In this document: piece after piece, positions 1-64,000 of the stretch | Layout of the letters: each line of letters starts with the position of its first letter | Numbering within the stretch: position 1 is the first letter of the stretch | Assembly (NCBI GenBank): GCA_002716625.1 | Contig: PBAS01000063.1 | Coordinates: forward strand, 1 to 64,000 | Source: Phycisphaeraceae bacterium | Lineage (GTDB): Bacteria > Planctomycetota > Phycisphaerae > Phycisphaerales > Phycisphaeraceae | Length of the DNA: 64,000 bases | Direction: 5' to 3' | Translations under genes and position numbers: made by a program | The notes under the pieces: generated by a model | What the model was told of the DNA's origin: nothing | What the model saw: the letters and a program-made list of their open reading frames with translations, nothing else | The model's database searches: none

Positions 1-1
1 T

Positions 2-109
2 ATTCTCACTTGGGAGACTTATCCTGCGCATCCATTGCGTAAGGACTATCCAGTCACAGGTCGTGGCGAACGCGAAGCATTCCAGTATGTCGACAAGGAC
101 AGCGTCTAG
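2..109 (+). CDS. nuoC: NADH-quinone oxidoreductase subunit C, C-terminal fragment (cut by window edge)
   Basis: Only the last 35 codons and a TAG stop lie in the window. The readable tail contains HPLRKDYPVTG followed by a short polar end. HPLRKDYP is the hallmark C-terminal motif of the 30-kDa (NuoC/Nqo5) subunit of respiratory complex I, which sits in the peripheral arm next to NuoD. No nuoD follows: about 270 bases without a convincing gene separate it from a convergent LOG-family gene. A short ORF at 222-425 in that gap has no recognisable features. Identification rests on the motif and is strong despite the small fragment. Confidence 0.88.
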   Translation: MLTWETYPAHPLRKDYPVTGRGEREAFQYVDKDSV

Positions 110-380
110 AACCCAAACATTTGCGACCCGAAGGCCTGCTGGCGATTGGTATCCATAGCCATGTGCCTTACCCACCAACTTTTTTCGTATTGCCCAAGGA
201 TTCCTCTGTAATCTAGCAGCTATGTGCCCAAATTTAGCATTTAAGTGTGGCAGCCAAACCAACCCAGGCGGCTCATTACCACCGACAAATCTATGCCGGA
301 CCTTATTCCCTACTACCTTAAAACCACACTGCCACCCTGATTCCAATAAGAATCCATACACATCCTACAACTATCTTAAA

Positions 381-1424
381 TTAAGTCGAACTAAAATCAT
401 TAATCCGATCGATCATAAGCCGTAGGCGTCCATAATCGCGACGCGTATATAAAAATTTTAATCGTGGCATTTCAAGATGTTCGCGCTCACCCTCTGCAAC
501 CAGCGCATCGCACTGTTCAATACGACCCTCGACAATCAGGTCCTTGAATTCACCGTTCAGTTCATCCAGTTGACGAGCCGTTAGATTCCTTTGAATCCGA
601 ATGACCAGTGAATCTCGCACAAATCGCTGTGAATGGTAATTGCGATAGAACTTCAAGATGTGCTGAACAGCCTCTTCTGGATCATGTGTTCGAATATATA
701 GATTGAGATCATCTGCCCCGATCAGTTCATTACTAAGAAGCTCCTGCTTAACGAACTGATCCCAGTGTTCCCAGTAGGAACTGCCAGGTGGATCCGCCAT
801 GACCACCGGTACAATCGTTGTCTTCCCCGTTTGGATCAGTGTCAACATTTCATAACATTCATCCTGCGTACCAAAGCCGCCTGGTAACAGCACAACTGCA
901 TGAGCCTGTGAAGCGAACATCAGCTTCCGTGTAAAGAAATAGCGAAAGACAACGAGTTTAGGATCACCCTCGATATACTCATTGGCTGTTGTTTCAAACG
1001 GCAAGCGGATGGCCACACCAAATGAGGCCTTTCGCCCTGCACCTCCATGTCCAGCCCGCATAATGCCACCACCGGCACCGGTGATCACCATCCAACCATG
1101 CTGGGCCATACTTCGGCCAAAATCAACCGCGGCCTGATAGTCAGGATGGTTCTCCGGCGTCCGAGCTGATCCAAAAATTGTCACCTTCCGCACTTCGGAG
1201 TATTCCCGAAAGACCTTCAGAGCATAGCGCAGTTCTTTCATACTGCGGCTAATCAATTTAAGCTCACCCGTATCAGCGCCGTCGCGAACCAGTTTGAATG
1301 CCGTGTGCATCATCTCGCGAACGAGCTTGCCCGCCATTTTGTCAGGCTCGGCCCCGGCTTCACGGACGAGCTTTTCAAACCGCTCGATCAGATCGCGTTC
1401 AGCTTGTCCTGCTTGGCGTGACAT
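381..1424 (-). CDS. LOG-family Rossmann nucleotide-binding protein
   Basis: A 347-residue protein of the LOG (Lonely Guy)/TIGR00730 family, often mis-named lysine decarboxylase. Family members hydrolyse nucleoside 5'-monophosphates (cytokinin riboside phosphates in plants and some bacteria) or act as general nucleotide phosphoribohydrolases. The Rossmann start VTIFGSART is at about residue 81, TGAGGG at 115-120 and the diagnostic PGGFGTQDE at 181-189. About 80 residues of helical N-terminus and 90 of C-terminus make it longer than the minimal ~190-residue LOG proteins. The ATG has a weak AGG upstream. It is monocistronic, convergent with nuoC and downstream of icd on the same strand. The true substrate cannot be read from sequence. 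Confidence 0.85.
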   Translation of the reverse strand: MSRQAGQAERDLIERFEKLVREAGAEPDKMAGKLVREMMHTAFKLVRDGADTGELKLISRSMKELRYALKVFREYSEVRKVTIFGSARTPENHPDYQAAVDFGRSMAQHGWMVITGAGGGIMRAGHGGAGRKASFGVAIRLPFETTANEYIEGDPKLVVFRYFFTRKLMFASQAHAVVLLPGGFGTQDECYEMLTLIQTGKTTIVPVVMADPPGSSYWEHWDQFVKQELLSNELIGADDLNLYIRTHDPEEAVQHILKFYRNYHSQRFVRDSLVIRIQRNLTARQLDELNGEFKDLIVEGRIEQCDALVAEGEREHLEMPRLKFLYTRRDYGRLRLMIDRINDFSST

Positions 1425-1569
1425 AGACTACCTAAGATCACAATACCCTCATCCTGTCGGCAGGATATTCGATTGCCAAATACATACCACCATAGCCTTC
1501 AATCCACTGAGCACCATGATGAATCTTCTTTGCTAGAGAATATTACCCCAAACATTATCCCCTAACTTA

Positions 1570-1618
1570 ATTACCATAAAATCTCCCCGACAATCATCGG
1601 AGCACGAATTATGGTAAT
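1570..1618 (-). terminator. Long stem-loop downstream of icd (possible terminator or 3' stabiliser)
   Basis: A perfect 10-bp inverted repeat (1570-1579 with 1609-1618, core TTACCATAA/TTATGGTAA) encloses a second small hairpin (CCGA 1587-1590 with TCGG 1597-1600). It starts about 60 bases after the icd stop on the transcribed strand. There is no long T-run, so intrinsic termination is uncertain. It could equally be an mRNA-stabilising hairpin or a regulator site in the LOG gene's upstream region. Confidence 0.35.
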
Positions 1619-1679
1619 GCTTACAACAATCTACGGCCCATTTTCCAACAGATTTCTTAAAGAGCACCGGCAACCACGA

Positions 1680-2930
1680 TTAATCCATATGGTTGACCAC
1701 GGCTTGACCAAACTCACTACATTTTAATAGTTTGGCCCCCGTCATGAGTCGTTCAAAGTCATACGTTACCGTCTTAGCCATAATCGCACCTTCCATCCCC
1801 TTAATGATCAGGTCAGCTGCTTCAGCCCAACCAAGGTGACGCATCATCATCTCACCTGAAAGGATGACTGATCCAGGGTTAACTTTGTCTTGGCCGGTAT
1901 ACTTGGGTGCAGTGCCATGGGTGGCTTCAAAAATAGCGTGACCAGACTGGTAGTTGATATTACCACCGGGGGCAATGCCAATACCTCCAACACATGCGGC
2001 CAACGCATCACTGATGTAATCGCCATTTAGATTCAATGTCGCAATCACGTCATATTCCGCTGGACGTGTAAGAATCTGTTGAAGCATTGCGTCAGCAATG
2101 ACATCCTTAACTGTGATCGAAGAACCACCGGCCTCAATGACCTGCCATGGACCACCATCTAAGTCCTTAGATCCAAAGTGCTCCTTGGCGGTCTTATAGC
2201 CCCAGTCGCGAAAAGCACCTTCCGTAAACTTCATAATGTTGCCCTTGTGGACAAAGGTCACTGACTCGCGACCGTTATCAATCGCATACTGAATGGCCGC
2301 TTTGGCCAGTCGCTCAGTCCCCTCACGGCTTACGGGTTTGATTCCGAAACCTGCGGTATTGGGGAACCGCACCTTTTTAAAACGATCGCCAAAGGTACTG
2401 GCAAATACCTTTTTGAAGGTCATGCAATCTTCTGTTCCAGCCTCAAACTCAATACCAGCGTAAATATCCTCGGAATTCTCACGAAAAATCACCATATCCG
2501 TTAGTTCTGGACGCTTCACAGGACTGGGGACGCCATCAAAATAACGCACAGGACGCAAACATACATACAAATCAAGCAGTTGCCGTAAAGCGACATTGAG
2601 TGAACGAATGCCACCACCAACCGGTGTTGTTAATGGCCCCTTGATCCCAACCAAATAGGTTTTAAATGATTCAATTGTCTCGTCCGGCAGCCACTCACCT
2701 GTCTGTTTAAACGCTTTCTCGCCGGCCATGACCTCTTTCCAGACGATTGTCCTCCGGCCATCATAGGCCTTCGCCACGGCTTGATCGAATACATGCTGAG
2801 ATGCAACCCAAATATCCGGCCCGATACCATCACCTTCAATGAAAGGAATGATTGGCTGGTTCGGCACGTTAAGCTGGCCGCCAACCTGCGTGATCGTCTT
2901 GCCGGTGACTGATTGTGAAGCCGTGCTCAT
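1680..2930 (-). CDS. icd: NADP-dependent isocitrate dehydrogenase
   Basis: A 416-residue homodimeric TCA-cycle enzyme converting isocitrate to 2-oxoglutarate, CO2 and NADPH. It aligns by eye over its whole length with E. coli Icd, which has the same length: [12 protein letters not shown] at about 27-38, [20 protein letters not shown] at 98-117, [13 protein letters not shown] near 149, the [18 protein letters not shown] block, and [20 protein letters not shown] near the end. Ser110 in GGGIRS corresponds to the serine phosphorylated by AceK in enterobacteria; whether that happens here is unknown. A strong AGGAAGG lies about 9 bases before the ATG. It is a single gene, divergent from the dioxygenase gene. 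Confidence 0.96.
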
Positions 2931-3104
2931 ATCGCGTTGCCTTCCTTTGCAGCTAAGGGTTGTTTAGACACCGCCGGGTTGACGGAGTTACAAAAGATAT
3001 CTTGATATAAGATGCTGGTCAATCCATATCAAATGATCATCCTAATGCACTGTGATAAGATAAGCTAGAAATATTTGACCTTTTAACTAGCACAGATCCA
3101 AGTG

Positions 3105-3851
3105 ATGACTGAAGATCACAAAAGCAGATTCGAGCGTGACGGGTACCTGGTCCTAAGTGAATTCTTTTCACCAGACCAAACCAAGGAAATGGTTGATCAA
3201 ATGAACCAATTCGAGCGGGATATCGTCCCGAAACTCGAGCCTAAGTATGTGTTTTATCAGGATAAGCAACAGACTGATTCAATATTTCGAATTGAGTTTT
3301 TACAACAGCATCACGAATGGTTTGATCAAATTCGCCATAATGAAACAATCGTGAGCCTCGCCACCGAGATCATGGGGGAACCAATGGATCCTCGTCAGGT
3401 CGAAATGTTTGGCAAGGCACCGCGCATTGGCCAGATCACACCACCTCATCAAGATAATTTCTATTGGATGCTTGACAATGGTCAAGGCTGCACCTTTTGG
3501 TTACCGATCGATCCAGTTGATGAGGTAAACGGATGTATCCGCTACGTACCAGGGTCGCACCGCCGAGGATTACGCCCACATGAATCAAGCGACACGTTTG
3601 GGTTTTCACAGGGAATCAGCGACTACAATCCTACTGACGAGCGGATCGAGGTACCCATTAAAGCCAAACCTGGTGATCTGATCGTACATCATGCAATGAC
3701 TATTCACCGCGCCGACGCCAATCCAAGCGATCGCCTTCGACGGGCGTTGGGCTTGATCTACCATGCCCATAGTGCTGAGGAAAACACGGCTGCCAAATCA
3801 GCCTACCAAAAGAAGTTGTTCCAGAGTTGGGAAAAGAAGGGGAAACTATAA
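3105..3851 (+). CDS. Phytanoyl-CoA dioxygenase (PhyH) family protein
   Basis: About 248 residues of an Fe(II)/2-oxoglutarate-dependent oxygenase of the PhyH family. The metal facial triad is visible: HQD at about residue 118 (PPHQDNFYW) and the distal His in VHHAMTIHRADANPS, followed by the 2OG-binding Arg region RRALGLIY. N-GCIRYVPGSH is the family's central strand. The family hydroxylates lipids, ectoine-type compounds, phosphonates and natural products, so the substrate cannot be assigned. The ATG at 3105 is preceded in frame by a GTG at 3102; neither has a clear Shine-Dalgarno. It stands alone between icd and the leuA leader. A second paralogue lies near 29 kb. Confidence 0.85.
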   Translation: MTEDHKSRFERDGYLVLSEFFSPDQTKEMVDQMNQFERDIVPKLEPKYVFYQDKQQTDSIFRIEFLQQHHEWFDQIRHNETIVSLATEIMGEPMDPRQVEMFGKAPRIGQITPPHQDNFYWMLDNGQGCTFWLPIDPVDEVNGCIRYVPGSHRRGLRPHESSDTFGFSQGISDYNPTDERIEVPIKAKPGDLIVHHAMTIHRADANPSDRLRRALGLIYHAHSAEENTAAKSAYQKKLFQSWEKKGKL

Positions 3852-4080
3852 TCCTAGTTCATTTCAATATAACACATCGGAAACAGATACCATCCAGATT
3901 AACAATCATCCAACCATTGGGCCTGTTCACGTACTAATTTATCGTGAATAATAAGCTGATATTATTATTAAAAATGCAGGGGAATTCCTATCGCTTCTAG
4001 GAAGATATCGATATCAATTCCTTGATTGGTATTAAGCCAGAATCATTGACCACAAGTCAGCCGTTATCGAGTTTACGGAG

Positions 4081-4155
4081 ATGATATTTCCATTCGACCA
4101 ATCTGGCCTTAAAAATGCAAGAGGGTCTTGTTTCGGTCTGTTTTTGTTGACTTAG
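4081..4155 (+). CDS. Candidate leuA leader peptide (24 codons)
   Basis: A short ORF opening with ATG directly after ACGGAG and ending at TAG. Its 24 codons include four leucines, three of them packed at the end: codons 20-24 read Leu-Phe-Leu-Leu-Thr. The TTGTTG Leu codons also form the 5' arm of a small hairpin (TTGTTG 4144-4149 with CAACAA 4158-4163), so a ribosome stalled for leucyl-tRNA would alter local folding. This is the pattern of amino-acid-biosynthesis leader peptides, but the Leu density is modest and the apparent SD sits unusually close to the start. A chance ORF remains possible. Confidence 0.4.
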   Translation: MIFPFDQSGLKNARGSCFGLFLLT

Positions 4156-4264
4156 AACAACAAGTTCATTATCCTTACTTGTGTAAATGGTAATAATTCG
4201 TCCAACACGAACACACCGCCACCCAGCACGTCTACTAGGTTTGCTTTTGCTTGAGGTGCGCACC

Positions 4265-4306
4265 GGATAGGCTGCAGTCGAATTCAAGTCAATTGCAGCC
4301 CTGTCC
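4265..4306 (+). promoter_or_regulatory. Putative antiterminator stem upstream of leuA
   Basis: GGATAGGCTGCA (4265-4276) can pair with TGCAGCC (4294-4300) and, after one bulged C (4301), with TGTCC (4302-4306), giving a ~12-bp stem with one G-U pair. Its 3' arm uses the same bases (4299-4306) that form the 5' arm of the terminator, so the two folds exclude each other. This is directly readable from sequence; function is inferred. Confidence 0.5.
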
Positions 4307-4332
4307 CACTGAAACGGACAGGGTTTTTTTTT
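4299..4332 (+). terminator. Intrinsic terminator/attenuator before leuA
   Basis: A perfect 8-bp stem CCCTGTCC (4299-4306) / GGACAGGG (4316-4323) with a 9-base loop is followed immediately by nine T residues (4324-4332). It sits 54 bases before the leuA start, with no complete gene upstream except the candidate leader peptide. A role as an attenuator of leuA is therefore more likely than as the terminator of the distant dioxygenase gene, which ends 450 bases earlier. Confidence 0.8.
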
Positions 4333-4386
4333 GACTATTAAACACTGGTCACGGGGCACAAGCTGCGATAGAACAGGAGCACGACC

Positions 4387-5910
4387 ATGGACCGACCAAC
4401 CCACATCCGAATCTTTGACACCACATTACGCGATGGTGAGCAATCACCCGGTGCGACTTTGAACCTCGCAGAAAAGCTAGAGATCGCGCGACATCTTGAA
4501 CAGATGGGTGTTGATATTATTGAAGCGGGTTTTCCAATCACTAGTCGTGGTGATTTCGAGGCGGTACAGACCATTGGCAAAGAGGTCGAAAATTCAACCG
4601 TAGCCGGACTAGCACGGTGCGTACCACGTGATATTGATCGTGCTGGTGAAGCGGTAAAAACTGCACATCGACCTCGCATACATGTGTTCTGTGCCACAAG
4701 CAAGATACACCGTGAATACAAGCTCAAGAAAGCAATTGATGAAATCATCAAGCTTGCAGTCCAATCGGTCCAACAAGCACGTAGTTTTGTCGAAGATGTG
4801 GAGTTCAGCCCTGAAGACGGTTCACGCACCGAACTAAGTGTACTTGTTGATATCACTGCGGCAGTAGTCGAGGCAGGGGCAACAACCGTTAATATTCCCG
4901 ATACAGTCGGATATGCAGTGCCATCCGAATATGGACACATCTTTAAGCATGTGCGCGAGAAACTGCCGGAACTAGATAATAAAAACATCATCCTGTCGGC
5001 ACACTGTCACAATGACCTCGGAATGGCCGTTGCTAATAGCCTGTCAGCCGTTGAAAATGGGTGTCGGCAAGTCGAATGCACCATCAATGGTATTGGTGAA
5101 CGGGCAGGTAATGCTTCACTGGAAGAGATTGTGATGAGCATTAGCACACGGGAAGATTACTACAACCGTTTCACAACCGGCATTAACACAAAGAAAATAT
5201 TTCCACTGTCACGAATGGTCTCGACCATGACAGGACTGTATGTCCAAAGGAATAAAGCAATCGTTGGTGAAAATGCATTTTCCCATGAAGCAGGCATCCA
5301 TCAAGATGGCATGCTCAAGGAACGTACGACCTATGAAATCATGGATCCCCGTGACGTGGGAATTCCGGAAAGCAAACTTGTACTTGGCAAGCACTCGGGA
5401 CGTCATGCGCTCGGAGATCGCATCAAGGATTTAGGATATCACATTGATGACAAGATGCTTGGAAAAGCGTTTTCCGCGTTCAAGGAACTAGCAGACAAAA
5501 AGAAGGAGGTCTACGATGAAGACATTGAAGCAATCCTGGACCAGCAGTTCCAAACAGGGCGACAGCTATGGCAGCTTGTTCGTTTCCAAGTCACCAGTGG
5601 CACGAACTTAATCTCCACTGCAACGGTAGTACTGTGCGACTCGGCCGGTAACGAACAGATGGATGCAGCAACTGGGGACGGCCCCATCGATGCCGTTTAC
5701 TCAACAATTCAACGTATCACAGGTGTAAAGGTAACCTTGGAAGATTACCAAACTCGATCAATTACCAGCGGGAAAGATGCTCAAGGAGAGGTCATGGTGC
5801 AGGTACGACACAATGATCATACGGTGCGAGGCCGGGGCCTAAGCACAGATGTCATTGAAGCAGCCGCACGAGCTTATCTAGCGGCAATCAATCGGCTTAA
5901 GGTCTCCTGA
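4387..5910 (+). CDS. leuA: 2-isopropylmalate synthase
   Basis: A 507-residue enzyme catalysing the first committed step of leucine synthesis: acetyl-CoA plus 2-oxoisovalerate to 2-isopropylmalate. The TIM barrel opens with RIFDTTLRDGEQSPG (about 7-21). The metal-binding HCHNDLGMAVANS is near 203 and NGIGERAGNASLEE follows. A linker with SGRHALGDRIKDLGY leads into the C-terminal LeuA allosteric domain, where leucine feedback normally binds. Length fits the long bacterial form. AGGAG (4375-4379) is 7 bases before the ATG. It is monocistronic here; leuB and leuCD are not in the window. The leader hairpins upstream suggest transcriptional attenuation. Citramalate or homocitrate synthase are less likely given the full-length match. 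Confidence 0.95.
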   Translation: MDRPTHIRIFDTTLRDGEQSPGATLNLAEKLEIARHLEQMGVDIIEAGFPITSRGDFEAVQTIGKEVENSTVAGLARCVPRDIDRAGEAVKTAHRPRIHVFCATSKIHREYKLKKAIDEIIKLAVQSVQQARSFVEDVEFSPEDGSRTELSVLVDITAAVVEAGATTVNIPDTVGYAVPSEYGHIFKHVREKLPELDNKNIILSAHCHNDLGMAVANSLSAVENGCRQVECTINGIGERAGNASLEEIVMSISTREDYYNRFTTGINTKKIFPLSRMVSTMTGLYVQRNKAIVGENAFSHEAGIHQDGMLKERTTYEIMDPRDVGIPESKLVLGKHSGRHALGDRIKDLGYHIDDKMLGKAFSAFKELADKKKEVYDEDIEAILDQQFQTGRQLWQLVRFQVTSGTNLISTATVVLCDSAGNEQMDAATGDGPIDAVYSTIQRITGVKVTLEDYQTRSITSGKDAQGEVMVQVRHNDHTVRGRGLSTDVIEAAARAYLAAINRLKVS

Positions 5911-5973
5911 ACCAGAAGGCATCCTTTAACTGAACAATTAATTCTTTATGATGATAAACAAAATTCCTTAATG

Positions 5974-5998
5974 CCTTGTTTCGGACAAGGGTTATTGA
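5974..5998 (+). terminator. Weak stem-loop after leuA
   Basis: CCTTGT (5974-5979), loop TTCGG, ACAAGG (5985-5990), followed by GTTATT rather than a T-run. It is positioned 64 bases after the leuA stop, where a terminator would be expected, but it is short and the tail is poor. Confidence 0.35.
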
Positions 5999-6116
5999 CG
6001 AAACCAGCCATTGGCTAACTAACTTTTAGGATTTCTAGACATATGTTGTAATGGACATCATAAAAGTATGCCGCGGGTAGGTCGGCGTAACTAAGTAGCT
6101 ACTGCATAAGGTATGC

Positions 6117-7607
6117 ATGAAAGTGACAAATACCATGAACACCAATTCGTCCTCTTCCCATCCACCCAATCGTAAGTACCTGTTCCTTACCATGGAACAA
6201 GTACAACAAAGCCATAATGTGGTCCAGCGTGTATGCGAAGCAACCAAACACCCCATGAACCCCTTGCTGCCGCTTGGTCGTGCCGATGAATGGGACGGGC
6301 GCCAAGCCAGTCCATGGGCAATGAGAACAGTCCTTTACGATGAGGAGGAAAAGCTATTTAAATGCTGGTACAACGGAACTGACCTTACCGACCAGCAATC
6401 TTGGGCGAGCGGCTATGCGGTGAGCAGCGATGGAATCCACTGGACCAAGCCACATCTTGGCCTAATCGAATACAACGGTTCAAAAGATAACAATATTGTC
6501 TTTGCTGGGTGGGGTTCTGTCCTCAAGGATGATCATGAACCTAATGAGTCGCGTCGTTACAAAGCCATGTTGATGGGGCCGGTTCCAAAAAATGACTATG
6601 GAATCCGGCTCGCCTATTCGCCCGATGGAATTCATTGGCATGAACAAGAACCATTTAAAATCCCTGACTGGCGCGGCCGAAATCCTGATATTGTCGCATT
6701 CATTAAAGATGAACAAGAATCAAACCCAGACCGACGCTTTAAATTAATCTGGCAGGACACTCATCCATCCAAGAAACCAGGGCCAGACGCCGTACGGATC
6801 AAGTCCATTGCCTTCTCACCCGATGGTCAACATTTTACCGGAAGTACCGACAATCCAATTATTGACCCCAATGATGGTCCTGAGGTGGAAAATCATTTTG
6901 TGATGGTCGCACCATATGAAGGCTATTGGGTCATGCCATATGAAGCGGCATGGTATACACCCAACGGCTTAGGTCTTTATGGACAGTATATGGGTGATGT
7001 CCGGCTGGCGGTCAGCACCGATGGTGAGCACTTTACTCGTGTTAATCCATTTGAAATATTAATTCGACGTGGATCCCATGGACAATGGGATGACTGCTTC
7101 CTTGTCGCAAGTGACAAACCGATCGTCAAAGGAAATACCATTTACCTGTTCTATTGCGGCCAGGGACAGGATTGGAGCTATTGGCCCGCACAAAATATCT
7201 CACCCAATGCGGAGACTGCAGGTGTCGGCTCCAGATGCATGTCACGCATGGGACTTGCCACACTTCCGTTGGATCGCTGGACATGCGTAGAAACGCAAGA
7301 TCGAGAAATTCCCGGAACTTTGACGACCAACCCGATTGAGATCATGGATCCGAATATTGAGCTTTTCCTGAATGTCTCATCCCTACATCAGAACTCCAGT
7401 TTCGTCCGTGTTGAGGTCCTAGATGGTACCTCTGGACAAGTGATTGAAGGATTTGATCGACATAGCTGTGAACGAATCGAACAGGATGCAATTCGTTGCC
7501 ATGTACGATGGAAAGGCAAGACCTTGTCAAACTTGCGATGTGGCAGGTATCAATTTTGCATCGAATTATGTGGTGCAGCTCGGATACATAGTTATAGTCT
7601 TTCATAG
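6117..7607 (+). CDS. Five-bladed beta-propeller glycosidase-like protein (GH32/43/68-like fold)
   Basis: A 496-residue protein with repeated blade motifs of the form SxDGxHW/F: AVSSDGIHWTKP, AYSPDGIHWHEQE, AFSPDGQHFTG and AVSTDGEHFTRV. These are typical of planctomycete and Verrucomicrobia proteins resembling the N-terminal domain of GH32 and GH43 enzymes. A likely acidic early position is in LLPLGRADEWDGRQA, and RRYKAMLMG marks the third strand group. The last ~90 residues form a separate beta domain. No signal peptide is obvious, so it may act in the cytoplasm. AAGG lies 5 bases before the ATG, and a 10-base palindrome AGTAGCTACT (6094-6103) sits just upstream. Catalytic function on a sugar substrate is inferred from fold only. 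Confidence 0.6.
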   Translation: MKVTNTMNTNSSSSHPPNRKYLFLTMEQVQQSHNVVQRVCEATKHPMNPLLPLGRADEWDGRQASPWAMRTVLYDEEEKLFKCWYNGTDLTDQQSWASGYAVSSDGIHWTKPHLGLIEYNGSKDNNIVFAGWGSVLKDDHEPNESRRYKAMLMGPVPKNDYGIRLAYSPDGIHWHEQEPFKIPDWRGRNPDIVAFIKDEQESNPDRRFKLIWQDTHPSKKPGPDAVRIKSIAFSPDGQHFTGSTDNPIIDPNDGPEVENHFVMVAPYEGYWVMPYEAAWYTPNGLGLYGQYMGDVRLAVSTDGEHFTRVNPFEILIRRGSHGQWDDCFLVASDKPIVKGNTIYLFYCGQGQDWSYWPAQNISPNAETAGVGSRCMSRMGLATLPLDRWTCVETQDREIPGTLTTNPIEIMDPNIELFLNVSSLHQNSSFVRVEVLDGTSGQVIEGFDRHSCERIEQDAIRCHVRWKGKTLSNLRCGRYQFCIELCGAARIHSYSLS

Positions 7608-7868
7608 ACTGCATCTGCAATTGACGGTATCAGCCATAACAAGAGCTTTTAGGTTTTTGCTCCACCATCAACTACCAATAGCCTAGTTAGGTCGTGCCAA
7701 GTCTAAACACCCAACAATATCAATATCCACTTATCTGTAACAACCTGCTGCATAAACACTACAGGATTGAATTGATGATCAACCCTTACCACTAGAAAAT
7801 TTTTTGCATACAACCCATTGAGTTTGGGCTACGATGTCCAATACCTCCTCACACCAATTCGCCGATCG

Positions 7869-10800
7869 ATGAGCCCCATGGCCAAACTAGCCCCAACAAC
7901 TATCAACATCGACACCACTGATTTCTCATGCCATAGGTACCGATGGTTATTCATTGTTGCCATCCTGTTAATTGGCATGCTTGGCCTTCTTGTAGCATCT
8001 GCCTCAACCTTGGTTAGTACGGATCTTGGCACAAAAATCGCACTTGGCCTGGTAAACCACCATATTGTTGGCACCTGGGAAATCGAGGATCTCGATTTGA
8101 CATGGTCCTCGGGACAACATGCTGAAGGGATCAGGCTGCTAGCTCCTACAGGAGTTGAAGCCATGCGAATCGGTAGACTTGAAGCGCCGGAGTTATCCCT
8201 TTGGTCACTATTCTGGGGCAATAGAAACGTCGGAACGGTTCAAATATCCCATGCCTTTACACGGATGGACGAAACCCTTACTGCACTTGCACCCACCGGA
8301 CCCATACCGTCAACCGACACCAGGGTAACCGGGGGCGGAGCGAGCGGAACACTCCGGGGAAAACTTGAAATCGCTAGTTCAAATTTATCTATTGCCTCCA
8401 CCGATGGTTCAGATATAAACATCAAGATCGAATCTGGGCATATCGCGGCAATGGATCCAGGCCAGGTCACACTATCGATGAATGCAGAAATCATCCAACG
8501 TGATCGAATATCCTCCAGCACCATTGATCTTGAAATTAAAAATCTATTCAACAGTGATGGTAACTTCCAGTTGCACGCAATTGAGGTCGACGGTAAAGGC
8601 GAACTTCTAGATGTTCCGGTTTTACTGATCGATCGGTTACTTAAGAAAGATGGATTGCTGGAAGAACTCTTGGGTGAAAAAATAGATTTAAAGGTAAAGG
8701 CTACAGGGAATCGCAACCAACTCAATACAAAGGTATCAATCCACAGCAATAACTTTGATGTGAACGTACAACTCAAAGGCCACAATGGACAATTGGCCGT
8801 CATAAAACCAATGACTATGCAATTACGAATCGACCCCGCCACATGGTCAACTTTAATCAAACGACACGAGGCCTTTGCCCATACAAGGTTGGTTTCGCCC
8901 CTTGAATTAGATGGCAGCATAAACAAGTTACAGATCCAGTTTACCAATGAATCAGTTGGACTGGCGAAAATGGCCTTCAATGCCCATGTCTCCCTTGGCG
9001 ACATCAGGATTGATACCGGAAGCACCCATGGCGTTCTCCGCCTAATTGATGCCCAGACCTCAATAGATGCTCAAGTCCTTGGTGATAAGGTTCACGCCGT
9101 GTTTACTGGAATTGCTGAGCATAACACTCATCGTTCACCGATCGAACTGACCTTAACTGCTCAACACGCAATTCACCCAGACCATGGTCTTAACTTGAAC
9201 GGTGTGGCTATCATCGCCCACGCCGCCGTAACCGGTCTACCCGTAGACCATCTCGGGGAGTTGACGTCGGATCTTTATGGATCGCTCTGTTCCAATACTC
9301 TTGGCGCCAACATGGATACGCAAATCACCGCGCAACGTCATGGGCATAACATCCGTTTTAAGATCGCCAACTCCTCTGCCCATCACCAATCAGAATTTAC
9401 CGGAACTGTTGATGCGAACACATCACAGCTAACGATCCATTCCGGTCAAGCCAACTTGGCTATTACCCCTGATCGATTGGAAAATGTGATTAAACATGCC
9501 AACAGGTCCAAGTCATTGCCTCGCATCATCCAGACATTTTCACTATCTGCCCCGCTGTATGCCAGATTGAGCATTAAGGGGCTAACTGCTCCCATCCGAC
9601 CATTTAAATGGGAGCGTATTGCGGGCACGGCATCTATCACACTTGATGAAATCAAGCCAGTAGGACTTTTGAAATTTAAGGATTTGTCTCTGTCTCAATT
9701 CGTCGTCACCGCCAGTACTCCTAACTTACATGACCGATTGAACCTAACCGCCAGCACTAAGTTCGCACACGAAGACAGGACAGGTGACCTACAACTGCAT
9801 ACTAAAGCTATCGATTGGACCCAAGGAGGCCGGGTTATCAAGACAGATATCACGGGCAATTACATCCCGGTGGGCCTGATTGAACAATGGATTTCCGAAC
9901 CAAACCAACTGAAATGGTTGACTGGTCCGCATATTGAATCAAGTTCATTGTCATTTCAATATGCTCCAGCACGCCACAACCCACTCTTGTTCAATACCAG
10001 AATCCGAACGGCCTCCAGGCAGATGATCCAACTTGATGGCCATTACCAAAATAACCACGGGATAACTCTAGATGAATCATCACATGGTGAACTAGAGATT
10101 AGCCCTCAGATCTATACTGAATTTGCCAACCGACAGAATTCGGATTCCACTATTTCAACACAGTTCAAAATAAAGGAACCTGTCACATTCCATGTGGATG
10201 TCAAGAAAGCGGATATCGGCTTAACACAAAATAACGCCTCCTCTCAAGAGAGGAACTGGAAGTTCAATCCAGATCAAACTTCTTTTGATGTAACTGTAGG
10301 CCTACACAATACAGCCGCCGTTACACCCAAGACTTTCAGGGATCACGATCTGAAAGTGCACAAGCTAATGGTTCATGCTTCGACAACAAATCTTCGTGAA
10401 AACATGAAGGTTGATCTTTCGGGACTTATTGATCTTTCAGATCAGAACGCCAACAAGATTGAAACCAGCCTGCTTCGTTCACAAACCAACCTTTGGAACC
10501 TTTTCGATTCTTCTGGCCATTGGAATTCAACTGGTTTTCGAGCCAAGACCAATACCCAACTCTCTAATACACCCACGGCGGTGATTGACAGCCTTCTTGA
10601 AAAGGAGGGCAAAGTGATGGCCTTGCTTGGACCAATCGTAGATATTGAGGCGAAAGGGACTTTCCCTGGAAACCTCAATCTATGGGTTAAAAGCGACACG
10701 ATTGATCTACCATTGCCCCTGTCAATTGACCGCAACCAACGGATTACACTCCACAATAATATCCGCGCATCACTCTCGCTTACCGAAAAAGGCACCAAGG

Positions 10801-11519
10801 CACTCTTGGGGCATCTGCACCCGATCTTTGGAGACGCCATAGCCTCACACAAACCCATTCGCCTTTTGGTCAAAAAGCAGCCGTTCACGATACCACTAAA
10901 AAAATTCCGCAATCATCTTGATCAGTTGATGTTGGATATGACACTTGAACTAGGCACATTACGCATGACGCGTAAGGGTTGGCTGACAGAATTTATTGAT
11001 GGGGTGGTTGGGGTTGCCCTCCAACTTTCTGGATCCTTACAACAACGTACTGCCGCCAAAAACCAGACCTACTTGGCACACTTTACACCTGTACATATAC
11101 ATGTGGAAAAGGGTCGGTTGAAGATATCTGAATTCTGGCTGGTCAGTGAGGACCTGGCGATTGGATTTCAAGGTCAGGCTGATCTCATATCACAACAGTA
11201 CCAATCAGGCATGGGGATCCTTGGAGCCTCGCTGCTCACAGAGCAACCAGCACTTATAGAGATTGTCGATCCTAGAAATGTCTATGACATTCCTATGACC
11301 GGGAAACTGGGTGAAAGACCAAATATCACAACCAGTGACTTAGAACTTGCATTATTTGGTTCCACAGCCAAACAGCAATTACGTCGACTTGGAAAGGATT
11401 TTCAGGTTGGATTCGAGTTGCTGGGTAAAGTGTTCCAAGAGGACATGCGTCGCAAATCAAATCTCAACTGGCACGTTCCCACAGAAGGTAAGAAACTCAT
11501 CGGCAAGGTCCTTAAATAA
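7869..11519 (+). CDS. Large AsmA/TamB-like inner-membrane-anchored protein
   Basis: About 1216 residues with one N-terminal transmembrane helix (about 26-45) and a very long, beta-rich, low-cysteine region expected in the periplasm. The opening after the helix (repeated D-L-x-W, GIRLLAP, IGRLEAPELSLWSL) resembles the start of AsmA-like proteins, which form hydrophobic-groove bridges for lipid traffic between membranes. The C-terminus contains FWLVSEDLAIGFQGQADLIS, like AsmA C-terminal repeats. The open frame extends to a TTG at 7818; ATG codons at 7869 and 7878 are better start candidates. It lies near mlaF-mlaD, consistent with an envelope lipid role. I do not recognise the exact subfamily. 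Confidence 0.55.
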   Translation: MSPMAKLAPTTINIDTTDFSCHRYRWLFIVAILLIGMLGLLVASASTLVSTDLGTKIALGLVNHHIVGTWEIEDLDLTWSSGQHAEGIRLLAPTGVEAMRIGRLEAPELSLWSLFWGNRNVGTVQISHAFTRMDETLTALAPTGPIPSTDTRVTGGGASGTLRGKLEIASSNLSIASTDGSDINIKIESGHIAAMDPGQVTLSMNAEIIQRDRISSSTIDLEIKNLFNSDGNFQLHAIEVDGKGELLDVPVLLIDRLLKKDGLLEELLGEKIDLKVKATGNRNQLNTKVSIHSNNFDVNVQLKGHNGQLAVIKPMTMQLRIDPATWSTLIKRHEAFAHTRLVSPLELDGSINKLQIQFTNESVGLAKMAFNAHVSLGDIRIDTGSTHGVLRLIDAQTSIDAQVLGDKVHAVFTGIAEHNTHRSPIELTLTAQHAIHPDHGLNLNGVAIIAHAAVTGLPVDHLGELTSDLYGSLCSNTLGANMDTQITAQRHGHNIRFKIANSSAHHQSEFTGTVDANTSQLTIHSGQANLAITPDRLENVIKHANRSKSLPRIIQTFSLSAPLYARLSIKGLTAPIRPFKWERIAGTASITLDEIKPVGLLKFKDLSLSQFVVTASTPNLHDRLNLTASTKFAHEDRTGDLQLHTKAIDWTQGGRVIKTDITGNYIPVGLIEQWISEPNQLKWLTGPHIESSSLSFQYAPARHNPLLFNTRIRTASRQMIQLDGHYQNNHGITLDESSHGELEISPQIYTEFANRQNSDSTISTQFKIKEPVTFHVDVKKADIGLTQNNASSQERNWKFNPDQTSFDVTVGLHNTAAVTPKTFRDHDLKVHKLMVHASTTNLRENMKVDLSGLIDLSDQNANKIETSLLRSQTNLWNLFDSSGHWNSTGFRAKTNTQLSNTPTAVIDSLLEKEGKVMALLGPIVDIEAKGTFPGNLNLWVKSDTIDLPLPLSIDRNQRITLHNNIRASLSLTEKGTKALLGHLHPIFGDAIASHKPIRLLVKKQPFTIPLKKFRNHLDQLMLDMTLELGTLRMTRKGWLTEFIDGVVGVALQLSGSLQQRTAAKNQTYLAHFTPVHIHVEKGRLKISEFWLVSEDLAIGFQGQADLISQQYQSGMGILGASLLTEQPALIEIVDPRNVYDIPMTGKLGERPNITTSDLELALFGSTAKQQLRRLGKDFQVGFELLGKVFQEDMRRKSNLNWHVPTEGKKLIGKVLK

Positions 11520-11631
11520 CAACCCACTGCCATTGGAGATAAATATTTCCTCATGATCGCGGCAAGACCAAATGAAGAAATCAAGGGACAACGGAACAGG
11601 AGAGCCAAGAAAACATTTACGATGTCGGGGG

Positions 11632-12579
11632 CTATACAAGAAAATGTCGAACACAATCGATACCGAATATAGGCACCAGAACAAGTAATAGCAGCAATAC
11701 AAAAGCAGGCATTGGTTCGATCTCGAATTTCTTGGAACCAATCAACCAAAAGATCGTACTAATCACGAACGCACGTATACCCCAATTAATATAATTTGCA
11801 TCAAAACCTGCATTTGTCATCGTCAGAGCGCTTTGGATACAAACGCTGAGGCCCATGATGATCAGCGCCAAACCAGTCATTTTAAGAATCGCCTTGCCCA
11901 TCACCCCTAAACCCGCATGCAGCAGCCTAACCGCAAGAAAATAGCACGGCACCATAAACGCGAACTGGACAATAACTTGCAACCCCATCCATTTCAATCT
12001 TTCCCCAGTGGCCACATCCGCTTGAGCCCGAGGCGCAAGTACCAGGAGGTCAACCAATATGAGCATGACCCCAAATGCAATAAGCACGATGGGAAGTTGA
12101 AGATCAATTTTTTTCTGTTCTCGCTGAGATTCATCCTCTTTCTGGCGGGCATTGAGAGGAATCCCTGCAATCGGACGGCCCGCACCCGACGGATTTTGGT
12201 CCGTCTCAACTTTAATCTGCTTGCCTTCATTGAAGTTAAAACCACACTGAATACATATCAGTGCTTCGGGGGAAATTTCGGCGCTACATGAAGGACACTT
12301 GCCAGTATTTTTAACTGCCGCTTGACTGACAACTGCTCCGACTTGCGCCGAAGCGTCAAAGTCCAGTTCATAACTGGATCCACTGCGTTCAGAAGGATCA
12401 AGTTGCAAGGTGTCCTTTGCGGGACTTGGCCTGATCAACTTGGCTGATGCTGCAGGTTCCGATGGAACACGGATGACTGCTTCGCATTGAGGACATTTGA
12501 CCTTTCGGCCAGCATATTTCTTTCCCCAACGAAACTGTTTATCACAGGATGGGCACAAAAAGGATGATGCTTTGGCCAT
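11632..12579 (-). CDS. Zinc-ribbon multi-pass membrane protein of unknown function
   Basis: About 315 residues. The N-terminus has a zinc ribbon CPSCDKQFRWGKKYAGRKVKCPQC, the planctomycete-style MJ0042-like CxxC pair, and a second ribbon CPSCSAEISPEALICIQC follows near residue 95. A hydrophilic linker leads to about five transmembrane helices: LPIVLIAFGVMLILVDLLVL, the WMGLQVIVQFAFMVPCYFLA region, KILKMTGLALIIMGLSVCI, RAFVISTIFWLIG and a C-terminal leucine-rich helix. The start is set at the second Met because GAGG lies 8 bases upstream; the frame opens 9 codons earlier. It converges on the AsmA-like gene. Function unknown. Confidence 0.6.
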   Translation of the reverse strand: MAKASSFLCPSCDKQFRWGKKYAGRKVKCPQCEAVIRVPSEPAASAKLIRPSPAKDTLQLDPSERSGSSYELDFDASAQVGAVVSQAAVKNTGKCPSCSAEISPEALICIQCGFNFNEGKQIKVETDQNPSGAGRPIAGIPLNARQKEDESQREQKKIDLQLPIVLIAFGVMLILVDLLVLAPRAQADVATGERLKWMGLQVIVQFAFMVPCYFLAVRLLHAGLGVMGKAILKMTGLALIIMGLSVCIQSALTMTNAGFDANYINWGIRAFVISTIFWLIGSKKFEIEPMPAFVLLLLLVLVPIFGIDCVRHFLV

Positions 12580-12987
12580 ACAGATCGCCTCACTAAGCAC
12601 AAACAAACCAAAATATTAATCACCATAAACTAGCTGTAAATTCATATATTAGCAATGAGTGTGGGTTATACACTTCAGATAGATTCCAACATCTATCCCA
12701 CGAACAAGATCGTTGCCATTCAACAGAATAATAGTTAGATTCCGTGCTAGGATCGCGAGCACATGGTTCATGGTTTCAAGAATTTCCAAGGAACCCAATG
12801 AGCAAGCAGGTAAAATAATCATGACTCCCTAAAACTCACTGCCACTAGATAGAAATTATTAAGAAAGACGAATAGTTAACAACACAACAAGTACAGTCCT
12901 CTACAACATTTCTTGGCACCCCAATTACATGCCCAAACAAAATCGATGCCTCCTATTTGAAATATACCCCAGCACATAGAAAGGATC
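12580..12987. other. Non-coding interval between divergent genes
   Basis: AT-rich divergent upstream region for the zinc-ribbon gene and mlaF. A 7-bp hairpin GATAGAT (12678-12684) / ATCTATC (12691-12697) with flanking GTGGG/CCCAC is visible, without a T-run. No ORF or RNA gene is recognisable. Promoters for both genes presumably lie here but no convincing -35/-10 pair was found. Confidence 0.5.
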
Positions 12988-13833
12988 TTGTTAAAAGATC
13001 GCTCACCGGTGACAGAATCCAACTCTATAAAACAACCTGCCCAGAAAGATGTCGGCCGCCCTAATCCAATCATCCAGCTGGCAAATATCTCCAAAGCATT
13101 TGGCTCGAATCAAGTCCTCAATAATGTTTCACTTGAAATTGAACGCGGACATACGACGGTCATCATCGGGCCCAGCGGTACCGGTAAAAGTGTACTGCTT
13201 AAACATATTGTGGGCGTGATTAGACCCGATCAGGGGAAGGTATGGTTCGATGGGAGGCGTATTGATCATCAAAGCGAGGCGGATCTGGTCACGGTGCGCA
13301 CCAAGATTGGATTCTTATTTCAGATGGGTGCATTATTCGACTCTCTGACCATTGGTCAGAATATCAGATTCCCACTCACCGAACACACCAGCATGTCTGC
13401 TTCGCAGCAAAACCAACGCTGCAACGCTGTCTTGGAAATGGTGGGGTTGGCTGGTATTGAGAATAAAATGCCCGCTGATCTATCCGGTGGCCAACGTAAA
13501 CGCGTGGCATTGGCACGAGCAATTGTTCTTGAACCACAAGTCGTACTATATGATGAACCGACGACCGGATTGGATCCGATTCGAGCCGATGTGATCAATG
13601 AGTTGATTATCAGCCTGTCCGAACGCCTGGGTATTACCAGCATCGTCGTCACACATGATATGGCCAGCACGAACAAAATTGCCGACCGAATTGTGATGCT
13701 CTACGATGGACGAATAGTGGCTGATGGTAACCTAGACACCTTTACCCACTGCGATAATGATCTGGTACAGCGATTCATCAAGGGGCAAGCCGAACAATCT
13801 GACTTGGAACGGATCCGTGTCGTTTCGCAGTAA
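12988..13833 (+). CDS. mlaF: ABC transporter ATPase, MlaF-like
   Basis: A 281-residue ATP-binding subunit of a Mla/Ttg2-type phospholipid transporter. It has Walker A GPSGTGKS at 61-68, the MlaF-typical Q-loop FQMGALFDSLTIGQNIRFPL at 111-130, signature LSGGQRKRVALARA from 165, Walker B VVLYDEPTTGLDP at 185-197, and the H-loop in SIVVTHDM. A TTG start is supported by AAAGGA immediately upstream. It is followed 8 bases later by mlaD, clearly an operon. The permease MlaE, normally adjacent, is missing from the window. The complex moves lipids between inner and outer membrane; the direction is not deducible here. Confidence 0.88.
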   Translation: MLKDRSPVTESNSIKQPAQKDVGRPNPIIQLANISKAFGSNQVLNNVSLEIERGHTTVIIGPSGTGKSVLLKHIVGVIRPDQGKVWFDGRRIDHQSEADLVTVRTKIGFLFQMGALFDSLTIGQNIRFPLTEHTSMSASQQNQRCNAVLEMVGLAGIENKMPADLSGGQRKRVALARAIVLEPQVVLYDEPTTGLDPIRADVINELIISLSERLGITSIVVTHDMASTNKIADRIVMLYDGRIVADGNLDTFTHCDNDLVQRFIKGQAEQSDLERIRVVSQ

Positions 13834-13841
13834 TTAGCGTC

Positions 13842-14864
13842 ATGCCAAAACAATGGCAAAACTTCCTCGTGGGGCTCATGGGTATAGGCGGTATCATCTG
13901 CCTCTGCGTGATTCTTCTTCTGTTTGGCTATATCCCACCATGGTTTGAAGGCGGTTATGAGATTCATATCGAATTGAATCAATCTGGTGGTTTGACCGAA
14001 GACAGTCGGGTACGACTCAGTGGTGTTGATATTGGCCGAGTTCAATCAGTAACACTACAAGCACCACCTAAGCGAGGCGTGATTATCCTCACTAGAATTA
14101 GGGGCGATGTTCAAATCCCGACAAACGCCCATGTCACCGTCGTAGCACACATTCTGGGAGGCAGCCCTGCACTTGAGTTTGATCTCGATCAGTTAGAAGA
14201 AAACGAAATGATGGCCATGTTGCCAACTGATGGTAACGCACGCGTGAAAGGACGTGTGCCAAATTTAGCCAGCCGTGTCTCAGCTGAAATGCAGGCGGTG
14301 CTCGACGGACCATTTGAGCAATTTACACACCTAAGTCGTGCATGGACGCGATTGGGTGAAAACTTCAATAAACTCGTTGAGCCACGATCAACCGATGAGG
14401 TCAATGCAGGTCGGTTTCCGGCGAATCTATCGACAATCCTAGAACGTGGTGATGGTCGCATAACCGAACTAAAATCCGTTTTGGCTGGCCTCAATGCCTT
14501 GTTCAATGACCCCAAGCTAACTGCTGACATACGGAATGCTGCAGCCAGTGCGTCGATCATGACGAAAAAGGTGACTATTGCGGCGGATCGATTCTCCAGT
14601 CTGGCAACTGAAACTGGGCAGAACATTGACCAACTTGCTGATAGCTATGTAACGTTGGCAGACAACTTGTCTGCGGCTCTGACCACGATGCACCGAATCG
14701 TTGAAAAGATAAATGAAGGCAAAGGCTCAGCAAGTAAACTGCTCAATGATCCAGCTGTTTTTAATAACCTTAATGATGGATTGGAACGGATCAACCTGAT
14801 GGTTGATGATCTACGACTTCTACTTGAGAAGTGGAAGCAAGAAGGTGTACCGATACGCCTGTAA
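13842..14864 (+). CDS. mlaD: MCE-domain lipid-transport substrate-binding protein, MlaD-like
   Basis: A 340-residue protein with one N-terminal transmembrane helix (about 9-30) and an MCE domain from about residue 38 (YEIHIELNQSGGLTEDSRVR, then LSGVDIGRVQSV). A long helical, coiled-coil-prone C-terminal region follows, with repeats such as LADSYVTLADNLSAALTTM and GKGSASKLLNDPAVFNNLND, typical of longer MlaD/PqiB-like proteins that extend into the periplasm. It is co-transcribed with mlaF (8-base gap), and its stop codon overlaps the apgM start (TAATG), so three genes form one unit. Confidence 0.87.
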   Translation: MPKQWQNFLVGLMGIGGIICLCVILLLFGYIPPWFEGGYEIHIELNQSGGLTEDSRVRLSGVDIGRVQSVTLQAPPKRGVIILTRIRGDVQIPTNAHVTVVAHILGGSPALEFDLDQLEENEMMAMLPTDGNARVKGRVPNLASRVSAEMQAVLDGPFEQFTHLSRAWTRLGENFNKLVEPRSTDEVNAGRFPANLSTILERGDGRITELKSVLAGLNALFNDPKLTADIRNAAASASIMTKKVTIAADRFSSLATETGQNIDQLADSYVTLADNLSAALTTMHRIVEKINEGKGSASKLLNDPAVFNNLNDGLERINLMVDDLRLLLEKWKQEGVPIRL

Positions 14865-16078
14865 TGAAATACGTGATTATTATTGCCGATGGAGGAGCTG
14901 ATTTCCCGCTCCCACAGCTCGATGGCCGTACACCTTTTGCTGCGGCACGAAAGCCAAATACCGATCGCATCTCCATTGAAGGACGCCAGGGAATCGTTGC
15001 AACGACACCTGATGACATGCCATGCGGCTCCGATATCTGCTGTATGAGCTTGTTAGGCTATGATCCAGCAAAATACCATACAGGCCGCGCACCGATAGAA
15101 GCCGCATCACTGGGTATTGAACTGGGAAATACCGATTGGGCCTTTCGGGCCAACCTGGTCACCGTAGCTGACCACAAAATGCTTGACCACTCCGCTGGCC
15201 ATATCAGTAACGCCGAGGCCTATCGTTTACTAACTGAATTTTCTGCCAGCCAGGATTGGTCCGGGATGACCTTCATACCGGGTGTAAGCTATCGCAACAT
15301 ATTGGTTGATACCTCCGGACAACAGGACTGGTCCGCCCTATCAACCACGCCACCACACGATATTCCTGGCGAGTCGATTAATCAGTACCTGCCCAATCAG
15401 GCGCCTCACAGTGACGTATTACTTCAACTTATGAACGATAGTGAATCATTCTTTACAAACCATGAGGTCAATATTACAAGACGTCAATTAGGCGAACTAC
15501 CAGCAACCCAATTATGGATTTGGGGGCAGGGGCGCAAACCACAGATGAATCGCTTTGAGCAACGATTTGGATTGCGTGGAGCCATGATCACTGCGGTTGA
15601 TCTACTGGCGGGGCTGGCAAAACTTATTGGATGGGATCGACTTGATGTACCTGGCCAAACCAGCTATCACGACACCGACTATGCTGCGGCGGGCTCGGCA
15701 GCCATCAAGGCACTGGCATCATATGACATTGTCTGCGTCCACGTTGAATCACCGGATGAAGCATCGCACGCCGCAGATGCAAAAACAAAGGTTGAAGCCA
15801 TTGAATCAATAGACCAACACATTGTCGGGCCCCTACTCGAAACTTTAAGCCATACGGAATCAGGCTTTCGCATGCTCTACATGCCCGACCACTACACTGC
15901 TGTATCAACACGCAAGCATGACCCCACACCTGTACCTTTTGCTATGTGCGGTCGACATGTGAATTCGGTCCTACAACAGCCTTTTACTGAAGCCAATGCC
16001 AAACAATCCGACCTTCATATCAAATACGGACATGAACTCATCGAGTACTTTCTAAGAAGTGGACAGCCTGAAAAATGA
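14864..16078 (+). CDS. apgM: Cofactor-independent phosphoglycerate mutase, archaeal type
   Basis: A 404-residue member of the alkaline-phosphatase superfamily interconverting 3- and 2-phosphoglycerate with two metal ions. The start MKYVIIIADGGADFPLPQL carries the first metal Asp. GSDICCMSLLGYDP near residue 55 contains the region with the phosphoryl-accepting serine. Downstream are ESPDEASHAAD and MPDHYTAVSTRKHDPTPVPF, with the later metal ligands. The open frame extends 11 codons upstream inside mlaD, but the ATG that overlaps the mlaD stop by one base is the natural start. Clustering with lipid-transport genes is probably positional. A homoserine-kinase-like role is known for some relatives (ThrB-like) and cannot be excluded. 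Confidence 0.85.
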   Translation: MKYVIIIADGGADFPLPQLDGRTPFAAARKPNTDRISIEGRQGIVATTPDDMPCGSDICCMSLLGYDPAKYHTGRAPIEAASLGIELGNTDWAFRANLVTVADHKMLDHSAGHISNAEAYRLLTEFSASQDWSGMTFIPGVSYRNILVDTSGQQDWSALSTTPPHDIPGESINQYLPNQAPHSDVLLQLMNDSESFFTNHEVNITRRQLGELPATQLWIWGQGRKPQMNRFEQRFGLRGAMITAVDLLAGLAKLIGWDRLDVPGQTSYHDTDYAAAGSAAIKALASYDIVCVHVESPDEASHAADAKTKVEAIESIDQHIVGPLLETLSHTESGFRMLYMPDHYTAVSTRKHDPTPVPFAMCGRHVNSVLQQPFTEANAKQSDLHIKYGHELIEYFLRSGQPEK

Positions 16079-16432
16079 TTACACTCCAGCCCTACCTAGG
16101 CTAAAAATCATTTGGCAGGCAAGCGTCCAATAAGCCGGCTTAAACTATTTAACGACAAGATATAACAAGCACACAGACTCCTTGTGGATATCCTGTTGAT
16201 AGACATTAGCGCTTAACATCTATAAATGATTCTTCACGCCAAAATCATAATCACCTTATGATCCGAAAGATCGCCAGAACACCTGATTCCCATACGTTAA
16301 ACCTTTGTTTTAACTAATCTTACGCAATGCACGGCGTCAGCCCAACCCGCAAATCCCCATTCGGACAACCTCACGGTGGCTTTTGGCCGTGATACCACCA
16401 CAAATGCTGTGGATAAACTGGATGATCCCACC
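16079..16432. other. Non-coding interval between convergent genes
   Basis: A 354-base region between the apgM and lepB stops. It holds a perfect 12-base palindrome TAAGCCGGCTTA (16131-16142) and a 6-bp hairpin TCACGG/CCGTGA near 16370-16393. Neither has a T-run. No gene is recognisable. Confidence 0.5.
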
Positions 16433-18097
16433 CTAACGGATAAAACGCATCTCCCCGAAATTTGGCAAAATACCAAGCCAATTTGGACGAGGCGCATAAG
16501 GTGCCGGGAAATATACAAAAAATGCCTTGCCCATCAGGAGTTGATCGGGAACCACGCCATAACGATAACGCTCGTCGACAAGCATTGTCCGTCCGATCCA
16601 AGGGTCAACCTTATTCCAGAACCTTCCATCATGACTCAGCGGGCTATTATCCCCCAGGCAGAAAAACTGCCCCTCAAGAATCTCAACTGGATATCCCCTG
16701 AATTGGGGACTCATTTTAGACAGTGTGCCCCGCCCCACACGGCCATGTGGATCATCACTGATATAGACGATATCTCGATCTACTTGGATACGATGCAACG
16801 TAACAGGCGAACCGCTTACAGCAATCGTAATCCGCGGGAAGCTATTCCCAGCTAACCGATTACGTCGCCTGACCGTTGCGATATCATCAAAATCAAAATA
16901 CCACTTCAAAATACATTTGCCATTGACCCAAAGACTTGCCTCCTGATCGACATACCATAACTCTACATCTGTAGCGCGTCCGCGTGGCAGCGGGCTAATC
17001 TGCTTACGCGCAAGGACCCTTATTTCTTCTCCGGGTGCCTGTACTTCAAGGCTGGCTAACCCGCTAGCATCGATTCGCCCGACCAAAGGCAGAGCCCGAG
17101 CAGTTTCAGAAACCTGGTCAAGGCGAGCCGTCGTGGATAGCGACAACGACAATCCCAACTGATCAGGTTCAAATGCTGCAGCTATACGAACTTCCTCAAT
17201 TGGATGAGGAATAATTCTCCTACGCGTAAGATTACCATGTTGCTCTTTAAGTTGATTGTATGGATACCAATCAAATCCCTTGTGGTATTGTTGTTCAAAG
17301 GAAAAGGCAATGGCGCCATGTGTCAAGCTACCATAACGGTAACTGCGATGCCCATTGATCTGCCATTGACCGTCTATTGCTTTCCATGGACATCGCCAAG
17401 GCAACCGCCTTATACCACGACCGGGTTCACCTAAGTCAATTGGAACATACTGACTATGGTAAATTGGCTGCCATAGGGATCTCTGAATTTCCGTTGCATG
17501 AGGATTTTCTAATGTATTGGTTTTTCTCGCAATACCCCATGCTGACAAATCTTCGCCCTGTGATTTGGTATAAACATTACCTTCAACGATAAGCAGTGTC
17601 TCTCCCGGCAGGCCGACCAATCTCTTAATGTAATTTTGGTGTGGATTACTGGGATTCTTGAAAACAACAACATCCCATCGCTTTGGATGGGAAAAGGAAT
17701 ATATGTATTTGTGGATTAAAATACGATCGCCAGCTTGTGGTCGAACTCCCATACCCAGCAAGATAGGCAGGTGACACATCGGGCAAGTTACTTCCTGTTG
17801 CATACGAAGTGGCATGGCCTTGGCGCTACCACTACCCGATGTTGGAACATCAACTTTAAAGTGATATCCACATTGAGAACAGCTAATCGGCACATGCTGT
17901 CCCAATAGACTAGGTGCCATTGACCCGGTGGGAATCACAAATGCTTCAACCACATATGCTCGCAGGACAAAGGCCAGCATAAAAGCAATGAGGAATGACT
18001 CAAATAAATCCTTTACTGGCGCACTAGACGCGGAATACGCAATCGGGCGATCCTCAGACCGGCTGGTTTTGAATTCGTTCTTATGATTACGGGCCAC
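16433..18097 (-). CDS. lepB: Signal peptidase I, large zinc-ribbon form
   Basis: 554 residues, more than double the usual ~200-300. It removes signal peptides from exported proteins. The N-terminal helix (about 31-55) is followed by box B PTGSMAPSL with nucleophile Ser59. The general-base Lys158 is in YIKRLVGLPGE (box D), and box E GDNSPLSHDGRFW is near 482-494. Two insertions are unusual. A CxxC...CxxC zinc ribbon (C73, C76, C105, C108) lies between boxes B and C. About 200 extra residues lie between boxes D and E, including a beta-sandwich-like stretch (VELWYVDQEASLWVNGK) resembling LamG/concanavalin folds. Catalytic residues are intact. It is convergent with apgM and divergent from nuoH. 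Confidence 0.9.
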   Translation of the reverse strand: MARNHKNEFKTSRSEDRPIAYSASSAPVKDLFESFLIAFMLAFVLRAYVVEAFVIPTGSMAPSLLGQHVPISCSQCGYHFKVDVPTSGSGSAKAMPLRMQQEVTCPMCHLPILLGMGVRPQAGDRILIHKYIYSFSHPKRWDVVVFKNPSNPHQNYIKRLVGLPGETLLIVEGNVYTKSQGEDLSAWGIARKTNTLENPHATEIQRSLWQPIYHSQYVPIDLGEPGRGIRRLPWRCPWKAIDGQWQINGHRSYRYGSLTHGAIAFSFEQQYHKGFDWYPYNQLKEQHGNLTRRRIIPHPIEEVRIAAAFEPDQLGLSLSLSTTARLDQVSETARALPLVGRIDASGLASLEVQAPGEEIRVLARKQISPLPRGRATDVELWYVDQEASLWVNGKCILKWYFDFDDIATVRRRNRLAGNSFPRITIAVSGSPVTLHRIQVDRDIVYISDDPHGRVGRGTLSKMSPQFRGYPVEILEGQFFCLGDNSPLSHDGRFWNKVDPWIGRTMLVDERYRYGVVPDQLLMGKAFFVYFPAPYAPRPNWLGILPNFGEMRFIR

Positions 18098-18179
18098 TGC
18101 ACTACCTTTCGGCCTTCCATTCTATCAATTGGTCTGCCTTGGTTGCGTTGAATCGGAGGGGACAGTAAAAACTGATGCA

Positions 18180-19424
18180 ATGAGTACCCAATTTTACGTC
18201 AGTGTATTGACCGTGGCCATCACACTAAAAGTGATGCTCTTAGCGTGTGCCTACCTGATCCTGCTGGAACGCAAGATGTGCGCGTGGATTCAGAATCGAA
18301 TCGGTCCCAACCGAACAGGGCTAAGCTTGGGAATCCTGCCACTTCGATTTCACTTCTGGGGCTTGGGCCAACCACTCGCTGATGGCGTCAAACTGCTCTT
18401 TAAAGAGGACTACACGCCTTTAAATGTAGATCGCCCGTTATTTATTGCCGCACCGATCATCGTCATGATCCCTGCAATGCTTGGCTGGGCAGTTGTGCCA
18501 TGGGGTGGCCTATGGCAAAGCGAGGGTTGGATGTGGCCAACTTGGATCCCGTTTATTGGTGGCGGCTCTGTGGAACCCTTCAATGTCTCGGTCACTGGCG
18601 CCGCGATTAATATTGGCATTCTCTACATTCTGGCCATCGGATCGCTAGCCGTATACGGGATAGTACTCGGCGGTTATGCCTCCAATAATAAATACTCTTT
18701 CTTTGGCAGCCTACGGGCAACCGCACAAATGATCAGCTACGAGATTCCTCAAGGCCTCTGCGTACTGATCATGATTCTGATGTGGAGTACAAGTCGAGCT
18801 GATTTCCTTGTAATCCTACAAGCCAATAGTACATGGAACCTTTTCTACCATCCCCTATTGGCCATTATTTTCTTTACTTGCGTATTGGCTGAGTGTAATC
18901 GCGCCCCATTCGATCTAGCGGAAGCTGAACAAGAACTCGTTGGTGGTTACCACACAGAATACGCCTCTATGAAATGGGCTTTATTCTTCTTTGGCGAATA
19001 CATGCACATGATCACCGGTTCGGCATTTTTTGCCCTGCTCTTCCTCGGTGGATGGGATCTACCACTTGTCCATGAACCTGCAGTTGGTGGATTGGCATGG
19101 GTCGCTTTAAAAATCATCGTCTTTGCAATCAAAACATTTCTTCTGGTCGCCGCAATGATATGGATACGCTGGACATTACCGCGTCTACGTTTTGATCAAT
19201 TAATGCGGTTGGCGTGGCGTGGTTTAATTCCGGTCACCCTCGCCATGCTATTAATCACGTCAGCATTTGTTTATTTCGGTATTGAGAACTGGATTTATTA
19301 TTGTGTCGCAAATGTAATCATCTTTTTCACCGCCCCATTGATTTCTCAAGTCATCCCCACAGGGGCGCCAGTAAACCGTCGTGTACCCCTTGCAGGATCC
19401 CGATTCAGCCCGGCTGAAACATAA
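18180..19424 (+). CDS. nuoH: NADH-quinone oxidoreductase subunit H
   Basis: About 414 residues of the complex I membrane subunit (NuoH/Nqo8/ND1) that lies at the junction with the peripheral arm and forms much of the quinone channel. Recognisable parts are LLERKMCAWIQNRIGPNRTG near the N-terminus, QPLADGVKLLFKED, the conserved loop FFTCVLAECNRAPFDLAEAE, and ELVGGYHTEYASMKWALFF. Around eight transmembrane helices are predicted by eye. The ATG at 18180 is the first in-frame standard start; a GGAGG 20 bases upstream is too distant to confirm it. It is not accompanied by nuoG, nuoI or any other complex I gene here; only the nuoC tail is at the window's left end. Confidence 0.95.
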   Translation: MSTQFYVSVLTVAITLKVMLLACAYLILLERKMCAWIQNRIGPNRTGLSLGILPLRFHFWGLGQPLADGVKLLFKEDYTPLNVDRPLFIAAPIIVMIPAMLGWAVVPWGGLWQSEGWMWPTWIPFIGGGSVEPFNVSVTGAAINIGILYILAIGSLAVYGIVLGGYASNNKYSFFGSLRATAQMISYEIPQGLCVLIMILMWSTSRADFLVILQANSTWNLFYHPLLAIIFFTCVLAECNRAPFDLAEAEQELVGGYHTEYASMKWALFFFGEYMHMITGSAFFALLFLGGWDLPLVHEPAVGGLAWVALKIIVFAIKTFLLVAAMIWIRWTLPRLRFDQLMRLAWRGLIPVTLAMLLITSAFVYFGIENWIYYCVANVIIFFTAPLISQVIPTGAPVNRRVPLAGSRFSPAET

Positions 19425-19657
19425 AATACTTGATTTATTCCTCCGCGAAGACACCGCAACTACTCCTGGTTTTTCTCCCGATAAATTGGGGTGTCCAAAT
19501 GTGTCCCCACCATTGTCTCGATCCCACAAGACATAACACGTCAATAATTGATTTCTTGAAGGGCAAGGGGCTATCAGGAAAAGAAGTGAACAATCTTCGC
19601 CTCTATCATGGCGAACCCGATATATAAGAACCGCGTTTAACCTGAAATCACCCTGAA

Positions 19658-20839
19658 TCATGAACCATCACGAAATACTTCTGCCGCTGCATCGACCGCA
19701 CTTGCACCGTCTACCTTTGCGCCTTGCATTTGAAAACATTGCGACAATGCCACAAGAACCAATAACAAACAATTACGATCTGCGGTTGAACCCATATGCC
19801 CCACACGCAACATCTGGCCAACCAGTCGAGGATGATGACTGCCAGCAATCATGATATCGAATTCCTTTTCCATCAACCGCATGGTCTCAGCATCCGTTGT
19901 TCCCTGGGGAATCCGAAACGCCGTCACCGTGTTACTGGCGTATACATCTTCGACTAAAAGCTCGATCCCCATAGCCCTCATGCCAGCACGGAAAGCGCGA
20001 GCACACAGGGCATGACGACGGTAGCGATTCTCCAATCCTTCGGAGAGAATCCTGTCCAAAGACACCTCCAATGCAGCAATGACATGCGTGGGTTGGGAGA
20101 CAGGCCCACTAGGGTGCCAATCTGCCCAGCGTTCAGCGTAATCCTTGATGTTCAGAAGATTAAGAAACCACCCATGAATCGGCTTTTCCCGTGCCTGCAT
20201 ACGTCCCCAAGCATGCTGGCTGACCGCAATGATTCCCGTTCCCGAAGGTGCTTCGAGGCCCTTGTGGTTGGCACAAATGCAATAATCAACGCCCCACTTA
20301 TCTGTTGGCACATTAATACCCCCCAGCGAGGTCACAACATCAAGAATTAGACTCACTTGCCGCTGGCGACATACCTCAGATATTTCTTCAATAGGATGTG
20401 TAACACCTGTGCTGGTTTCGTTATGTACAACTGCCATCACGCGAATATCAGGATGCTCGTCAAGTACAGCTGCCACCTTGTGTGGTACCAAGGGTGTGCA
20501 CCACTCAATTTCGAACGTTACCACGTTGGCACCACAGTTCGAGGCCATCTCCTTAAACCGTTCTGCAAACATGCCGCCACCAGGAACAAGGATTTTCTGG
20601 CCTGGTTCGACAGCTGCATTGATTGCGGCTTCCATGGCAATACTTGAAGACCCAGGAATCATTAACACTGTGTTCTTGGTTTGAAAGATCTGCTGCAGGC
20701 TTTTTATCACATGTCGATGACGTTTGACATAATTATCGCCATAATGCACCACTGAAGGTTGGGCCATGGCGAGCAATGCCTCATATCCAATCTCCGTTGG
20801 ACCTGGAATCATTAATAGACGGTGCTTGTCAATTCTCAT
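19658..20839 (-). CDS. Class V aminotransferase (alanine/serine-glyoxylate aminotransferase-like)
   Basis: A 393-residue PLP enzyme. The N-terminal LMIPGPTEI is typical of the alanine-glyoxylate/serine-pyruvate group. PLP-binding Asp167 lies in LILDVVTSLGG and the Schiff-base Lys193 in CANHKGLEAPSG. The family transfers amino groups between alanine or serine and glyoxylate, forming glycine. It is the second gene of a pair: the threonine aldolase ends 11 bases upstream, and GAGGAA between them serves as its ribosome-binding site. Shared glycine chemistry supports a joint role in glycine/glyoxylate/serine metabolism (inference). A phosphonate-type (AEP) transaminase is a weaker alternative. Confidence 0.85.
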   Translation of the reverse strand: MRIDKHRLLMIPGPTEIGYEALLAMAQPSVVHYGDNYVKRHRHVIKSLQQIFQTKNTVLMIPGSSSIAMEAAINAAVEPGQKILVPGGGMFAERFKEMASNCGANVVTFEIEWCTPLVPHKVAAVLDEHPDIRVMAVVHNETSTGVTHPIEEISEVCRQRQVSLILDVVTSLGGINVPTDKWGVDYCICANHKGLEAPSGTGIIAVSQHAWGRMQAREKPIHGWFLNLLNIKDYAERWADWHPSGPVSQPTHVIAALEVSLDRILSEGLENRYRRHALCARAFRAGMRAMGIELLVEDVYASNTVTAFRIPQGTTDAETMRLMEKEFDIMIAGSHHPRLVGQMLRVGHMGSTADRNCLLLVLVALSQCFQMQGAKVDGASAVDAAAEVFRDGS

Positions 20840-20850
20840 TCATGAGTTCC

Positions 20851-21891
20851 TCATCCTGCATCAGAAATATCCTTAATAACCGCCTCAACATCTCTTGGGT
20901 CTGTATCAAAACTCATCAAGAACCGTGCCATCTTCCACGCTGGTGCACCCAAAATGTAATATCCATGTCGACCCACCAATGCATCATGAACATGATCAGG
21001 CAGTGAGACAAATACTCCATTGGCCTGTGTGGGAAAACGCGGCGGATAACCGGCATCAATGAGACCAACAGAGAGCTTTTCAGCCATCTTGTTGGCATAG
21101 GCAGCATGTTTAAGCCATGCATTACCCTTGAGTGATGCAACGAATGGCGCCGTCAGGAAACGATGCTTGCTAACCAGATGTCCAGCAGCCTTACGTAGAA
21201 AAGGGAATCGATGAACAGCACGTGCATGATCTTCGCCATCACCTTGATGGAAAAAAAGCACCGCCTCACCAATCGCAAGACCGTTCTTGGCGCCACCAAA
21301 TGTCATCGCGTCAACGCCAGCATCAACTGTAAGCTGACGCGGATCACATCCCAGATGAGCTACAGCACAGGCAAATCGAGCACCATCAACATGGACGCGA
21401 TAACCCATTTCATTCGCAGTTTTACAAATATCCTCTGTCTGCTTCGGTGTATAAACCTCGCCAAACTCTGTGGGATTTGCGATGGTAACCACGCCCGGCT
21501 GAACACCTTGGATATTGTCTACTCGATCTTCAATAGACTTCAAATCAAGATGAGACAACTTACTGGATCCTGTAGAAATCGTTGACAATCGGCAACCAGT
21601 AATACGTTCCGGTGCCGATGATTCGGATGTGGCAAGGTGCGATCGCTCGTGGCAAATCACACGCTGCCAAGGTTCCGTCAGACTGGCAATGGCCAACACA
21701 TTGGCAGCCGTGCCGGTCGCCATGAAAAACACCCGTGTCTTATCGCCAAAAATATTCTGAAACATCTCCTGAGCCTGTTCGGTGACACCATCGTGTGCAT
21801 ACGCAATGTGATACTCACCTGCCGATTGAGTAATGGCTTCTAGGGCTTCAGGGCATAATCCGGAATTATTATCTGATCGAAAACTGGCCAT
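20851..21891 (-). CDS. Low-specificity L-threonine aldolase-like PLP enzyme
   Basis: 346 residues of the beta-eliminating lyase/threonine aldolase family, which cleaves L-threonine or allo-threonine to glycine and acetaldehyde. The start FRSDNNSGLCPEALEAI is characteristic. Substrate-side His appears in YAHDGVTEQAQ, VHVDGARFACAV gives the PLP Asp, and Lys202 in FGGAKNG is the Schiff-base lysine. The MATGTAANVLAI segment matches the phosphate-binding region. It is the first gene of a two-gene unit with the class V aminotransferase. No clear Shine-Dalgarno precedes the ATG. Confidence 0.88.
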   Translation of the reverse strand: MASFRSDNNSGLCPEALEAITQSAGEYHIAYAHDGVTEQAQEMFQNIFGDKTRVFFMATGTAANVLAIASLTEPWQRVICHERSHLATSESSAPERITGCRLSTISTGSSKLSHLDLKSIEDRVDNIQGVQPGVVTIANPTEFGEVYTPKQTEDICKTANEMGYRVHVDGARFACAVAHLGCDPRQLTVDAGVDAMTFGGAKNGLAIGEAVLFFHQGDGEDHARAVHRFPFLRKAAGHLVSKHRFLTAPFVASLKGNAWLKHAAYANKMAEKLSVGLIDAGYPPRFPTQANGVFVSLPDHVHDALVGRHGYYILGAPAWKMARFLMSFDTDPRDVEAVIKDISDAG

Positions 21892-21988
21892 AACAATTAA
21901 TGCACTTGGGGCTACCCAGCAACTGTAATCCCATTCCTTGCTACATCTAGTGTTTTACAGGGGTGCGAGAAAGCAGCTGACCCAACAA

Positions 21989-23044
21989 TCACCCTCGTTT
22001 CATTACATGATGAACATGGGGGGGAGTGAATTCTTCTCCACCACCAATATTACCATAAGTCATTTCAATCCACTCCCATGGATATCCATGCTTGAATGGA
22101 CATACATTGGATAACCGTTCGTACTGCTCATCGGTCAGTCCCCAGTCCCCAACCACAAGGCAATTGGTTGCATGTTCAACCAATCGGGGACCGATGATAA
22201 CAGCTGTAACTCGATGATCATGCAGCAACCACGCCAATGCAACCTGGGCCGAACTCTTGTCTGTTTCGTTCGCAATAGCCACCAACTCATCGACAATATC
22301 GAATGCGCCTTCGCGGTAATATCGCGGGATATCAATATCCTTACGATACGAGATGCGCGACCCATCCGGCGGCTGCTCCTCTCGTTTGTAACGGCCACTT
22401 AGAAATCCACTGGCCAATGGACTCCAACAGAGCATACCCATCCCTTGGTCGACACATGCCGGCAGGATTTCACACTCAATGTCACGCCGCACCAGGTTGT
22501 ACATATGCTGGGCGGAGATAAAACGCTGGGTATGAAACTGATCCGCAATGGCGTTAGCTTTGACAATCTGCCATGCATAATAATTACTGCAACCAATGTA
22601 TCGCACTTTACCTGTACGCACGAGATCATCCAATGCCCGCATGGTCTCCTCCATTGGTGTAAACCAGTCAGGACCATGAACTTGATAAAGGTCAATGTAA
22701 TCGGTTCCTAATCGACGCAGGCTCCCCTCAGCAGCTTCCACGACATGTTTGCGGGATAACCCCTTGGCATTAGGGCCTTTCCGCATGCGAAACCACAACT
22801 TAGTCGCGAGAACCAGATCATCACGATCGTGATCCTTAATCGCTTTTCCGAGCATCTCTTCCGAAACGCCGGTGCTATACATATCCGCAGTGTCAATAAA
22901 ATTCCCGCCAACTCCCACAAATGCACTAACAATTCCATTGGCTTCTTTTTGGTCACAACCCCAGTCCTTCATGCCAAAGGTCATCGTTCCCAAGCACACA
23001 CGCGATACAAGCAGACCCGAGCGACCCAGATAGCGATATTGCAC
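21989..23044 (-). CDS. Aldo/keto reductase
   Basis: About 351 residues of the AKR superfamily, a TIM-barrel NADPH-dependent carbonyl reductase. The catalytic tetrad is visible: Asp and Tyr in FIDTADMYSTGVSEE, Lys in LATKLWF and His in YQVHGPD. YRYLGRSGLLVSRVCLGTMTFG is the standard opening. A GTG at 23044 sits 6 bases after GAGGAG and is preferred over the TTG two codons earlier. It resembles YajO/Gpr-like members acting on sugars or methylglyoxal; the substrate is unknown. A paralogue lies at about 45-46 kb. Confidence 0.88.
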   Translation of the reverse strand: MQYRYLGRSGLLVSRVCLGTMTFGMKDWGCDQKEANGIVSAFVGVGGNFIDTADMYSTGVSEEMLGKAIKDHDRDDLVLATKLWFRMRKGPNAKGLSRKHVVEAAEGSLRRLGTDYIDLYQVHGPDWFTPMEETMRALDDLVRTGKVRYIGCSNYYAWQIVKANAIADQFHTQRFISAQHMYNLVRRDIECEILPACVDQGMGMLCWSPLASGFLSGRYKREEQPPDGSRISYRKDIDIPRYYREGAFDIVDELVAIANETDKSSAQVALAWLLHDHRVTAVIIGPRLVEHATNCLVVGDWGLTDEQYERLSNVCPFKHGYPWEWIEMTYGNIGGGEEFTPPHVHHVMKRG

Positions 23045-23229
23045 AATCAACTCCTCAGAATATCTGTCAAAGTAAATGCACCGAATAACAACAACTCAGT
23101 ATATCGAGCACAGGATCTGGCACCATGATCCCAGATGAAATCGTCAATATTATTTGCTTATAGGATTGCAGCGCCACCAATTATTTCATGATATGCCCCG
23201 GCTTTTCCTCGAACCCGGCGCGGTACCGC

Positions 23230-24486
23230 CTAGAGCACCGGATACAGATTCATTGCCCGCTTGCGGAAATTTCGAACACGGTGCACCGTCACCCTATCAT
23301 TGTCATGTTGATTTCGTGAATTCTTTGCCGTCCGAGAGGAAATAAGCAGATCATTCCCATCGATCAGCATCGCGTTGTAGTTAAAACCTTGGCCAGGACT
23401 GGGCCATCTGGCAACACAACCTGCCGGAAACCAGCTAAGGGCATCAAGGCTGTACCACAGCATGAGAAATCGCCTTTCATTCCCTGCGCCGCCACCCAGA
23501 CCATGGGCAGCCATCTCACGGCCCCACGCAACATCCTGAGCTCGCGTAGGCATGTTGGTCGGGGTCCAGAAGTAGCCCTCTGGCTCATCACGAATAATGT
23601 GAAAATAACAGTTTCCCGGTAGTGGATGAAATTGAGTAAAACACAACTCCAGTTTCTTTCCATCATCGTTAACATCACAGATTGCACACATGTGTGGTGT
23701 AGCCTGACCATCAACACGCAACCGCACATAAACGCGAACCTTCCCGTTCACATTCACAACATTTGGCTCAAGCCAATGATCGCCAATATCTGGTGCTTGA
23801 TCGCGAAATGTCAACCCACCGGGAGGTGTTGGTGCCCCGGGATATGTCTTTCCAGGATCAACTTGAGCCACCAAACCTGTACTCAAGCCATCTGGTGTTC
23901 CTGGGTAGGTTAAGTGTGGAGAAATTCTCCATGCCGATTGATCCATTAAGCTCTGGGCGGAAAGATCGCCTGCCACTAGCACAATGCGGGATCCAGTCCG
24001 ATTAAAATTCCCCTCATGATTACCCATCCCAAATGACCAATACAGCGTAGAGCCGAGGACCGCGTGTGGCGTAAAAGTATTCCAAAACCGCCCTTTGAAG
24101 AGCAATTGAGGCTTACTCCAGGTAACACCTTCATCTCTACTTTCCACAAGCACAATATCATCACGCCCGCTTCGATTGCATAATAAATACAGCTTGTCGT
24201 GATGAACAAATGCCAAGCCATCACCTAGTTTGACTTTCCCCTGTTCTTGCCAGGTATCACCATTATCGTCACTAATCCAAAAGAGCGTCTTAATCTCATG
24301 GTCTGGACGACCTGGCAGGCGATTCACTCGCGTGAGCAGTGCAAAACTACAGAGTATTCGCCCACTGGGGAGCCGAACCAATGATGGTGTCGGGCAATAC
24401 ACCTCTGGATCAGGAATCTCACAGACTTCGCTATAGTCTTGAGCTGATGGAGTTGCCCAGCATTCTGAATCTAAATGCCTAGCCAA
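23230..24486 (-). CDS. Sialidase-like (BNR/Asp-box) beta-propeller protein
   Basis: 418 residues with Asp-box turns SDDNGDTW and SRDEGVTW in successive blades, and an early RLPSGRILCSF strand as in exo-sialidase-fold proteins. It lacks an obvious signal peptide and the full arginine triad could not be assigned. It may therefore be a glycoside hydrolase of another type, or a non-enzymatic propeller, as is common in planctomycetes. A TTG start is well supported by AAGGAG 8 bases upstream. A CCTCCC/GGGAGG hairpin (24527-24544) lies in its 5' region. It follows the TlpA-like gene on the same strand with a ~170-base gap. Confidence 0.65.
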   Translation of the reverse strand: MARHLDSECWATPSAQDYSEVCEIPDPEVYCPTPSLVRLPSGRILCSFALLTRVNRLPGRPDHEIKTLFWISDDNGDTWQEQGKVKLGDGLAFVHHDKLYLLCNRSGRDDIVLVESRDEGVTWSKPQLLFKGRFWNTFTPHAVLGSTLYWSFGMGNHEGNFNRTGSRIVLVAGDLSAQSLMDQSAWRISPHLTYPGTPDGLSTGLVAQVDPGKTYPGAPTPPGGLTFRDQAPDIGDHWLEPNVVNVNGKVRVYVRLRVDGQATPHMCAICDVNDDGKKLELCFTQFHPLPGNCYFHIIRDEPEGYFWTPTNMPTRAQDVAWGREMAAHGLGGGAGNERRFLMLWYSLDALSWFPAGCVARWPSPGQGFNYNAMLIDGNDLLISSRTAKNSRNQHDNDRVTVHRVRNFRKRAMNLYPVL

Positions 24487-24657
24487 AGTTGGTACTCCTT
24501 AATATTAAATATGAATACTAACCTTGCCTCCCCTAGTAGGGAGGATAGTGAGTCGCCACTTTTGATTGTGCAAGGCATGGGCAACTCTCTCGCTTCTCTA
24601 CATTAATGTTTTTAGAACAACCACACATGCCTACTCATTTTTGGAATACCGTAATAT

Positions 24658-25593
24658 TCACATTAGTTTATCCAATGCAGCCTTGGCAGTGGGCGTGTAT
24701 TTAGTATCTGGATAATTATCAAGGACTGCTTCGTAGTATTTCTTTGCCTCATTTAATCGCCCATTGCTCTCATAATTTTTCGCCATACTCAACATCCGTC
24801 GAACCTCGTCCGCAGTTCGCTGCCGGCCAACCTGCTCCATAATGCTGGGATTGGATTCATATTTACCGATCCAGTCCCTGGCCCATTGGACCTCATCACC
24901 ACCCGACACACGATCATTAATCCAGTTACAGATGCGGTATGCCTGATAAAAATCATGACTGTCATGCGCTCGCTGTGCACGCCGAACTTTCCCTTTGAGA
25001 ATATTCGTATGAATCCGGAGCCCGGGGGCTTGCATACTGACAATTGGACGAGGTGCAGTAACCAGATCTATCGCGTCTTCAGCGCGATCACCAATCTGCG
25101 GTGGATGAAGTTTAAGTGCATCAGACAAGGGCTGGTCCATGCCCGCTGGATGGCCTCGCCAAAGCACCTCCCCCTCGGGTGACAAAATAAATGCATGTGG
25201 AATAGCACGAACACCCCAAACGCTGGCATACTGCGGCTTCTGTGATGGATCGTGGACATGAATCCAGTCCATTTTATTCTTTGTAATGAAACGGGTCGCG
25301 GTACCTTCTGATTCATCCCTATTTACACTTATCAGAATAACACCCTGATCTTTATAGGTTTCATGAATCTTCTTGAGATGCGGCAATTCTCTTATACACG
25401 GACCGCACCATGTTGCCCAGAACTCAAATATGGTGATACGCCCCGCCAGCTTTTGAAAGTCCAATATTTCACCACCCAGCGTATGCATGTCAATCCTTGG
25501 CTTATCACCCACGCTGAGTGCCTCCCCCGATGCTGCTGTCCCCAGAAGCATTGCAACAACCAAGTTAACTCCAATATCGCGCAAATGTATCAT
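24658..25593 (-). CDS. Secreted TlpA-like thioredoxin with C-terminal repeat tail
   Basis: 311 residues. The N-terminus (about 1-24) is a signal peptide or membrane anchor. A TlpA/AhpC-TSA-like thioredoxin domain follows, with the redox pair FEFWATWCGPCIREL (Cys63, Cys66) and a cis-proline-type loop in WGVRAIPHAFIL. After about residue 180 comes a charged helical linker and a TPR-like helical pair at the end (LSMAKNYESNGRLNEAKKYY, then DNYPDTKYTPTAKAALDKL). It probably acts as a periplasmic thiol reductase, for example in cytochrome c maturation or disulfide repair (inference). It lies 112 bases downstream of hslU on the same strand. Confidence 0.8.
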   Translation of the reverse strand: MIHLRDIGVNLVVAMLLGTAASGEALSVGDKPRIDMHTLGGEILDFQKLAGRITIFEFWATWCGPCIRELPHLKKIHETYKDQGVILISVNRDESEGTATRFITKNKMDWIHVHDPSQKPQYASVWGVRAIPHAFILSPEGEVLWRGHPAGMDQPLSDALKLHPPQIGDRAEDAIDLVTAPRPIVSMQAPGLRIHTNILKGKVRRAQRAHDSHDFYQAYRICNWINDRVSGGDEVQWARDWIGKYESNPSIMEQVGRQRTADEVRRMLSMAKNYESNGRLNEAKKYYEAVLDNYPDTKYTPTAKAALDKLM

Positions 25594-25705
25594 GTTTTTA
25601 CCAATGACAGAGAATACACATTGTGATCGTGAATGCTTCTACAAGCACATTCCACAATGCCCTGTGATACATTAATAGGTGACCAAGTTGGTGAAATTTA
25701 TCATT

Positions 25706-27130
25706 TTATAAAACAAACTTGCTTAGCTCCTTGTCATCAATAATCGATTCGACCTGTTTGCATACAAAACCCTGATCGACTTTAATCTTTTTTTCACCCC
25801 GGCCAGCCATTTCTGGCGCATCAAAATTTATTTGCTCAAATACCTTTTCAACAATTGTCATAAGCCGCCTGGCACCAATATTTTCCATATTGGCATTTGC
25901 AGTAGCGGCAAGATCTGCCATGGCCTCAATTGCAGAAGGCTCAAACTTAATATCTATCCCTTCGACAGCTAACAACGCCTGCTGTTGGCGTGTCAGGGCA
26001 TTCCCCGGTTCAGTTAGAATACGTACGAAGTCTTCTTTTCCTAGTGGGGATAATTCAACTCGAATTGGAAACCGACCTTGTAATTCCGGCATCAAATCAC
26101 TTACTGCGGTCGTATGAAACGCACCCGCAGCAACGAAGAGGATATGATCGGTATGTACCGCACCATAGCGCGTATTGACAGCTGACCCTTCAACAATAGG
26201 CAGTAGGTCGCGTTGTACGCCTTGCCGGGAAATGTCAGGCCCCCCCCCACCACCAGACTGCCGATCATCACTACCAGGCGTTGCAATCTTATCGATTTCA
26301 TCAAGAAAAATAATCCCACTCTCCTCGGTTCTGGATATCGCCTCCACGGTAATTTTATCCCGGTCCAAAATCTTCTCTGTCTCCTCTTCGATTAAAATCC
26401 GCCTTGCTTCAGCAACTGATACCTTGCGCCGTGTAGTTTGCTCTGGAATCATACGCTCAAACATGTTGGCCATGTCGGGATCCATCTGGTCAATACCCAT
26501 ATTGGCGAACATAACGTGGGCCTGAGGTTTTTGCGTAATAGTCAATTCAACTTCTCGTTCTTCTAGCTTGCCGGAGGCAATTTGTTCTCGCAACTTCAAT
26601 CTCGTCCGAAGCTGGCGCTCTGCTGCGTCATCCACCTCTTCATGATCTTTACCGTCACTGGCAACCGAAGATGCTGACAATGCTGATTGCACTGGCGATA
26701 CCGTTGGTGCTGGGGTTGGGGGCAGCAGTAGATCAACTATTTGGTCATTGGCGCCATCGGTAGCCCGTTCGCGTACCTTATCGGCTTGTTCACTATGAAC
26801 CATGGACATGGCATGATCAAGAAGATCACGCACCATTGACTCCACATCACGACCGTGATAGCCGACTTCAGTGAACTTGCTTGCTTCAATTTTGATAAAA
26901 GGGGCACCTGTCAGATGAGCTAGGCGTCTGGCAATTTCCGTCTTGCCCACACCCGTCGGACCGATCATCACAATATTCTTTGGAGAAACCTCCCGGGCCA
27001 TCTCTGACTCAAGTTGCTGACGCCGCCAGCGGTTACGGATTGCAATAGCCACCGCCCGCTTGGCCTCCGACTGTCCAATGATGTATCGATCAAGTTCGGT
27101 AACAATTTGCCGTGGCGTGAGGTTATCCAA
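25706..27130 (-). CDS. hslU: HslU (ClpY) ATPase of the HslUV protease
   Basis: 474 residues, slightly longer than the ~443 of E. coli. This AAA+ unfoldase feeds substrates to the HslV peptidase. Visible parts are LTPRQIVTELDRYIIGQ, Walker [16 protein letters not shown], the pore loop in EVGYHGRDVESMVRDL (usually GYVGRD), an I-domain of about 130 residues, Walker B GIIFLDEIDKIA followed by a glycine run, GRFPIRVELSPLG, and a short C-terminal tail SKFVL that in the family inserts into HslV. A TTG start has AAGGA upstream. No hslV is adjacent, which is unusual. A run of C residues near 26240 encodes the glycines. Confidence 0.95.
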   Translation of the reverse strand: MDNLTPRQIVTELDRYIIGQSEAKRAVAIAIRNRWRRQQLESEMAREVSPKNIVMIGPTGVGKTEIARRLAHLTGAPFIKIEASKFTEVGYHGRDVESMVRDLLDHAMSMVHSEQADKVRERATDGANDQIVDLLLPPTPAPTVSPVQSALSASSVASDGKDHEEVDDAAERQLRTRLKLREQIASGKLEEREVELTITQKPQAHVMFANMGIDQMDPDMANMFERMIPEQTTRRKVSVAEARRILIEEETEKILDRDKITVEAISRTEESGIIFLDEIDKIATPGSDDRQSGGGGGPDISRQGVQRDLLPIVEGSAVNTRYGAVHTDHILFVAAGAFHTTAVSDLMPELQGRFPIRVELSPLGKEDFVRILTEPGNALTRQQQALLAVEGIDIKFEPSAIEAMADLAATANANMENIGARRLMTIVEKVFEQINFDAPEMAGRGEKKIKVDQGFVCKQVESIIDDKELSKFVL

Positions 27131-27286
27131 TCGTCGAATTCCTTACTTTTAAAGGATGATCCAAGGAATGCTTGCTCCATTTAAGCCCGCAAGACCACTT
27201 CGCTGTGGACTATTGGCAGAATACCTCCTGATGAGGATGAGGTACAGCGTTGAGCTGATCACAAATTATCTTCCGGTGGTTCATTT

Positions 27287-29095
27287 GTGAGTTCCATGGC
27301 GTATGCGGATGATGTGATGATGAAATCGCCTGATCACCAATCATCAAATCCACCAGAATCAGGCCCACAGGGTGGACCTGGGAATCCGGCACATGGCACC
27401 AGTTCCCGATGGTGGCTCGCCGCTCCTGGCATGGTGGCCGCCTTGTGCCTGTGCGGCACCGTTCTTGTCAATCATGCCGACTGGGCCCAATGGTTTCATC
27501 ATCCAGCACGACAGCCCTTTCCCGTGGAAACGGAACTTGGCGCAAAATACTGGCAGACCATGCTTCCTGTCTGCGCAATAGTGACACTTTTGTGTGCATT
27601 TGTACTTACTCACCTGTGCAATCCCAAGACTTCTACATACAACGAAAACTCTTATCCCTCAATATTTCCGAACATAATTGAAAAAAACATAAGGCGCTAT
27701 GGTCTTGGAGTAGTAATGGCACTGGCACTGGTCGTACGTATACCCAGACTCACGGAAAGCCTCTGGTATGATGAGATAGCTGCCTATATTCGATTCGTAA
27801 CTCTTGAGCACCCTGGCCCAATCGCCAGCAACTTCTTCGATATCTCCAATCATATTGCCCACACGCTGTGTAGTTGGATAACCGTTTATTTATTTGGAAA
27901 TGCACTAGGCCGTGAACTGGCGGTACGTATACCCGCCGCCTTGTTTTCGTTGCTCAGCGTCTGGTCCATATATCGCCTGATTCTGATTCCATTCGGGCAG
28001 CGTGCCGCTCTAGTCGGCGCATTACTTATGGCAATCCTTCCTGTTTCAGTTCTTGAGGGTGTTGAAGCACGTGGCTACAGCATGATGATTTTCTTTACCA
28101 CCACTTCGACCTTAGCATTACTGTCAGCACATCGCCATGACCGTCCATGGCTGTGGTGGGTTTATGGACTGCTGTGTACGCTGGGGATATGGTCCCACCT
28201 CCTAACTATCTTTGTTCCGATCGGGCACATGCTAACGTTCACCTGTTTAAGTTGGTACAAACGACACTGGTCAAGTTTTGGCAAGTGTCTGACGGCACTG
28301 GTGGGGGCTGCAGTGATGACATTGACACTTTACGCACCAGCACTTCCCGATCTTCTTGCCAAATCCACTGGATTTGAAAAAACAACCGACACTCAACCTG
28401 GCATTATCAGCGGCCAAGGACTTCTTGCTATTTTACAACTGGGTGGCTCCTGGTATCCATGGGCATCACTTCCGGGACTCATACTTGTCCTCATCGGAAT
28501 TCGCTATGCAAAGAAAGTATCCCCCCGTGTTGATTCAATGCTTGTCCTGGGGCTGCTCTGGTTAGGCTGGGTGGTATTTCTTGTCGCCATTCCTGCCTTT
28601 GGTCTATGGATTTATGCAAGATACATGCTTTTCATCCTATGCGGCGCGGTGGTACTCATGACCTGGGGCATTGAACAATTATTCACCTGGCATCGCGCTG
28701 CCGGCATTTCCGCCCTTGCCATGGTATGTTGTTTTAGTATTGCCGATCTAACCATTAGACCCCCAAAGCAACCGTTGCGCGAAGCAATGGCCTATGTTCA
28801 CGACCATCGCCAGCCCGGCGAGACAGGCCTGGCCATCGGTCTTCGGCACAAGGTCCTATACCTATACGCCAGAGACTTCGATCTTGTATTTAGCCTCAAA
28901 CACGGTATTCGCCTTAAAGAAAAACTGGATGCTACGCAACCAACTTGGATCATTATGCTCTACCCCAACCATGTTTCTCAAAACAGAAAGAAGCTATTAA
29001 GTGATCGTGGTTTTGAACTGATTAAGAATTTTGAAGGTTGGTCCGACTGGGGAAAGGGAGGTGACGTGTTGATCTTCAGAAAGAATTCTATTTAA
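27287..29095 (+). CDS. Multi-pass membrane glycosyltransferase, GT39/ArnT-like
   Basis: 602 residues with a ~45-residue polar N-terminus and about 11-12 transmembrane helices. The first periplasmic loop carries RIPRLTESLWYDEIAAYIRF; the acidic DE pair after W-Y is the catalytic signature of GT-C enzymes of the PMT/ArnT/PglX-like group, which transfer sugars from polyprenyl-phosphate donors. A C-terminal soluble domain (REAMAYVHDHRQPGETGLAIGL onward) is typical of planctomycete members. It opens with GTG at 27287; an ATG three codons later is equally plausible. It is divergent from hslU. Acceptor unknown (lipid, protein or polysaccharide). Confidence 0.75.
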   Translation: MSSMAYADDVMMKSPDHQSSNPPESGPQGGPGNPAHGTSSRWWLAAPGMVAALCLCGTVLVNHADWAQWFHHPARQPFPVETELGAKYWQTMLPVCAIVTLLCAFVLTHLCNPKTSTYNENSYPSIFPNIIEKNIRRYGLGVVMALALVVRIPRLTESLWYDEIAAYIRFVTLEHPGPIASNFFDISNHIAHTLCSWITVYLFGNALGRELAVRIPAALFSLLSVWSIYRLILIPFGQRAALVGALLMAILPVSVLEGVEARGYSMMIFFTTTSTLALLSAHRHDRPWLWWVYGLLCTLGIWSHLLTIFVPIGHMLTFTCLSWYKRHWSSFGKCLTALVGAAVMTLTLYAPALPDLLAKSTGFEKTTDTQPGIISGQGLLAILQLGGSWYPWASLPGLILVLIGIRYAKKVSPRVDSMLVLGLLWLGWVVFLVAIPAFGLWIYARYMLFILCGAVVLMTWGIEQLFTWHRAAGISALAMVCCFSIADLTIRPPKQPLREAMAYVHDHRQPGETGLAIGLRHKVLYLYARDFDLVFSLKHGIRLKEKLDATQPTWIIMLYPNHVSQNRKKLLSDRGFELIKNFEGWSDWGKGGDVLIFRKNSI

Positions 29096-29171
29096 CCTCT
29101 GACCTTCCTACCCGCACTTGCTGGCATGCAGGATGTAGTGATTCCCCCATCACATTATTCGAAACCATCCT

Positions 29172-29969
29172 TCATAAAAGACTGGATTCATAAGTCTCAA
29201 TTTCAGGGAATTTCGTTACCCCTCGAAGCAAACGCCCCAAACGTGGCTTATGCTCATTATAAACCTCAACGGCATCCGCGTCCGCGTAGCGTAGGAAAAG
29301 GACACGGCGATCGCGGTCCGAACGGTTTCCTTCAGATTTATGTAGCATCCAATTGTGAAACACAAGGCATTCGCCGGCCTTCATTTCCATGGGCCTGGCC
29401 TGTGATTCATCAACATCCAACTTGATTTCAACCTGGGACTTTCTGTCTTCATTTGTATAGTTCACATTAATTCGCCCCTGCTTGTGGCTACCCGGAACAA
29501 TCCATAGACAACCATTTTCAACATCGCAGTCATCTAATGCCGTCAAGGTCGTCACGGTGTTGTCAGGGGCCAGTTCAGCATACCCAGTATCTTGATGCCA
29601 ATGGAATGACTGTGTGTTATGGCGCATTTTAAACGTCAGTTGAGATGAAGCACCCTTTAAATTCGGGGCGACCAATGACACCGAGATATCCACCAAAGGA
29701 CCCGAAAAAAAATAACGGCAAGCCACATCACTGCAATGGTGAATGTCACTTAACAATGCATTCTGGGTCCAGGTCTTCCCCTCCTTAAAAGATTCTTTAT
29801 GTGCATTCCATACTTCCATACACTGCTTCTGCATTAGACTTAAACCCCGATCGGTAAGTGTTCTACCTAGCAGCAGATAACCCTGATCTTCATAAAAACT
29901 CAGATCCGCCTCACTCAGTACACGGTAAATAAAATCTTGCGTGTACTTTCTATCGATTATTCTGGACAT
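29172..29969 (-). CDS. Phytanoyl-CoA dioxygenase (PhyH) family protein, second copy
   Basis: 265 residues of the Fe(II)/2OG oxygenase family. FHWHQDTGY gives the HxD metal pair at about residue 118, and the distal His is in CLVFHNWMLHKSEGNRSDRDRR, followed by the RVLFLRYADADAVE strand. CDVENGCLWIVPGSHKQG matches the PhyH core. It differs strongly from the copy at 3.1 kb. It lies 54 bases after the C45 peptidase-family gene on the same strand, so the two probably form an operon. Substrate unknown. Confidence 0.85.
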   Translation of the reverse strand: MSRIIDRKYTQDFIYRVLSEADLSFYEDQGYLLLGRTLTDRGLSLMQKQCMEVWNAHKESFKEGKTWTQNALLSDIHHCSDVACRYFFSGPLVDISVSLVAPNLKGASSQLTFKMRHNTQSFHWHQDTGYAELAPDNTVTTLTALDDCDVENGCLWIVPGSHKQGRINVNYTNEDRKSQVEIKLDVDESQARPMEMKAGECLVFHNWMLHKSEGNRSDRDRRVLFLRYADADAVEVYNEHKPRLGRLLRGVTKFPEIETYESSLL

Positions 29970-30023
29970 GATTTTCCCTGTGTGCCCGCTGCTCCAATAT
30001 GTTGCAGGCGACGCAATTGAAAA

Positions 30024-31076
30024 CTAGGCGGAATAGGTTGTTGGCCAACTACAACATGGATTGCCACGTATCACGTGCAAATGACCTCGGGTAGGCTCTG
30101 CAACCACTGCGGCAGTGGTGTATCGTTCGTGTGAACCGCCAAAGTGTCGGCAAATTCCCATTGGATAACGGCGATGATCAGCAAGCAACATCATGGCCCG
30201 CTGGGGGGTAAGTTGGCCACGGTTACTGGCCAGCAGTTCGCACAGATCCTCCGCACGATGCCGCGAGTCAACTTGGAGTTGCTCATCACGTTCGCGTTCG
30301 AATCGAGCCGTATCCGGACCAACGGGATGATTGGCGTGCGCTAATATACCATCATCTGCATGGATCACATTCACACCACCACCGTTAAACTCGACGCTGG
30401 CACTATGGCCATCACGATCAGAAATCAGGTAGTTTCCAACACCTCGTAACCCCTCGCGTTGCGCCAGCTCGGCTGCATCCTGGACCGATTCGCCGGCAAG
30501 TGCCGTTAATGCCCAAAGTGAATGATCCATGCCTCTTGAGGACCGCTCCTTGGAATGCAAGGAGTTTCGAAAAACACTCATACCCGTGGTCCACAATCCA
30601 TACCCAAGCACCTCCCCTGGATATGCAAGAACAAGGATTGTCGGGCCATCCTTAACCCGCATACATAGCACAATGTAAAGCATCGCGCTTTTGGCCACAG
30701 TATCCTTGGTTTGGCCACTGATTGGTTGACCGTCTAAGGTGACAATTCCCGAAACGCCAAACGATGTACAGCCACCTTCATCCCCAGAAGCAGCGGGCTG
30801 TTGCGGCAAACCGGCCACATCAATCATGCCGCCAAAAATATCCATGAGATAAGGCGCACGCTGCTCAATAAGCTGTTTCGTTCGAGTATCTAGATCCCCA
30901 GAGCTGGGAATAGTGTCAAGGTATCGCCTATATCCCGGATACCGCTCTAGTACTGCCTCGGCATACATGCGCCCACACTCTCGCGCTGTCCCTTCTGCCA
31001 AGACAAGGGGCACCGACCCCTCCGGTACCGAACGGGGAAGAATACCATATTCAACTTGGCCAATTGCATCACTCAA
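30024..31076 (-). CDS. C45-family (isopenicillin-N acyltransferase-like) N-terminal nucleophile hydrolase
   Basis: 350 residues. EGGCTSFGVSG with Cys103 matches the autocatalytic cleavage site of peptidase family C45, whose best-known member is acyl-CoA:6-aminopenicillanic acid acyltransferase; the new N-terminal Cys becomes the nucleophile. The following PISGQTKDT and NYLISDRDGHSASVEFNG, and ILAHANHPVGPDTARFERE, are family blocks. Pro-segment residues 1-102 contain GTARECGRMYAEAV. A TTG start has AGGAAG upstream. It is followed by a PhyH-type oxygenase gene. Bacterial members usually hydrolyse or transfer acyl groups on amides; substrate unknown. Confidence 0.75.
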   Translation of the reverse strand: MSDAIGQVEYGILPRSVPEGSVPLVLAEGTARECGRMYAEAVLERYPGYRRYLDTIPSSGDLDTRTKQLIEQRAPYLMDIFGGMIDVAGLPQQPAASGDEGGCTSFGVSGIVTLDGQPISGQTKDTVAKSAMLYIVLCMRVKDGPTILVLAYPGEVLGYGLWTTGMSVFRNSLHSKERSSRGMDHSLWALTALAGESVQDAAELAQREGLRGVGNYLISDRDGHSASVEFNGGGVNVIHADDGILAHANHPVGPDTARFERERDEQLQVDSRHRAEDLCELLASNRGQLTPQRAMMLLADHRRYPMGICRHFGGSHERYTTAAVVAEPTRGHLHVIRGNPCCSWPTTYSA

Positions 31077-31509
31077 GAAGATTGCTTCCTAAACCTGTCC
31101 GCCTCGTAACCTTGCCAGTTCATTATCATCAGTCAAACACAGTATAACAGATTCAGGCACTTCCAACATCAATCTCGTCACGCTGCTAGCAACTTAAGGA
31201 TTGGGCCTAAAAAATCCCCTGTACAGGAACCGTTGGAATCCACACTGGCCAAAAGACTTATACCGGGTGGTTCAATATTGCATGAATTACTCGCCATCAG
31301 AAATGATCCATGTAGCAGAATGGTAATCGACTGTCTGCATCTGAATTATGATCGATTTTTTTTAATGCACAATAAACATGTACCGTCATCGTGAATATCT
31401 CCGTAAGTTGCACGACGTGATGAATACCAGACAGCACCACGAACACCACAAATACTCCGTGAATATTTTCACACCATAATTTACCTTGCGATCACATCGT
31501 CAATGGGTT
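31077..31509. other. Non-coding interval
   Basis: 433 AT-rich bases between the C45 gene start and the DUF4190-like gene end, both on the minus strand. A run of eight T residues at about 31354-31361, preceded by AATCGA...TCGATT, is the only termination-like element, on the plus strand and weak. No gene is recognisable. Confidence 0.5.
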
Positions 31510-32085
31510 TTAAATAAAGTTAAGTAACACGGATCCAATACACCCAACAACGATCAAACCGTTGATAATGATGCCTGTGATACCAAATCCCCGGCGAGCA
31601 CCCTTTGCATTTAAACTAATCAAACCCAATGTGCCGCCCAAGACCGCCAGGAAAATTCCCGAAAATGCACTACAGGTGGCAGCAGCAAGGGCAGGGAACA
31701 CCTTCCGCACTGCGGGAGGCATTGGGCCACTGGGATCAATATGCTGAAGATTCTCTTCCAGTAAATCTGGGTTACGGTCAATGACCGTGCCTATTACGAT
31801 ATACATCGCCACAATCATTAAGCCTGCGACCAATCCCAAGACAAAGGACGCTACTCCCAGTTTAGAATGATGAGGCGTTATGCCAGTCCCCCATTGTGGG
31901 GGCTGATAACCATAGGATTCGTACCCAGATTGCATGTAGGCATTCGGTGGATACCCACCTTGATCATCTGAGCCACTAAACCCCGCTGCCGGCGGGTAGC
32001 CCTGGTAATGGCCTGAATACTCATCCGGGTTTGATGGCGGCGGTTGAGATTGATTGGTATCTGTTGGTCTATGGTGATCAGCCAT
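31510..32085 (-). CDS. Small membrane protein with proline/tyrosine-rich N-terminus (DUF4190-like)
   Basis: About 191 residues. The first ~75 are rich in Pro, Gly, Tyr and Gln (PPPSNPDEYSGHYQGYPP), a low-complexity cytoplasmic tail. They are followed by KLGVASFVLGLVAGLMIVAM, a second hydrophobic segment ALAAATCSAFSGIFLAVLGG with TLGLISLNAKGARRGFGITG, and a third terminal helix. The LGVASFVLGL...GxGxxGLxxN pattern resembles DUF4190 proteins. The frame opens 20 codons earlier, but the Met at 32085 starts the recognisable protein. Function unknown. Confidence 0.6.
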   Translation of the reverse strand: MADHHRPTDTNQSQPPPSNPDEYSGHYQGYPPAAGFSGSDDQGGYPPNAYMQSGYESYGYQPPQWGTGITPHHSKLGVASFVLGLVAGLMIVAMYIVIGTVIDRNPDLLEENLQHIDPSGPMPPAVRKVFPALAAATCSAFSGIFLAVLGGTLGLISLNAKGARRGFGITGIIINGLIVVGCIGSVLLNFI

Positions 32086-32215
32086 TTGGCATACTTTCAG
32101 CTCGACTAAAAAGTTCTTGGAATGACCGCTACAACTTCCAAGCATATCTCATGATCATTTCTTTGGGATAATGAATCAAATCAGATAGTGGCTCATCCTT
32201 CGTCTACAGACCCCA

Positions 32216-33505
32216 TTAACCAGTACTTTTGCTGACTGTACCGTCCATGCCTTCATTTTCTACAGCTGGCTTAACATCCTGAAGACTGCCTAACCGTCGT
32301 AAACTCGATGATTTAATGGCTGCAACAAGAACCACCACAATTGTGCCGACCCCTCCACTGACCACCGAAATCACAGGCCCAAAGAAATGAGCCACCAGCC
32401 CCGATTCAAAACCACCAAGTTCGTTGGAAACGCTGATGAAAACTGAATTAATCGCCGAAACCCGACCGCGCATACGATCAGGAGTGGCCAGTTGCACAAT
32501 GGTGTGCCGTACAACCACACCCACCGTATCAAAAACTCCGGTAAGAACGAGCATGGCCATTGAAAGCCAGAATGATTGGGATAACCCAAAAACAATCGTG
32601 GCCCCGCCGAAACCGGCAACTGCAACCAGCATGTTTCGACCAGCACGCCGCATCGGTGATGCATGGGCGATAAAGAACGTTGTAAACAGTGCCCCAATGG
32701 CTGGTGCCGCGTTAAGCCATCCCAGACCCGTAACACCCACGCCGAGAATATCCTTGGCAAAGATCGGCAGAAGAAACACTGCTCCACCTAAAAGAACAGC
32801 AAACATATCCAGAGAAAGCGACGCCAACAATAGAGGTGTCGTAAACACAAACTTTGGGCCACTAAAAATAGATTTATCCGCATCTTCATCAACTCCTTCG
32901 GTACACGGTTGCCCCATAACTCGGATTCGAAGGGAAAGAATAAAAAACACTGCCGATGACAGCGCACACAACCAATAGGAAGATGTTGGGTGGATCGAAA
33001 TAACATATCCTCCAACCGCCGGGCCAACGACCATGGACACCTGAAAGATACTCTGATTCCAAGTAACCGCATTGGAGAATAAACGCTTTGGAACAAGTTG
33101 AGGCAGTAAAGCCATACGGGCCGGACGCCCCAATGAAAACATTGACGCATCCACCAGAAGAAGAATGTACATCAGTAGAATATTGCCGCCCATGGCAGAC
33201 ACCATGGCAAGACAAATCGAAGCCAGAGTCATCCCGACAAGACTGAACATCAAAATGGTTTTACGTGGATATCGGTCGGCCAGAAACCCGGCGGGCAATG
33301 CCAGTGCGATCACTGGCACCACTTGTACTAGCCCCACCAGCCCCAAGGCCAACGCCTCACCCGTACGCTCATAGACCTCCCAGCCAACAGCTATGGTCTG
33401 TATACGCATTCCAATCTGTGAAAGAAACATCCCCCAGAAGAAGTCTCTATAGGACTGAAAACGAAAAACGGCATAAGGATCGTGTTTGGTTGTTGCTGCT
33501 GACAT
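32216..33505 (-). CDS. MFS transporter, EntS/MFS_3-like
   Basis: 429 residues with about 12 transmembrane helices. FRSYRDFFWG-type opening (FRFQSYRDFFWGMFLSQIG), motif A between helices 2 and 3 as GFLADRYPRKTI, and the second-half equivalent DRMRGRVSAINSVFISVSNE are typical of the MFS_3 group that includes the enterobactin exporter EntS. Likely role is efflux of a small molecule; substrate unknown. It is divergent from the RraA-like gene, with about 80 bases between starts. Confidence 0.85.
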   Translation of the reverse strand: MSAATTKHDPYAVFRFQSYRDFFWGMFLSQIGMRIQTIAVGWEVYERTGEALALGLVGLVQVVPVIALALPAGFLADRYPRKTILMFSLVGMTLASICLAMVSAMGGNILLMYILLLVDASMFSLGRPARMALLPQLVPKRLFSNAVTWNQSIFQVSMVVGPAVGGYVISIHPTSSYWLCALSSAVFFILSLRIRVMGQPCTEGVDEDADKSIFSGPKFVFTTPLLLASLSLDMFAVLLGGAVFLLPIFAKDILGVGVTGLGWLNAAPAIGALFTTFFIAHASPMRRAGRNMLVAVAGFGGATIVFGLSQSFWLSMAMLVLTGVFDTVGVVVRHTIVQLATPDRMRGRVSAINSVFISVSNELGGFESGLVAHFFGPVISVVSGGVGTIVVVLVAAIKSSSLRRLGSLQDVKPAVENEGMDGTVSKSTG

Positions 33506-33585
33506 TTATGTCCGCGTACTGTACATTGAAAAATCTATTTGTGGTCTTACTAGAACCAACAGTTATTTTTGGCAGAGGACACCTA

Positions 33586-34251
33586 ATGCTTGACACCAAT
33601 ATACAGCAGTCCTTATCCGCTCTTTCAACAACACTCATCGGCGATGCCCATGCAAGATTAAAACTTTCAGAAAACCATCTATCTCCAGATATTCAACCCG
33701 TCATCCCCTTTAGCAAGATTGTCGGAACCGCCATCACCGCCATCCTTCAACCCGTTGCGACACCAGACGATGCCGATCTTTCGCCCATGGTCGAACTATA
33801 CGAATCTCAAGACAAAGAATCAGCAACAATCGTGGTCATTCAAGTACCGCCTGAACTTCGCTGCTACGGGATCTTTGGAGATGGTGCCGCCAGCATGTGT
33901 CGAGCACATGGAATTGTCGGTGCAATTATCGATGGCTCAACGCGAGATACTGAAGCACTGACACAAATGCAATACCCCGTCTTTGCCAAGGATCGGACAC
34001 CGGGATATATGCCGCCCAAAGCCAAAGTCGCCTCAATTAACCAACCGGTTACCATCGATGAACGCACCATCAGAAAAGATGATGTCATCGTTGCAGATAA
34101 TGATGGAGTGATGGTGATCCGACCTAATGAAGTTGAAGCGGTGATTACCAGGGCCAAACAAATCATGGATTGGGAAAATAAACTGCACGCTTGTTATGCA
34201 ATAGGAATGAGTTGCAAACAGGCCATACAGGAGATCGGCCCCCTTCCTTAG
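33586..34251 (+). CDS. RraA-family protein (HMG/CHA aldolase or demethylmenaquinone-methyltransferase-like)
   Basis: About 221 residues. The frame is open from 33265, inside the divergent MFS gene, but the ATG at 33586 has AGAGGA 6 bases upstream and starts the family homology. FGDGAASMCRAHGIVGAIIDGSTRD (in two parts, residues 97-121) carries the glycine-rich phosphate/substrate loop and the catalytic Arg120 and metal Asp121 of the RraA/4-hydroxy-4-methyl-2-oxoglutarate aldolase fold. DDVIVADNDGVMVIRP is the C-terminal family motif. Members act as 2-keto acid aldolases/decarboxylases or as RNase E inhibitors. With the SDR and MFS neighbours a catabolic role is plausible. Confidence 0.82.
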   Translation: MLDTNIQQSLSALSTTLIGDAHARLKLSENHLSPDIQPVIPFSKIVGTAITAILQPVATPDDADLSPMVELYESQDKESATIVVIQVPPELRCYGIFGDGAASMCRAHGIVGAIIDGSTRDTEALTQMQYPVFAKDRTPGYMPPKAKVASINQPVTIDERTIRKDDVIVADNDGVMVIRPNEVEAVITRAKQIMDWENKLHACYAIGMSCKQAIQEIGPLP

Positions 34252-34343
34252 TCAATTACCCGCAGTGACTTGGCGACAGTCATAATCAAAGTCTTATCAG
34301 AGCCTACCCGGTCCGGTAGAAGACCTGATGCGCCATCAGTCAG

Positions 34344-35174
34344 TCACCAATCCAGGTGATGGCCACCATCTACGAAAAGAGTGACTCCTGTTATGAAATG
34401 GGCCATGGGGCTGACCAGATACAAAACCGTCACCGCAACATCTTCGGGTTGACACACCCTGCCTAAAGGGGAAATCGTATGCTGGCATTTCCCCGCGACA
34501 CCAGTATGCTCGACACCACTGGCAGCAATTGCATTCACATTGATGCCCGCCTGTGCATACTTCTTTGCACACCATTTACTTCCGGCATCTGCAGCCCCTT
34601 TCGCCTGGGCGTAGTACATACCCGAAGGAATCTGCGCATTGGCGCCACCGTTGAAAGCGGAAATAGAGGACATCACAACAACTCGCCCGTAGTGCTTGGA
34701 TTCCATGAGTGGAATCACATGCTTGCAAAAAAGGTACACGCCCTTCGCTGATGCCATATCTCTCTCGTAACCGTCGAGTGTTGAATCCGGAAGTGTTGAA
34801 CGATCACACGTGCCCGCACCACAGAAAAGAATGCTCGGTACACCCATCTGCTCGATGCTCAACTTGACAGCATGGCAGACATCAGACTCATCACTCACAT
34901 CGGCCTGAACGAATAGATATCTACTATCAGCCCGTTCCACAAGATCGCCCGTGGTAACGCCATTGGTCTTTTCATCTGATTGCACATCCACATTCACAAT
35001 ATCTGCGCCAAATTCAGCCAAAACTCGAGCCGTTGCCTGCCCAATCCCACTGCTCGCCCCGGTCACTATAGCCACCTGCTCCTCAAGGCACTCAGGACTC
35101 ATGGGCAAGCTAAGCGGAGCAACAACACCGAAATCATTTGTCGTCATCTTTTTTTGATTGATCGGGCCGGGCAT
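34344..35174 (-). CDS. Short-chain dehydrogenase/reductase
   Basis: 276 residues of the classical SDR family. The cofactor motif TGASSGIG is at 38-45, Asp for the adenine ring is in DIVNVDVQ, the usual NNAG is replaced by FCGAGTCD, VVMSSISAF gives the catalytic Ser, and YYAQAKGAA the YxxxK pair. The C-terminal FITGVTLFVDGGHHLDW is standard. AAGGGA lies 6 bases before the ATG. It converges on the RraA-like gene. NAD(P)-dependent oxidoreductase; substrate unknown. Confidence 0.88.
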   Translation of the reverse strand: MPGPINQKKMTTNDFGVVAPLSLPMSPECLEEQVAIVTGASSGIGQATARVLAEFGADIVNVDVQSDEKTNGVTTGDLVERADSRYLFVQADVSDESDVCHAVKLSIEQMGVPSILFCGAGTCDRSTLPDSTLDGYERDMASAKGVYLFCKHVIPLMESKHYGRVVVMSSISAFNGGANAQIPSGMYYAQAKGAADAGSKWCAKKYAQAGINVNAIAASGVEHTGVAGKCQHTISPLGRVCQPEDVAVTVLYLVSPMAHFITGVTLFVDGGHHLDW

Positions 35175-35599
35175 GGATATCCCTTGCTACTAGAACCTGA
35201 ACCAAGCCGACAAAACGCCAACTGGAATCTGTGAATAATTTTTACACGTACCCACTTAACCTTAACGTCCAATTTATAAATACCAAAAATAGAACAATTC
35301 GGAAAAGGGTCCGTACCAACTATACTGATAGAAACCTACCGCAGTACACCTTGTCATTCTTCAAGGGGAATGCTCCGAGTTTCCAAGCTTCGTGAATCTA
35401 AAATGTAAATATATGCAACCATGTTGCATATTTCACGAATACTTGCCGGTCCTCAATAACAAAACTCAAACTCCTAGAAAATATTATCAACAACTGACGA
35501 TATGGTGACTGCCGTCTGCATAGATCCAAAGCGGTGCACCCTATGGGTACATGGCACACAAAGTCATGGTTATTGCCAGATCCAATTTCCTCACCTCAC
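35175..35599. other. Non-coding interval with palindrome
   Basis: 425 bases between the SDR start and the fmt stop, AT-rich. The only structured element is the 21-base palindrome at 35411-35431. No ORF or RNA gene is recognised. Confidence 0.5.
35411..35431. promoter_or_regulatory. Perfect 9-bp inverted repeat, candidate operator
   Basis: ATATGCAAC, three-base centre CAT, GTTGCATAT. The odd-centred 21-base palindrome is typical of a dimeric repressor site. It lies about 240 bases upstream of the SDR gene on the divergent side. No cognate regulator gene is seen in the window. Confidence 0.4.
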
Positions 35600-36547
35600 T
35601 CAATCCTTGATTGTTAGAAGATGATCCCCTGGCATTAAAGGGTGGCCTCGAACAAATTCCTCAATAGCCATTGGCCGACCACTGGGGCGTTGAACCTCCA
35701 CCAAACGCACCGCCCCATCGGCAACCGCCACACAATTACCCTCCAACACTGTACCTGGCGCGACCACAGGTACGTTGCCGGGCAACGCTTCCACTCTCAG
35801 AATCCGGATCATTTGCGAAGTTTGGCCTGATGATTCCTGCCAATTAACCATCACACCGGGCCACGGTGTTAAACCATGTATACGAGCACGCACTTCATCA
35901 GCACCCCAATCGAATCGGACCCAACCATCTGCCTTTGAAAGTTTTGGCGCGAGACTAACCTGCGATTCATCCTGCATATAACCCTTCAATTTTCCCGCCT
36001 GATGATTCGATAAAACTTGGCAAACCAAGTCAGGCCCCATGGCGGCAAGCCGGTCGTGCAACTCGCCCGCAGTTTCACGAGCATCGATAGCTGTCGAGGC
36101 CTGTGCATAGATCTGACCGCCATCTATACACTGGTCTAATGAAATGATTGATAGCCCCGTACATTTCTCACCATTGATCATTGCCCAATTAATCGGCGCA
36201 GCACCACGAAATTTTGGTAATAACGAAGCATGAACATTAATGACCAAAGGCCCCAAAGCACCAATTAGGGCATTGCTTAGTTTTTGACCAAAGGCAACCA
36301 CAACTGCTACCTGTGGTTTAAATGCCAAAAGGTGTTCAATGATTGCGGCGTCATTGGCATTGCCTGTTTTGACCAGGTGTCGACCGGCACGATCCGCCCA
36401 TTGCCCGATTGCAGTCCCGGTTACTTGCCGTCTACGCCCTGCCGGACGATCTGGCTGTGTCACTACCGTAACCAGGTCGAAATCCGCATGAAGCCGCGCG
36501 ATGGTTGGCAAACCAAATTCGCCCGATCCTAGAAAAATGACACGCAT
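35600..36547 (-). CDS. fmt: Methionyl-tRNA formyltransferase
   Basis: About 315 residues. It formylates initiator Met-tRNA with 10-formyl-THF. MRVIFLGSGEFGLPTIARL opens the Rossmann domain; HASLLPKFRGAAPINWAMING contains the catalytic HxSLLP region and the substrate loop; DGGQIYAQ follows; the C-terminal domain (SKADGWVRFDWGADEVRARI) is the OB-like tRNA-binding part. The frame opens 30 codons earlier inside def, but this ATG matches the family start and leaves a 40-base gap to def. def-fmt is the classic gene pair. Confidence 0.94.
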   Translation of the reverse strand: MRVIFLGSGEFGLPTIARLHADFDLVTVVTQPDRPAGRRRQVTGTAIGQWADRAGRHLVKTGNANDAAIIEHLLAFKPQVAVVVAFGQKLSNALIGALGPLVINVHASLLPKFRGAAPINWAMINGEKCTGLSIISLDQCIDGGQIYAQASTAIDARETAGELHDRLAAMGPDLVCQVLSNHQAGKLKGYMQDESQVSLAPKLSKADGWVRFDWGADEVRARIHGLTPWPGVMVNWQESSGQTSQMIRILRVEALPGNVPVVAPGTVLEGNCVAVADGAVRLVEVQRPSGRPMAIEEFVRGHPLMPGDHLLTIKD

Positions 36548-36587
36548 AAAGGCAATCGCTTGTTCAAAGATATTATAAATACCGCCA

Positions 36588-37145
36588 CTATCGGGGGATT
36601 CGGCTACGCAAACTGGAGCCTGATCTATTGGTGGCAATACGTTTTAGTTCGCGGATGATACTGCGATTAGCGAGCTTATCGATCGGGCTCATTCGATCCA
36701 GTATTAGCACGCCATCTAGATGATCATTTTCATGCTGCCAGACTCGTGCGGCCAATTCCTCGCTATGGTGCTGAACAGTCTGCCCCTTCAGATTCAATGT
36801 CTCGATGGAAATAGCCACCGGCCGCCTAATATTAGCCGTTACCTGTGGCAGACTGAGGCAACCTTCCTCAACCTCCGCCATTTTGGAACTGGGATTAATT
36901 AGTACAGGGTTGATAAAAACGCTGTCCTGACCCTCCTCACGCGTAGGGTTGGCAACAAATAGCCTCCATGGCAGACCCACTTGGGGAGCCGCCAGGCCCA
37001 CCCCAGGCGCTTCATGCATCAGTTCCAACATCCGCATAGCCACGGCGTGTACATGGTCCGTAATCTGCTCGATCGGTTTGGCAACTTTCCGCAGAATCGG
37101 ATCCGGAAAACATACAATTTCCAAGGACTTAGGATCCAGTTCCAT
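36588..37145 (-). CDS. def: Peptide deformylase
   Basis: About 185 residues of the Fe/Zn-dependent enzyme removing the N-formyl group from nascent proteins. All three motifs are present: GVGLAAPQVG, EEGCLSLP with the metal Cys, and QHENDHLDG with HExxH metal/catalytic residues (Asn replaces the more common Tyr). IVCFPDPILRKVAKPI is the usual N-terminus. The ATG at 37145 is preferred; an in-frame GTG at 37184 would add 13 residues. It is first in the def-fmt unit. Confidence 0.94.
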   Translation of the reverse strand: MELDPKSLEIVCFPDPILRKVAKPIEQITDHVHAVAMRMLELMHEAPGVGLAAPQVGLPWRLFVANPTREEGQDSVFINPVLINPSSKMAEVEEGCLSLPQVTANIRRPVAISIETLNLKGQTVQHHSEELAARVWQHENDHLDGVLILDRMSPIDKLANRSIIRELKRIATNRSGSSLRSRIPR

Positions 37146-37220
37146 CGCTGGATGGTAATCCCCCAGTTTCAGTTGTCCAACCACAGGTAAAATTGTTGCA
37201 GGTCTAGGTATAATTAGGAC

Positions 37221-37249
37221 TTGACGTAATCCAGAGCCCTTGTCATACT
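37221..37249 (+). promoter_or_regulatory. Sigma70-type promoter for the HU/IHF gene
   Basis: TTGACG (37221-37226), a 17-base spacer and CATACT (37244-37249) form a good housekeeping promoter about 110 bases upstream of the HU-family start, within the divergent region shared with def. A TATTAT a few bases further down is an alternative -10. Confidence 0.5.
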
Positions 37250-37357
37250 GGTATTATGAGGCTGGGGAATGGTCCTAAAACCATATAAAGCCATAGGATA
37301 TTGTCGTTTTCGTCTTTCTGTTTGCCGTCGTTCCACTATTCTGTGGAGATTGCCTGC

Positions 37358-37681
37358 ATGGCCACAATCACCAAAAAGGAATTGATTGACCACATCGCCG
37401 ATGCCACCAAACAGAAGCGTGTTGTCGTCAAGGATATCGTCCAGACGTTTCTAGAGAGCATTATTGTCGAACTTGGTAAAGGTAACCGTTTGGAATTTCG
37501 GGAGTTCGGTGTTTTTGAAGTTCGCCAGCGCCGTTCACGCATGGCACAGAATCCCAAAACACTTGAACCTGTTCGCGTACCCCCCAAACGAACCGTGAAA
37601 TTCAAAATTGGCCGGCTCATGAAAGAAACACTGTCCAGCGACGATTCAAATCCCGAAAATGTCGATATCGGTGATCATTAG
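37358..37681 (+). CDS. HU/IHF-family DNA-binding protein
   Basis: 107 residues, slightly longer than the 90 of HU. ITKKELIDHIADATKQKRVVVKDIV is the helical dimerisation half and FREFGVFEVRQRRSRMAQNP with the arm containing EPVRVPPKRTVKFKIG is the DNA-clamping half, including the conserved proline-bearing arm. The last ~15 residues are an acidic tail. GGAG lies 9 bases before the ATG, and a sigma70-like promoter is found upstream. It bends and compacts DNA; whether it is HU-like or IHF-like cannot be decided. It is followed 51 bases later by bioF. Confidence 0.9.
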   Translation: MATITKKELIDHIADATKQKRVVVKDIVQTFLESIIVELGKGNRLEFREFGVFEVRQRRSRMAQNPKTLEPVRVPPKRTVKFKIGRLMKETLSSDDSNPENVDIGDH

Positions 37682-37732
37682 ATCCTAACTTCCCAGCCCC
37701 GACCCCAGATCTATCCGATCGCATCTATTCCA

Positions 37733-38932
37733 ATGAAAACCTGGCACCGCCAGCTTCACGAGGATCTAAAGAACCTCAATGAGGCCAAACTACTTCGACG
37801 GTGCAAGTCACTTGAGTTCCAGGGCAGAACGATCCGTCACCACGATCGCGATTTACTCAATCTGGGCAGCAATGACTACCTTGGACTAGCCAATGACCCC
37901 CGACTTAAGGATGCGAGCATTGCCGCAATCCGTCAGTCTGGAACTGGTGCCGGTGCCAGCAGACTTGCCGGTGGTACCACCGTGCGTCACAACCAACTGG
38001 AATCCCATTTTGCTGCGTTTAAACACGCCGAAGCAGCTTTACTATGCCCCACCGGGTACCAAGCTAATCTGGCTGCAATTACGGCATTAGCTCGCAAGGG
38101 CGATCTGATTTGCCAGGATAAGCTGAATCATGCGAGTATGATCGATGCTGCCCGATGGAGCGGAGCAACCGTGCGTACCTTTCCGCATAAGCAGACTGCC
38201 AAATTGGCCCGCCTCCTTGAAAAACACAAAAACCAGTCCGGATCAGATGAACCAACTTCTCGGCGTCTCATCATCACCGACAGTGTATTTTCCATGGATG
38301 GTGACTGCGCAGACTTGCCCGCACTTTGTGAATTAGCCGATTGCCATGACGCCATCTTGATTGTTGATGAAGCACATGGTACCGGCGTACTTGGGGAACA
38401 CGGAATAGGCTTGTGTGAATACCAGAATGTTGAACACCGCGTAGATGTCATCCTCAGCACGGCCAGCAAAGCACTCGGTGGTCTCGGTGGAATTATCTCC
38501 TCGACCAGAAGCGTGATCGAAACAATCGTGAACCATGCAAATCCTTTTATCTATACCACAGCGATACCCCCGAGCCAGATCGCCGCGATCACTGCCGCAC
38601 TGGATATCATTCATGATGAGCCGTGGCGGCGGCGGCATCTATGTCATTTAGCATCTACTGTTCGCCAACAATTAACTGAATGTGGCCTAATAACACCATC
38701 TACCTCTTCTTGGTGCGATGTACCCACACCAATCATTCCGGTCATAACCGGCACACCCGAATCTGCGATTACACTTTCTGAGCAACTTGAAAATCGGGGC
38801 TTCTATGCACCCGCAATCCGCCCACCAACCGTCGGCCCCGGCATGGCACGCATACGGATAAGCCTTCGTGCCGACCTGGAGCATGCCGATGTAGAAAATC
38901 TCATCACCGCCCTGCATGATTTACGGGTATAG
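37733..38932 (+). CDS. bioF: 8-amino-7-oxononanoate synthase-like alpha-oxoamine synthase
   Basis: 399 residues of the PLP-dependent family that includes BioF (biotin), KBL and serine palmitoyltransferase. Key parts are LNLGSNDYLGLANDP near 42, GTGAGASRLAGGTTVRHNQLE at 70-90 (BioF-like), HAS at about 133, VDEAHGTGVLGEHGIG with Asp212, and LSTASKALGGLGG with Schiff-base Lys246 (S/A replaces the usual F/G). The strong G-SRLxxG motif favours BioF: pimeloyl-ACP or -CoA plus alanine to KAPA. No other bio gene is nearby, so KBL or a lipid synthase cannot be fully excluded. No clear Shine-Dalgarno. Confidence 0.8.
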   Translation: MKTWHRQLHEDLKNLNEAKLLRRCKSLEFQGRTIRHHDRDLLNLGSNDYLGLANDPRLKDASIAAIRQSGTGAGASRLAGGTTVRHNQLESHFAAFKHAEAALLCPTGYQANLAAITALARKGDLICQDKLNHASMIDAARWSGATVRTFPHKQTAKLARLLEKHKNQSGSDEPTSRRLIITDSVFSMDGDCADLPALCELADCHDAILIVDEAHGTGVLGEHGIGLCEYQNVEHRVDVILSTASKALGGLGGIISSTRSVIETIVNHANPFIYTTAIPPSQIAAITAALDIIHDEPWRRRHLCHLASTVRQQLTECGLITPSTSSWCDVPTPIIPVITGTPESAITLSEQLENRGFYAPAIRPPTVGPGMARIRISLRADLEHADVENLITALHDLRV

Positions 38933-39051
38933 GCCCGGGTGATAAAGGGCCGCCGAACCTACCTCACCGATACGGATGGTCAGCATGATCCCAAGCACAT
39001 GGGGACATGGTTGGAATCCTGAATCCGGGTGTGGTACGGAAGGCGTTTTAT

Positions 39052-40143
39052 CTAACCACTAATCGTCAATGTGGGTTGACGTTGATCCCCACCCAACACT
39101 TCTACACTGATACAGGCGGCGAAATTTTTCACGAGTACCTCGAGTTCCTCTGCCAGTTTTCCATCACCTGTAAAATTGCTCGTTGGATCACCACTGTCAC
39201 TATTGCGGCGAAGGGCCATGTTAATTGGAATTGCCCCCAAAACAGGAATATTCAACTCCTGAGCCATGGCCTGTGCGCCATCACGACCGAAGATGTCATA
39301 TTCTTTGCCATCATCGCCAATGAAGTAACTCATGTTCTCGACAACACCCAACACCGCGATATTCAGTTGTTGGAACATAGCAATGGCCCTTCGTGCATCA
39401 TCCTGAGCTACTTTTTGCGGCGTACATACGACGACCGCGCCCGCCAATGGCAGGATCTGGCTCATCGTCAGAGGCACATCACCCGTCCCAGGCGGCAAAT
39501 CAATAATCAGGTAATCTAGGTCGCCCCAATCAGTCTGTGTCGCCAACCGTTGAAAGGCACCGTGAGCCATGGGGCCCCGCCAAATCAATGCCTTGCCAGG
39601 ATCAACCAACTTACCAATGGTCATTGACTTGATGCCATGCTCTCCAAATGGCACGATTCGCTTCTCGGTGGACATGTATGCAGTATGTTTATCTAACCCC
39701 AACATCGTAGGCAGCGAGGGTCCATAAATATCACCATCCATTAAACCAACTGAAGCGCCTTGTCGCGCCAACCCAACTGCCAAGTTGACTGCGACCGTAC
39801 TTTTACCAACCCCACCTTTTCCCGCACCAACCGCCACGATATTCTTCACCCCCGGTAGGGGATTATTCTCTGCTGCTTTCTGCTGCGGTGACGCTTGAAC
39901 ATTTGCTGTAAACTCAATTTCAATACCCTGGACCTCCTCGCCCAATTGACGTACCGCAGATTCAATATCACGCCGAATCTGATCCTTTAGCGGACAGGCC
40001 GGTGTCGTCAGTTCAATCGCGATCGCCACGATCCCGTTGTCCTTAATCGAAATGCCCTTGACCATATTCAAGGACACCAGGTCTTTATGCAGTTCTGGAT
40101 CATTCACCGTACGAAGTTGTTCAAGAATCTGGGCTTCAGTCAT
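39052..40143 (-). CDS. Mrp/ApbC/NBP35-type P-loop iron-sulfur carrier ATPase
   Basis: 363 residues. The N-terminal ~80 form a MIP18/DUF59 domain (VNDPELHKDLVSLNMVKGI, then LTTPACPLKDQI). The ATPase starts with GKGGVGKST at 108-116, followed by LMDGDIYGPSLPTMLG and LIIDLPPGTGD. The family binds and transfers [4Fe-4S] clusters. Unusually the CxxC normally found after ENMSYF is absent (NMSYFIGDDGKEYDIFG), so the canonical cluster-bridging cysteines are missing. GGAGGA precedes the ATG at proper spacing. A terminator-like hairpin lies in its leader. Confidence 0.9.
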   Translation of the reverse strand: MTEAQILEQLRTVNDPELHKDLVSLNMVKGISIKDNGIVAIAIELTTPACPLKDQIRRDIESAVRQLGEEVQGIEIEFTANVQASPQQKAAENNPLPGVKNIVAVGAGKGGVGKSTVAVNLAVGLARQGASVGLMDGDIYGPSLPTMLGLDKHTAYMSTEKRIVPFGEHGIKSMTIGKLVDPGKALIWRGPMAHGAFQRLATQTDWGDLDYLIIDLPPGTGDVPLTMSQILPLAGAVVVCTPQKVAQDDARRAIAMFQQLNIAVLGVVENMSYFIGDDGKEYDIFGRDGAQAMAQELNIPVLGAIPINMALRRNSDSGDPTSNFTGDGKLAEELEVLVKNFAACISVEVLGGDQRQPTLTISG

Positions 40144-40172
40144 ATAAAATCCTCCAATATCACCCTCCCATC

Positions 40173-40214
40173 AAAAACACGGCCCGACAGGGGTCTGCAG
40201 CAGATGGTCGGGCC
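40173..40214 (-). terminator. Terminator-like hairpin in the mrp leader
   Basis: Perfect 8-bp stem GGCCCGAC (40181-40188) / GTCGGGCC (40207-40214). Read on the minus strand it is followed by GTG and five T residues (complement of 40173-40177) and lies about 30 bases before the mrp start. With no minus-strand gene just upstream, it may be a leader attenuator rather than the end of another transcript. Confidence 0.45.
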
Positions 40215-40333
40215 AGCCGCCAATAAAACAAAGACTGCTTTTGAACCTTAAATATCAATCTGGCTGCAATATAACCACCTATGCTAGCGTTGTAACATAT
40301 ATTGATTACCCATGATCGTCGAGGAGTTAGACC

Positions 40334-40939
40334 ATGAACAACCATTTTATTATCTGCTTAACTGCTATTGCCTGGCTCGCCATTCCACCCGTAATAACCA
40401 GTGCAGCGAACAATGACAAGAAAATTCTTTCTGGCCCTCAAGTAAAACCAGGTGGCGTAGAACGCCAGAAACGTGGATTTGATGGTGGCAAGCGTTCGAA
40501 CCGTGCGGACAGGCTTGCAGGGTTCCTCGCTGATTTGAATCTAAACGACCAACAGATGGCTGAAGCCCGCCAGATCATGGCCAAACAACATTCTCAATTA
40601 AAGGCTTGGCGCAAAAAACATAGCGCGGAACTGCAGAAACTTGAAAGTGAAATGCGCAAGCTCCATGAAAGAAGGCGGAAGCTCATGGCCAATGCCCCCA
40701 AGCCCCATAGTGGGCTCGAACGCCTACGCCCAATGCTCAATAGTGAACAACAAAAAAACCTTGATTTGAAAATCGAGAAATACAAACGCCATGGCAAGCG
40801 TCGTGGAGCCACCGATCGCAACCGCCCGCGAACTCTTCCCGGGAAAAACAACGTATCCAATGATCCCCAGTCACGAAGACCGCGCAAACCATCGATCGAA
40901 ATGGATAACCTGCAAACAAGCCAGCAGTTAGACCTATAA
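40334..40939 (+). CDS. Secreted, highly basic Spy/CpxP-like helical protein
   Basis: 201 residues with a clear signal peptide (NHFIICLTAIAWLAIPPVI, cleavage likely after ITSAA). The mature part has LAGFLADLNLNDQQMAEARQIM, then a long charged coiled coil (KLESEMRKLHERRRKLM) and RPMLNSEQQKNLDLKIEKYK. The two L-N-x-Q-Q/L-N-S-E-Q-Q motifs recall the LTxxQ motifs of Spy/CpxP periplasmic chaperones. The tail is rich in Arg and Lys. GAGGAG lies 7 bases before the ATG. Role is probably envelope stress or metal/protein binding (inference). Confidence 0.6.
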   Translation: MNNHFIICLTAIAWLAIPPVITSAANNDKKILSGPQVKPGGVERQKRGFDGGKRSNRADRLAGFLADLNLNDQQMAEARQIMAKQHSQLKAWRKKHSAELQKLESEMRKLHERRRKLMANAPKPHSGLERLRPMLNSEQQKNLDLKIEKYKRHGKRRGATDRNRPRTLPGKNNVSNDPQSRRPRKPSIEMDNLQTSQQLDL

Positions 40940-41162
40940 AACTAGTTTAAATGGCAATTTGGTCAGGCCCCTGAACCATCCAATCAAACCAGCACCGCCA
41001 GATAGGTGGCTTCATACTCCAAGAGAGTATAAGCGATACTGACTGACATCCATTTGATGGATGCTTGCAATTCTGTGTGTATTAATGGGAAATGCTCGAA
41101 ATAATGTAATTGAATTTTAATGGCAAAACGCTTTGTATCATTTTTCCTGATGCCAGTGCCTT

Positions 41163-41417
41163 ATGACCGATATGAAATCAGTGATGCCATGGGAAACACT
41201 TGAAAATGCACTGCCATTTCTTTTACTGCTCAACTATGCACTGATCCATTGCACCTTGAGCATTTTGGCAGCCAGGCGCCGCAACGCTGTCGAAACCTAC
41301 GACCGCTACCGTGAAGCTCACATCATACGCAAGCAGTACTTGGACTCCGTTAAAAACCGTCTGATCAACACCAAGGCGGTGATAGCCCGTGTAGGACAAA
41401 AGAAACAGGCTGCATAG
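41163..41417 (+). CDS. Small single-pass membrane protein, unknown
   Basis: 84 residues: one hydrophobic segment ALPFLLLLNYALIHCTLSIL near the N-terminus, then a basic helical cytoplasmic tail (AARRRNAVETYDRYREAHI). It lies about 100 bases upstream of pyrC on the same strand. No family recognised. The helix and the positive-inside tail make it look real. Confidence 0.5.
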   Translation: MTDMKSVMPWETLENALPFLLLLNYALIHCTLSILAARRRNAVETYDRYREAHIIRKQYLDSVKNRLINTKAVIARVGQKKQAA

Positions 41418-41514
41418 CCTCATAACAAACCGAGCCCCATCCAAATCATTAATACAGGACTGCTGGCTGATATGACGCTGTATCAGACTCTGGCACTGTG
41501 CTAGGATATGGGCC

Positions 41515-42888
41515 ATGCAATCGCTGATCATTACCGGCGGCCGTGTGATCGATCCAGCCAACGATCTTGACATCAAAACCGATGTCGTCCTGGATGGTTC
41601 CAAAGTGCGGCATGTTGGCAAAACAACTGCCGCACAACGCGATTCGGCATATTTATATGATGCATCGGGACACATTGTTTGTCCTGGGCTCATCGATCCA
41701 CACGTTCATTTCCGTGAACCAGGGCAGGAGGAGAAGGAAACCATTGCCACCGGATCAGCTGCTGCAGTGGCTGGAGGTTTTACCAGTGTTTGCTGTATGC
41801 CCAACACCGAGCCTGCACTCGATGACGATGGTCGGATCGAGTTTATCTACACACAGGCTCAGCGCGTAGATCTCGCAAATGTCTTTCCTGTGGGCGCAAT
41901 TACCAAGCAACGTGCAGGCGAAGAACTGGCCGAAATCGGATTGATGGCCGCTGCTGGCGCTGTTGCTTTCAGTGATGATGGCCAAGCAGTCGCTTCTGCA
42001 GGCGTGTGCGTCAAGGCACTGGCTTACATTGCCATGACGGGCAAAGTATTAATGCAACACTGCGAGGATCCAGAACTGGGGGGTGGCGTAATGAACGCTG
42101 GAGCAATAGCGACACGGCTAGGTCTAAGTGGCTGGCCGCGGGTTGCTGAGGAAATCATTATTCAGCGTGATATTCTTCTGAATCTACGACAAAATATTGG
42201 TGCTCGGTACCACGTTCAGCATGTATCTAGCGGTGGTAGTGTTGAACTATTGCGTCGTGCCCGTTTTGACCTGTTCGGACAGGCCCACATCACCGCTGAA
42301 GCATCACCACATCATTTATTACTAACCGAAAAGTCTTGCATAGATTACGATACCAACTTCAAAATGAACCCCCCCCTTCGCACCAAACGAGATATCGAAG
42401 ATCTTCGTACGGGCATCCAGGATGGCACAATCACTGTTCTGGCAACCGACCATGCGCCACATACACAAGAGGAAAAGGAACTAGAATTTGCCGCAGCACC
42501 CTATGGCATCATCGGCCTCGAAACAGCTCTTCCACTGTACGTCCAAGCGTTGATTGAAACCGATACGGTCGACTGGCCATCCATGCTTGCGATGATGACC
42601 ATGAATCCCGCCAAACTGTGCGGATTAGAAAATAAAGGCAATTTAACAACCAAGTCAGATGCCGATGTCACCATTATTGATCCTCAACAGGAGTGGGTCA
42701 TTGACACCAATGCCTTTGCCAGCAAGTCACGGAACTGCCCATTCCATAACCGGAAAGTCATTGGGCAAGTAATCGCAACAATTGTTGGCGGGAAGGTAAA
42801 GTTCAACAGAGATCCTGAACGATTAAGTCAAACAGATACCCCCATACCCCCCCAAACAGCCGCACAACTCACCCCCACAATCTCATAG
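41515..42888 (+). CDS. pyrC: Dihydroorotase (class I)
   Basis: 457 residues, pyrimidine biosynthesis step 3: carbamoyl-aspartate to dihydroorotate. The amidohydrolase barrel has GLIDPHVHFREPGQEEKE with metal HxH, MPNTEPALDD, MQHCED, ARYHVQHVSSGGSVELLR and LATDHAPHTQEEK; MNPPLRTKRD is the substrate loop. Length and the FREPG motif fit the class I (PyrC/PyrX-like) enzymes. Because pyrB is absent nearby, activity of a PyrX-type inactive partner cannot be excluded, but all metal ligands appear present. The C-terminal ~25 residues are a Pro/Thr-rich extension. AGGA lies 8 bases upstream of the ATG. Confidence 0.93.
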   Translation: MQSLIITGGRVIDPANDLDIKTDVVLDGSKVRHVGKTTAAQRDSAYLYDASGHIVCPGLIDPHVHFREPGQEEKETIATGSAAAVAGGFTSVCCMPNTEPALDDDGRIEFIYTQAQRVDLANVFPVGAITKQRAGEELAEIGLMAAAGAVAFSDDGQAVASAGVCVKALAYIAMTGKVLMQHCEDPELGGGVMNAGAIATRLGLSGWPRVAEEIIIQRDILLNLRQNIGARYHVQHVSSGGSVELLRRARFDLFGQAHITAEASPHHLLLTEKSCIDYDTNFKMNPPLRTKRDIEDLRTGIQDGTITVLATDHAPHTQEEKELEFAAAPYGIIGLETALPLYVQALIETDTVDWPSMLAMMTMNPAKLCGLENKGNLTTKSDADVTIIDPQQEWVIDTNAFASKSRNCPFHNRKVIGQVIATIVGGKVKFNRDPERLSQTDTPIPPQTAAQLTPTIS

Positions 42889-42894
42889 TTGAAC

Positions 42895-43131
42895 ATGGCT
42901 TTATATCCTAAACGCCCTGTACCTGAATCAAACACCTCCACAAAACCATCAACGCCTCATCACTGGACAGGATTCCTTCTTTTTATGGGGCCACTCCTCT
43001 CCGGAGGAGGAGTGCTTGCCATGTTACGCACCGGGGATCGTGACATCTTTTTTTGCCTACTTATCCCTATTGGCATAGTTACATGGCTGATTGGTTGGTG
43101 GCTCAGATCCGTACTCACATCAAAGCTCTAG
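42895..43131 (+). CDS. Small two-helix membrane protein downstream of pyrC
   Basis: About 78 residues with a polar start, then two hydrophobic segments (WTGFLLFMGPLLSGGGVLAM and DIFFCLLIPIGIVTWLIGWW). A TTG abuts the pyrC stop codon and the first ATG is six bases later, so it is almost certainly translated from the pyrC message. Unknown function; no family recognised. Confidence 0.5.
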   Translation: MALYPKRPVPESNTSTKPSTPHHWTGFLLFMGPLLSGGGVLAMLRTGDRDIFFCLLIPIGIVTWLIGWWLRSVLTSKL

Positions 43132-43224
43132 TTTGCAGAATGATCGAGAAACAGCCACTGGTGGACTGGAGACAAAACAGCCCCGCCATATTGATCGAAA
43201 AGATTGTTGTCGTACAGAAGGCGA

Positions 43225-44121
43225 CTATGACTTCGCTGCCGGCTTTGGCGCGTTGCGCGCCGCTGCTTTCTCAGCAACTTTGCGGCCCTTTTCTTCAATT
43301 TCGGCAATCTCCTGGAACCAACCATGTAGACGGGACAACGCATCAGGAAGGTATACCTCGGCGGTTGCCAAGCTCGGCAACCACAGACGATCCCACTCAA
43401 CCGTGAGATAACCGTCATAGCCAATACCCATCAACCGTTTAATTAAGTCCTGAATACCAACATCGCCCTCACCCAGTGGCACATAGCCTGTGCCAGTTCC
43501 CACCTGAACATCCTGAACCTTTACGAGCTTAATACGTGAATTTAAATTGGGCACAGAAATAGAAGATAATTCGCCAACTGCAGCTGCATTGGCCGCATTC
43601 CAGCATACACCTAGCATGGGATGTTCTATGAGGTTCAGTAGCCACCACCACCATTTGGCCTGACCAAAGGTCGGCGTATTCTCGAACAAAACCTGCACAC
43701 CCAGTTCCGCAGCACGATCCACTAATGGGCGCACGTTGCGGGCCACGCGCTGCATAACTTGCCGTCGATCCTCACCAAGATCCACCTCGTCAGCAAAGAT
43801 GCGTACCGCCTTCGCCCCCAAGGCTGCGGCCAATTCCAAATCTCGCTTAAGTTGAACGGTAGCCTGATGTAGCCGCGTAGAATCACGATGGTGCAGCGAC
43901 ACTTCCGTACTCACGCAAACCGGCTCGATTTCCATTTTCTCAAAAATAGAAATAATCTTGGCTGGCTCCGTTAACGCCGGATCTGATGCTAGATCAGATC
44001 CACCAAGACCGCGTGTGCGTAACTCGATGCCCTGATAACCCCATTCCTTGGCTTGCCGAACAACCTCCTCAACGGTCAGTTGTGGGTAAGCGACTGTACT
44101 AAATGCCAGTTTAAATGCCAT
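43225..44121 (-). CDS. Sugar phosphate isomerase/epimerase-like TIM barrel
   Basis: 298 residues of the xylose-isomerase-like (AP endonuclease 2) superfamily. FSTVAYPQLTVEEVVRQAKE and GYQGIELRTRG open the barrel. VLFENTPTFGQ carries the metal Glu, MLGVCWNAANAAAVGEL the His/Asn position, VKVQDVQVGTG, and DGYLTVEWDRLWLP the C-terminal Glu. Members epimerise or isomerise sugars and inositol derivatives. A ~30-residue Lys/Ala tail ends the protein. Monocistronic; no Shine-Dalgarno visible. Confidence 0.8.
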   Translation of the reverse strand: MAFKLAFSTVAYPQLTVEEVVRQAKEWGYQGIELRTRGLGGSDLASDPALTEPAKIISIFEKMEIEPVCVSTEVSLHHRDSTRLHQATVQLKRDLELAAALGAKAVRIFADEVDLGEDRRQVMQRVARNVRPLVDRAAELGVQVLFENTPTFGQAKWWWWLLNLIEHPMLGVCWNAANAAAVGELSSISVPNLNSRIKLVKVQDVQVGTGTGYVPLGEGDVGIQDLIKRLMGIGYDGYLTVEWDRLWLPSLATAEVYLPDALSRLHGWFQEIAEIEEKGRKVAEKAAARNAPKPAAKS

Positions 44122-44226
44122 GTGGTTTTCTCATTGGAGGTTGTAATTCAACACCTTGAAACCGCCCAAACCATTGAGTGTAGCCTTCTAGGCGCGGGCA
44201 TGGAAATTGCCATATCAATAATAAGG

Positions 44227-45258
44227 CTACGAACGCTTGGGATCATTGACTCTAATCTTCACTTCGTACTGCCCTGAATAGTTCTGGCTGGGGTGGCTGG
44301 GATGAACGCCGATCCCTAATTCAAGCAACCCCGACTTTTCCGCCTTAAAGGTATGCTTGGCTCCAATCTTAAACACTGGGCCGGACTTACCCAAACGTGC
44401 CACCAACGCCCCATTCGGAATAATATTCTGGATATGCCACCCATGCTTTGGGGAACCCGCAGGGCTGCTAATTGCGTTTGTACCCCAAGGTGTAAGTGTA
44501 ATCTTGCCATCAGCCCTAATCGTTACCTTTTGACCGCGAATCAACCGAATACCTGTACTCTTGAATCGTGATGGCACGATATGAATACCGCGCACGACCA
44601 CCGTCTTTTGGACGGTATACCTAAGTTCGTCAATGCCCCTTGTGGCGCGATCTAAGGCACTAATATTAAACGTTAATGCTCCATAAGGACTGTTAACCGT
44701 AAAAGATCTAGGTGAAACACGTCCGACGATCGTGAAATATGTAGTTACGACTGAGTCCTCTTCAATCAAGGCTTGCAAAGTGCTGCCCGGTTCTTCAAAA
44801 TCCATGTCCTCCCGAACCTGATCAAATTCATTAAGGATCCGGTTAATACGAAGCTTGCGTTCTGGATCAGGGTCATTCACAAACCCTGCAACCTGACTAC
44901 GTATCGGCATACCTAATGACAACAAACTTCGTTCAGCTTGGTCACGCAATGGTGCCTCGCTTGCTCCAAGGTGTTCAATGAACTGCTGAATTTTATCTCT
45001 TAGTTGCGGATGACTATTGAGGCCGGGCGTCAAACTCTTGATATTCTCGATTGGAACCTGCAATGTGCCAAAACGGGTCTCTACGTTGATCTGTTTGATG
45101 GTCAAGGCACCGGAAATGATTGACCCATCCATGAGCGTCATCTCCATCCAGTAGGGATTGCTTGTCTGGGGATCATCGATAGATTGCGCCTCGCCCAAGG
45201 CGGTGACAGTAGGAACCAAGCATAAAAACACGCGGCATAAAAACTGATGGATTGCCAT
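44227..45258 (-). CDS. Secreted protein with HEAT-like region and LecA/PA-IL-like lectin domain
   Basis: 343 residues. Signal peptide about 1-24 (FLCRVFLCLVPTVTALGEA). A beta region with MTLMDGSIISGALTIKQI follows, then a helical HEAT-like part (LRDKIQQFIEHLGASEAPLR, DPDPERKLRINRILNEFD). The last ~115 residues resemble the galactophilic lectin LecA (PA-IL): IRLIRGQKVTIRADGKI, then NGALVARLGKSGPVFKIG, and ELGIGVHPSHPSQNYSGQYE at the position of the calcium/galactose loop. The loop is altered from the classic DxxxTxxNN ligands, so sugar binding is uncertain. Probably extracytoplasmic. Confidence 0.6.
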   Translation of the reverse strand: MAIHQFLCRVFLCLVPTVTALGEAQSIDDPQTSNPYWMEMTLMDGSIISGALTIKQINVETRFGTLQVPIENIKSLTPGLNSHPQLRDKIQQFIEHLGASEAPLRDQAERSLLSLGMPIRSQVAGFVNDPDPERKLRINRILNEFDQVREDMDFEEPGSTLQALIEEDSVVTTYFTIVGRVSPRSFTVNSPYGALTFNISALDRATRGIDELRYTVQKTVVVRGIHIVPSRFKSTGIRLIRGQKVTIRADGKITLTPWGTNAISSPAGSPKHGWHIQNIIPNGALVARLGKSGPVFKIGAKHTFKAEKSGLLELGIGVHPSHPSQNYSGQYEVKIRVNDPKRS

Positions 45259-45426
45259 AACTGGTACTCCTTGTGACGGACTAACCGACCACTGGGGAAA
45301 CCCCGTTTAGTTCCCCCATAGGATAACGCGAAACAGCCAAACCCTGATCCATTGCCTCAAACACAATACCAGATATTTATGGGAGTCCGACCATGGTATC
45401 GATCAAGTCAGCTGCGACATGCACGT

Positions 45427-46395
45427 TTACCAGGCATAGGCTTTCGGTGCTGCGCCGCCAGGTCCAGGCCAGATTGTATCTAATTTATCAAGGGTAGGTT
45501 CATCAAGGGTGATATCGAGGCATCGCATGCAACCCGTTAGTTGCTCCATGGTCCGCGGCCCTATGATGGGTCCAGTGATGTCTGGATTGGAAAGTACCCA
45601 TGCTAATGCCACGTTCGCCGGCTCTTCACCCAATTGACGGCAAAATGCTTCATAAGCATTAATCTGGCTACCAAAACTTTCCATTAATTTTTGAACCGAC
45701 TTCCCAGCACGCCGACCATTATCAGTTGTATGCACCCCTCCAAGAGCGCCAGATGCCAAAGGACTCCAAGCAATGACCCCCAAACCATAATCACGGCATG
45801 CGGGCAGAACCTCGAGTTCGATCATCCGCGTCTGCAAGCTGTATTTGCTTTGCTCACAGACCAATCCTAGAAAATGGCGATGCCTTGCCATCTCACATGC
45901 CTTGGCGATATCCCACCCCGCGAAGTTACTTGACCCAATATATGTAACCTTTCCTTCGGCAACCAACTGCTCCATTGCCTGCCAGATCTCATCCCATGGC
46001 GTGGCACGTTCAATATGATGCATCTGGTAAAGATCGATGTGATCCGTCTGCAGACGTCGCAGACTGGCTTCACAGGCTCGCTTGATGTTGTAAGCACTCA
46101 AACCATCCTCATTTTCCCCCTCACCCATACTACCGTAGCACTTGGTAGCCAAAATCATTCTTTCGCGACGTTGACCACCTTGCGCCAGCCACCGTCCAAT
46201 GATCTTCTCCGTGATACCCTCCCCTGGTTTACCCCCGTAAACATTAGCCGTATCAAAGAAATTAAAACCAAGGTTAAGAGCTTTATCCATAATAGAGAAA
46301 CTGTCAGGCTCATTGGCCTGATGACCAAAGTTCATGGTGCCAAGACACAATCGACTGACCCTCAACCCTGTTCGCCCTAAGTTAATGTATTTCAT
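45427..46395 (-). CDS. Aldo/keto reductase, second copy
   Basis: About 322 residues. Opening KYINLGRTGLRVSRLCLGTM; catalytic Asp/Tyr in FNFFDTANVYGGKPGEG; Lys in LATKCYGSM; His in YQMHHIERATPWDE. C-terminal GPIIGPRTMEQL is the NADPH-binding loop. It is of the same subfamily as the gene at 22 kb but clearly diverged. The ATG at 46395 is preferred over a TTG two codons earlier. Substrate unknown. Confidence 0.88.
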   Translation of the reverse strand: MKYINLGRTGLRVSRLCLGTMNFGHQANEPDSFSIMDKALNLGFNFFDTANVYGGKPGEGITEKIIGRWLAQGGQRRERMILATKCYGSMGEGENEDGLSAYNIKRACEASLRRLQTDHIDLYQMHHIERATPWDEIWQAMEQLVAEGKVTYIGSSNFAGWDIAKACEMARHRHFLGLVCEQSKYSLQTRMIELEVLPACRDYGLGVIAWSPLASGALGGVHTTDNGRRAGKSVQKLMESFGSQINAYEAFCRQLGEEPANVALAWVLSNPDITGPIIGPRTMEQLTGCMRCLDITLDEPTLDKLDTIWPGPGGAAPKAYAW

Positions 46396-46701
46396 GATCA
46401 ACTCAATTATAACTACATAACTAAAAACAGTTAAACCCCCAAGGGACCAAGGGCTATAACATAAAACACTTGAGTCCCACCTGCCCGCATCCCGATACCG
46501 TTACTGAGCATGAGAATCAACATTTGCATTAAATACATCGCCATGCAAGCACGGTGACTACTACCGTCCATCTAGGTAACACCGCCACCAGTATCCCTCA
46601 AAGTAACGTTGAGCAAATGGGAACTGCAATCAAACATCACAAATAATCAATCACCCCCAATTATTTCAGGTGATGCAGCAAGATAACGACTGTACAAAAG
46701 C
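46396..46701. other. Non-coding interval
   Basis: 306 bases between the aldo/keto reductase start and the PilZ stop, both on the minus strand. Only a short ACGGT/ACCGT inverted repeat near 46550 was noticed. No gene or clear terminator. Confidence 0.45.
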
Positions 46702-47034
46702 CTATGCTGTTTGAGATAAACAGTCGAATTGATCGAAGTAGATGGCCACATCCTGCTTGGCGTCATGACCTAGACTACGTGCCACGGTCGCGGGAGAAAG
46801 TTGAGACGAATTCATAAGCATCTGCTGACTAGCCCATGCAATGCCAACGCGCACCTTTTGCCCGGTTACGAGCAGTGATGGGTGGTCTACGGTAATTAGC
46901 GCACCACCATCGGAAATGTTCTGCGTCTGACCGGTGTAGAACTTGCCTGTGGCCTCGCAGCGAATTTTGACAGGCCGCAGAATCTGTATCCGCGGAGCCC
47001 GGCGACGTTCTTCGGAACTAGCTTGAGTGTCCAT
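46702..47034 (-). CDS. PilZ-domain protein
   Basis: 110 residues, essentially a single PilZ domain. The c-di-GMP-binding motifs are both present: RRAPR (RxxxR) near residue 12 and NISDGGALI (N/DxSxxG) near residue 40. Domain-only PilZ proteins act as second-messenger adaptors for motility, adhesion or polysaccharide export. AAGGA lies 5 bases before the ATG. Divergent from the HEAT/TPR gene. Confidence 0.88.
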   Translation of the reverse strand: MDTQASSEERRRAPRIQILRPVKIRCEATGKFYTGQTQNISDGGALITVDHPSLLVTGQKVRVGIAWASQQMLMNSSQLSPATVARSLGHDAKQDVAIYFDQFDCLSQTA

Positions 47035-47316
47035 GAATATCCTTAACTGTTGTTATCGGTTAACGAATTACTCTTGCTTGATCAGCCCTAGCCAAATCGC
47101 CCGGTTGGATGGTCTCCTCCGAACCATCAGGAATAAGTCCCGGGAGTATAAATGCCTAGAAAAAACCATGTAAAAGAGCGAAATTTCCAATATCTACAAA
47201 TTGATTGCCAAAATGTGGTCATCACCCACCAACCTGTCTATAATGCCGCGTGCTTCAGTCGATTTTAAGCTGGATCATTTCTCTGGTATTCCACGGAATG
47301 GGTAAGGTTAAGAATC

Positions 47317-48024
47317 TTGAGCGTATACCAACAGCAGATTAATGTAACTGATTTTTTGAACGTAGTGCGGGAACCACTCGCCCAAGGTGACGCTGCGCAG
47401 TTAGCCCACGCCGTAAGGATTCGATGGCGCCCTTCTGAACTGGCCCCATTATTACGCGACCCGTCGGTCGATGTCCGACGTGTCACGGCAGTTACGCTGG
47501 GTTTAATCGGGGAAGAGAAGTCCACGCCCTATCTCATCAGAGCACTTCGTGACGATGACCTGCAAGTTAACCAGATGGCTGAACATGGCCTTTGGTCGAT
47601 TTGGTTTAGAAACAGTAACCCAAAAGCGGCTAAACCATTTCGTGAAGGTGTGGCTCTGCTTTCTGACGAATCTTATGATTTTGCAATCAGTAAGTTCCAA
47701 GAATCCATACAACTCGACCCTCAATTTCCCGAAGCTTATAACCAGTGCGCCGTGGCCCACTATTTTGTCGCGCAATGGGAAGATGCCATTGGCGAATGTC
47801 GCAAAACCATTGAGTTGATTCCATCTCATTTCGGTGCCATTGCCGGCATGGGGCACTGCTATACACAGATAGACAACCTACCCCAAGCAATGCGGTGCTA
47901 CCGACAGGCTCTTCGCATCAACCCACGTATGCAAGCAATATCTAAAGCGATCCAACGGATTGAAGGGAAATCGCACGACCTTGATTCCTCAGGCGAGTTC
48001 CTCCTTGACCAAATCATGCAATAG
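47317..48024 (+). CDS. HEAT-plus-TPR repeat protein
   Basis: 235 residues. The first ~100 form HEAT-like pairs (LAPLLRDPSVDVRRVTAVTL, STPYLIRALRDDDLQVNQMA). From about 110 there are three TPRs (YDFAISKFQESIQLDPQFPE; WEDAIGECRKTIELIPSHFG; LPQAMRCYRQALRINPRMQ). No signal peptide or membrane helix. The TTG start is the first in frame, preceded by GGTAAGG at slightly long spacing. Likely a protein-interaction scaffold; partner unknown. Confidence 0.7.
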   Translation: MSVYQQQINVTDFLNVVREPLAQGDAAQLAHAVRIRWRPSELAPLLRDPSVDVRRVTAVTLGLIGEEKSTPYLIRALRDDDLQVNQMAEHGLWSIWFRNSNPKAAKPFREGVALLSDESYDFAISKFQESIQLDPQFPEAYNQCAVAHYFVAQWEDAIGECRKTIELIPSHFGAIAGMGHCYTQIDNLPQAMRCYRQALRINPRMQAISKAIQRIEGKSHDLDSSGEFLLDQIMQ

Positions 48025-48070
48025 CCTAACAAGGTCTGTTGTTTAACCCAACGCTTGAACTGCCCCCACG

Positions 48071-48082
48071 TATAATTTACTC
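48071..48082 (+). promoter_or_regulatory. -10 element abutting the btpA-like start (possible leaderless transcript)
   Basis: A consensus TATAAT (48071-48076) ends six bases before the ATG at 48083. Normal start-site spacing would place the transcript's first base at or next to the start codon. No good -35 at 16-18 bases and no Shine-Dalgarno are visible. Confidence 0.4.
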
Positions 48083-48898
48083 ATGGTCACCCCCCTGCTG
48101 CCACAATGGGAGAATATTCATTTTCCGGTGATTGGTATGCTGCACCTAAAAGCATTGCCAGGATCACCGCAATACGATGGCAACCGCGAATTGATCAAGC
48201 TCAGTCTTCTCCAGGACGCTGAATGCCTGGTTGACGGTGGTGTCCATGGGCTCTTGATTGAAAACTTTGGCGACCGACCCTACTTCCCGCGATGTGTCCC
48301 CATATCCATTGTCTCGCATATGACAATCCTAGCAGCGGAAATCCGGCAACGGTGGCCGGATATCCCACTGGGGATCAATGTGTTGCGTAATGATGGGTGT
48401 GCTGCAATAACAATCGCTCACGCGGTCAAAGCTCAATTTATCCGGGTTAATGTACTGTGCCACGCCAGGCTCACCGATCAGGGGATTATCGATGGTATTG
48501 CCCACAAGTTACACAGGCAGCGGGCCATGCTGAACGCGAAAAATATTCGCATCCTTGCGGATATTCGTGTCAAGCACTCATCCCCATTGACACCCCTCTC
48601 CCTGGAGGAAGAAACGGCAAATACCATTCAACGTGGACTCGCAGATGCGGTGATTATTAGCGGGGCCGCAACTGGACAAGCTATTGATAAAGACGATCTG
48701 GAAAAGACTCGATCTGCAAGCGGCAGCACACCCTTAGTAATAGGTAGTGGTATTGACATTGATTCGATCATATCGCTGTCCCAATTAGCAAATGGGGCTA
48801 TCGTGGGAACAGCCGTTAAAAAAAACGGGCAACCAGCCAACCCTGTAGACCAAGAACGTGTAAATGCTCTAATCGCAGCACTTACGTCATCTAAATAA
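48083..48898 (+). CDS. BtpA/SgcQ-family TIM-barrel protein
   Basis: 271 residues. FPVIGMLHLKALPGSPQYDG is the unmistakable N-terminal motif of the BtpA family, and GVHGLLIENFGDRPYF, GINVLRNDG, RVNVLCHARLTDQGI, ADIRVKHSSPL and IISGAATGQAID follow in order. BtpA was named for photosystem I biogenesis in cyanobacteria, but most members are in non-phototrophs and are thought to act on sugars or nucleosides. The true reaction is unknown here. Single gene, possibly leaderless. Confidence 0.88.
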   Translation: MVTPLLPQWENIHFPVIGMLHLKALPGSPQYDGNRELIKLSLLQDAECLVDGGVHGLLIENFGDRPYFPRCVPISIVSHMTILAAEIRQRWPDIPLGINVLRNDGCAAITIAHAVKAQFIRVNVLCHARLTDQGIIDGIAHKLHRQRAMLNAKNIRILADIRVKHSSPLTPLSLEEETANTIQRGLADAVIISGAATGQAIDKDDLEKTRSASGSTPLVIGSGIDIDSIISLSQLANGAIVGTAVKKNGQPANPVDQERVNALIAALTSSK

Positions 48899-49123
48899 AA
48901 TCTGAACTTGTGGATATTGGATTGCCCCCTTGCGATGACTGGCGAAAGATGATCCAAGCCCAGAAACACACGGCCTCGATCATCCTGGAAATGGTGGTGT
49001 TTTTCATGATTCCAATGGAAGCCAATGGCCATATTGGTCAGTACACGTCCTCCGTAAACTTCACAGCAACACATCGCATAAAGACCAAAATCCCTCGGCA
49101 TACTTGAAGAAATGAATCCTCTT
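48899..49123. other. Interval between convergent genes with unconvincing short ORFs
   Basis: 225 bases between the BtpA-like stop and the release-factor-like stop. Open frames exist on both strands (plus 48910-49107; minus from 49101 running into the antisense of the BtpA-like gene with a His-rich stretch). Neither has family features or a well-placed ribosome-binding site, so no gene is called. Confidence 0.4.
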
Positions 49124-49633
49124 CTACCGCAACGGATGTTTTCCCTGACTAATCCGTTGCTTGTTCACCCACGCCATCGCTTTCATCTCTTGTTTTAGGA
49201 ACTTTATGAGTTGCGATGCCGAACAGGAAAACCACTTTGCTGCCGATTGTGGTTCCCAGTCCCTCGCCATGAGTACATCAAGCGCCTCCGCAATTAGTGC
49301 CGGAAAATCCATATGGCCGGAATTGACCGCAATTCGCCCTTTCCGGCATCGTGATTGCCATAAATCAGAAGGTTGGGGTACATTCTCAATGGGAGACCTC
49401 AGTTCCAAAGCCAGTTTCAGCCGTAAGCGGAACAAAGCCATCTCCTGATTTTCATGCTGGTTACGGCGTTCACTGGCCGAAGCCATCAAACCGGTTGGAC
49501 TATGCGTGATTCGGACGGCCGTCTCGACCTTATTACGCCGCTGGCCACCAGGGCCCGGTGCCCGAGTACGTGCGACCTGGCAGTCATTCATTAATTCGGA
49601 AGAGGGCAGGCTTGCCGGGTGCTTCCATGGCAT
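49124..49633 (-). CDS. GGQ-domain peptide-chain-release-factor-like protein (ArfB/YaeJ-like)
   Basis: 169 residues. RTRAPGPGGQRRNKVETAVR places the peptidyl-tRNA-hydrolysing GGQ at residues 29-31, with no codon-recognition domain upstream, as in ArfB/ICT1 ribosome-rescue factors. After the GGQ domain (to about 75) there is a helical region unlike ArfB's short basic tail, ending in KQEMKAMAWVNKQRISQGK. The frame opens 61 codons earlier, but AGGAGG lies 7 bases before this ATG and fixes the start. Likely a rescue or specialised termination factor (inference). Confidence 0.8.
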   Translation of the reverse strand: MPWKHPASLPSSELMNDCQVARTRAPGPGGQRRNKVETAVRITHSPTGLMASASERRNQHENQEMALFRLRLKLALELRSPIENVPQPSDLWQSRCRKGRIAVNSGHMDFPALIAEALDVLMARDWEPQSAAKWFSCSASQLIKFLKQEMKAMAWVNKQRISQGKHPLR

Positions 49634-49795
49634 CATAAGCCCTCCTAATGTCAGAGACAGTTCAAGGGAACGGCGATCGAGTAGATGCCCACAGCCACTA
49701 TTATTAGAGTATATCCTAGATATTCTACTTCCCGGGTATCTTTCGGAAACCCAAAGAGTCCCGTAACCCCGGATCGACAGCTGATTTGTACAACC

Positions 49796-50659
49796 ATGCC
49801 CCAACCATCTGAACATCTACGCCGACTTGATACGTCCATGGAAGCCTCGCCTTGGATGCCACGAATTGCGCCATGGGCACTGTATCTGATCTTCCTTTTT
49901 GCCATTAGTTCGATCAGTGACCAATGGCCTATCAGCTATCCATTTATGTATACAATTCAATGCGTGGCGGTTGTTTGGCTGATGGTGCGATATCGAAAAC
50001 TCCTTCCTGAACTCACTTTTCGCTTCCATTGGCTAGCCGTCCCTGTTGGGATAGGGGTGGCATGGATGTGGGTGACGATAGGTGACTGGATCACCACTAT
50101 GCGTCCCGGCTGGTTCCAGGATATCGGTACCAAACCATTCTTTGACGAAGATCAAATGGGACCTATTTACGGGTGGCTTGCCATGGTGCTACGGCTACTG
50201 GGTATGTCCATTGCGGTACCGATGTTTGAGGAACTTTTCAATCGCTCCCTACTTCTCCGAAGTCTTCATCGCGCACGGCCAACCGGCGTGGGCGTACTTC
50301 AAGCTCTACACGACATGCCCATGATTGGTGACTGGCTGGTAACAACCAAGTGGGGCTCACAAATTGGCAGCCAACCTCCAGCATTTCGTGCTCAGTTTGA
50401 CTCAACTTCATATGGCCGGCTTAGCGTCTTCGGCGTATTAGCTTCAACCGCCGTATTCGTCAGTGTCCATCATCCGCGTGATTGGGTGGCTTGCTTCCTC
50501 TGTGGTGTCATCTATTGCTTGGTAGTGGGTGCCACGAGACGACATGGACTGGGGCCTGTTATTTGGACACACGGCATCACCAATGCATCACTATGGGGCT
50601 ATACGATTTACTGCCATTACACGAGTGAGCAAACAGTTACTCTCTGGCCATACCTATGA
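49796..50659 (+). CDS. CPBP-family intramembrane metalloprotease (CAAX-prenyl-protease-related)
   Basis: About 287 residues with roughly seven transmembrane helices. The ABI/CPBP motifs are present: VPMFEELFNRSLLLR (EExxxR), VFVSVHHPRDW (FxxxH) and WTHGITNASLWGY (H-xxx-N). The general architecture and the ~60-residue insertion before the last motifs resemble the CAAX-protease-related proteins found with exosortase systems; no exosortase is in view. The ATG at 49796 is preferred; the frame opens 37 codons earlier, over the divergent release-factor-like gene's upstream region. No Shine-Dalgarno. Confidence 0.75.
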   Translation: MPQPSEHLRRLDTSMEASPWMPRIAPWALYLIFLFAISSISDQWPISYPFMYTIQCVAVVWLMVRYRKLLPELTFRFHWLAVPVGIGVAWMWVTIGDWITTMRPGWFQDIGTKPFFDEDQMGPIYGWLAMVLRLLGMSIAVPMFEELFNRSLLLRSLHRARPTGVGVLQALHDMPMIGDWLVTTKWGSQIGSQPPAFRAQFDSTSYGRLSVFGVLASTAVFVSVHHPRDWVACFLCGVIYCLVVGATRRHGLGPVIWTHGITNASLWGYTIYCHYTSEQTVTLWPYL

Positions 50660-50696
50660 TCCGGTTGGGCTGCTACGACCTAGGCGGAACCAGCGC

Positions 50697-50726
50697 AAAA
50701 AAAAGGCGGCCGAATAATCGGCCGCC
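50697..50726 (-). terminator. Strong intrinsic terminator, minus strand
   Basis: Perfect 9-bp stem GGCGGCCGA / TCGGCCGCC with a four-base loop, followed on the minus strand by eight T residues (complement of 50697-50704). One of the clearest intrinsic terminators in the window. The nearest annotated minus-strand gene end, clpB, is over 600 bases away, so it probably ends an unannotated transcript. Confidence 0.85.
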
Positions 50727-50930
50727 AATGATAGCCCTCTCCGCATCCTCCTTCCCCTGCGTTCTCCTTCTCCTCCGCTTCTTCCCCTTTGCTTAATCTC
50801 CCAGGGCTATCCCAGAACCGCTCCGTTTCGCTTTCTACGCTCCTATAGACGATCACACCTACCACCGCCACCAAAAGAGTGACGGCAAAGACCCACAATG
50901 TTGCGGACCGGTAAATTCCCAATGACTACA
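50697..50930 (-). ncRNA. Candidate small RNA or small membrane-protein transcript
   Basis: Immediately before the terminator the minus strand has GATAGCCCT ... AGGGCTATC, a 9-bp stem closing a ~64-base, almost pure-purine loop with several GGAGG-like, Shine-Dalgarno-like runs. This could be a regulatory RNA. Alternatively, a TTG-started frame (50922 to 50680) encodes a helix LWVFAVTLLVAVVGVIVYRS with an acidic tail. However, its stop codon lies beyond the terminator's T-run, which argues against that exact ORF. The 5' end is a guess. Confidence 0.3.
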
Positions 50931-51342
50931 CATTAAAAACCTGAATGTTTTACCACCCCGATTAAATGAATTCGATGCCGAATCACCGGCATCCCAAAGA
51001 TACCCAATGGCTAATCCTAGAAAACAGGAAATTTTGGACCTCAAAACAATGACAAAAACCAACGCGTATTGATAAATGCACGTAGACACTGATGAAATAT
51101 TAGGATCAAATAAATTTTTCATACTGCACGATACAAGCCTGCAATGTTCACCAGATACTGAAACCCAGTCACAGAACCCGATAGCCCTGCCCTCGGAATT
51201 GCCTTAACTTGCATCCATGCGACTTCCACTTGAGATGGCGCCAAGAGTATAGCCTATTGAACTTAGTCATGAAAGCGTTAACACACAGGTCAAAGGCAAT
51301 TTATCCAAGGATCCCGCATGTCAAAATGGGTAATCTTTGGGT

Positions 51343-53991
51343 TCACGCACCAACCGAATGTGCCTGATCTTGTTTCATGATGACCGACAAATCTCCGTCA
51401 TTCACGCCCACAATAACAATGCAACCCTCCGCCGCATCACCAGTTAGGATAGCACGGCCGATCCGAGTCTCCACCTGGCGTTGCAGATAACGTTTTAAAG
51501 GCCGTGCTCCATATACCGGGTCGAAGCCCCTAGTGGCGATATGTGTGACTGCCTGCTCAGTCACCTCAAGTTTAATGCCCTTCTCACCAAGACGCCCTGC
51601 AATCTGCTCTGCCTGCAGTACGACAATTCGTTTGATCTGATCCAAAGTTAAAGGACTAAATAAAACGACATCATCAACCCGGTTAAGAAACTCCGGACGA
51701 AAATGGCTACGCAGGTCAGCTAATACGCAGTTACGTGATTGATCGCTTAATTCACCCGTGGTCATTGCATCATCAAGAAGATATTGCGAACCTATGTTAC
51801 TGGTCATAATGATCACACAATTTTTAAAATTCACAGTACGCCCCTGCGCATCAGTAACCCGACCATCATCAAGAATCTGAAGAAGTACATTAAATACTTC
51901 GTGGTGGGCCTTTTCTATTTCATCAAAAAGAATCACGCTATACGGCTTACGCCGAACCACCTCGGTCAACTGACCACCTTGGTCGTAGCCAATATATCCG
52001 GGTGGTGCACCAATCAATCGAGAAACAGAATGTTTTTCCATGTATTCGCTCATATCGATACGAACGATATTATTTTCGCTGTCAAATAATGACTCGGCCA
52101 ATGCTCGGGCCAACTCTGTCTTACCCACCCCCGTAGGTCCCAGGAAAATAAACGAACCGATCGGTCGTTTGGGATCTTTAATCCCACTGCGAGCACGAAT
52201 AACGGCATCCGAAACTAAATTAACCGCCTCATCCTGCCCGATAACCCGCTGATGCAGGATTTCGTCCAGTTTGAGTAGCTTCTCACGTTCACCTTCAACC
52301 AAACGCGTCACGGGAATACCTGTCCAGCGGGCAACAATCTGAGATATCTGCTCATCACAGACAGACTCTTGAAGTAACGTCGTCCGCTCAGTCCCATTCT
52401 TCCCTGCCAGCTTTGCCTCTTGATTCTCTAATACGCGCAATGCCTCAGGCAACTTACCGTGCTTGAGTTCCGCAGCGCATTCCAGGTCATGTGAACGCTT
52501 TGCTTGCTCGATCTGCTGGCGGTATTGTTCGATCTTCTGGCGCAGATCCTGAACTGCCTGAAGCTCTTGCTTTTCGTCATCCCACTGGGCCCGCATCGCA
52601 TCTCGCTTATTCTTCAAATCAGCAAGTTCCTTACGCAAATCGTCGAGCCGTTGCTGACTGGATTTATCATTTTCCTTTTTCAAAGCTGCTTTCTCAATCT
52701 CCAACTGCATCACACGCCGAGTAACCGCATCTAACTCAGACGGCATCGAATCAATTTCTGTACGAACCATAGCACAGGCTTCATCCACCAAATCAATAGC
52801 TTTGTCAGGTAGAAATCGGTCTGAAATATAACGATCTGAAAGGATGGCCGCAGTCACTAAAGCCGTATCTTGGATCTTGATGCCGTGATGAAGCTCAAAA
52901 CGCTGTCGTAATCCACGGAGGATCGAAATTGAATCCTCCACAGTAGACGGCTCAACCAACACAGGTTGAAAGCGGCGTTCAAGCGCTGCGTCCTTTTCAA
53001 TATATTGTCGATGCTCATTAAGTGTTGTCGCACCAATGCAGTGCAACTCACCACGCGCCAACATTGGTTTCAGCATGTTACCTGCATCGATAGATCCTTC
53101 GGATTTCCCGGCTCCCACAATCGTGTGTAATTCATCAATAAAAAGAAGAATACGCCCTTCCGATTGCTTGATCTCGGCAAGCACCGCTTTGAGTCGCTCT
53201 TCAAACTCACCTCGGAACTTGGCACCAGCAAGAAGTGAACCAATATCCAAAGAAAATATCTGCTTGTCCTTCAAACCCTCGGGAACATCGCCGCGAACAA
53301 TCCGTTGCGCAAGACCTTCAACAATCGCCGTCTTCCCAACACCGGGCTCTCCAATGAGAACTGGGTTGTTCTTCGTTTTTCGTGAAAGAATCCGTATTGC
53401 TTGCCGAATTTCATCATCCCGCCCAATCACTGGGTCCATTTCCCCGCTACGAGCCTCTTGCACCAATTCACGGCCATATCGATCCAGAGCTCCATAGGTC
53501 CCTTCCGGATCAACGCTCTGAACCCGCTGGTTGCCACGTACTTCACTAAGCACAGCCAAAAAACCATCACGCGTAATGCCCAGACTGGTTAGAATCTTTC
53601 CGGAAGCCCCATTCTCCCCTTCCTCGATCATTGCCAGCACGAGATGTTCCACAGAAATGTACTGATCTTTTAAACGCTTGGCATGCTTTTCCGCAACACC
53701 AAACAACTGACCAAGCCGCTGTTTAATATAGATTTTTCCAAACTCAACACTGGGAGTAGTTGGACCACTTACACTTTGTTGTTGAGCAAGTTCACGTTCC
53801 AATTCCGCAATAACTATGTCAGCCGGCCGTTTCATACGTTCGAAAAGACGTGGAATAAGCCCATCTTGCTGGCGGCAAAGCGCAACCAGTAAATGCTCTA
53901 CATCTACTTCACTGTGGCCATATTGGATAGCCTGTGATTGCGCATCTGCTAATGATTCTTGCGTTTTTTGTGTCAGTCGATTTGGATCCAT
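51343..53991 (-). CDS. clpB: ClpB disaggregase (Hsp100)
   Basis: 882 residues. The cytosolic AAA+ chaperone that threads aggregated proteins with DnaK. Domains in order: N-domain 1-150 ([20 protein letters not shown]); AAA1 with [18 protein letters not shown] and [16 protein letters not shown]; the coiled-coil M-domain around 400-530, which separates ClpB from ClpA/C; AAA2 with [18 protein letters not shown] and [12 protein letters not shown]; then the C-terminal small domain. About 25 residues longer than E. coli ClpB. GAGGTGG precedes the ATG and overlaps the cbpA stop, so the pair is translationally linked. No CIRCE repeat was seen. Confidence 0.97.
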
Positions 53992-54000
53992 AGCACCACC

Positions 54001-54972
54001 TCATTTACGCTTTATATCGCGAGGGTTAAACTTTGATTCTTCTTTCATCCTTTCATAAATCTTTCGTTCTATAGCAGTAAGTTTCTTGGGAACCACAATC
54101 TGAATACGAACAAACAAATCACCACGGTGGGGATCCTGGCTCTTCGGCAACCCTCTACCCCTTAATCGAAGTCGTCTCCCACTGGTCGTTCCGGGTGGAA
54201 TATTTAGCTCAACATGATCTTCAAGCGTTGCCACTGCAACGGTTGTCCCCAGGGCGGCCTCCCAAGGAGAAAGACGCAGTTCAGTTGTCACATCATGACC
54301 ATCAACCGAAAAATCTGAATCCGGTGTAATCTGAATAGTTAAAATCAGATCACCACCATTACGACCTTGACCACGAAGCCTTATTTTTGAGCCATGAGTT
54401 ACCCCCGCAGGGATCTTTACCTCTAGCGGTGTTTGCTTCTGAATACCGGCGTCACGCTTTACCGAGATGTTTTTCGAAACCCCCGTTAACGCTTCACGAA
54501 CAGTCACCGACAGAAAACTCTGCATATCTGCCGCGCCAGCCTTCGGACGTGCTCCGACAAATGGTGATTCACTGGCAGGACCGGCTCCATTAGGATTGCC
54601 ATGATGCGGCCCCTGTCCAAACATCATCTCAAAGAAATCACTGAAACCATCAGGGCTAAAACTAAAACCACTATTACCGGTACCCTTGCCACGAAATGTG
54701 AACTGAAAATCCTCAAATCCCGGGGGTGCCCGAAAATCCTGTCCAGCATTCCAATTTGGACCAAGCGTGTCATATTGCTTGCGTTTATCTGCATCCTTGA
54801 GAACTTCGTAAGCTTCGCTGATTCGGTTAAACTTCTCTGCCGCATCGGCTGCTTTATTCACATCTGGATGATACTTACGGGCCAATCCGCGGTAAGCACG
54901 TTGAATTTCATCGGTAGAAGCTGACCGCGTCACTCCCAAGGCTTCGTAATAATCTTGATACTTCACACTCAT
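54001..54972 (-). CDS. cbpA: CbpA/DjlA-type J-domain co-chaperone without zinc finger
   Basis: About 323 residues. J-domain 1-70 with [20 protein letters not shown] and the HPD tripeptide in [14 protein letters not shown] Gly/Phe-rich linker ([17 protein letters not shown]) follows, then two C-terminal substrate-binding domains beginning [16 protein letters not shown], with [17 protein letters not shown] and [19 protein letters not shown]. The cysteine zinc fingers of DnaJ are absent, as in CbpA. The start is placed at the Met preceding [14 protein letters not shown] codons four to five residues earlier are possible. clpB follows after 9 bases, a sensible functional pair. Confidence 0.9.
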
Positions 54973-55146
54973 ACCACTATTCATCAAGCAAATGGCGCGC
55001 CGGCAATATTTACCGTAAGCCTATTTTTTTAAAATGATTTATAAAAACGACCGTTCTTCCCGGACCGCCAAAATGGCAGTTCGACCATTAATTGCGGCCT
55101 ATATCAACGCTTTGAGCCCGCCTGTTAATGAGGGTATCCAAGACGC

Positions 55147-55560
55147 TTACATTGGCTGATCGTTGTAGTTCTCAGGATGGTGGGCTAGATTGATTACACC
55201 ATTAATGGGTCGCAGCCGACCATCAAGTGCCAGTTCACCGGCAAAAAGAAATTGCTTATGTCGCTGGGTCTGAATTACTTGCCCAGCCAAAAGCAACCCG
55301 ACCGCAATAGATAGATCGAAATTAGGACCTTCCTTGCGGATATTTGCTGGTGCCAGATTCACCAGCATGCGTGTCATGGGAAAGGGATATCCCGAATTTA
55401 TGATTGCCGACCGCACACGCTCGATCAACTCTTTAATCGCCATATCAGGCAATCCAACAATTGTCGTCTTGGTCAAACCGCGGTCCGTCACATCAATTTC
55501 AACCTCACAGGGTATTGACTCTATCCCCTCAAGCACAAAACTATGCACTTGGGCAAGCAT
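55147..55560 (-). CDS. Stand-alone N-terminal domain of a ComM/YifB Mg-chelatase-like protein
   Basis: 137 residues matching only the first domain of ComM/YifB (normally ~500 residues with an AAA+ ATPase). LAQVHSFVLEGIESIPCEVE, TTIVGLPDMAIKELIERV, LVNLAPANIRKEGPNFDLSI and FAGELALDGRLRPINGV are all intact; then the frame ends after NYNDQPM with no ATPase downstream in any frame. It may be a remnant of a truncated gene or a genuine single-domain protein. The ATG has no clear Shine-Dalgarno. It lies upstream of cbpA on the same strand, with about 170 bases between. Confidence 0.75.
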   Translation of the reverse strand: MLAQVHSFVLEGIESIPCEVEIDVTDRGLTKTTIVGLPDMAIKELIERVRSAIINSGYPFPMTRMLVNLAPANIRKEGPNFDLSIAVGLLLAGQVIQTQRHKQFLFAGELALDGRLRPINGVINLAHHPENYNDQPM

Positions 55561-55946
55561 GCCTGAAAGTGTAACAAAGTTGCTTAAAAGCGTATCCTAA
55601 ACTTCCGTTGAGGCGTGGGCATATTGCAAACAGCTTTTATGTTCAGAACGAAAATCATGGCAGCACCGGCCCACAGTTTGGCTGTTAATGTTATTTTATG
55701 GATGTTGGATATTTACTTGGAACCAATCTAATCGTGGCGATGGTCCCCAGCTTCAAATTTATCATCCCATCGCATTACAATTTAACCGAGGGTAATTGAA
55801 GCGGACAAAACCTTTCTTACCGTAATGCCCTGACAACCCATGTATTACCCGATTGAATCCACATGATCATGAAACAATGAACTGGCGCAAATCATAACGA
55901 CACTCAAAACCTGAAATTGATGGATTCCGCACGACTCATCAAGCCG
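55561..55946. other. Non-coding interval
   Basis: 386 AT-rich bases between the cytochrome b C-half stop and the ComM-fragment start, both on the minus strand. No ORF, RNA gene or convincing terminator was seen. Confidence 0.5.
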
Positions 55947-57104
55947 CTAAAGATTCAGATTGTATTCGGGCAGATAAATGAAATATTTGAGAGTTAATAG
56001 CCACCGTAGCGCCATTTTAAGCGGTAACATCGCCATGATGACCAAATGAAACGCCATCACATAGAAACGGAAAGTTCCCAGTTGCATGCACATTTTGCGC
56101 ATCACCGTCCGTGCGAGCAGTGGAGGTAGGATAAAAACCCAAGCAGCAGTAAAAACAATACCCGAGATCTCACGAATGAAGGGATTCTTTGGTAACGCGT
56201 AACTCCAACCAAAGCCAAGCAAATCTTTTGGATTCCAAAAGTAGTCGCTCATCATGACGTTAGTTAATGGTACTTGCATATTGGCATCCCAATAGGCAAA
56301 TGGGCCGAAGAAGTTCCAATTGGGACCACGTAAAAACACACCAAAAACAATCAACACAACCCAAAGAATCAGAAATCCAAACAACCAGACTGAGATTGCA
56401 AAGGGTCGTTCACGGAAAGTATAGTAGCCATTGCCCTTCGGATTAGTATCAAAATAAGGCATGGCAATCAGTCCGGTGATGATCATCACTGGCAAGATCA
56501 CACCCGCCATCCATGGATCGAAATAAACCAACATCTCCTGCAAACCCAAGAAATACCAGGGGGCCTTGGAGGGATTGGGCGGTCCGGCGGGGTTTGCAGG
56601 ACTTTCCAGCGGTGCTGGCAATACGACGGCCCAAATGACCAAAACAGCTGACGCCAAAACTAGGCAGATCAATTCCGTATAAACCAGATCCGGCCAGACA
56701 AGCACTTTGTCGTCCCGCTCCTCGTCAACCAACGGCTTACCCGCTTCTAACCGAACATCATTCCGTGCTGCCTGGCGAAAAGCTGTCCACAGAAAAATCC
56801 CGCAGCCCAGGAGCATAATCGTGATTGGAACATTGTCGGCTTTCTTGAGAATCTCGTAGTAATTGTAATCAACCAGCATCGCCCCAAAATAGACTACCAC
56901 GAAGACCACTAATAATGTCAATGCGATGACTGGCTTGGTCCATTTTTTGTATGTAAGCAATAGGACGATAAATAGCAGCACAATAAACGGCAGACTGAAC
57001 TCCGGTGGGCTCCAATTGTTGACAAATTGCTTGACCCCCTCGAGTTGTGGCAACTCAACGAATGGATCACGACCAGCAGCTAGTAGAAAAGGGTTGGAGA
57101 ACAT
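55947..57104 (-). CDS. Cytochrome b C-terminal-half subunit (subunit IV-like) of a bc complex
   Basis: 385 residues, about twice the size of b6f subunit IV. Two or three transmembrane helices and a cytoplasmic loop (about 20-140: FSLPFIVLLFIVLLLTYKK, then PVIALTLLVVFVVVYFGAM) precede the conserved part. That part starts WPDLVYTELICLVLASAVLV and continues PSKAPWYFLGLQEMLVYFDP, GLIAMPYFDTNPKGNGYYTF. The quinol-oxidation-site PEWY motif is APWY here, lacking the glutamate. Further helices follow to the C-terminus. No CxxCH heme-c site is seen. It lies 42 bases after the N-half gene and is the last gene of the cluster. Confidence 0.85.
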   Translation of the reverse strand: MFSNPFLLAAGRDPFVELPQLEGVKQFVNNWSPPEFSLPFIVLLFIVLLLTYKKWTKPVIALTLLVVFVVVYFGAMLVDYNYYEILKKADNVPITIMLLGCGIFLWTAFRQAARNDVRLEAGKPLVDEERDDKVLVWPDLVYTELICLVLASAVLVIWAVVLPAPLESPANPAGPPNPSKAPWYFLGLQEMLVYFDPWMAGVILPVMIITGLIAMPYFDTNPKGNGYYTFRERPFAISVWLFGFLILWVVLIVFGVFLRGPNWNFFGPFAYWDANMQVPLTNVMMSDYFWNPKDLLGFGWSYALPKNPFIREISGIVFTAAWVFILPPLLARTVMRKMCMQLGTFRFYVMAFHLVIMAMLPLKMALRWLLTLKYFIYLPEYNLNL

Positions 57105-57146
57105 TTAATAATGTACAAGTTCTAATTCATTCGAAGTCAAAACAAC

Positions 57147-57929
57147 TTACATTGGACCACTAATACCACCGTCCTTACGAATCCGCCAAAAATGAATGGC
57201 AATCAATACCCCGGCGACCACGGGCAGCGCAATACAGTGCAGCACATAGAAACGCATGAGCGCTGGCGCACCCACCTTCGTACCGGCAAGTAACAGAAAT
57301 GCGGCATCTGATTTGGTGGTGACCATGGGCACACCTTCACGAAACGCCAACACGTCGCTAAAGGGGCCCTGCATACCAAAAACCGGGGTGGCTTTACCCA
57401 TGTTTGACCCAACAGTAATCGCCCAGATCGCCAATTGGTCCCACGGCAGAAGATAGCCTGTAAATGATAAAAGCATTGTGAGAACCAACAGAATCACACC
57501 AACACCCCAGTTAAACTCGCGTGGTGGTTTATACGAACCGGTCAGGAATACTCGCATCATATGCAGCCAGATTGAAATGATCATTGCATGAGCACCCCAA
57601 CGATGAATCTCTCGCAATACACCAAGTGTCACATGAGCTCGCAAACCCTGTATGTCCGCATAGGCATATTCAATAACCGGCCGGTAATAGAACATCAATA
57701 AGATACCGCTAATGGTTTCAGCGAGAAACAGAAAGAATGTTAGGCCACCCATACACCAGGTGAATGAAAGCCGAATACCACTTTTTCGCACTGCCACCGG
57801 ATGTAAATGCAAAAACACATTCGACATGACTGCCATGACGCGTGTGCGTCGGTCACGTGGAATGCCGTGGCGGAAAATAGAACTCCACACCTGCGTGGAG
57901 CGAATATAATTCAATGCTGTGGTCAGCAT
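57147..57929 (-). CDS. Cytochrome b N-terminal-half subunit (b6-type)
   Basis: 260 residues, close to cytochrome b6. Four transmembrane helices carry two bis-His heme sites: His109 (REIHRWGAHA) with His231 (YVLHCIALP), and His123 (IWLHMMRVF) with His246 (IAIHFWRI). The 14- and 15-residue spacings match b6. LPWDQLAIWA and GSYKPPREFNW are b6-like. Cys59 in SFTWCMGGLTFF aligns with the cytochrome b6 cysteine that binds heme c_n. A ~45-residue N-terminal cytoplasmic segment precedes helix A. It belongs to a quinol:cytochrome c oxidoreductase with the ferredoxin-Rieske protein upstream and the C-half downstream. Confidence 0.93.
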   Translation of the reverse strand: MLTTALNYIRSTQVWSSIFRHGIPRDRRTRVMAVMSNVFLHLHPVAVRKSGIRLSFTWCMGGLTFFLFLAETISGILLMFYYRPVIEYAYADIQGLRAHVTLGVLREIHRWGAHAMIISIWLHMMRVFLTGSYKPPREFNWGVGVILLVLTMLLSFTGYLLPWDQLAIWAITVGSNMGKATPVFGMQGPFSDVLAFREGVPMVTTKSDAAFLLLAGTKVGAPALMRFYVLHCIALPVVAGVLIAIHFWRIRKDGGISGPM

Positions 57930-58044
57930 GCGATGCCAATCCGTTTCAACTGGTTTCGCCGGTGTCCCTATCCGGGGAACTTACTTGGCCATTTCGTGGG
58001 TCTGCATTGTTCGCTTTTTTTACCGGTTAGCAAGCGATGGTGGA

Positions 58045-59094
58045 TCAGACCTCGATAAAAGACTCAGGCGAGGACCACTGACCAAGCTCTTGGCGGTATT
58101 TCTTGGACTTATCTACCACTACAAACTCGCCACTGAAGTAGATCTTGTGCCGTTCAAGCGGCCTGGGTGCCGGACCCTCAAAGTTCATCCCCTTGGCATC
58201 AAAACCTGAGCCATGGCAGGGGCATTTGAACTTTTGATCACCTGGCAGCCAATTGGGAATACAGCCAAGATGGGTACAGGTCGTGCTTATTGCAACCAGT
58301 TTTCCTTCGGCCAACCGGGCCAACCACACACCCTGGCTTCCCTTGTACTGCATATAAACTCCAACTTCCGGATAATCGGTGACCCGGCCAGCGCGAAAAA
58401 TACTTGGCGGCTCCTTAGTTACCTTGGGAACCATAAATGACTGGAGAGCTCCCAGGCATGTTGCAAACACACCCCCCAATGCTCCCCATGCAGCCAGCAC
58501 CACCACACTCACACCTCCGAGGACACTAACTTCACGACGCGTTACACCCTCACCCTGTACACGAATACGTTCAGCCACACTTGTTCCTGGGCGCACATAA
58601 CCGCTACCCACCATGGCCGCAGCTGACGCATCCGGCGGCGCATTGAGCGGCAATGCTTCGGCAACTGCTTCAACTGGAACAGTAGCCGTTCGTTCAGCCG
58701 GCAGATCGCTTCTGCCACGATGGCTGATCTGGGCTGCAGTCAACAAGCTGGCCCACTTTGGATCAGGTGGCCCCTGAGGAATCGTAACCGCTGGACCTGC
58801 AGTCAGACCAGCACCTGCAGTTGTAGCCGCCTCTTCCTCTTGACCCGCCCATGGTTCTGGGCCGTCAACTTGAACCGTTTCAAACTTAATGACGTCCACC
58901 GGACAACCTTCGGCCGCCACCTTGATCGACGGTGTCAGTGGCTTAGTAAAATCCTCACTATGCGCATCGGGGCGGATAATACAGGTCTCTTCCTGCACCT
59001 CAAAAACGTCGGGACAGTCAGTTTCACACGCATCGCATACGATGCAACCCGGTGCAATCCAGACTTTGACGACTTCTTCGTGAGTTTCTGCCAT
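58045..59094 (-). CDS. Ferredoxin-Rieske fusion subunit of the bc complex
   Basis: About 349 residues in three parts. (1) Residues 1-75: a monocluster [4Fe-4S] ferredoxin, with Cys17, 20, 23 in PGCIVCDACETDCPDVF and Cys64 in AAEGCPVDVIKF; Cys27 is extra, as in Thermotoga-type ferredoxins. (2) An Ala/Pro-rich linker to about 180, a twin-arginine R186-R187 (VTRREVSVLGG) and one transmembrane helix (about 188-217). (3) The Rieske domain: CTHLGC (ligands Cys273, His275) and CPCHGSGF (ligands Cys291, His294), with disulfide Cys278-Cys293. Rieske topology puts the ferredoxin in the cytoplasm and the Rieske head outside. The ATG at 59094 is preferred over a TTG two codons earlier. Confidence 0.9.
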   Translation of the reverse strand: MAETHEEVVKVWIAPGCIVCDACETDCPDVFEVQEETCIIRPDAHSEDFTKPLTPSIKVAAEGCPVDVIKFETVQVDGPEPWAGQEEEAATTAGAGLTAGPAVTIPQGPPDPKWASLLTAAQISHRGRSDLPAERTATVPVEAVAEALPLNAPPDASAAAMVGSGYVRPGTSVAERIRVQGEGVTRREVSVLGGVSVVVLAAWGALGGVFATCLGALQSFMVPKVTKEPPSIFRAGRVTDYPEVGVYMQYKGSQGVWLARLAEGKLVAISTTCTHLGCIPNWLPGDQKFKCPCHGSGFDAKGMNFEGPAPRPLERHKIYFSGEFVVVDKSKKYRQELGQWSSPESFIEV

Positions 59095-59193
59095 GGTCAA
59101 TGAAGTCCCTGTATACTTTACGATACGAGCCCCCTGATTCCGTAGGAGGGTCTCACATTCTAGTTAATATATAGATCTGTGTGTGTTCACTGA

Positions 59194-60279
59194 CTATCTG
59201 CCCTCATTGCCGCCCTCCCCGGATATTGTGCCTGTACCAGACGGCTCCGTGCCTTTAGCATCGACCGTAGAATCCTCACGGTCCAAAAGAAGGTTCCGTG
59301 CCGTTGCACGTAAAAGTTTATTTGGTTCACTATCGGCAATCTGCCGGATCCTCTCCCAAACCAACTCATTAGACATAGGCCTGGCGTGGGCGAGCGTGGA
59401 CAAGATCACCCGATCTTGTTCTGCCGTCGACATAAACTTGCCTGGAGATTTATAGTCTGATGGGAGTTCAAGAAGAGACTTTCGACTTAAAAGCAGTTCA
59501 CTGACCAACTGGCTACCCCGCTGATCGCCGAGTTTGGCAAGTGCCACTGCAGAGTTCCAGACTGTTTCTCGGTATGCCGCATTCGTATTATCCATCGCTT
59601 GCCGAAGAACTTTCACCACCTCTACATCCTCCGGCTTGGCAACGAGTCCAAGGGTCAAAGCCGCCACCCCACTAATCTGTGGATTCTCGTCGACCAGCAG
59701 GTTAGTCAGTGCACCAAGTCCCCGTCGTGAGAATTCCCGATCATGATCAGGCCAGTGGCGTAAAGCTTGTGCCACCCCAAGACGTACTCGAACATAAGAA
59801 GATCCGGCATGGCTCAATATGGCATCTAGATCTGGTCGCTGACCGAGTTGCCCCAGTGCTAAAATCAAAAACTGATGAACCTTCCCACTTTCACCCGGAT
59901 CAACCTGATTAAGAACCCGAACCAGATCTTTGCTAATATCAGCCCGCATCTTCAAATCATCAACCGATGGGATCATCGTCGCTAAGGTGTACGCAGCCCA
60001 CCAACGATCTTTTGACACCCCGCCACTGCGTTCAAGGATCGCCAGCTGACTTGCAATTGTTTGGCGTCCACTCACCACCTTCGCAAACAGGGAACCAAGT
60101 CCAATAGCAATCACTACGATCGCCGCTGGAATAATCACCAACTGGGCGATTTCTCGAACTCGTGATGGTTCGGTAGTCACCGTTCCGTCGTCCGATGCCA
60201 AACCAACATTCACCCCCTGATGATCAGTCCCATTGGGATCAACAGGGGCAGAAGACGGTGGTAAATCATCGGTCATCAT
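59194..60279 (-). CDS. Membrane-anchored HEAT-repeat protein at the head of the bc cluster
   Basis: About 361 residues. A ~40-residue acidic, disordered start is followed by one transmembrane helix (LVIIPAAIVVIAIGLGSLFA) and then HEAT-like helical repeats (VHQFLILALGQLGQRPDLDA, ENPQISGVAALTLGLVAKPE, RETVWNSAVALAKLGD, NKLLRATARNLLLDRE), ending in a Gly/Ser/Glu tail. The ATG at 60279 has GAGG 6 bases upstream. It lies 99 bases before the ferredoxin-Rieske gene on the same strand, so it probably belongs to the bc complex operon as an accessory or assembly subunit (inference). Confidence 0.75.
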   Translation of the reverse strand: MMTDDLPPSSAPVDPNGTDHQGVNVGLASDDGTVTTEPSRVREIAQLVIIPAAIVVIAIGLGSLFAKVVSGRQTIASQLAILERSGGVSKDRWWAAYTLATMIPSVDDLKMRADISKDLVRVLNQVDPGESGKVHQFLILALGQLGQRPDLDAILSHAGSSYVRVRLGVAQALRHWPDHDREFSRRGLGALTNLLVDENPQISGVAALTLGLVAKPEDVEVVKVLRQAMDNTNAAYRETVWNSAVALAKLGDQRGSQLVSELLLSRKSLLELPSDYKSPGKFMSTAEQDRVILSTLAHARPMSNELVWERIRQIADSEPNKLLRATARNLLLDREDSTVDAKGTEPSGTGTISGEGGNEGR

Positions 60280-60401
60280 TAGAATCCTCACATCAATCCA
60301 TTAAATCGTGCCGTCTATTCAAGTGTAAATTCTCCGCCATAGCAATCAGGCGATTAACTGGGGCTCGGTCCTCCCAGGCTTCACCTAGATCCCCCCTGAA
60401 A

Positions 60402-61121
60402 CTACTCGAAGACGGCAATTGCTTCACTAATTGTAAACGTGCCATCGTAAATTGCCCGCCCGATGATCGCACCTTCAATCGGTAATTCACGCAAGGCCGA
60501 TAGATCACCCAAACTCCCCACACCCCCTGATGCGATTACTGGAACGTTGGTTGATTCAGCAAGTTGCCGTGTCGCCTCTAAATTTGGGCCTCGCAACATG
60601 CCGTCCGCGGTAATATCCGTGTATTCAATTGCAGCCAAGGGCCAATCACTAACACGCTGGGCAATCTGAATGGTAGAAACATCCAATTCGTTCTGCCAAC
60701 CACCAATGGCGACTTGCTGGTTCCGGGCATCGAGCCCCAACACAAGGTGATCCCGGTATTTATCATGGCCCATTAATGATTCAAACCAGTCCCATTGGGT
60801 CAAAGCTGCCGTACCTAAGATCACACGATCAACACCTACAGAAAGCAGACGGTCAATGACTGCCTCATTTCGTACACCGCCTCCGACTTCAACCTTCAAC
60901 TGACCTAATGCACAGATCTTCTCGATAATGGAAACATGATTCATCTGGCCTGACTTGGCGCCATCAAGATCGACAAGATGCAGCCAAGTGACGCCTGCTT
61001 CGGCGAACGCTGCAGCCTGCTCAACAGGATCATGGGCATAGGTCGTCTGGCGATCGAAGTCTCCTTGTTGGAGGCGAACAACCTGGCCATTTCGCAAATC
61101 TATCGCAGGAAATAAGTACAT
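60402..61121 (-). CDS. hisA: ProFAR isomerase (phosphoribosylformimino-AICAR ribotide isomerase)
   Basis: 239 residues, histidine biosynthesis step 4. A half-barrel-duplicated TIM barrel with FPAIDLRNGQVVRLQQGD (general base Asp8), VEVGGGVRN, VILGTAAL, then the second-half catalytic Asp in EYTDITADGMLRGPN, PVIASGGVGSLGDL and GAIIGRAIYDG. Length is normal. No hisF or other his gene is adjacent. It is the last gene after nadB and the gamma-carbonic-anhydrase-like gene on the same strand. Confidence 0.94.
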   Translation of the reverse strand: MYLFPAIDLRNGQVVRLQQGDFDRQTTYAHDPVEQAAAFAEAGVTWLHLVDLDGAKSGQMNHVSIIEKICALGQLKVEVGGGVRNEAVIDRLLSVGVDRVILGTAALTQWDWFESLMGHDKYRDHLVLGLDARNQQVAIGGWQNELDVSTIQIAQRVSDWPLAAIEYTDITADGMLRGPNLEATRQLAESTNVPVIASGGVGSLGDLSALRELPIEGAIIGRAIYDGTFTISEAIAVFE

Positions 61122-61181
61122 TGATTTCCAAATGACAATGAACCGGTTGAACCAAATAAATCTAACTTTCTCAATCTAAAC

Positions 61182-61709
61182 CTAAATGCCCCAACGGTGT
61201 ACACGAGGGTCTGCGGGCTCCTCGCAGTACAGTTTCGCCAGTTCTAAGTAACGACCACTACCGTAAGCCATTGATTCCTTTTCTCGTTGAGTGGTTTGGC
61301 GCACGATTTTACCTGGCATACCCATGACCACAGAGTAGTCAGGCACCTGCATACCCGGAGGCAAAAGCGCCCCAGCCGCAATTAAACAACCTTTTCCAAT
61401 ACGGGTTCCAGATAACAAAGTGGCATGCATCCCAACCAAGGTGCCACCACCAACACTGCTGCCGTGCAGTAGTGCACTATGGCCGATGATTACATGGCTA
61501 CCAATCACATTGTCTACATCATAGTCACAATGGATAACAGCATTATCCTGAACGTTGGTACCCCTTCCAATACTGATCGCAGCAACATCGCCGCGAATTG
61601 ACGCACCGAACCAAATGTTCACATCATCCGCTAACGTCACATCACCGAAAACCCTTGCAGTATCAGCAATGTAAGCGCCTTGGATTAATTGGAATGCGGG
61701 TGTGGACAT
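61182..61709 (-). CDS. Gamma-carbonic-anhydrase-like left-handed beta-helix protein
   Basis: 175 residues of the YrdA/PaaY/Cam family. Hexapeptide repeats start at about residue 15 (VFGDVTLADDVNIWFGASIRGD). The metal-binding histidines lie in NAVIHCD and IIGHSALLHGSSVGGGTLVG. Short YrdA-like forms may be carbonic anhydrases, or thioesterase- or carnitine-related; activity cannot be told. The start ATG follows the nadB stop after one base (TGAAATG), so it is translationally coupled to nadB. Confidence 0.88.
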   Translation of the reverse strand: MSTPAFQLIQGAYIADTARVFGDVTLADDVNIWFGASIRGDVAAISIGRGTNVQDNAVIHCDYDVDNVIGSHVIIGHSALLHGSSVGGGTLVGMHATLLSGTRIGKGCLIAAGALLPPGMQVPDYSVVMGMPGKIVRQTTQREKESMAYGSGRYLELAKLYCEEPADPRVHRWGI

Positions 61710-61710
61710 T

Positions 61711-63387
61711 TCAAATCTCAGTATTAACAGGTTGGTCCACTGTCATGGTTGATGGCTCAACCTCACCAAACTGCCAAACATCGTGTACCCGGTACTCATC
61801 GGTAGGTACCGGATAGTCCAGGCGGTAATGCGTACCACGACTTTCGCATCTCCACCGGGCGGCACGTGTGATCATGGCGCCGACGAGCAGCATGTTCTGT
61901 GCTTGCCACCCATCAACATCGTCAAAGATCTTGTCCAGTGTGTACCGTGCCCAAAAATCAAACATCTCCGCAACCTCCACAAGTCGGTCACCATCACGCT
62001 CAATGCCAACATGCCGCCACATCACCGACCTCAAGCTAGATCGCACATCTGAAACATCTAATTCAGAGCGATCTGATGATGGAATAGCTGAGACAATTTT
62101 GATCGGCACACGACTCTGGGATGATTCGAGCATCTCCAAGCTGCAGTGACCACAAATCTGACCAAATACCAGGCCTTCAAGCAAGCTATTGCTTGCTAGT
62201 CGATTTGCACCGTGTAACCGGGTACATGCAACCTCCCCACATGCATATAATCCTTCCACATTGGTTCGACCAAATTGATCTGTTAACACGCCGCCAATCA
62301 TATAATGAGCCGCAGGTTGAATAGGTATCGGATCAGCCCCCGGCTCAATATCAAAGTCTTTGAGGACCGCTGAAATACCCGGGAATCGCTCTTTAAATTT
62401 TGGTGCTGTAATTGGACTGCAGTCAAGATATACCTGCGTATGGCCCGTCTTGCGAAGCTGCGTCAAAATTGCGCGGGATACCACATCACGTGGGGCTAAT
62501 TCAGCCTGATCATGGTAATCAGGCATAAACCGGTAGCCATCACGATCTACCAGAAGTCCCCCTTCACCACGGACTGCCTCGGTGATCAATGACCGTGATG
62601 CACCGGCCACATAGAGTGTCGTTGGATGAAACTGAATAAATGCCATGTCTGCTAATTTCGCCCCCGCCCGGTAAGCCACCGCAAAGCCATCGCCCGTCGC
62701 ATCCGCAGCATTTGTTGATTCTCGATATACCTGTCCCAACCCACCACTGGCTAAGATCGTGGCCGACGCCCAAATAACCTGCAAGCCAAATATAGGGTGA
62801 TGGGTAATAGCTCCAATACAACGAGGCGAATGACCATCAACTGTAATAAGATCTAACACGAAGCAATTTTCAAACAGACGAATCCTGTCATTTTCCGCAA
62901 CTAGGCGGCGAAGAGTGGTGGCCAATACCCGACCCGTAGCATCACCATCGGCGTGGACAATACGCGAGTTAGTATGTGCCCCTTCACGGCCTAAAGCCAA
63001 TGTTGACCCACCGCCTGCAGCCGCGAGGTCGAACTGCATGCCCCGGTCAATCAATTCCCGAATACATAATGGCGCTGCTTCAACAACTGTCTTTACAGCT
63101 TGTGGATCACACAGATCTGCACCTGCATCCAACGTGTCCTGGATATGAGATTCAAATGAATCTGCAGGATCAAGCACTGCAGCAATGCCACCTTGCGCCC
63201 AATAAGTGTTTGATCCACACAGTTTTCCCTTGGCCGCGACAATCACCTCACCACTTTCAGCTGCGGTCAAAGCTGCACACTGACCGGCGACCCCTTGGCC
63301 AATCACCAACACTTCCGTGAAAATTTGCGGTAATAACGCGGCACGGAAGGGAATTAAATATCGGCGCTCGTCGAATATGTGATGCAT
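61711..63387 (-). CDS. nadB: L-aspartate oxidase
   Basis: 558 residues, first enzyme of de novo NAD synthesis: aspartate plus an electron acceptor to iminoaspartate. FAD-binding opening TEVLVIGQGVAGQCAALTAA; SNTYWAQGGIAAVL; LGREGAHTNSRIVHADGDAT with the NadB-specific His/Arg block that separates it from fumarate reductase; FIQFHPTTLY; AAHYMIGGVLTDQFGRTNVE; CTRLHGANRLASNSLLEGLV. The C-terminal helical domain is complete. About 22 extra N-terminal residues precede the dinucleotide fold. nadA and nadC are not adjacent. Confidence 0.95.
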   Translation of the reverse strand: MHHIFDERRYLIPFRAALLPQIFTEVLVIGQGVAGQCAALTAAESGEVIVAAKGKLCGSNTYWAQGGIAAVLDPADSFESHIQDTLDAGADLCDPQAVKTVVEAAPLCIRELIDRGMQFDLAAAGGGSTLALGREGAHTNSRIVHADGDATGRVLATTLRRLVAENDRIRLFENCFVLDLITVDGHSPRCIGAITHHPIFGLQVIWASATILASGGLGQVYRESTNAADATGDGFAVAYRAGAKLADMAFIQFHPTTLYVAGASRSLITEAVRGEGGLLVDRDGYRFMPDYHDQAELAPRDVVSRAILTQLRKTGHTQVYLDCSPITAPKFKERFPGISAVLKDFDIEPGADPIPIQPAAHYMIGGVLTDQFGRTNVEGLYACGEVACTRLHGANRLASNSLLEGLVFGQICGHCSLEMLESSQSRVPIKIVSAIPSSDRSELDVSDVRSSLRSVMWRHVGIERDGDRLVEVAEMFDFWARYTLDKIFDDVDGWQAQNMLLVGAMITRAARWRCESRGTHYRLDYPVPTDEYRVHDVWQFGEVEPSTMTVDQPVNTEI

Positions 63388-63459
63388 GGTAGTGTCGAGG
63401 ATGCGTTGTGGAATGTCATAACATTCTAACGCAGTTGGTCCGGTGCTACAGTAGATGCA

Positions 63460-63933
63460 CTACGGCGCCAACTGTCCCGTTGCTGAATAGGCGACTGCTG
63501 GCAATGGAATTCCTGAATCTGTGAGGATCCGGCGTATTTGTCCCGGCGGTTCATACCGCACCGAGCCCCGAATATGATAGGTGGCTTCAGCCACCGCCTG
63601 CCCCTTAGTGGCAAATGCGGCCGACAACCGAAGCTCCTGAATCCCCTTTGCTGCCAACATCTGTTGTAGCTTGTCATCAAAAGTGAAGCTGTGGTTGGGG
63701 TCTAATAACATCATATACTCACTGGCAACCAACGGTAGGGGCACATCATTAGGGTTCTGCACCCGAATCATTGCATGGACAACCACACCTTCCTCGCTTT
63801 GTTCGGCCAAGGTCACCCGCGTCACGTCAACCATCGGCGGCTCGACCCGTTTTGAAAATTGAACCAACGCACAGCCACCCAATTGTGGTAGAACCAGAAG
63901 ACCTAATACAAAAAACATTCTATTCATGATCAT
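63460..63933 (-). CDS. LEA14-like (LEA2/WHy domain) lipoprotein
   Basis: 157 residues. A lipoprotein signal ends in the lipobox LPQLGGCALV (Cys about 21). VRVTLAEQSEEGVVVHAMIR and VQNPNDVPLPLVASEYMMLL are the WHy/LEA2 beta-sandwich core (N-P-N/D motif), with LSAAFATKGQAVAEATYHIRG near the end. Family members bind or stabilise in desiccation responses or act as envelope lipoproteins; role here unknown. GGA overlaps the stop codon of the preceding partial gene, indicating translational coupling. Confidence 0.75.
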   Translation of the reverse strand: MIMNRMFFVLGLLVLPQLGGCALVQFSKRVEPPMVDVTRVTLAEQSEEGVVVHAMIRVQNPNDVPLPLVASEYMMLLDPNHSFTFDDKLQQMLAAKGIQELRLSAAFATKGQAVAEATYHIRGSVRYEPPGQIRRILTDSGIPLPAVAYSATGQLAP

Positions 63934-63936
63934 TTC

Positions 63937-63999
63937 CTACTGTGATGATTCTGTAACCACCGAAGTGATCTCTGGCTCTAATACACCCCGTATTTTTGG
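63937..63999 (-). CDS. C-terminal end of a gene cut by the window edge
   Basis: A minus-strand frame enters at the right edge and ends after 20 codons in TAG (residues PKIRGVLEPEITSVVTESSQ). It lies four bases upstream of the LEA14-like ATG, and the stop overlaps that gene's Shine-Dalgarno, which is why I consider it coding. Too short to identify. Confidence 0.4.
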   Translation of the reverse strand, partial: PKIRGVLEPEITSVVTESSQ

Positions 64000-64000
64000 C

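Follow-up and report, generated by a model that had tools for sequence, protein, structure and literature searches.

Rieske subunits of bc complexes carry their N-terminus on the n side of the membrane, and export of the Rieske head by the Tat system leaves the part ahead of the signal anchor in the cytoplasm. For the b6f complex, the flow of electrons from ferredoxin to quinone through haem c_N has been disputed for decades, because ferredoxin docks there only transiently; this haem has been postulated as the entry point for electrons from ferredoxin/FNR in cyclic flow (PMC9342900). The nearest characterised relatives of the complex analysed here are those encoded by Kustd1480-1485 and Kuste4569-4574 of the anammox bacterium Kuenenia stuttgartiensis (PMC12954380), in whose operons an n-side NAD(P) oxidoreductase accompanies a short, unfused Rieske protein. 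Monocluster [4Fe-4S] ferredoxins, such as those of Pyrococcus furiosus (2z8q), Thermotoga (1vjw), Bacillus thermoproteolyticus (1iqz) and Desulfovibrio gigas (1fxd), are free soluble carriers. Here we describe a locus of a Phycisphaeraceae bacterium in which a ferredoxin domain of this kind and a Rieske head belong to one polypeptide. The locus lies in a 64,000-nucleotide stretch of contig PBAS01000063.1 (assembly GCA_002716625.1), hereafter the window.

Four genes follow one another on the minus strand of the window: one for a HEAT-repeat protein with a single predicted membrane segment (59194..60291), the ferredoxin-Rieske gene (58045..59094; 349 aa), and the genes for a b6-like cytochrome b (57147..57929; 260 aa) and an enlarged subunit IV-like protein (55947..57104; 385 aa). 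The ferredoxin-Rieske gene is a single, frameshift-free reading frame of 349 codons, from the ATG at 59094 to the stop at 58045-58047. Its N-terminal ferredoxin domain (residues 1-80; 58855..59094) contains the ligand set CxxCxxC...CP of a monocluster [4Fe-4S] ferredoxin, formed by C17 (59044-59046), C20 (59035-59037), C23 (59026-59028) and C64 (58903-58905), together with a fifth cysteine, Cys38 (58981-58983). A flexible linker (residues 81-185; 58540..58854) leads to the twin arginines R186-R187 and a transmembrane helix (residues 186-221; 58432..58539), followed by the Rieske [2Fe-2S] head with its boxes CTHLGC and CPCHG (residues 230-349; 58048..58407). The earlier note had read the Cys17/20/23/64 motif, the twin-Arg helix and the Rieske box as parts of one frame, and the open reading frame, Pfam, the alignment and the AF2 model all agree with that reading.

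Pfam placed the Rieske domain (PF00355) at residues 250-314 (E 2.5e-10) and Fer4_13 (PF13370) at residues 17-70 (E 7e-5), the latter with 23.9 bits against a gathering score of 24.5. In the AF2 model, pLDDT was 91-97 for the ferredoxin domain, mostly 39-79 for the linker and about 89-97 for the Rieske head, and residues 186-221 formed the long helix. The best relative of the Rieske head in the PDB was the anammox protein Kustd1480 (9rk3; Foldseek TM 0.95, E 8e-40). When the ferredoxin domain was searched alone, the top matches were monocluster [4Fe-4S] ferredoxins with probability 1.00 and TM 0.57-0.69 by query, although, for such a very short chain, the best E was only 4e-3. The domain therefore resembles the free ferredoxins in ligands, size and fold, and differs from them in being tethered to the membrane and in having the additional invariant Cys38.

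A cytoplasmic position of the ferredoxin would follow from Rieske/Tat topology. The opposite arrangement, in which the N-terminus is exported and the ferredoxin acts on the p side near the Rieske head and the multihaem cytochrome c, appears very improbable: nothing specific speaks for it, no signal sequence was found ahead of the ferredoxin domain in the protein, the twin arginines stand before the sole predicted membrane helix, and the N-termini of bc-complex Rieske proteins are generally known to stay on the n side.

We aligned 37 distinct full-length fusions, all from Phycisphaerae. C17, C20, C23, C38, C64 and Arg187 were invariant and Arg186 was kept in at least 90%, whereas the motif-like Cys27 was replaced by Ser or Ala in many of the proteins. 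Pairwise identity, averaged over all 37 proteins, and pN/pS, calculated from own-family pairs, were 67% and 0.18 for the ferredoxin domain, 62% and 0.28 for the Rieske head, 33% and 0.48 for the linker, and 40% and 0.49 for the transmembrane helix region. With the lowest pN/pS and the highest identity, the ferredoxin is thus the most constrained domain of the protein. The source genome is fragmented (83 contigs, 88% complete), which might suggest that a frameshift or an assembly error had joined two genes, one of the outcomes the earlier note had named as fatal to its proposal. There is practically no chance of this, as the fusion recurs under purifying selection in many independent assemblies and in eight GTDB families, which also rules out a chance origin. 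At the sequence level, the fusion, its conservation and the selection acting on it are established.

The other subunits resemble chloroplast and cyanobacterial b6f in the split of cytochrome b into two adjacent genes, in the haem c_N cysteine and in the n-side path from ferredoxin to quinone proposed for b6f (PMC9342900). By alignment, Cys59 of the window's cytochrome b (codon 57753-57755) corresponds to b6 Cys35, which binds haem c_N, and Glu144 of the subunit IV-like protein (codon 56673-56675) occupies the position of Phe40 of b6f subunit IV. The cysteine was present in 35/35 fused lineages, and every subunit IV read had glutamate at the site of the c_N ligand. Such a Glu is the mark of a haem c_N of low potential; in the anammox models, too, this haem has a Glu ligand (PMC12954380). 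The comparison with b6f drawn in the earlier note holds, and is strengthened by the cysteine, by the glutamate and by the separate ferredoxin gene of the family f103 discussed below. A strict coupling between the ferredoxin and the c_N cysteine was rejected: two ferredoxin-bearing f103 genomes (L105, L107) have Gly at this position, and most ferredoxin-less complexes keep the Cys. In L107 (genome G691, 7280-9238), which has this Gly, cytochrome b and subunit IV are fused into one 653-aa frame. The ligands of the two b haems (H109, H123, H231 and H246) are kept in the window's cytochrome b, and H41 and H43 are invariant. The anammox study proposes a further b haem whose ligand is a histidine close to the N-terminus of cytochrome b (PMC12954380); H41 and H43 lie in a similar place, a likeness of location rather than of direct alignment with the Kuenenia protein.

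Where b6f has cytochrome f and binds ferredoxin/FNR transiently, complexes of the window type have a covalent ferredoxin and, in relatives, a multihaem cytochrome c instead. The window's gene cluster contains no cytochrome c gene of any kind, and thus none for cytochrome f; many relatives have a multihaem c gene after subunit IV, and an octahaem cytochrome c, missing at the window locus, is encoded in operons of the families f95, f100, f104 and f106. The idea that the ferredoxin replaced a lost octahaem cytochrome was rejected, as these four families have both and the window genome retains a multihaem homologue beside its aa3 oxidase. With the anammox complexes, the window complex shares the Rieske head, the b6-like cytochrome b, the enlarged subunit IV and the Glu at the c_N position, and most of its relatives also share the multihaem cytochrome c. 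In contrast to the anammox operons, the ferredoxin-type operons read carry the ferredoxin on the Rieske protein, and neither the window cluster nor the annotated operons L101, L111, L112 and L115 showed a gene for an n-side NAD(P) oxidoreductase. Within the same phylum, the operon of L138, which we take from its gene order to be of the anammox type, encodes a Rieske protein, cytochrome b, an FAD/NAD oxidoreductase bearing Fer4 clusters, a subunit IV and an octahaem cytochrome c. The phylum thus combines one core with two n-side redox modules, the ferredoxin in Phycisphaerae and the NAD(P) oxidoreductase in the anammox-type L138.

Two neighbouring genes deserve mention. The HEAT-repeat gene lies close upstream of the ferredoxin-Rieske gene even in family f93 (L185, L186, L187), where the cytochrome b/subunit IV gene pair is no longer nearby, and its product is possibly an unrecognised accessory or assembly factor. 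At 55147-55560 of the window, a 137-aa open reading frame is similar by eye to the N-terminal region of YifB/ComM-type Mg-chelatase-like proteins; it looks truncated and is possibly a remnant.

The earlier note had suggested searching genomes for the pairing of Fer4 and Rieske domains. We did so within Planctomycetota, screening 294 genomes from across the phylum, 397 from the class and 51 from the own family, and found fusions in eight GTDB families of Phycisphaerae, namely f1, f93, f95, f98, f100, f103 (one genome), f104 and f106. Full-length fusions were present in 12/51 own-family genomes. For the thirty nearest homologues of the cytochrome b, every accompanying Rieske gene was a fusion wherever the flank reached it, and in 3/3 genomes of f93 the cytochrome b/subunit IV pair was isolated, with the fusion located elsewhere in the genome. 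Complexes that lack the ferredoxin also occur within Phycisphaerae, in f107 and in genus g306 of f104. Among 40 loci from other classes of Planctomycetota, neither the Rieske protein nor neighbouring open reading frames matched a ferredoxin profile. In a cytochrome b tree, 38/39 ferredoxin-less rows split from the ferredoxin-bearing rows (support 96/99, bootstrap unsettled), while the remaining one, the long-branch L146, was placed within the f103 group. The Rieske N-terminus bears different and unrelated extensions in the other classes: L026 has paired CxxC motifs and L019 repeats, and the extensions seen in L026, L019 and L034 also include duplicated short domains or Ala-rich repeats. As these extensions vary so widely between lineages, the planctomycete Rieske N-terminus looks like a hot spot of domain gain.

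Family f103 provides a natural control. In four of its genomes (L102, L103, L104, L107), the Rieske protein is unfused, and subunit IV is immediately followed, in the same orientation, by a separate small gene for a ferredoxin of this type (e.g. MAKTVTKVWVDTDNCTSCEACV...). The ferredoxin of L103 scored 42.3 bits with Fer4_13 and 40.3 bits with Fer4_15, clearing both gathering scores, and L105 has a fusion with a far shorter linker plus the start of a separate ferredoxin gene, whose remainder is masked in the sequence. A domain that is fused in one lineage and encoded by an adjacent gene in a sister lineage is a classic mark of functional association. Since the sister lineage keeps a separate, related ferredoxin beside subunit IV, the ferredoxin belongs with the Rieske/cytochrome b complex.

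Alternatively, the ferredoxin might stand outside the electron path. It could sense redox state or oxygen, help in assembly, or offer cytosolic partners, the HEAT-repeat protein included, a place to dock, tuning the complex like an n-side subunit of the PetP type. Its long leash would suit such a role, as would Cys38, which is present in all 37 fused domains and missing from the separate ferredoxins of L103 and L107, the constantly adjoining HEAT-repeat gene, and the differently built N-termini of other planctomycete Rieske proteins (the paired CxxC of L026 and the repeats of L019). However, all four cluster ligands are invariant across the eight families and the separate operon ferredoxin resembles an ordinary electron-carrier ferredoxin, so that we regard a role outside electron transfer as unlikely.

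The gene content of the hosts bears on the direction of electron flow. The source genome encodes complex I with NuoEF, an NAD-linked formate-dehydrogenase-like pair and, besides KorAB, another 2-oxoacid:ferredoxin oxidoreductase homologue; at 88% completeness, neither a 2-oxoglutarate dehydrogenase E1 nor RnfC was detected in it. Directly before the genes of its aa3-type oxidase operon (L177, contig C71 of genome G000), positions 7950-13403 encode a 1817-aa multihaem cytochrome c that is homologous to the octahaem subunit found in other planctomycete complexes. Because the two usual partners of the multihaem cytochrome are split between the window and contig C71, a linked complex III-IV chain is suggested. 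Across the class, KorA was found in 53/58 genomes of the ferredoxin type, defined by cytochrome b similarity with the ferredoxin itself read in most of them, against 86/339 others, and 2-oxoglutarate dehydrogenase in 8/58 against 157/339; among KorA-positive genomes, the dehydrogenase was present in 6/53 and 56/86, respectively. These are raw counts that ignore kinship. They indicate that most hosts use a ferredoxin-reducing 2-oxoglutarate oxidoreductase, so that reduced ferredoxin tends to arise in their central metabolism, and hence favour ferredoxin as the donor; on the other hand, KorA was present in all sampled own-family genomes, whether or not they have the complex. A genetic linkage between the fusion and KorAB, which lie 7-10 kb apart in three f93 genomes, was discarded as weak, since these belong to one genus and unrelated genes intervene.

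Taken together, these observations lead us to propose that an n-side [4Fe-4S] ferredoxin module was added to the Rieske subunit of a planctomycete Rieske/cytochrome b complex of the b6f type, which has haem c_N. The N-terminal ferredoxin would fold and remain in the cytoplasm on its flexible leash while the Rieske head is exported by Tat to the p side, and the leash would let it reach the n side of cytochrome b. The cytosolic ferredoxin pool, fed by the 2-oxoacid:ferredoxin oxidoreductases of the host, would give electrons to this domain, which would pass them on through haem c_N/Qn and so reduce menaquinone at the n side. Oxidation of the resulting quinol at the p side would follow in a normal Q cycle, from Rieske to the multihaem cytochrome c and the aa3 oxidase. 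We infer menaquinone as the quinone, docking of the ferredoxin near haem c_N, the electron transfer itself and its net direction, and we hold flow from ferredoxin to menaquinone, the likelier direction, with moderate confidence. In its favour we count the 37 fusions with their invariant ligands, the constraint that is tightest on the ferredoxin, the separate ferredoxin gene of f103, the c_N Cys/Glu pair, KorAB and the aa3 oxidase behind a multihaem cytochrome c. Against it stand L105 and L107, which bear the ferredoxin without the c_N cysteine, the presence of KorA in all sampled own-family genomes, co-occurrence counts that ignore kinship, and the complex I of the host, a proton-pumping route for electrons that go first to NADH. 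The closest studied complexes, those of anammox bacteria, are moreover proposed to run outward, from quinol to NAD(P)+ (PMC12954380).

If the direction were reversed, the ferredoxin would be the electron exit: quinol would be bifurcated on the p side; Rieske would hand one electron to a high-potential acceptor, and b_P, b_N and c_N would carry the second to the ferredoxin, reducing it much as the anammox complexes are proposed to reduce NAD(P)+. Kustd1480, the closest solved Rieske protein, has a measured potential of +335 mV, which was argued to allow a very low-potential b branch (PMC12954380), and L138 of the same phylum has an NAD(P) oxidoreductase-like subunit in its operon. The anammox scheme is itself still a proposal, though, and because NAD(P)H is generally a weaker reductant than ferredoxin, the uphill step would exceed the one proposed there; the hosts, furthermore, already reduce ferredoxin through 2-oxoacid oxidoreductases. 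We regard the reverse direction as unlikely, although it is the chief rival of our proposal.

No paper on a ferredoxin-Rieske fusion was recognised from the titles and abstracts of the open-access literature, to which our search was confined. Covalent attachment of a ferredoxin to a haem c_N complex is a variant upon a known kind of Rieske/cytochrome b complex. It is about as likely as not that this is a respiratory complex, widespread in the class, with a hard-wired ferredoxin port: an n-side [4Fe-4S] domain and a p-side Rieske head on one polypeptide, coupling ferredoxin and quinol, in either direction, in non-photosynthetic bacteria. The tethered ferredoxin and its natural variants, fused, encoded by a separate gene, ferredoxin-less or Cys-less, make the question of entry through haem c_N directly testable. 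The Rieske/cytochrome b complexes of Planctomycetota have acquired differing n-side redox modules, a ferredoxin here and an NAD(P) oxidoreductase in anammox bacteria. If the proposed flow to menaquinone is true, bacteria with ferredoxin-linked 2-oxoacid oxidation would gain a respiratory outlet for ferredoxin.
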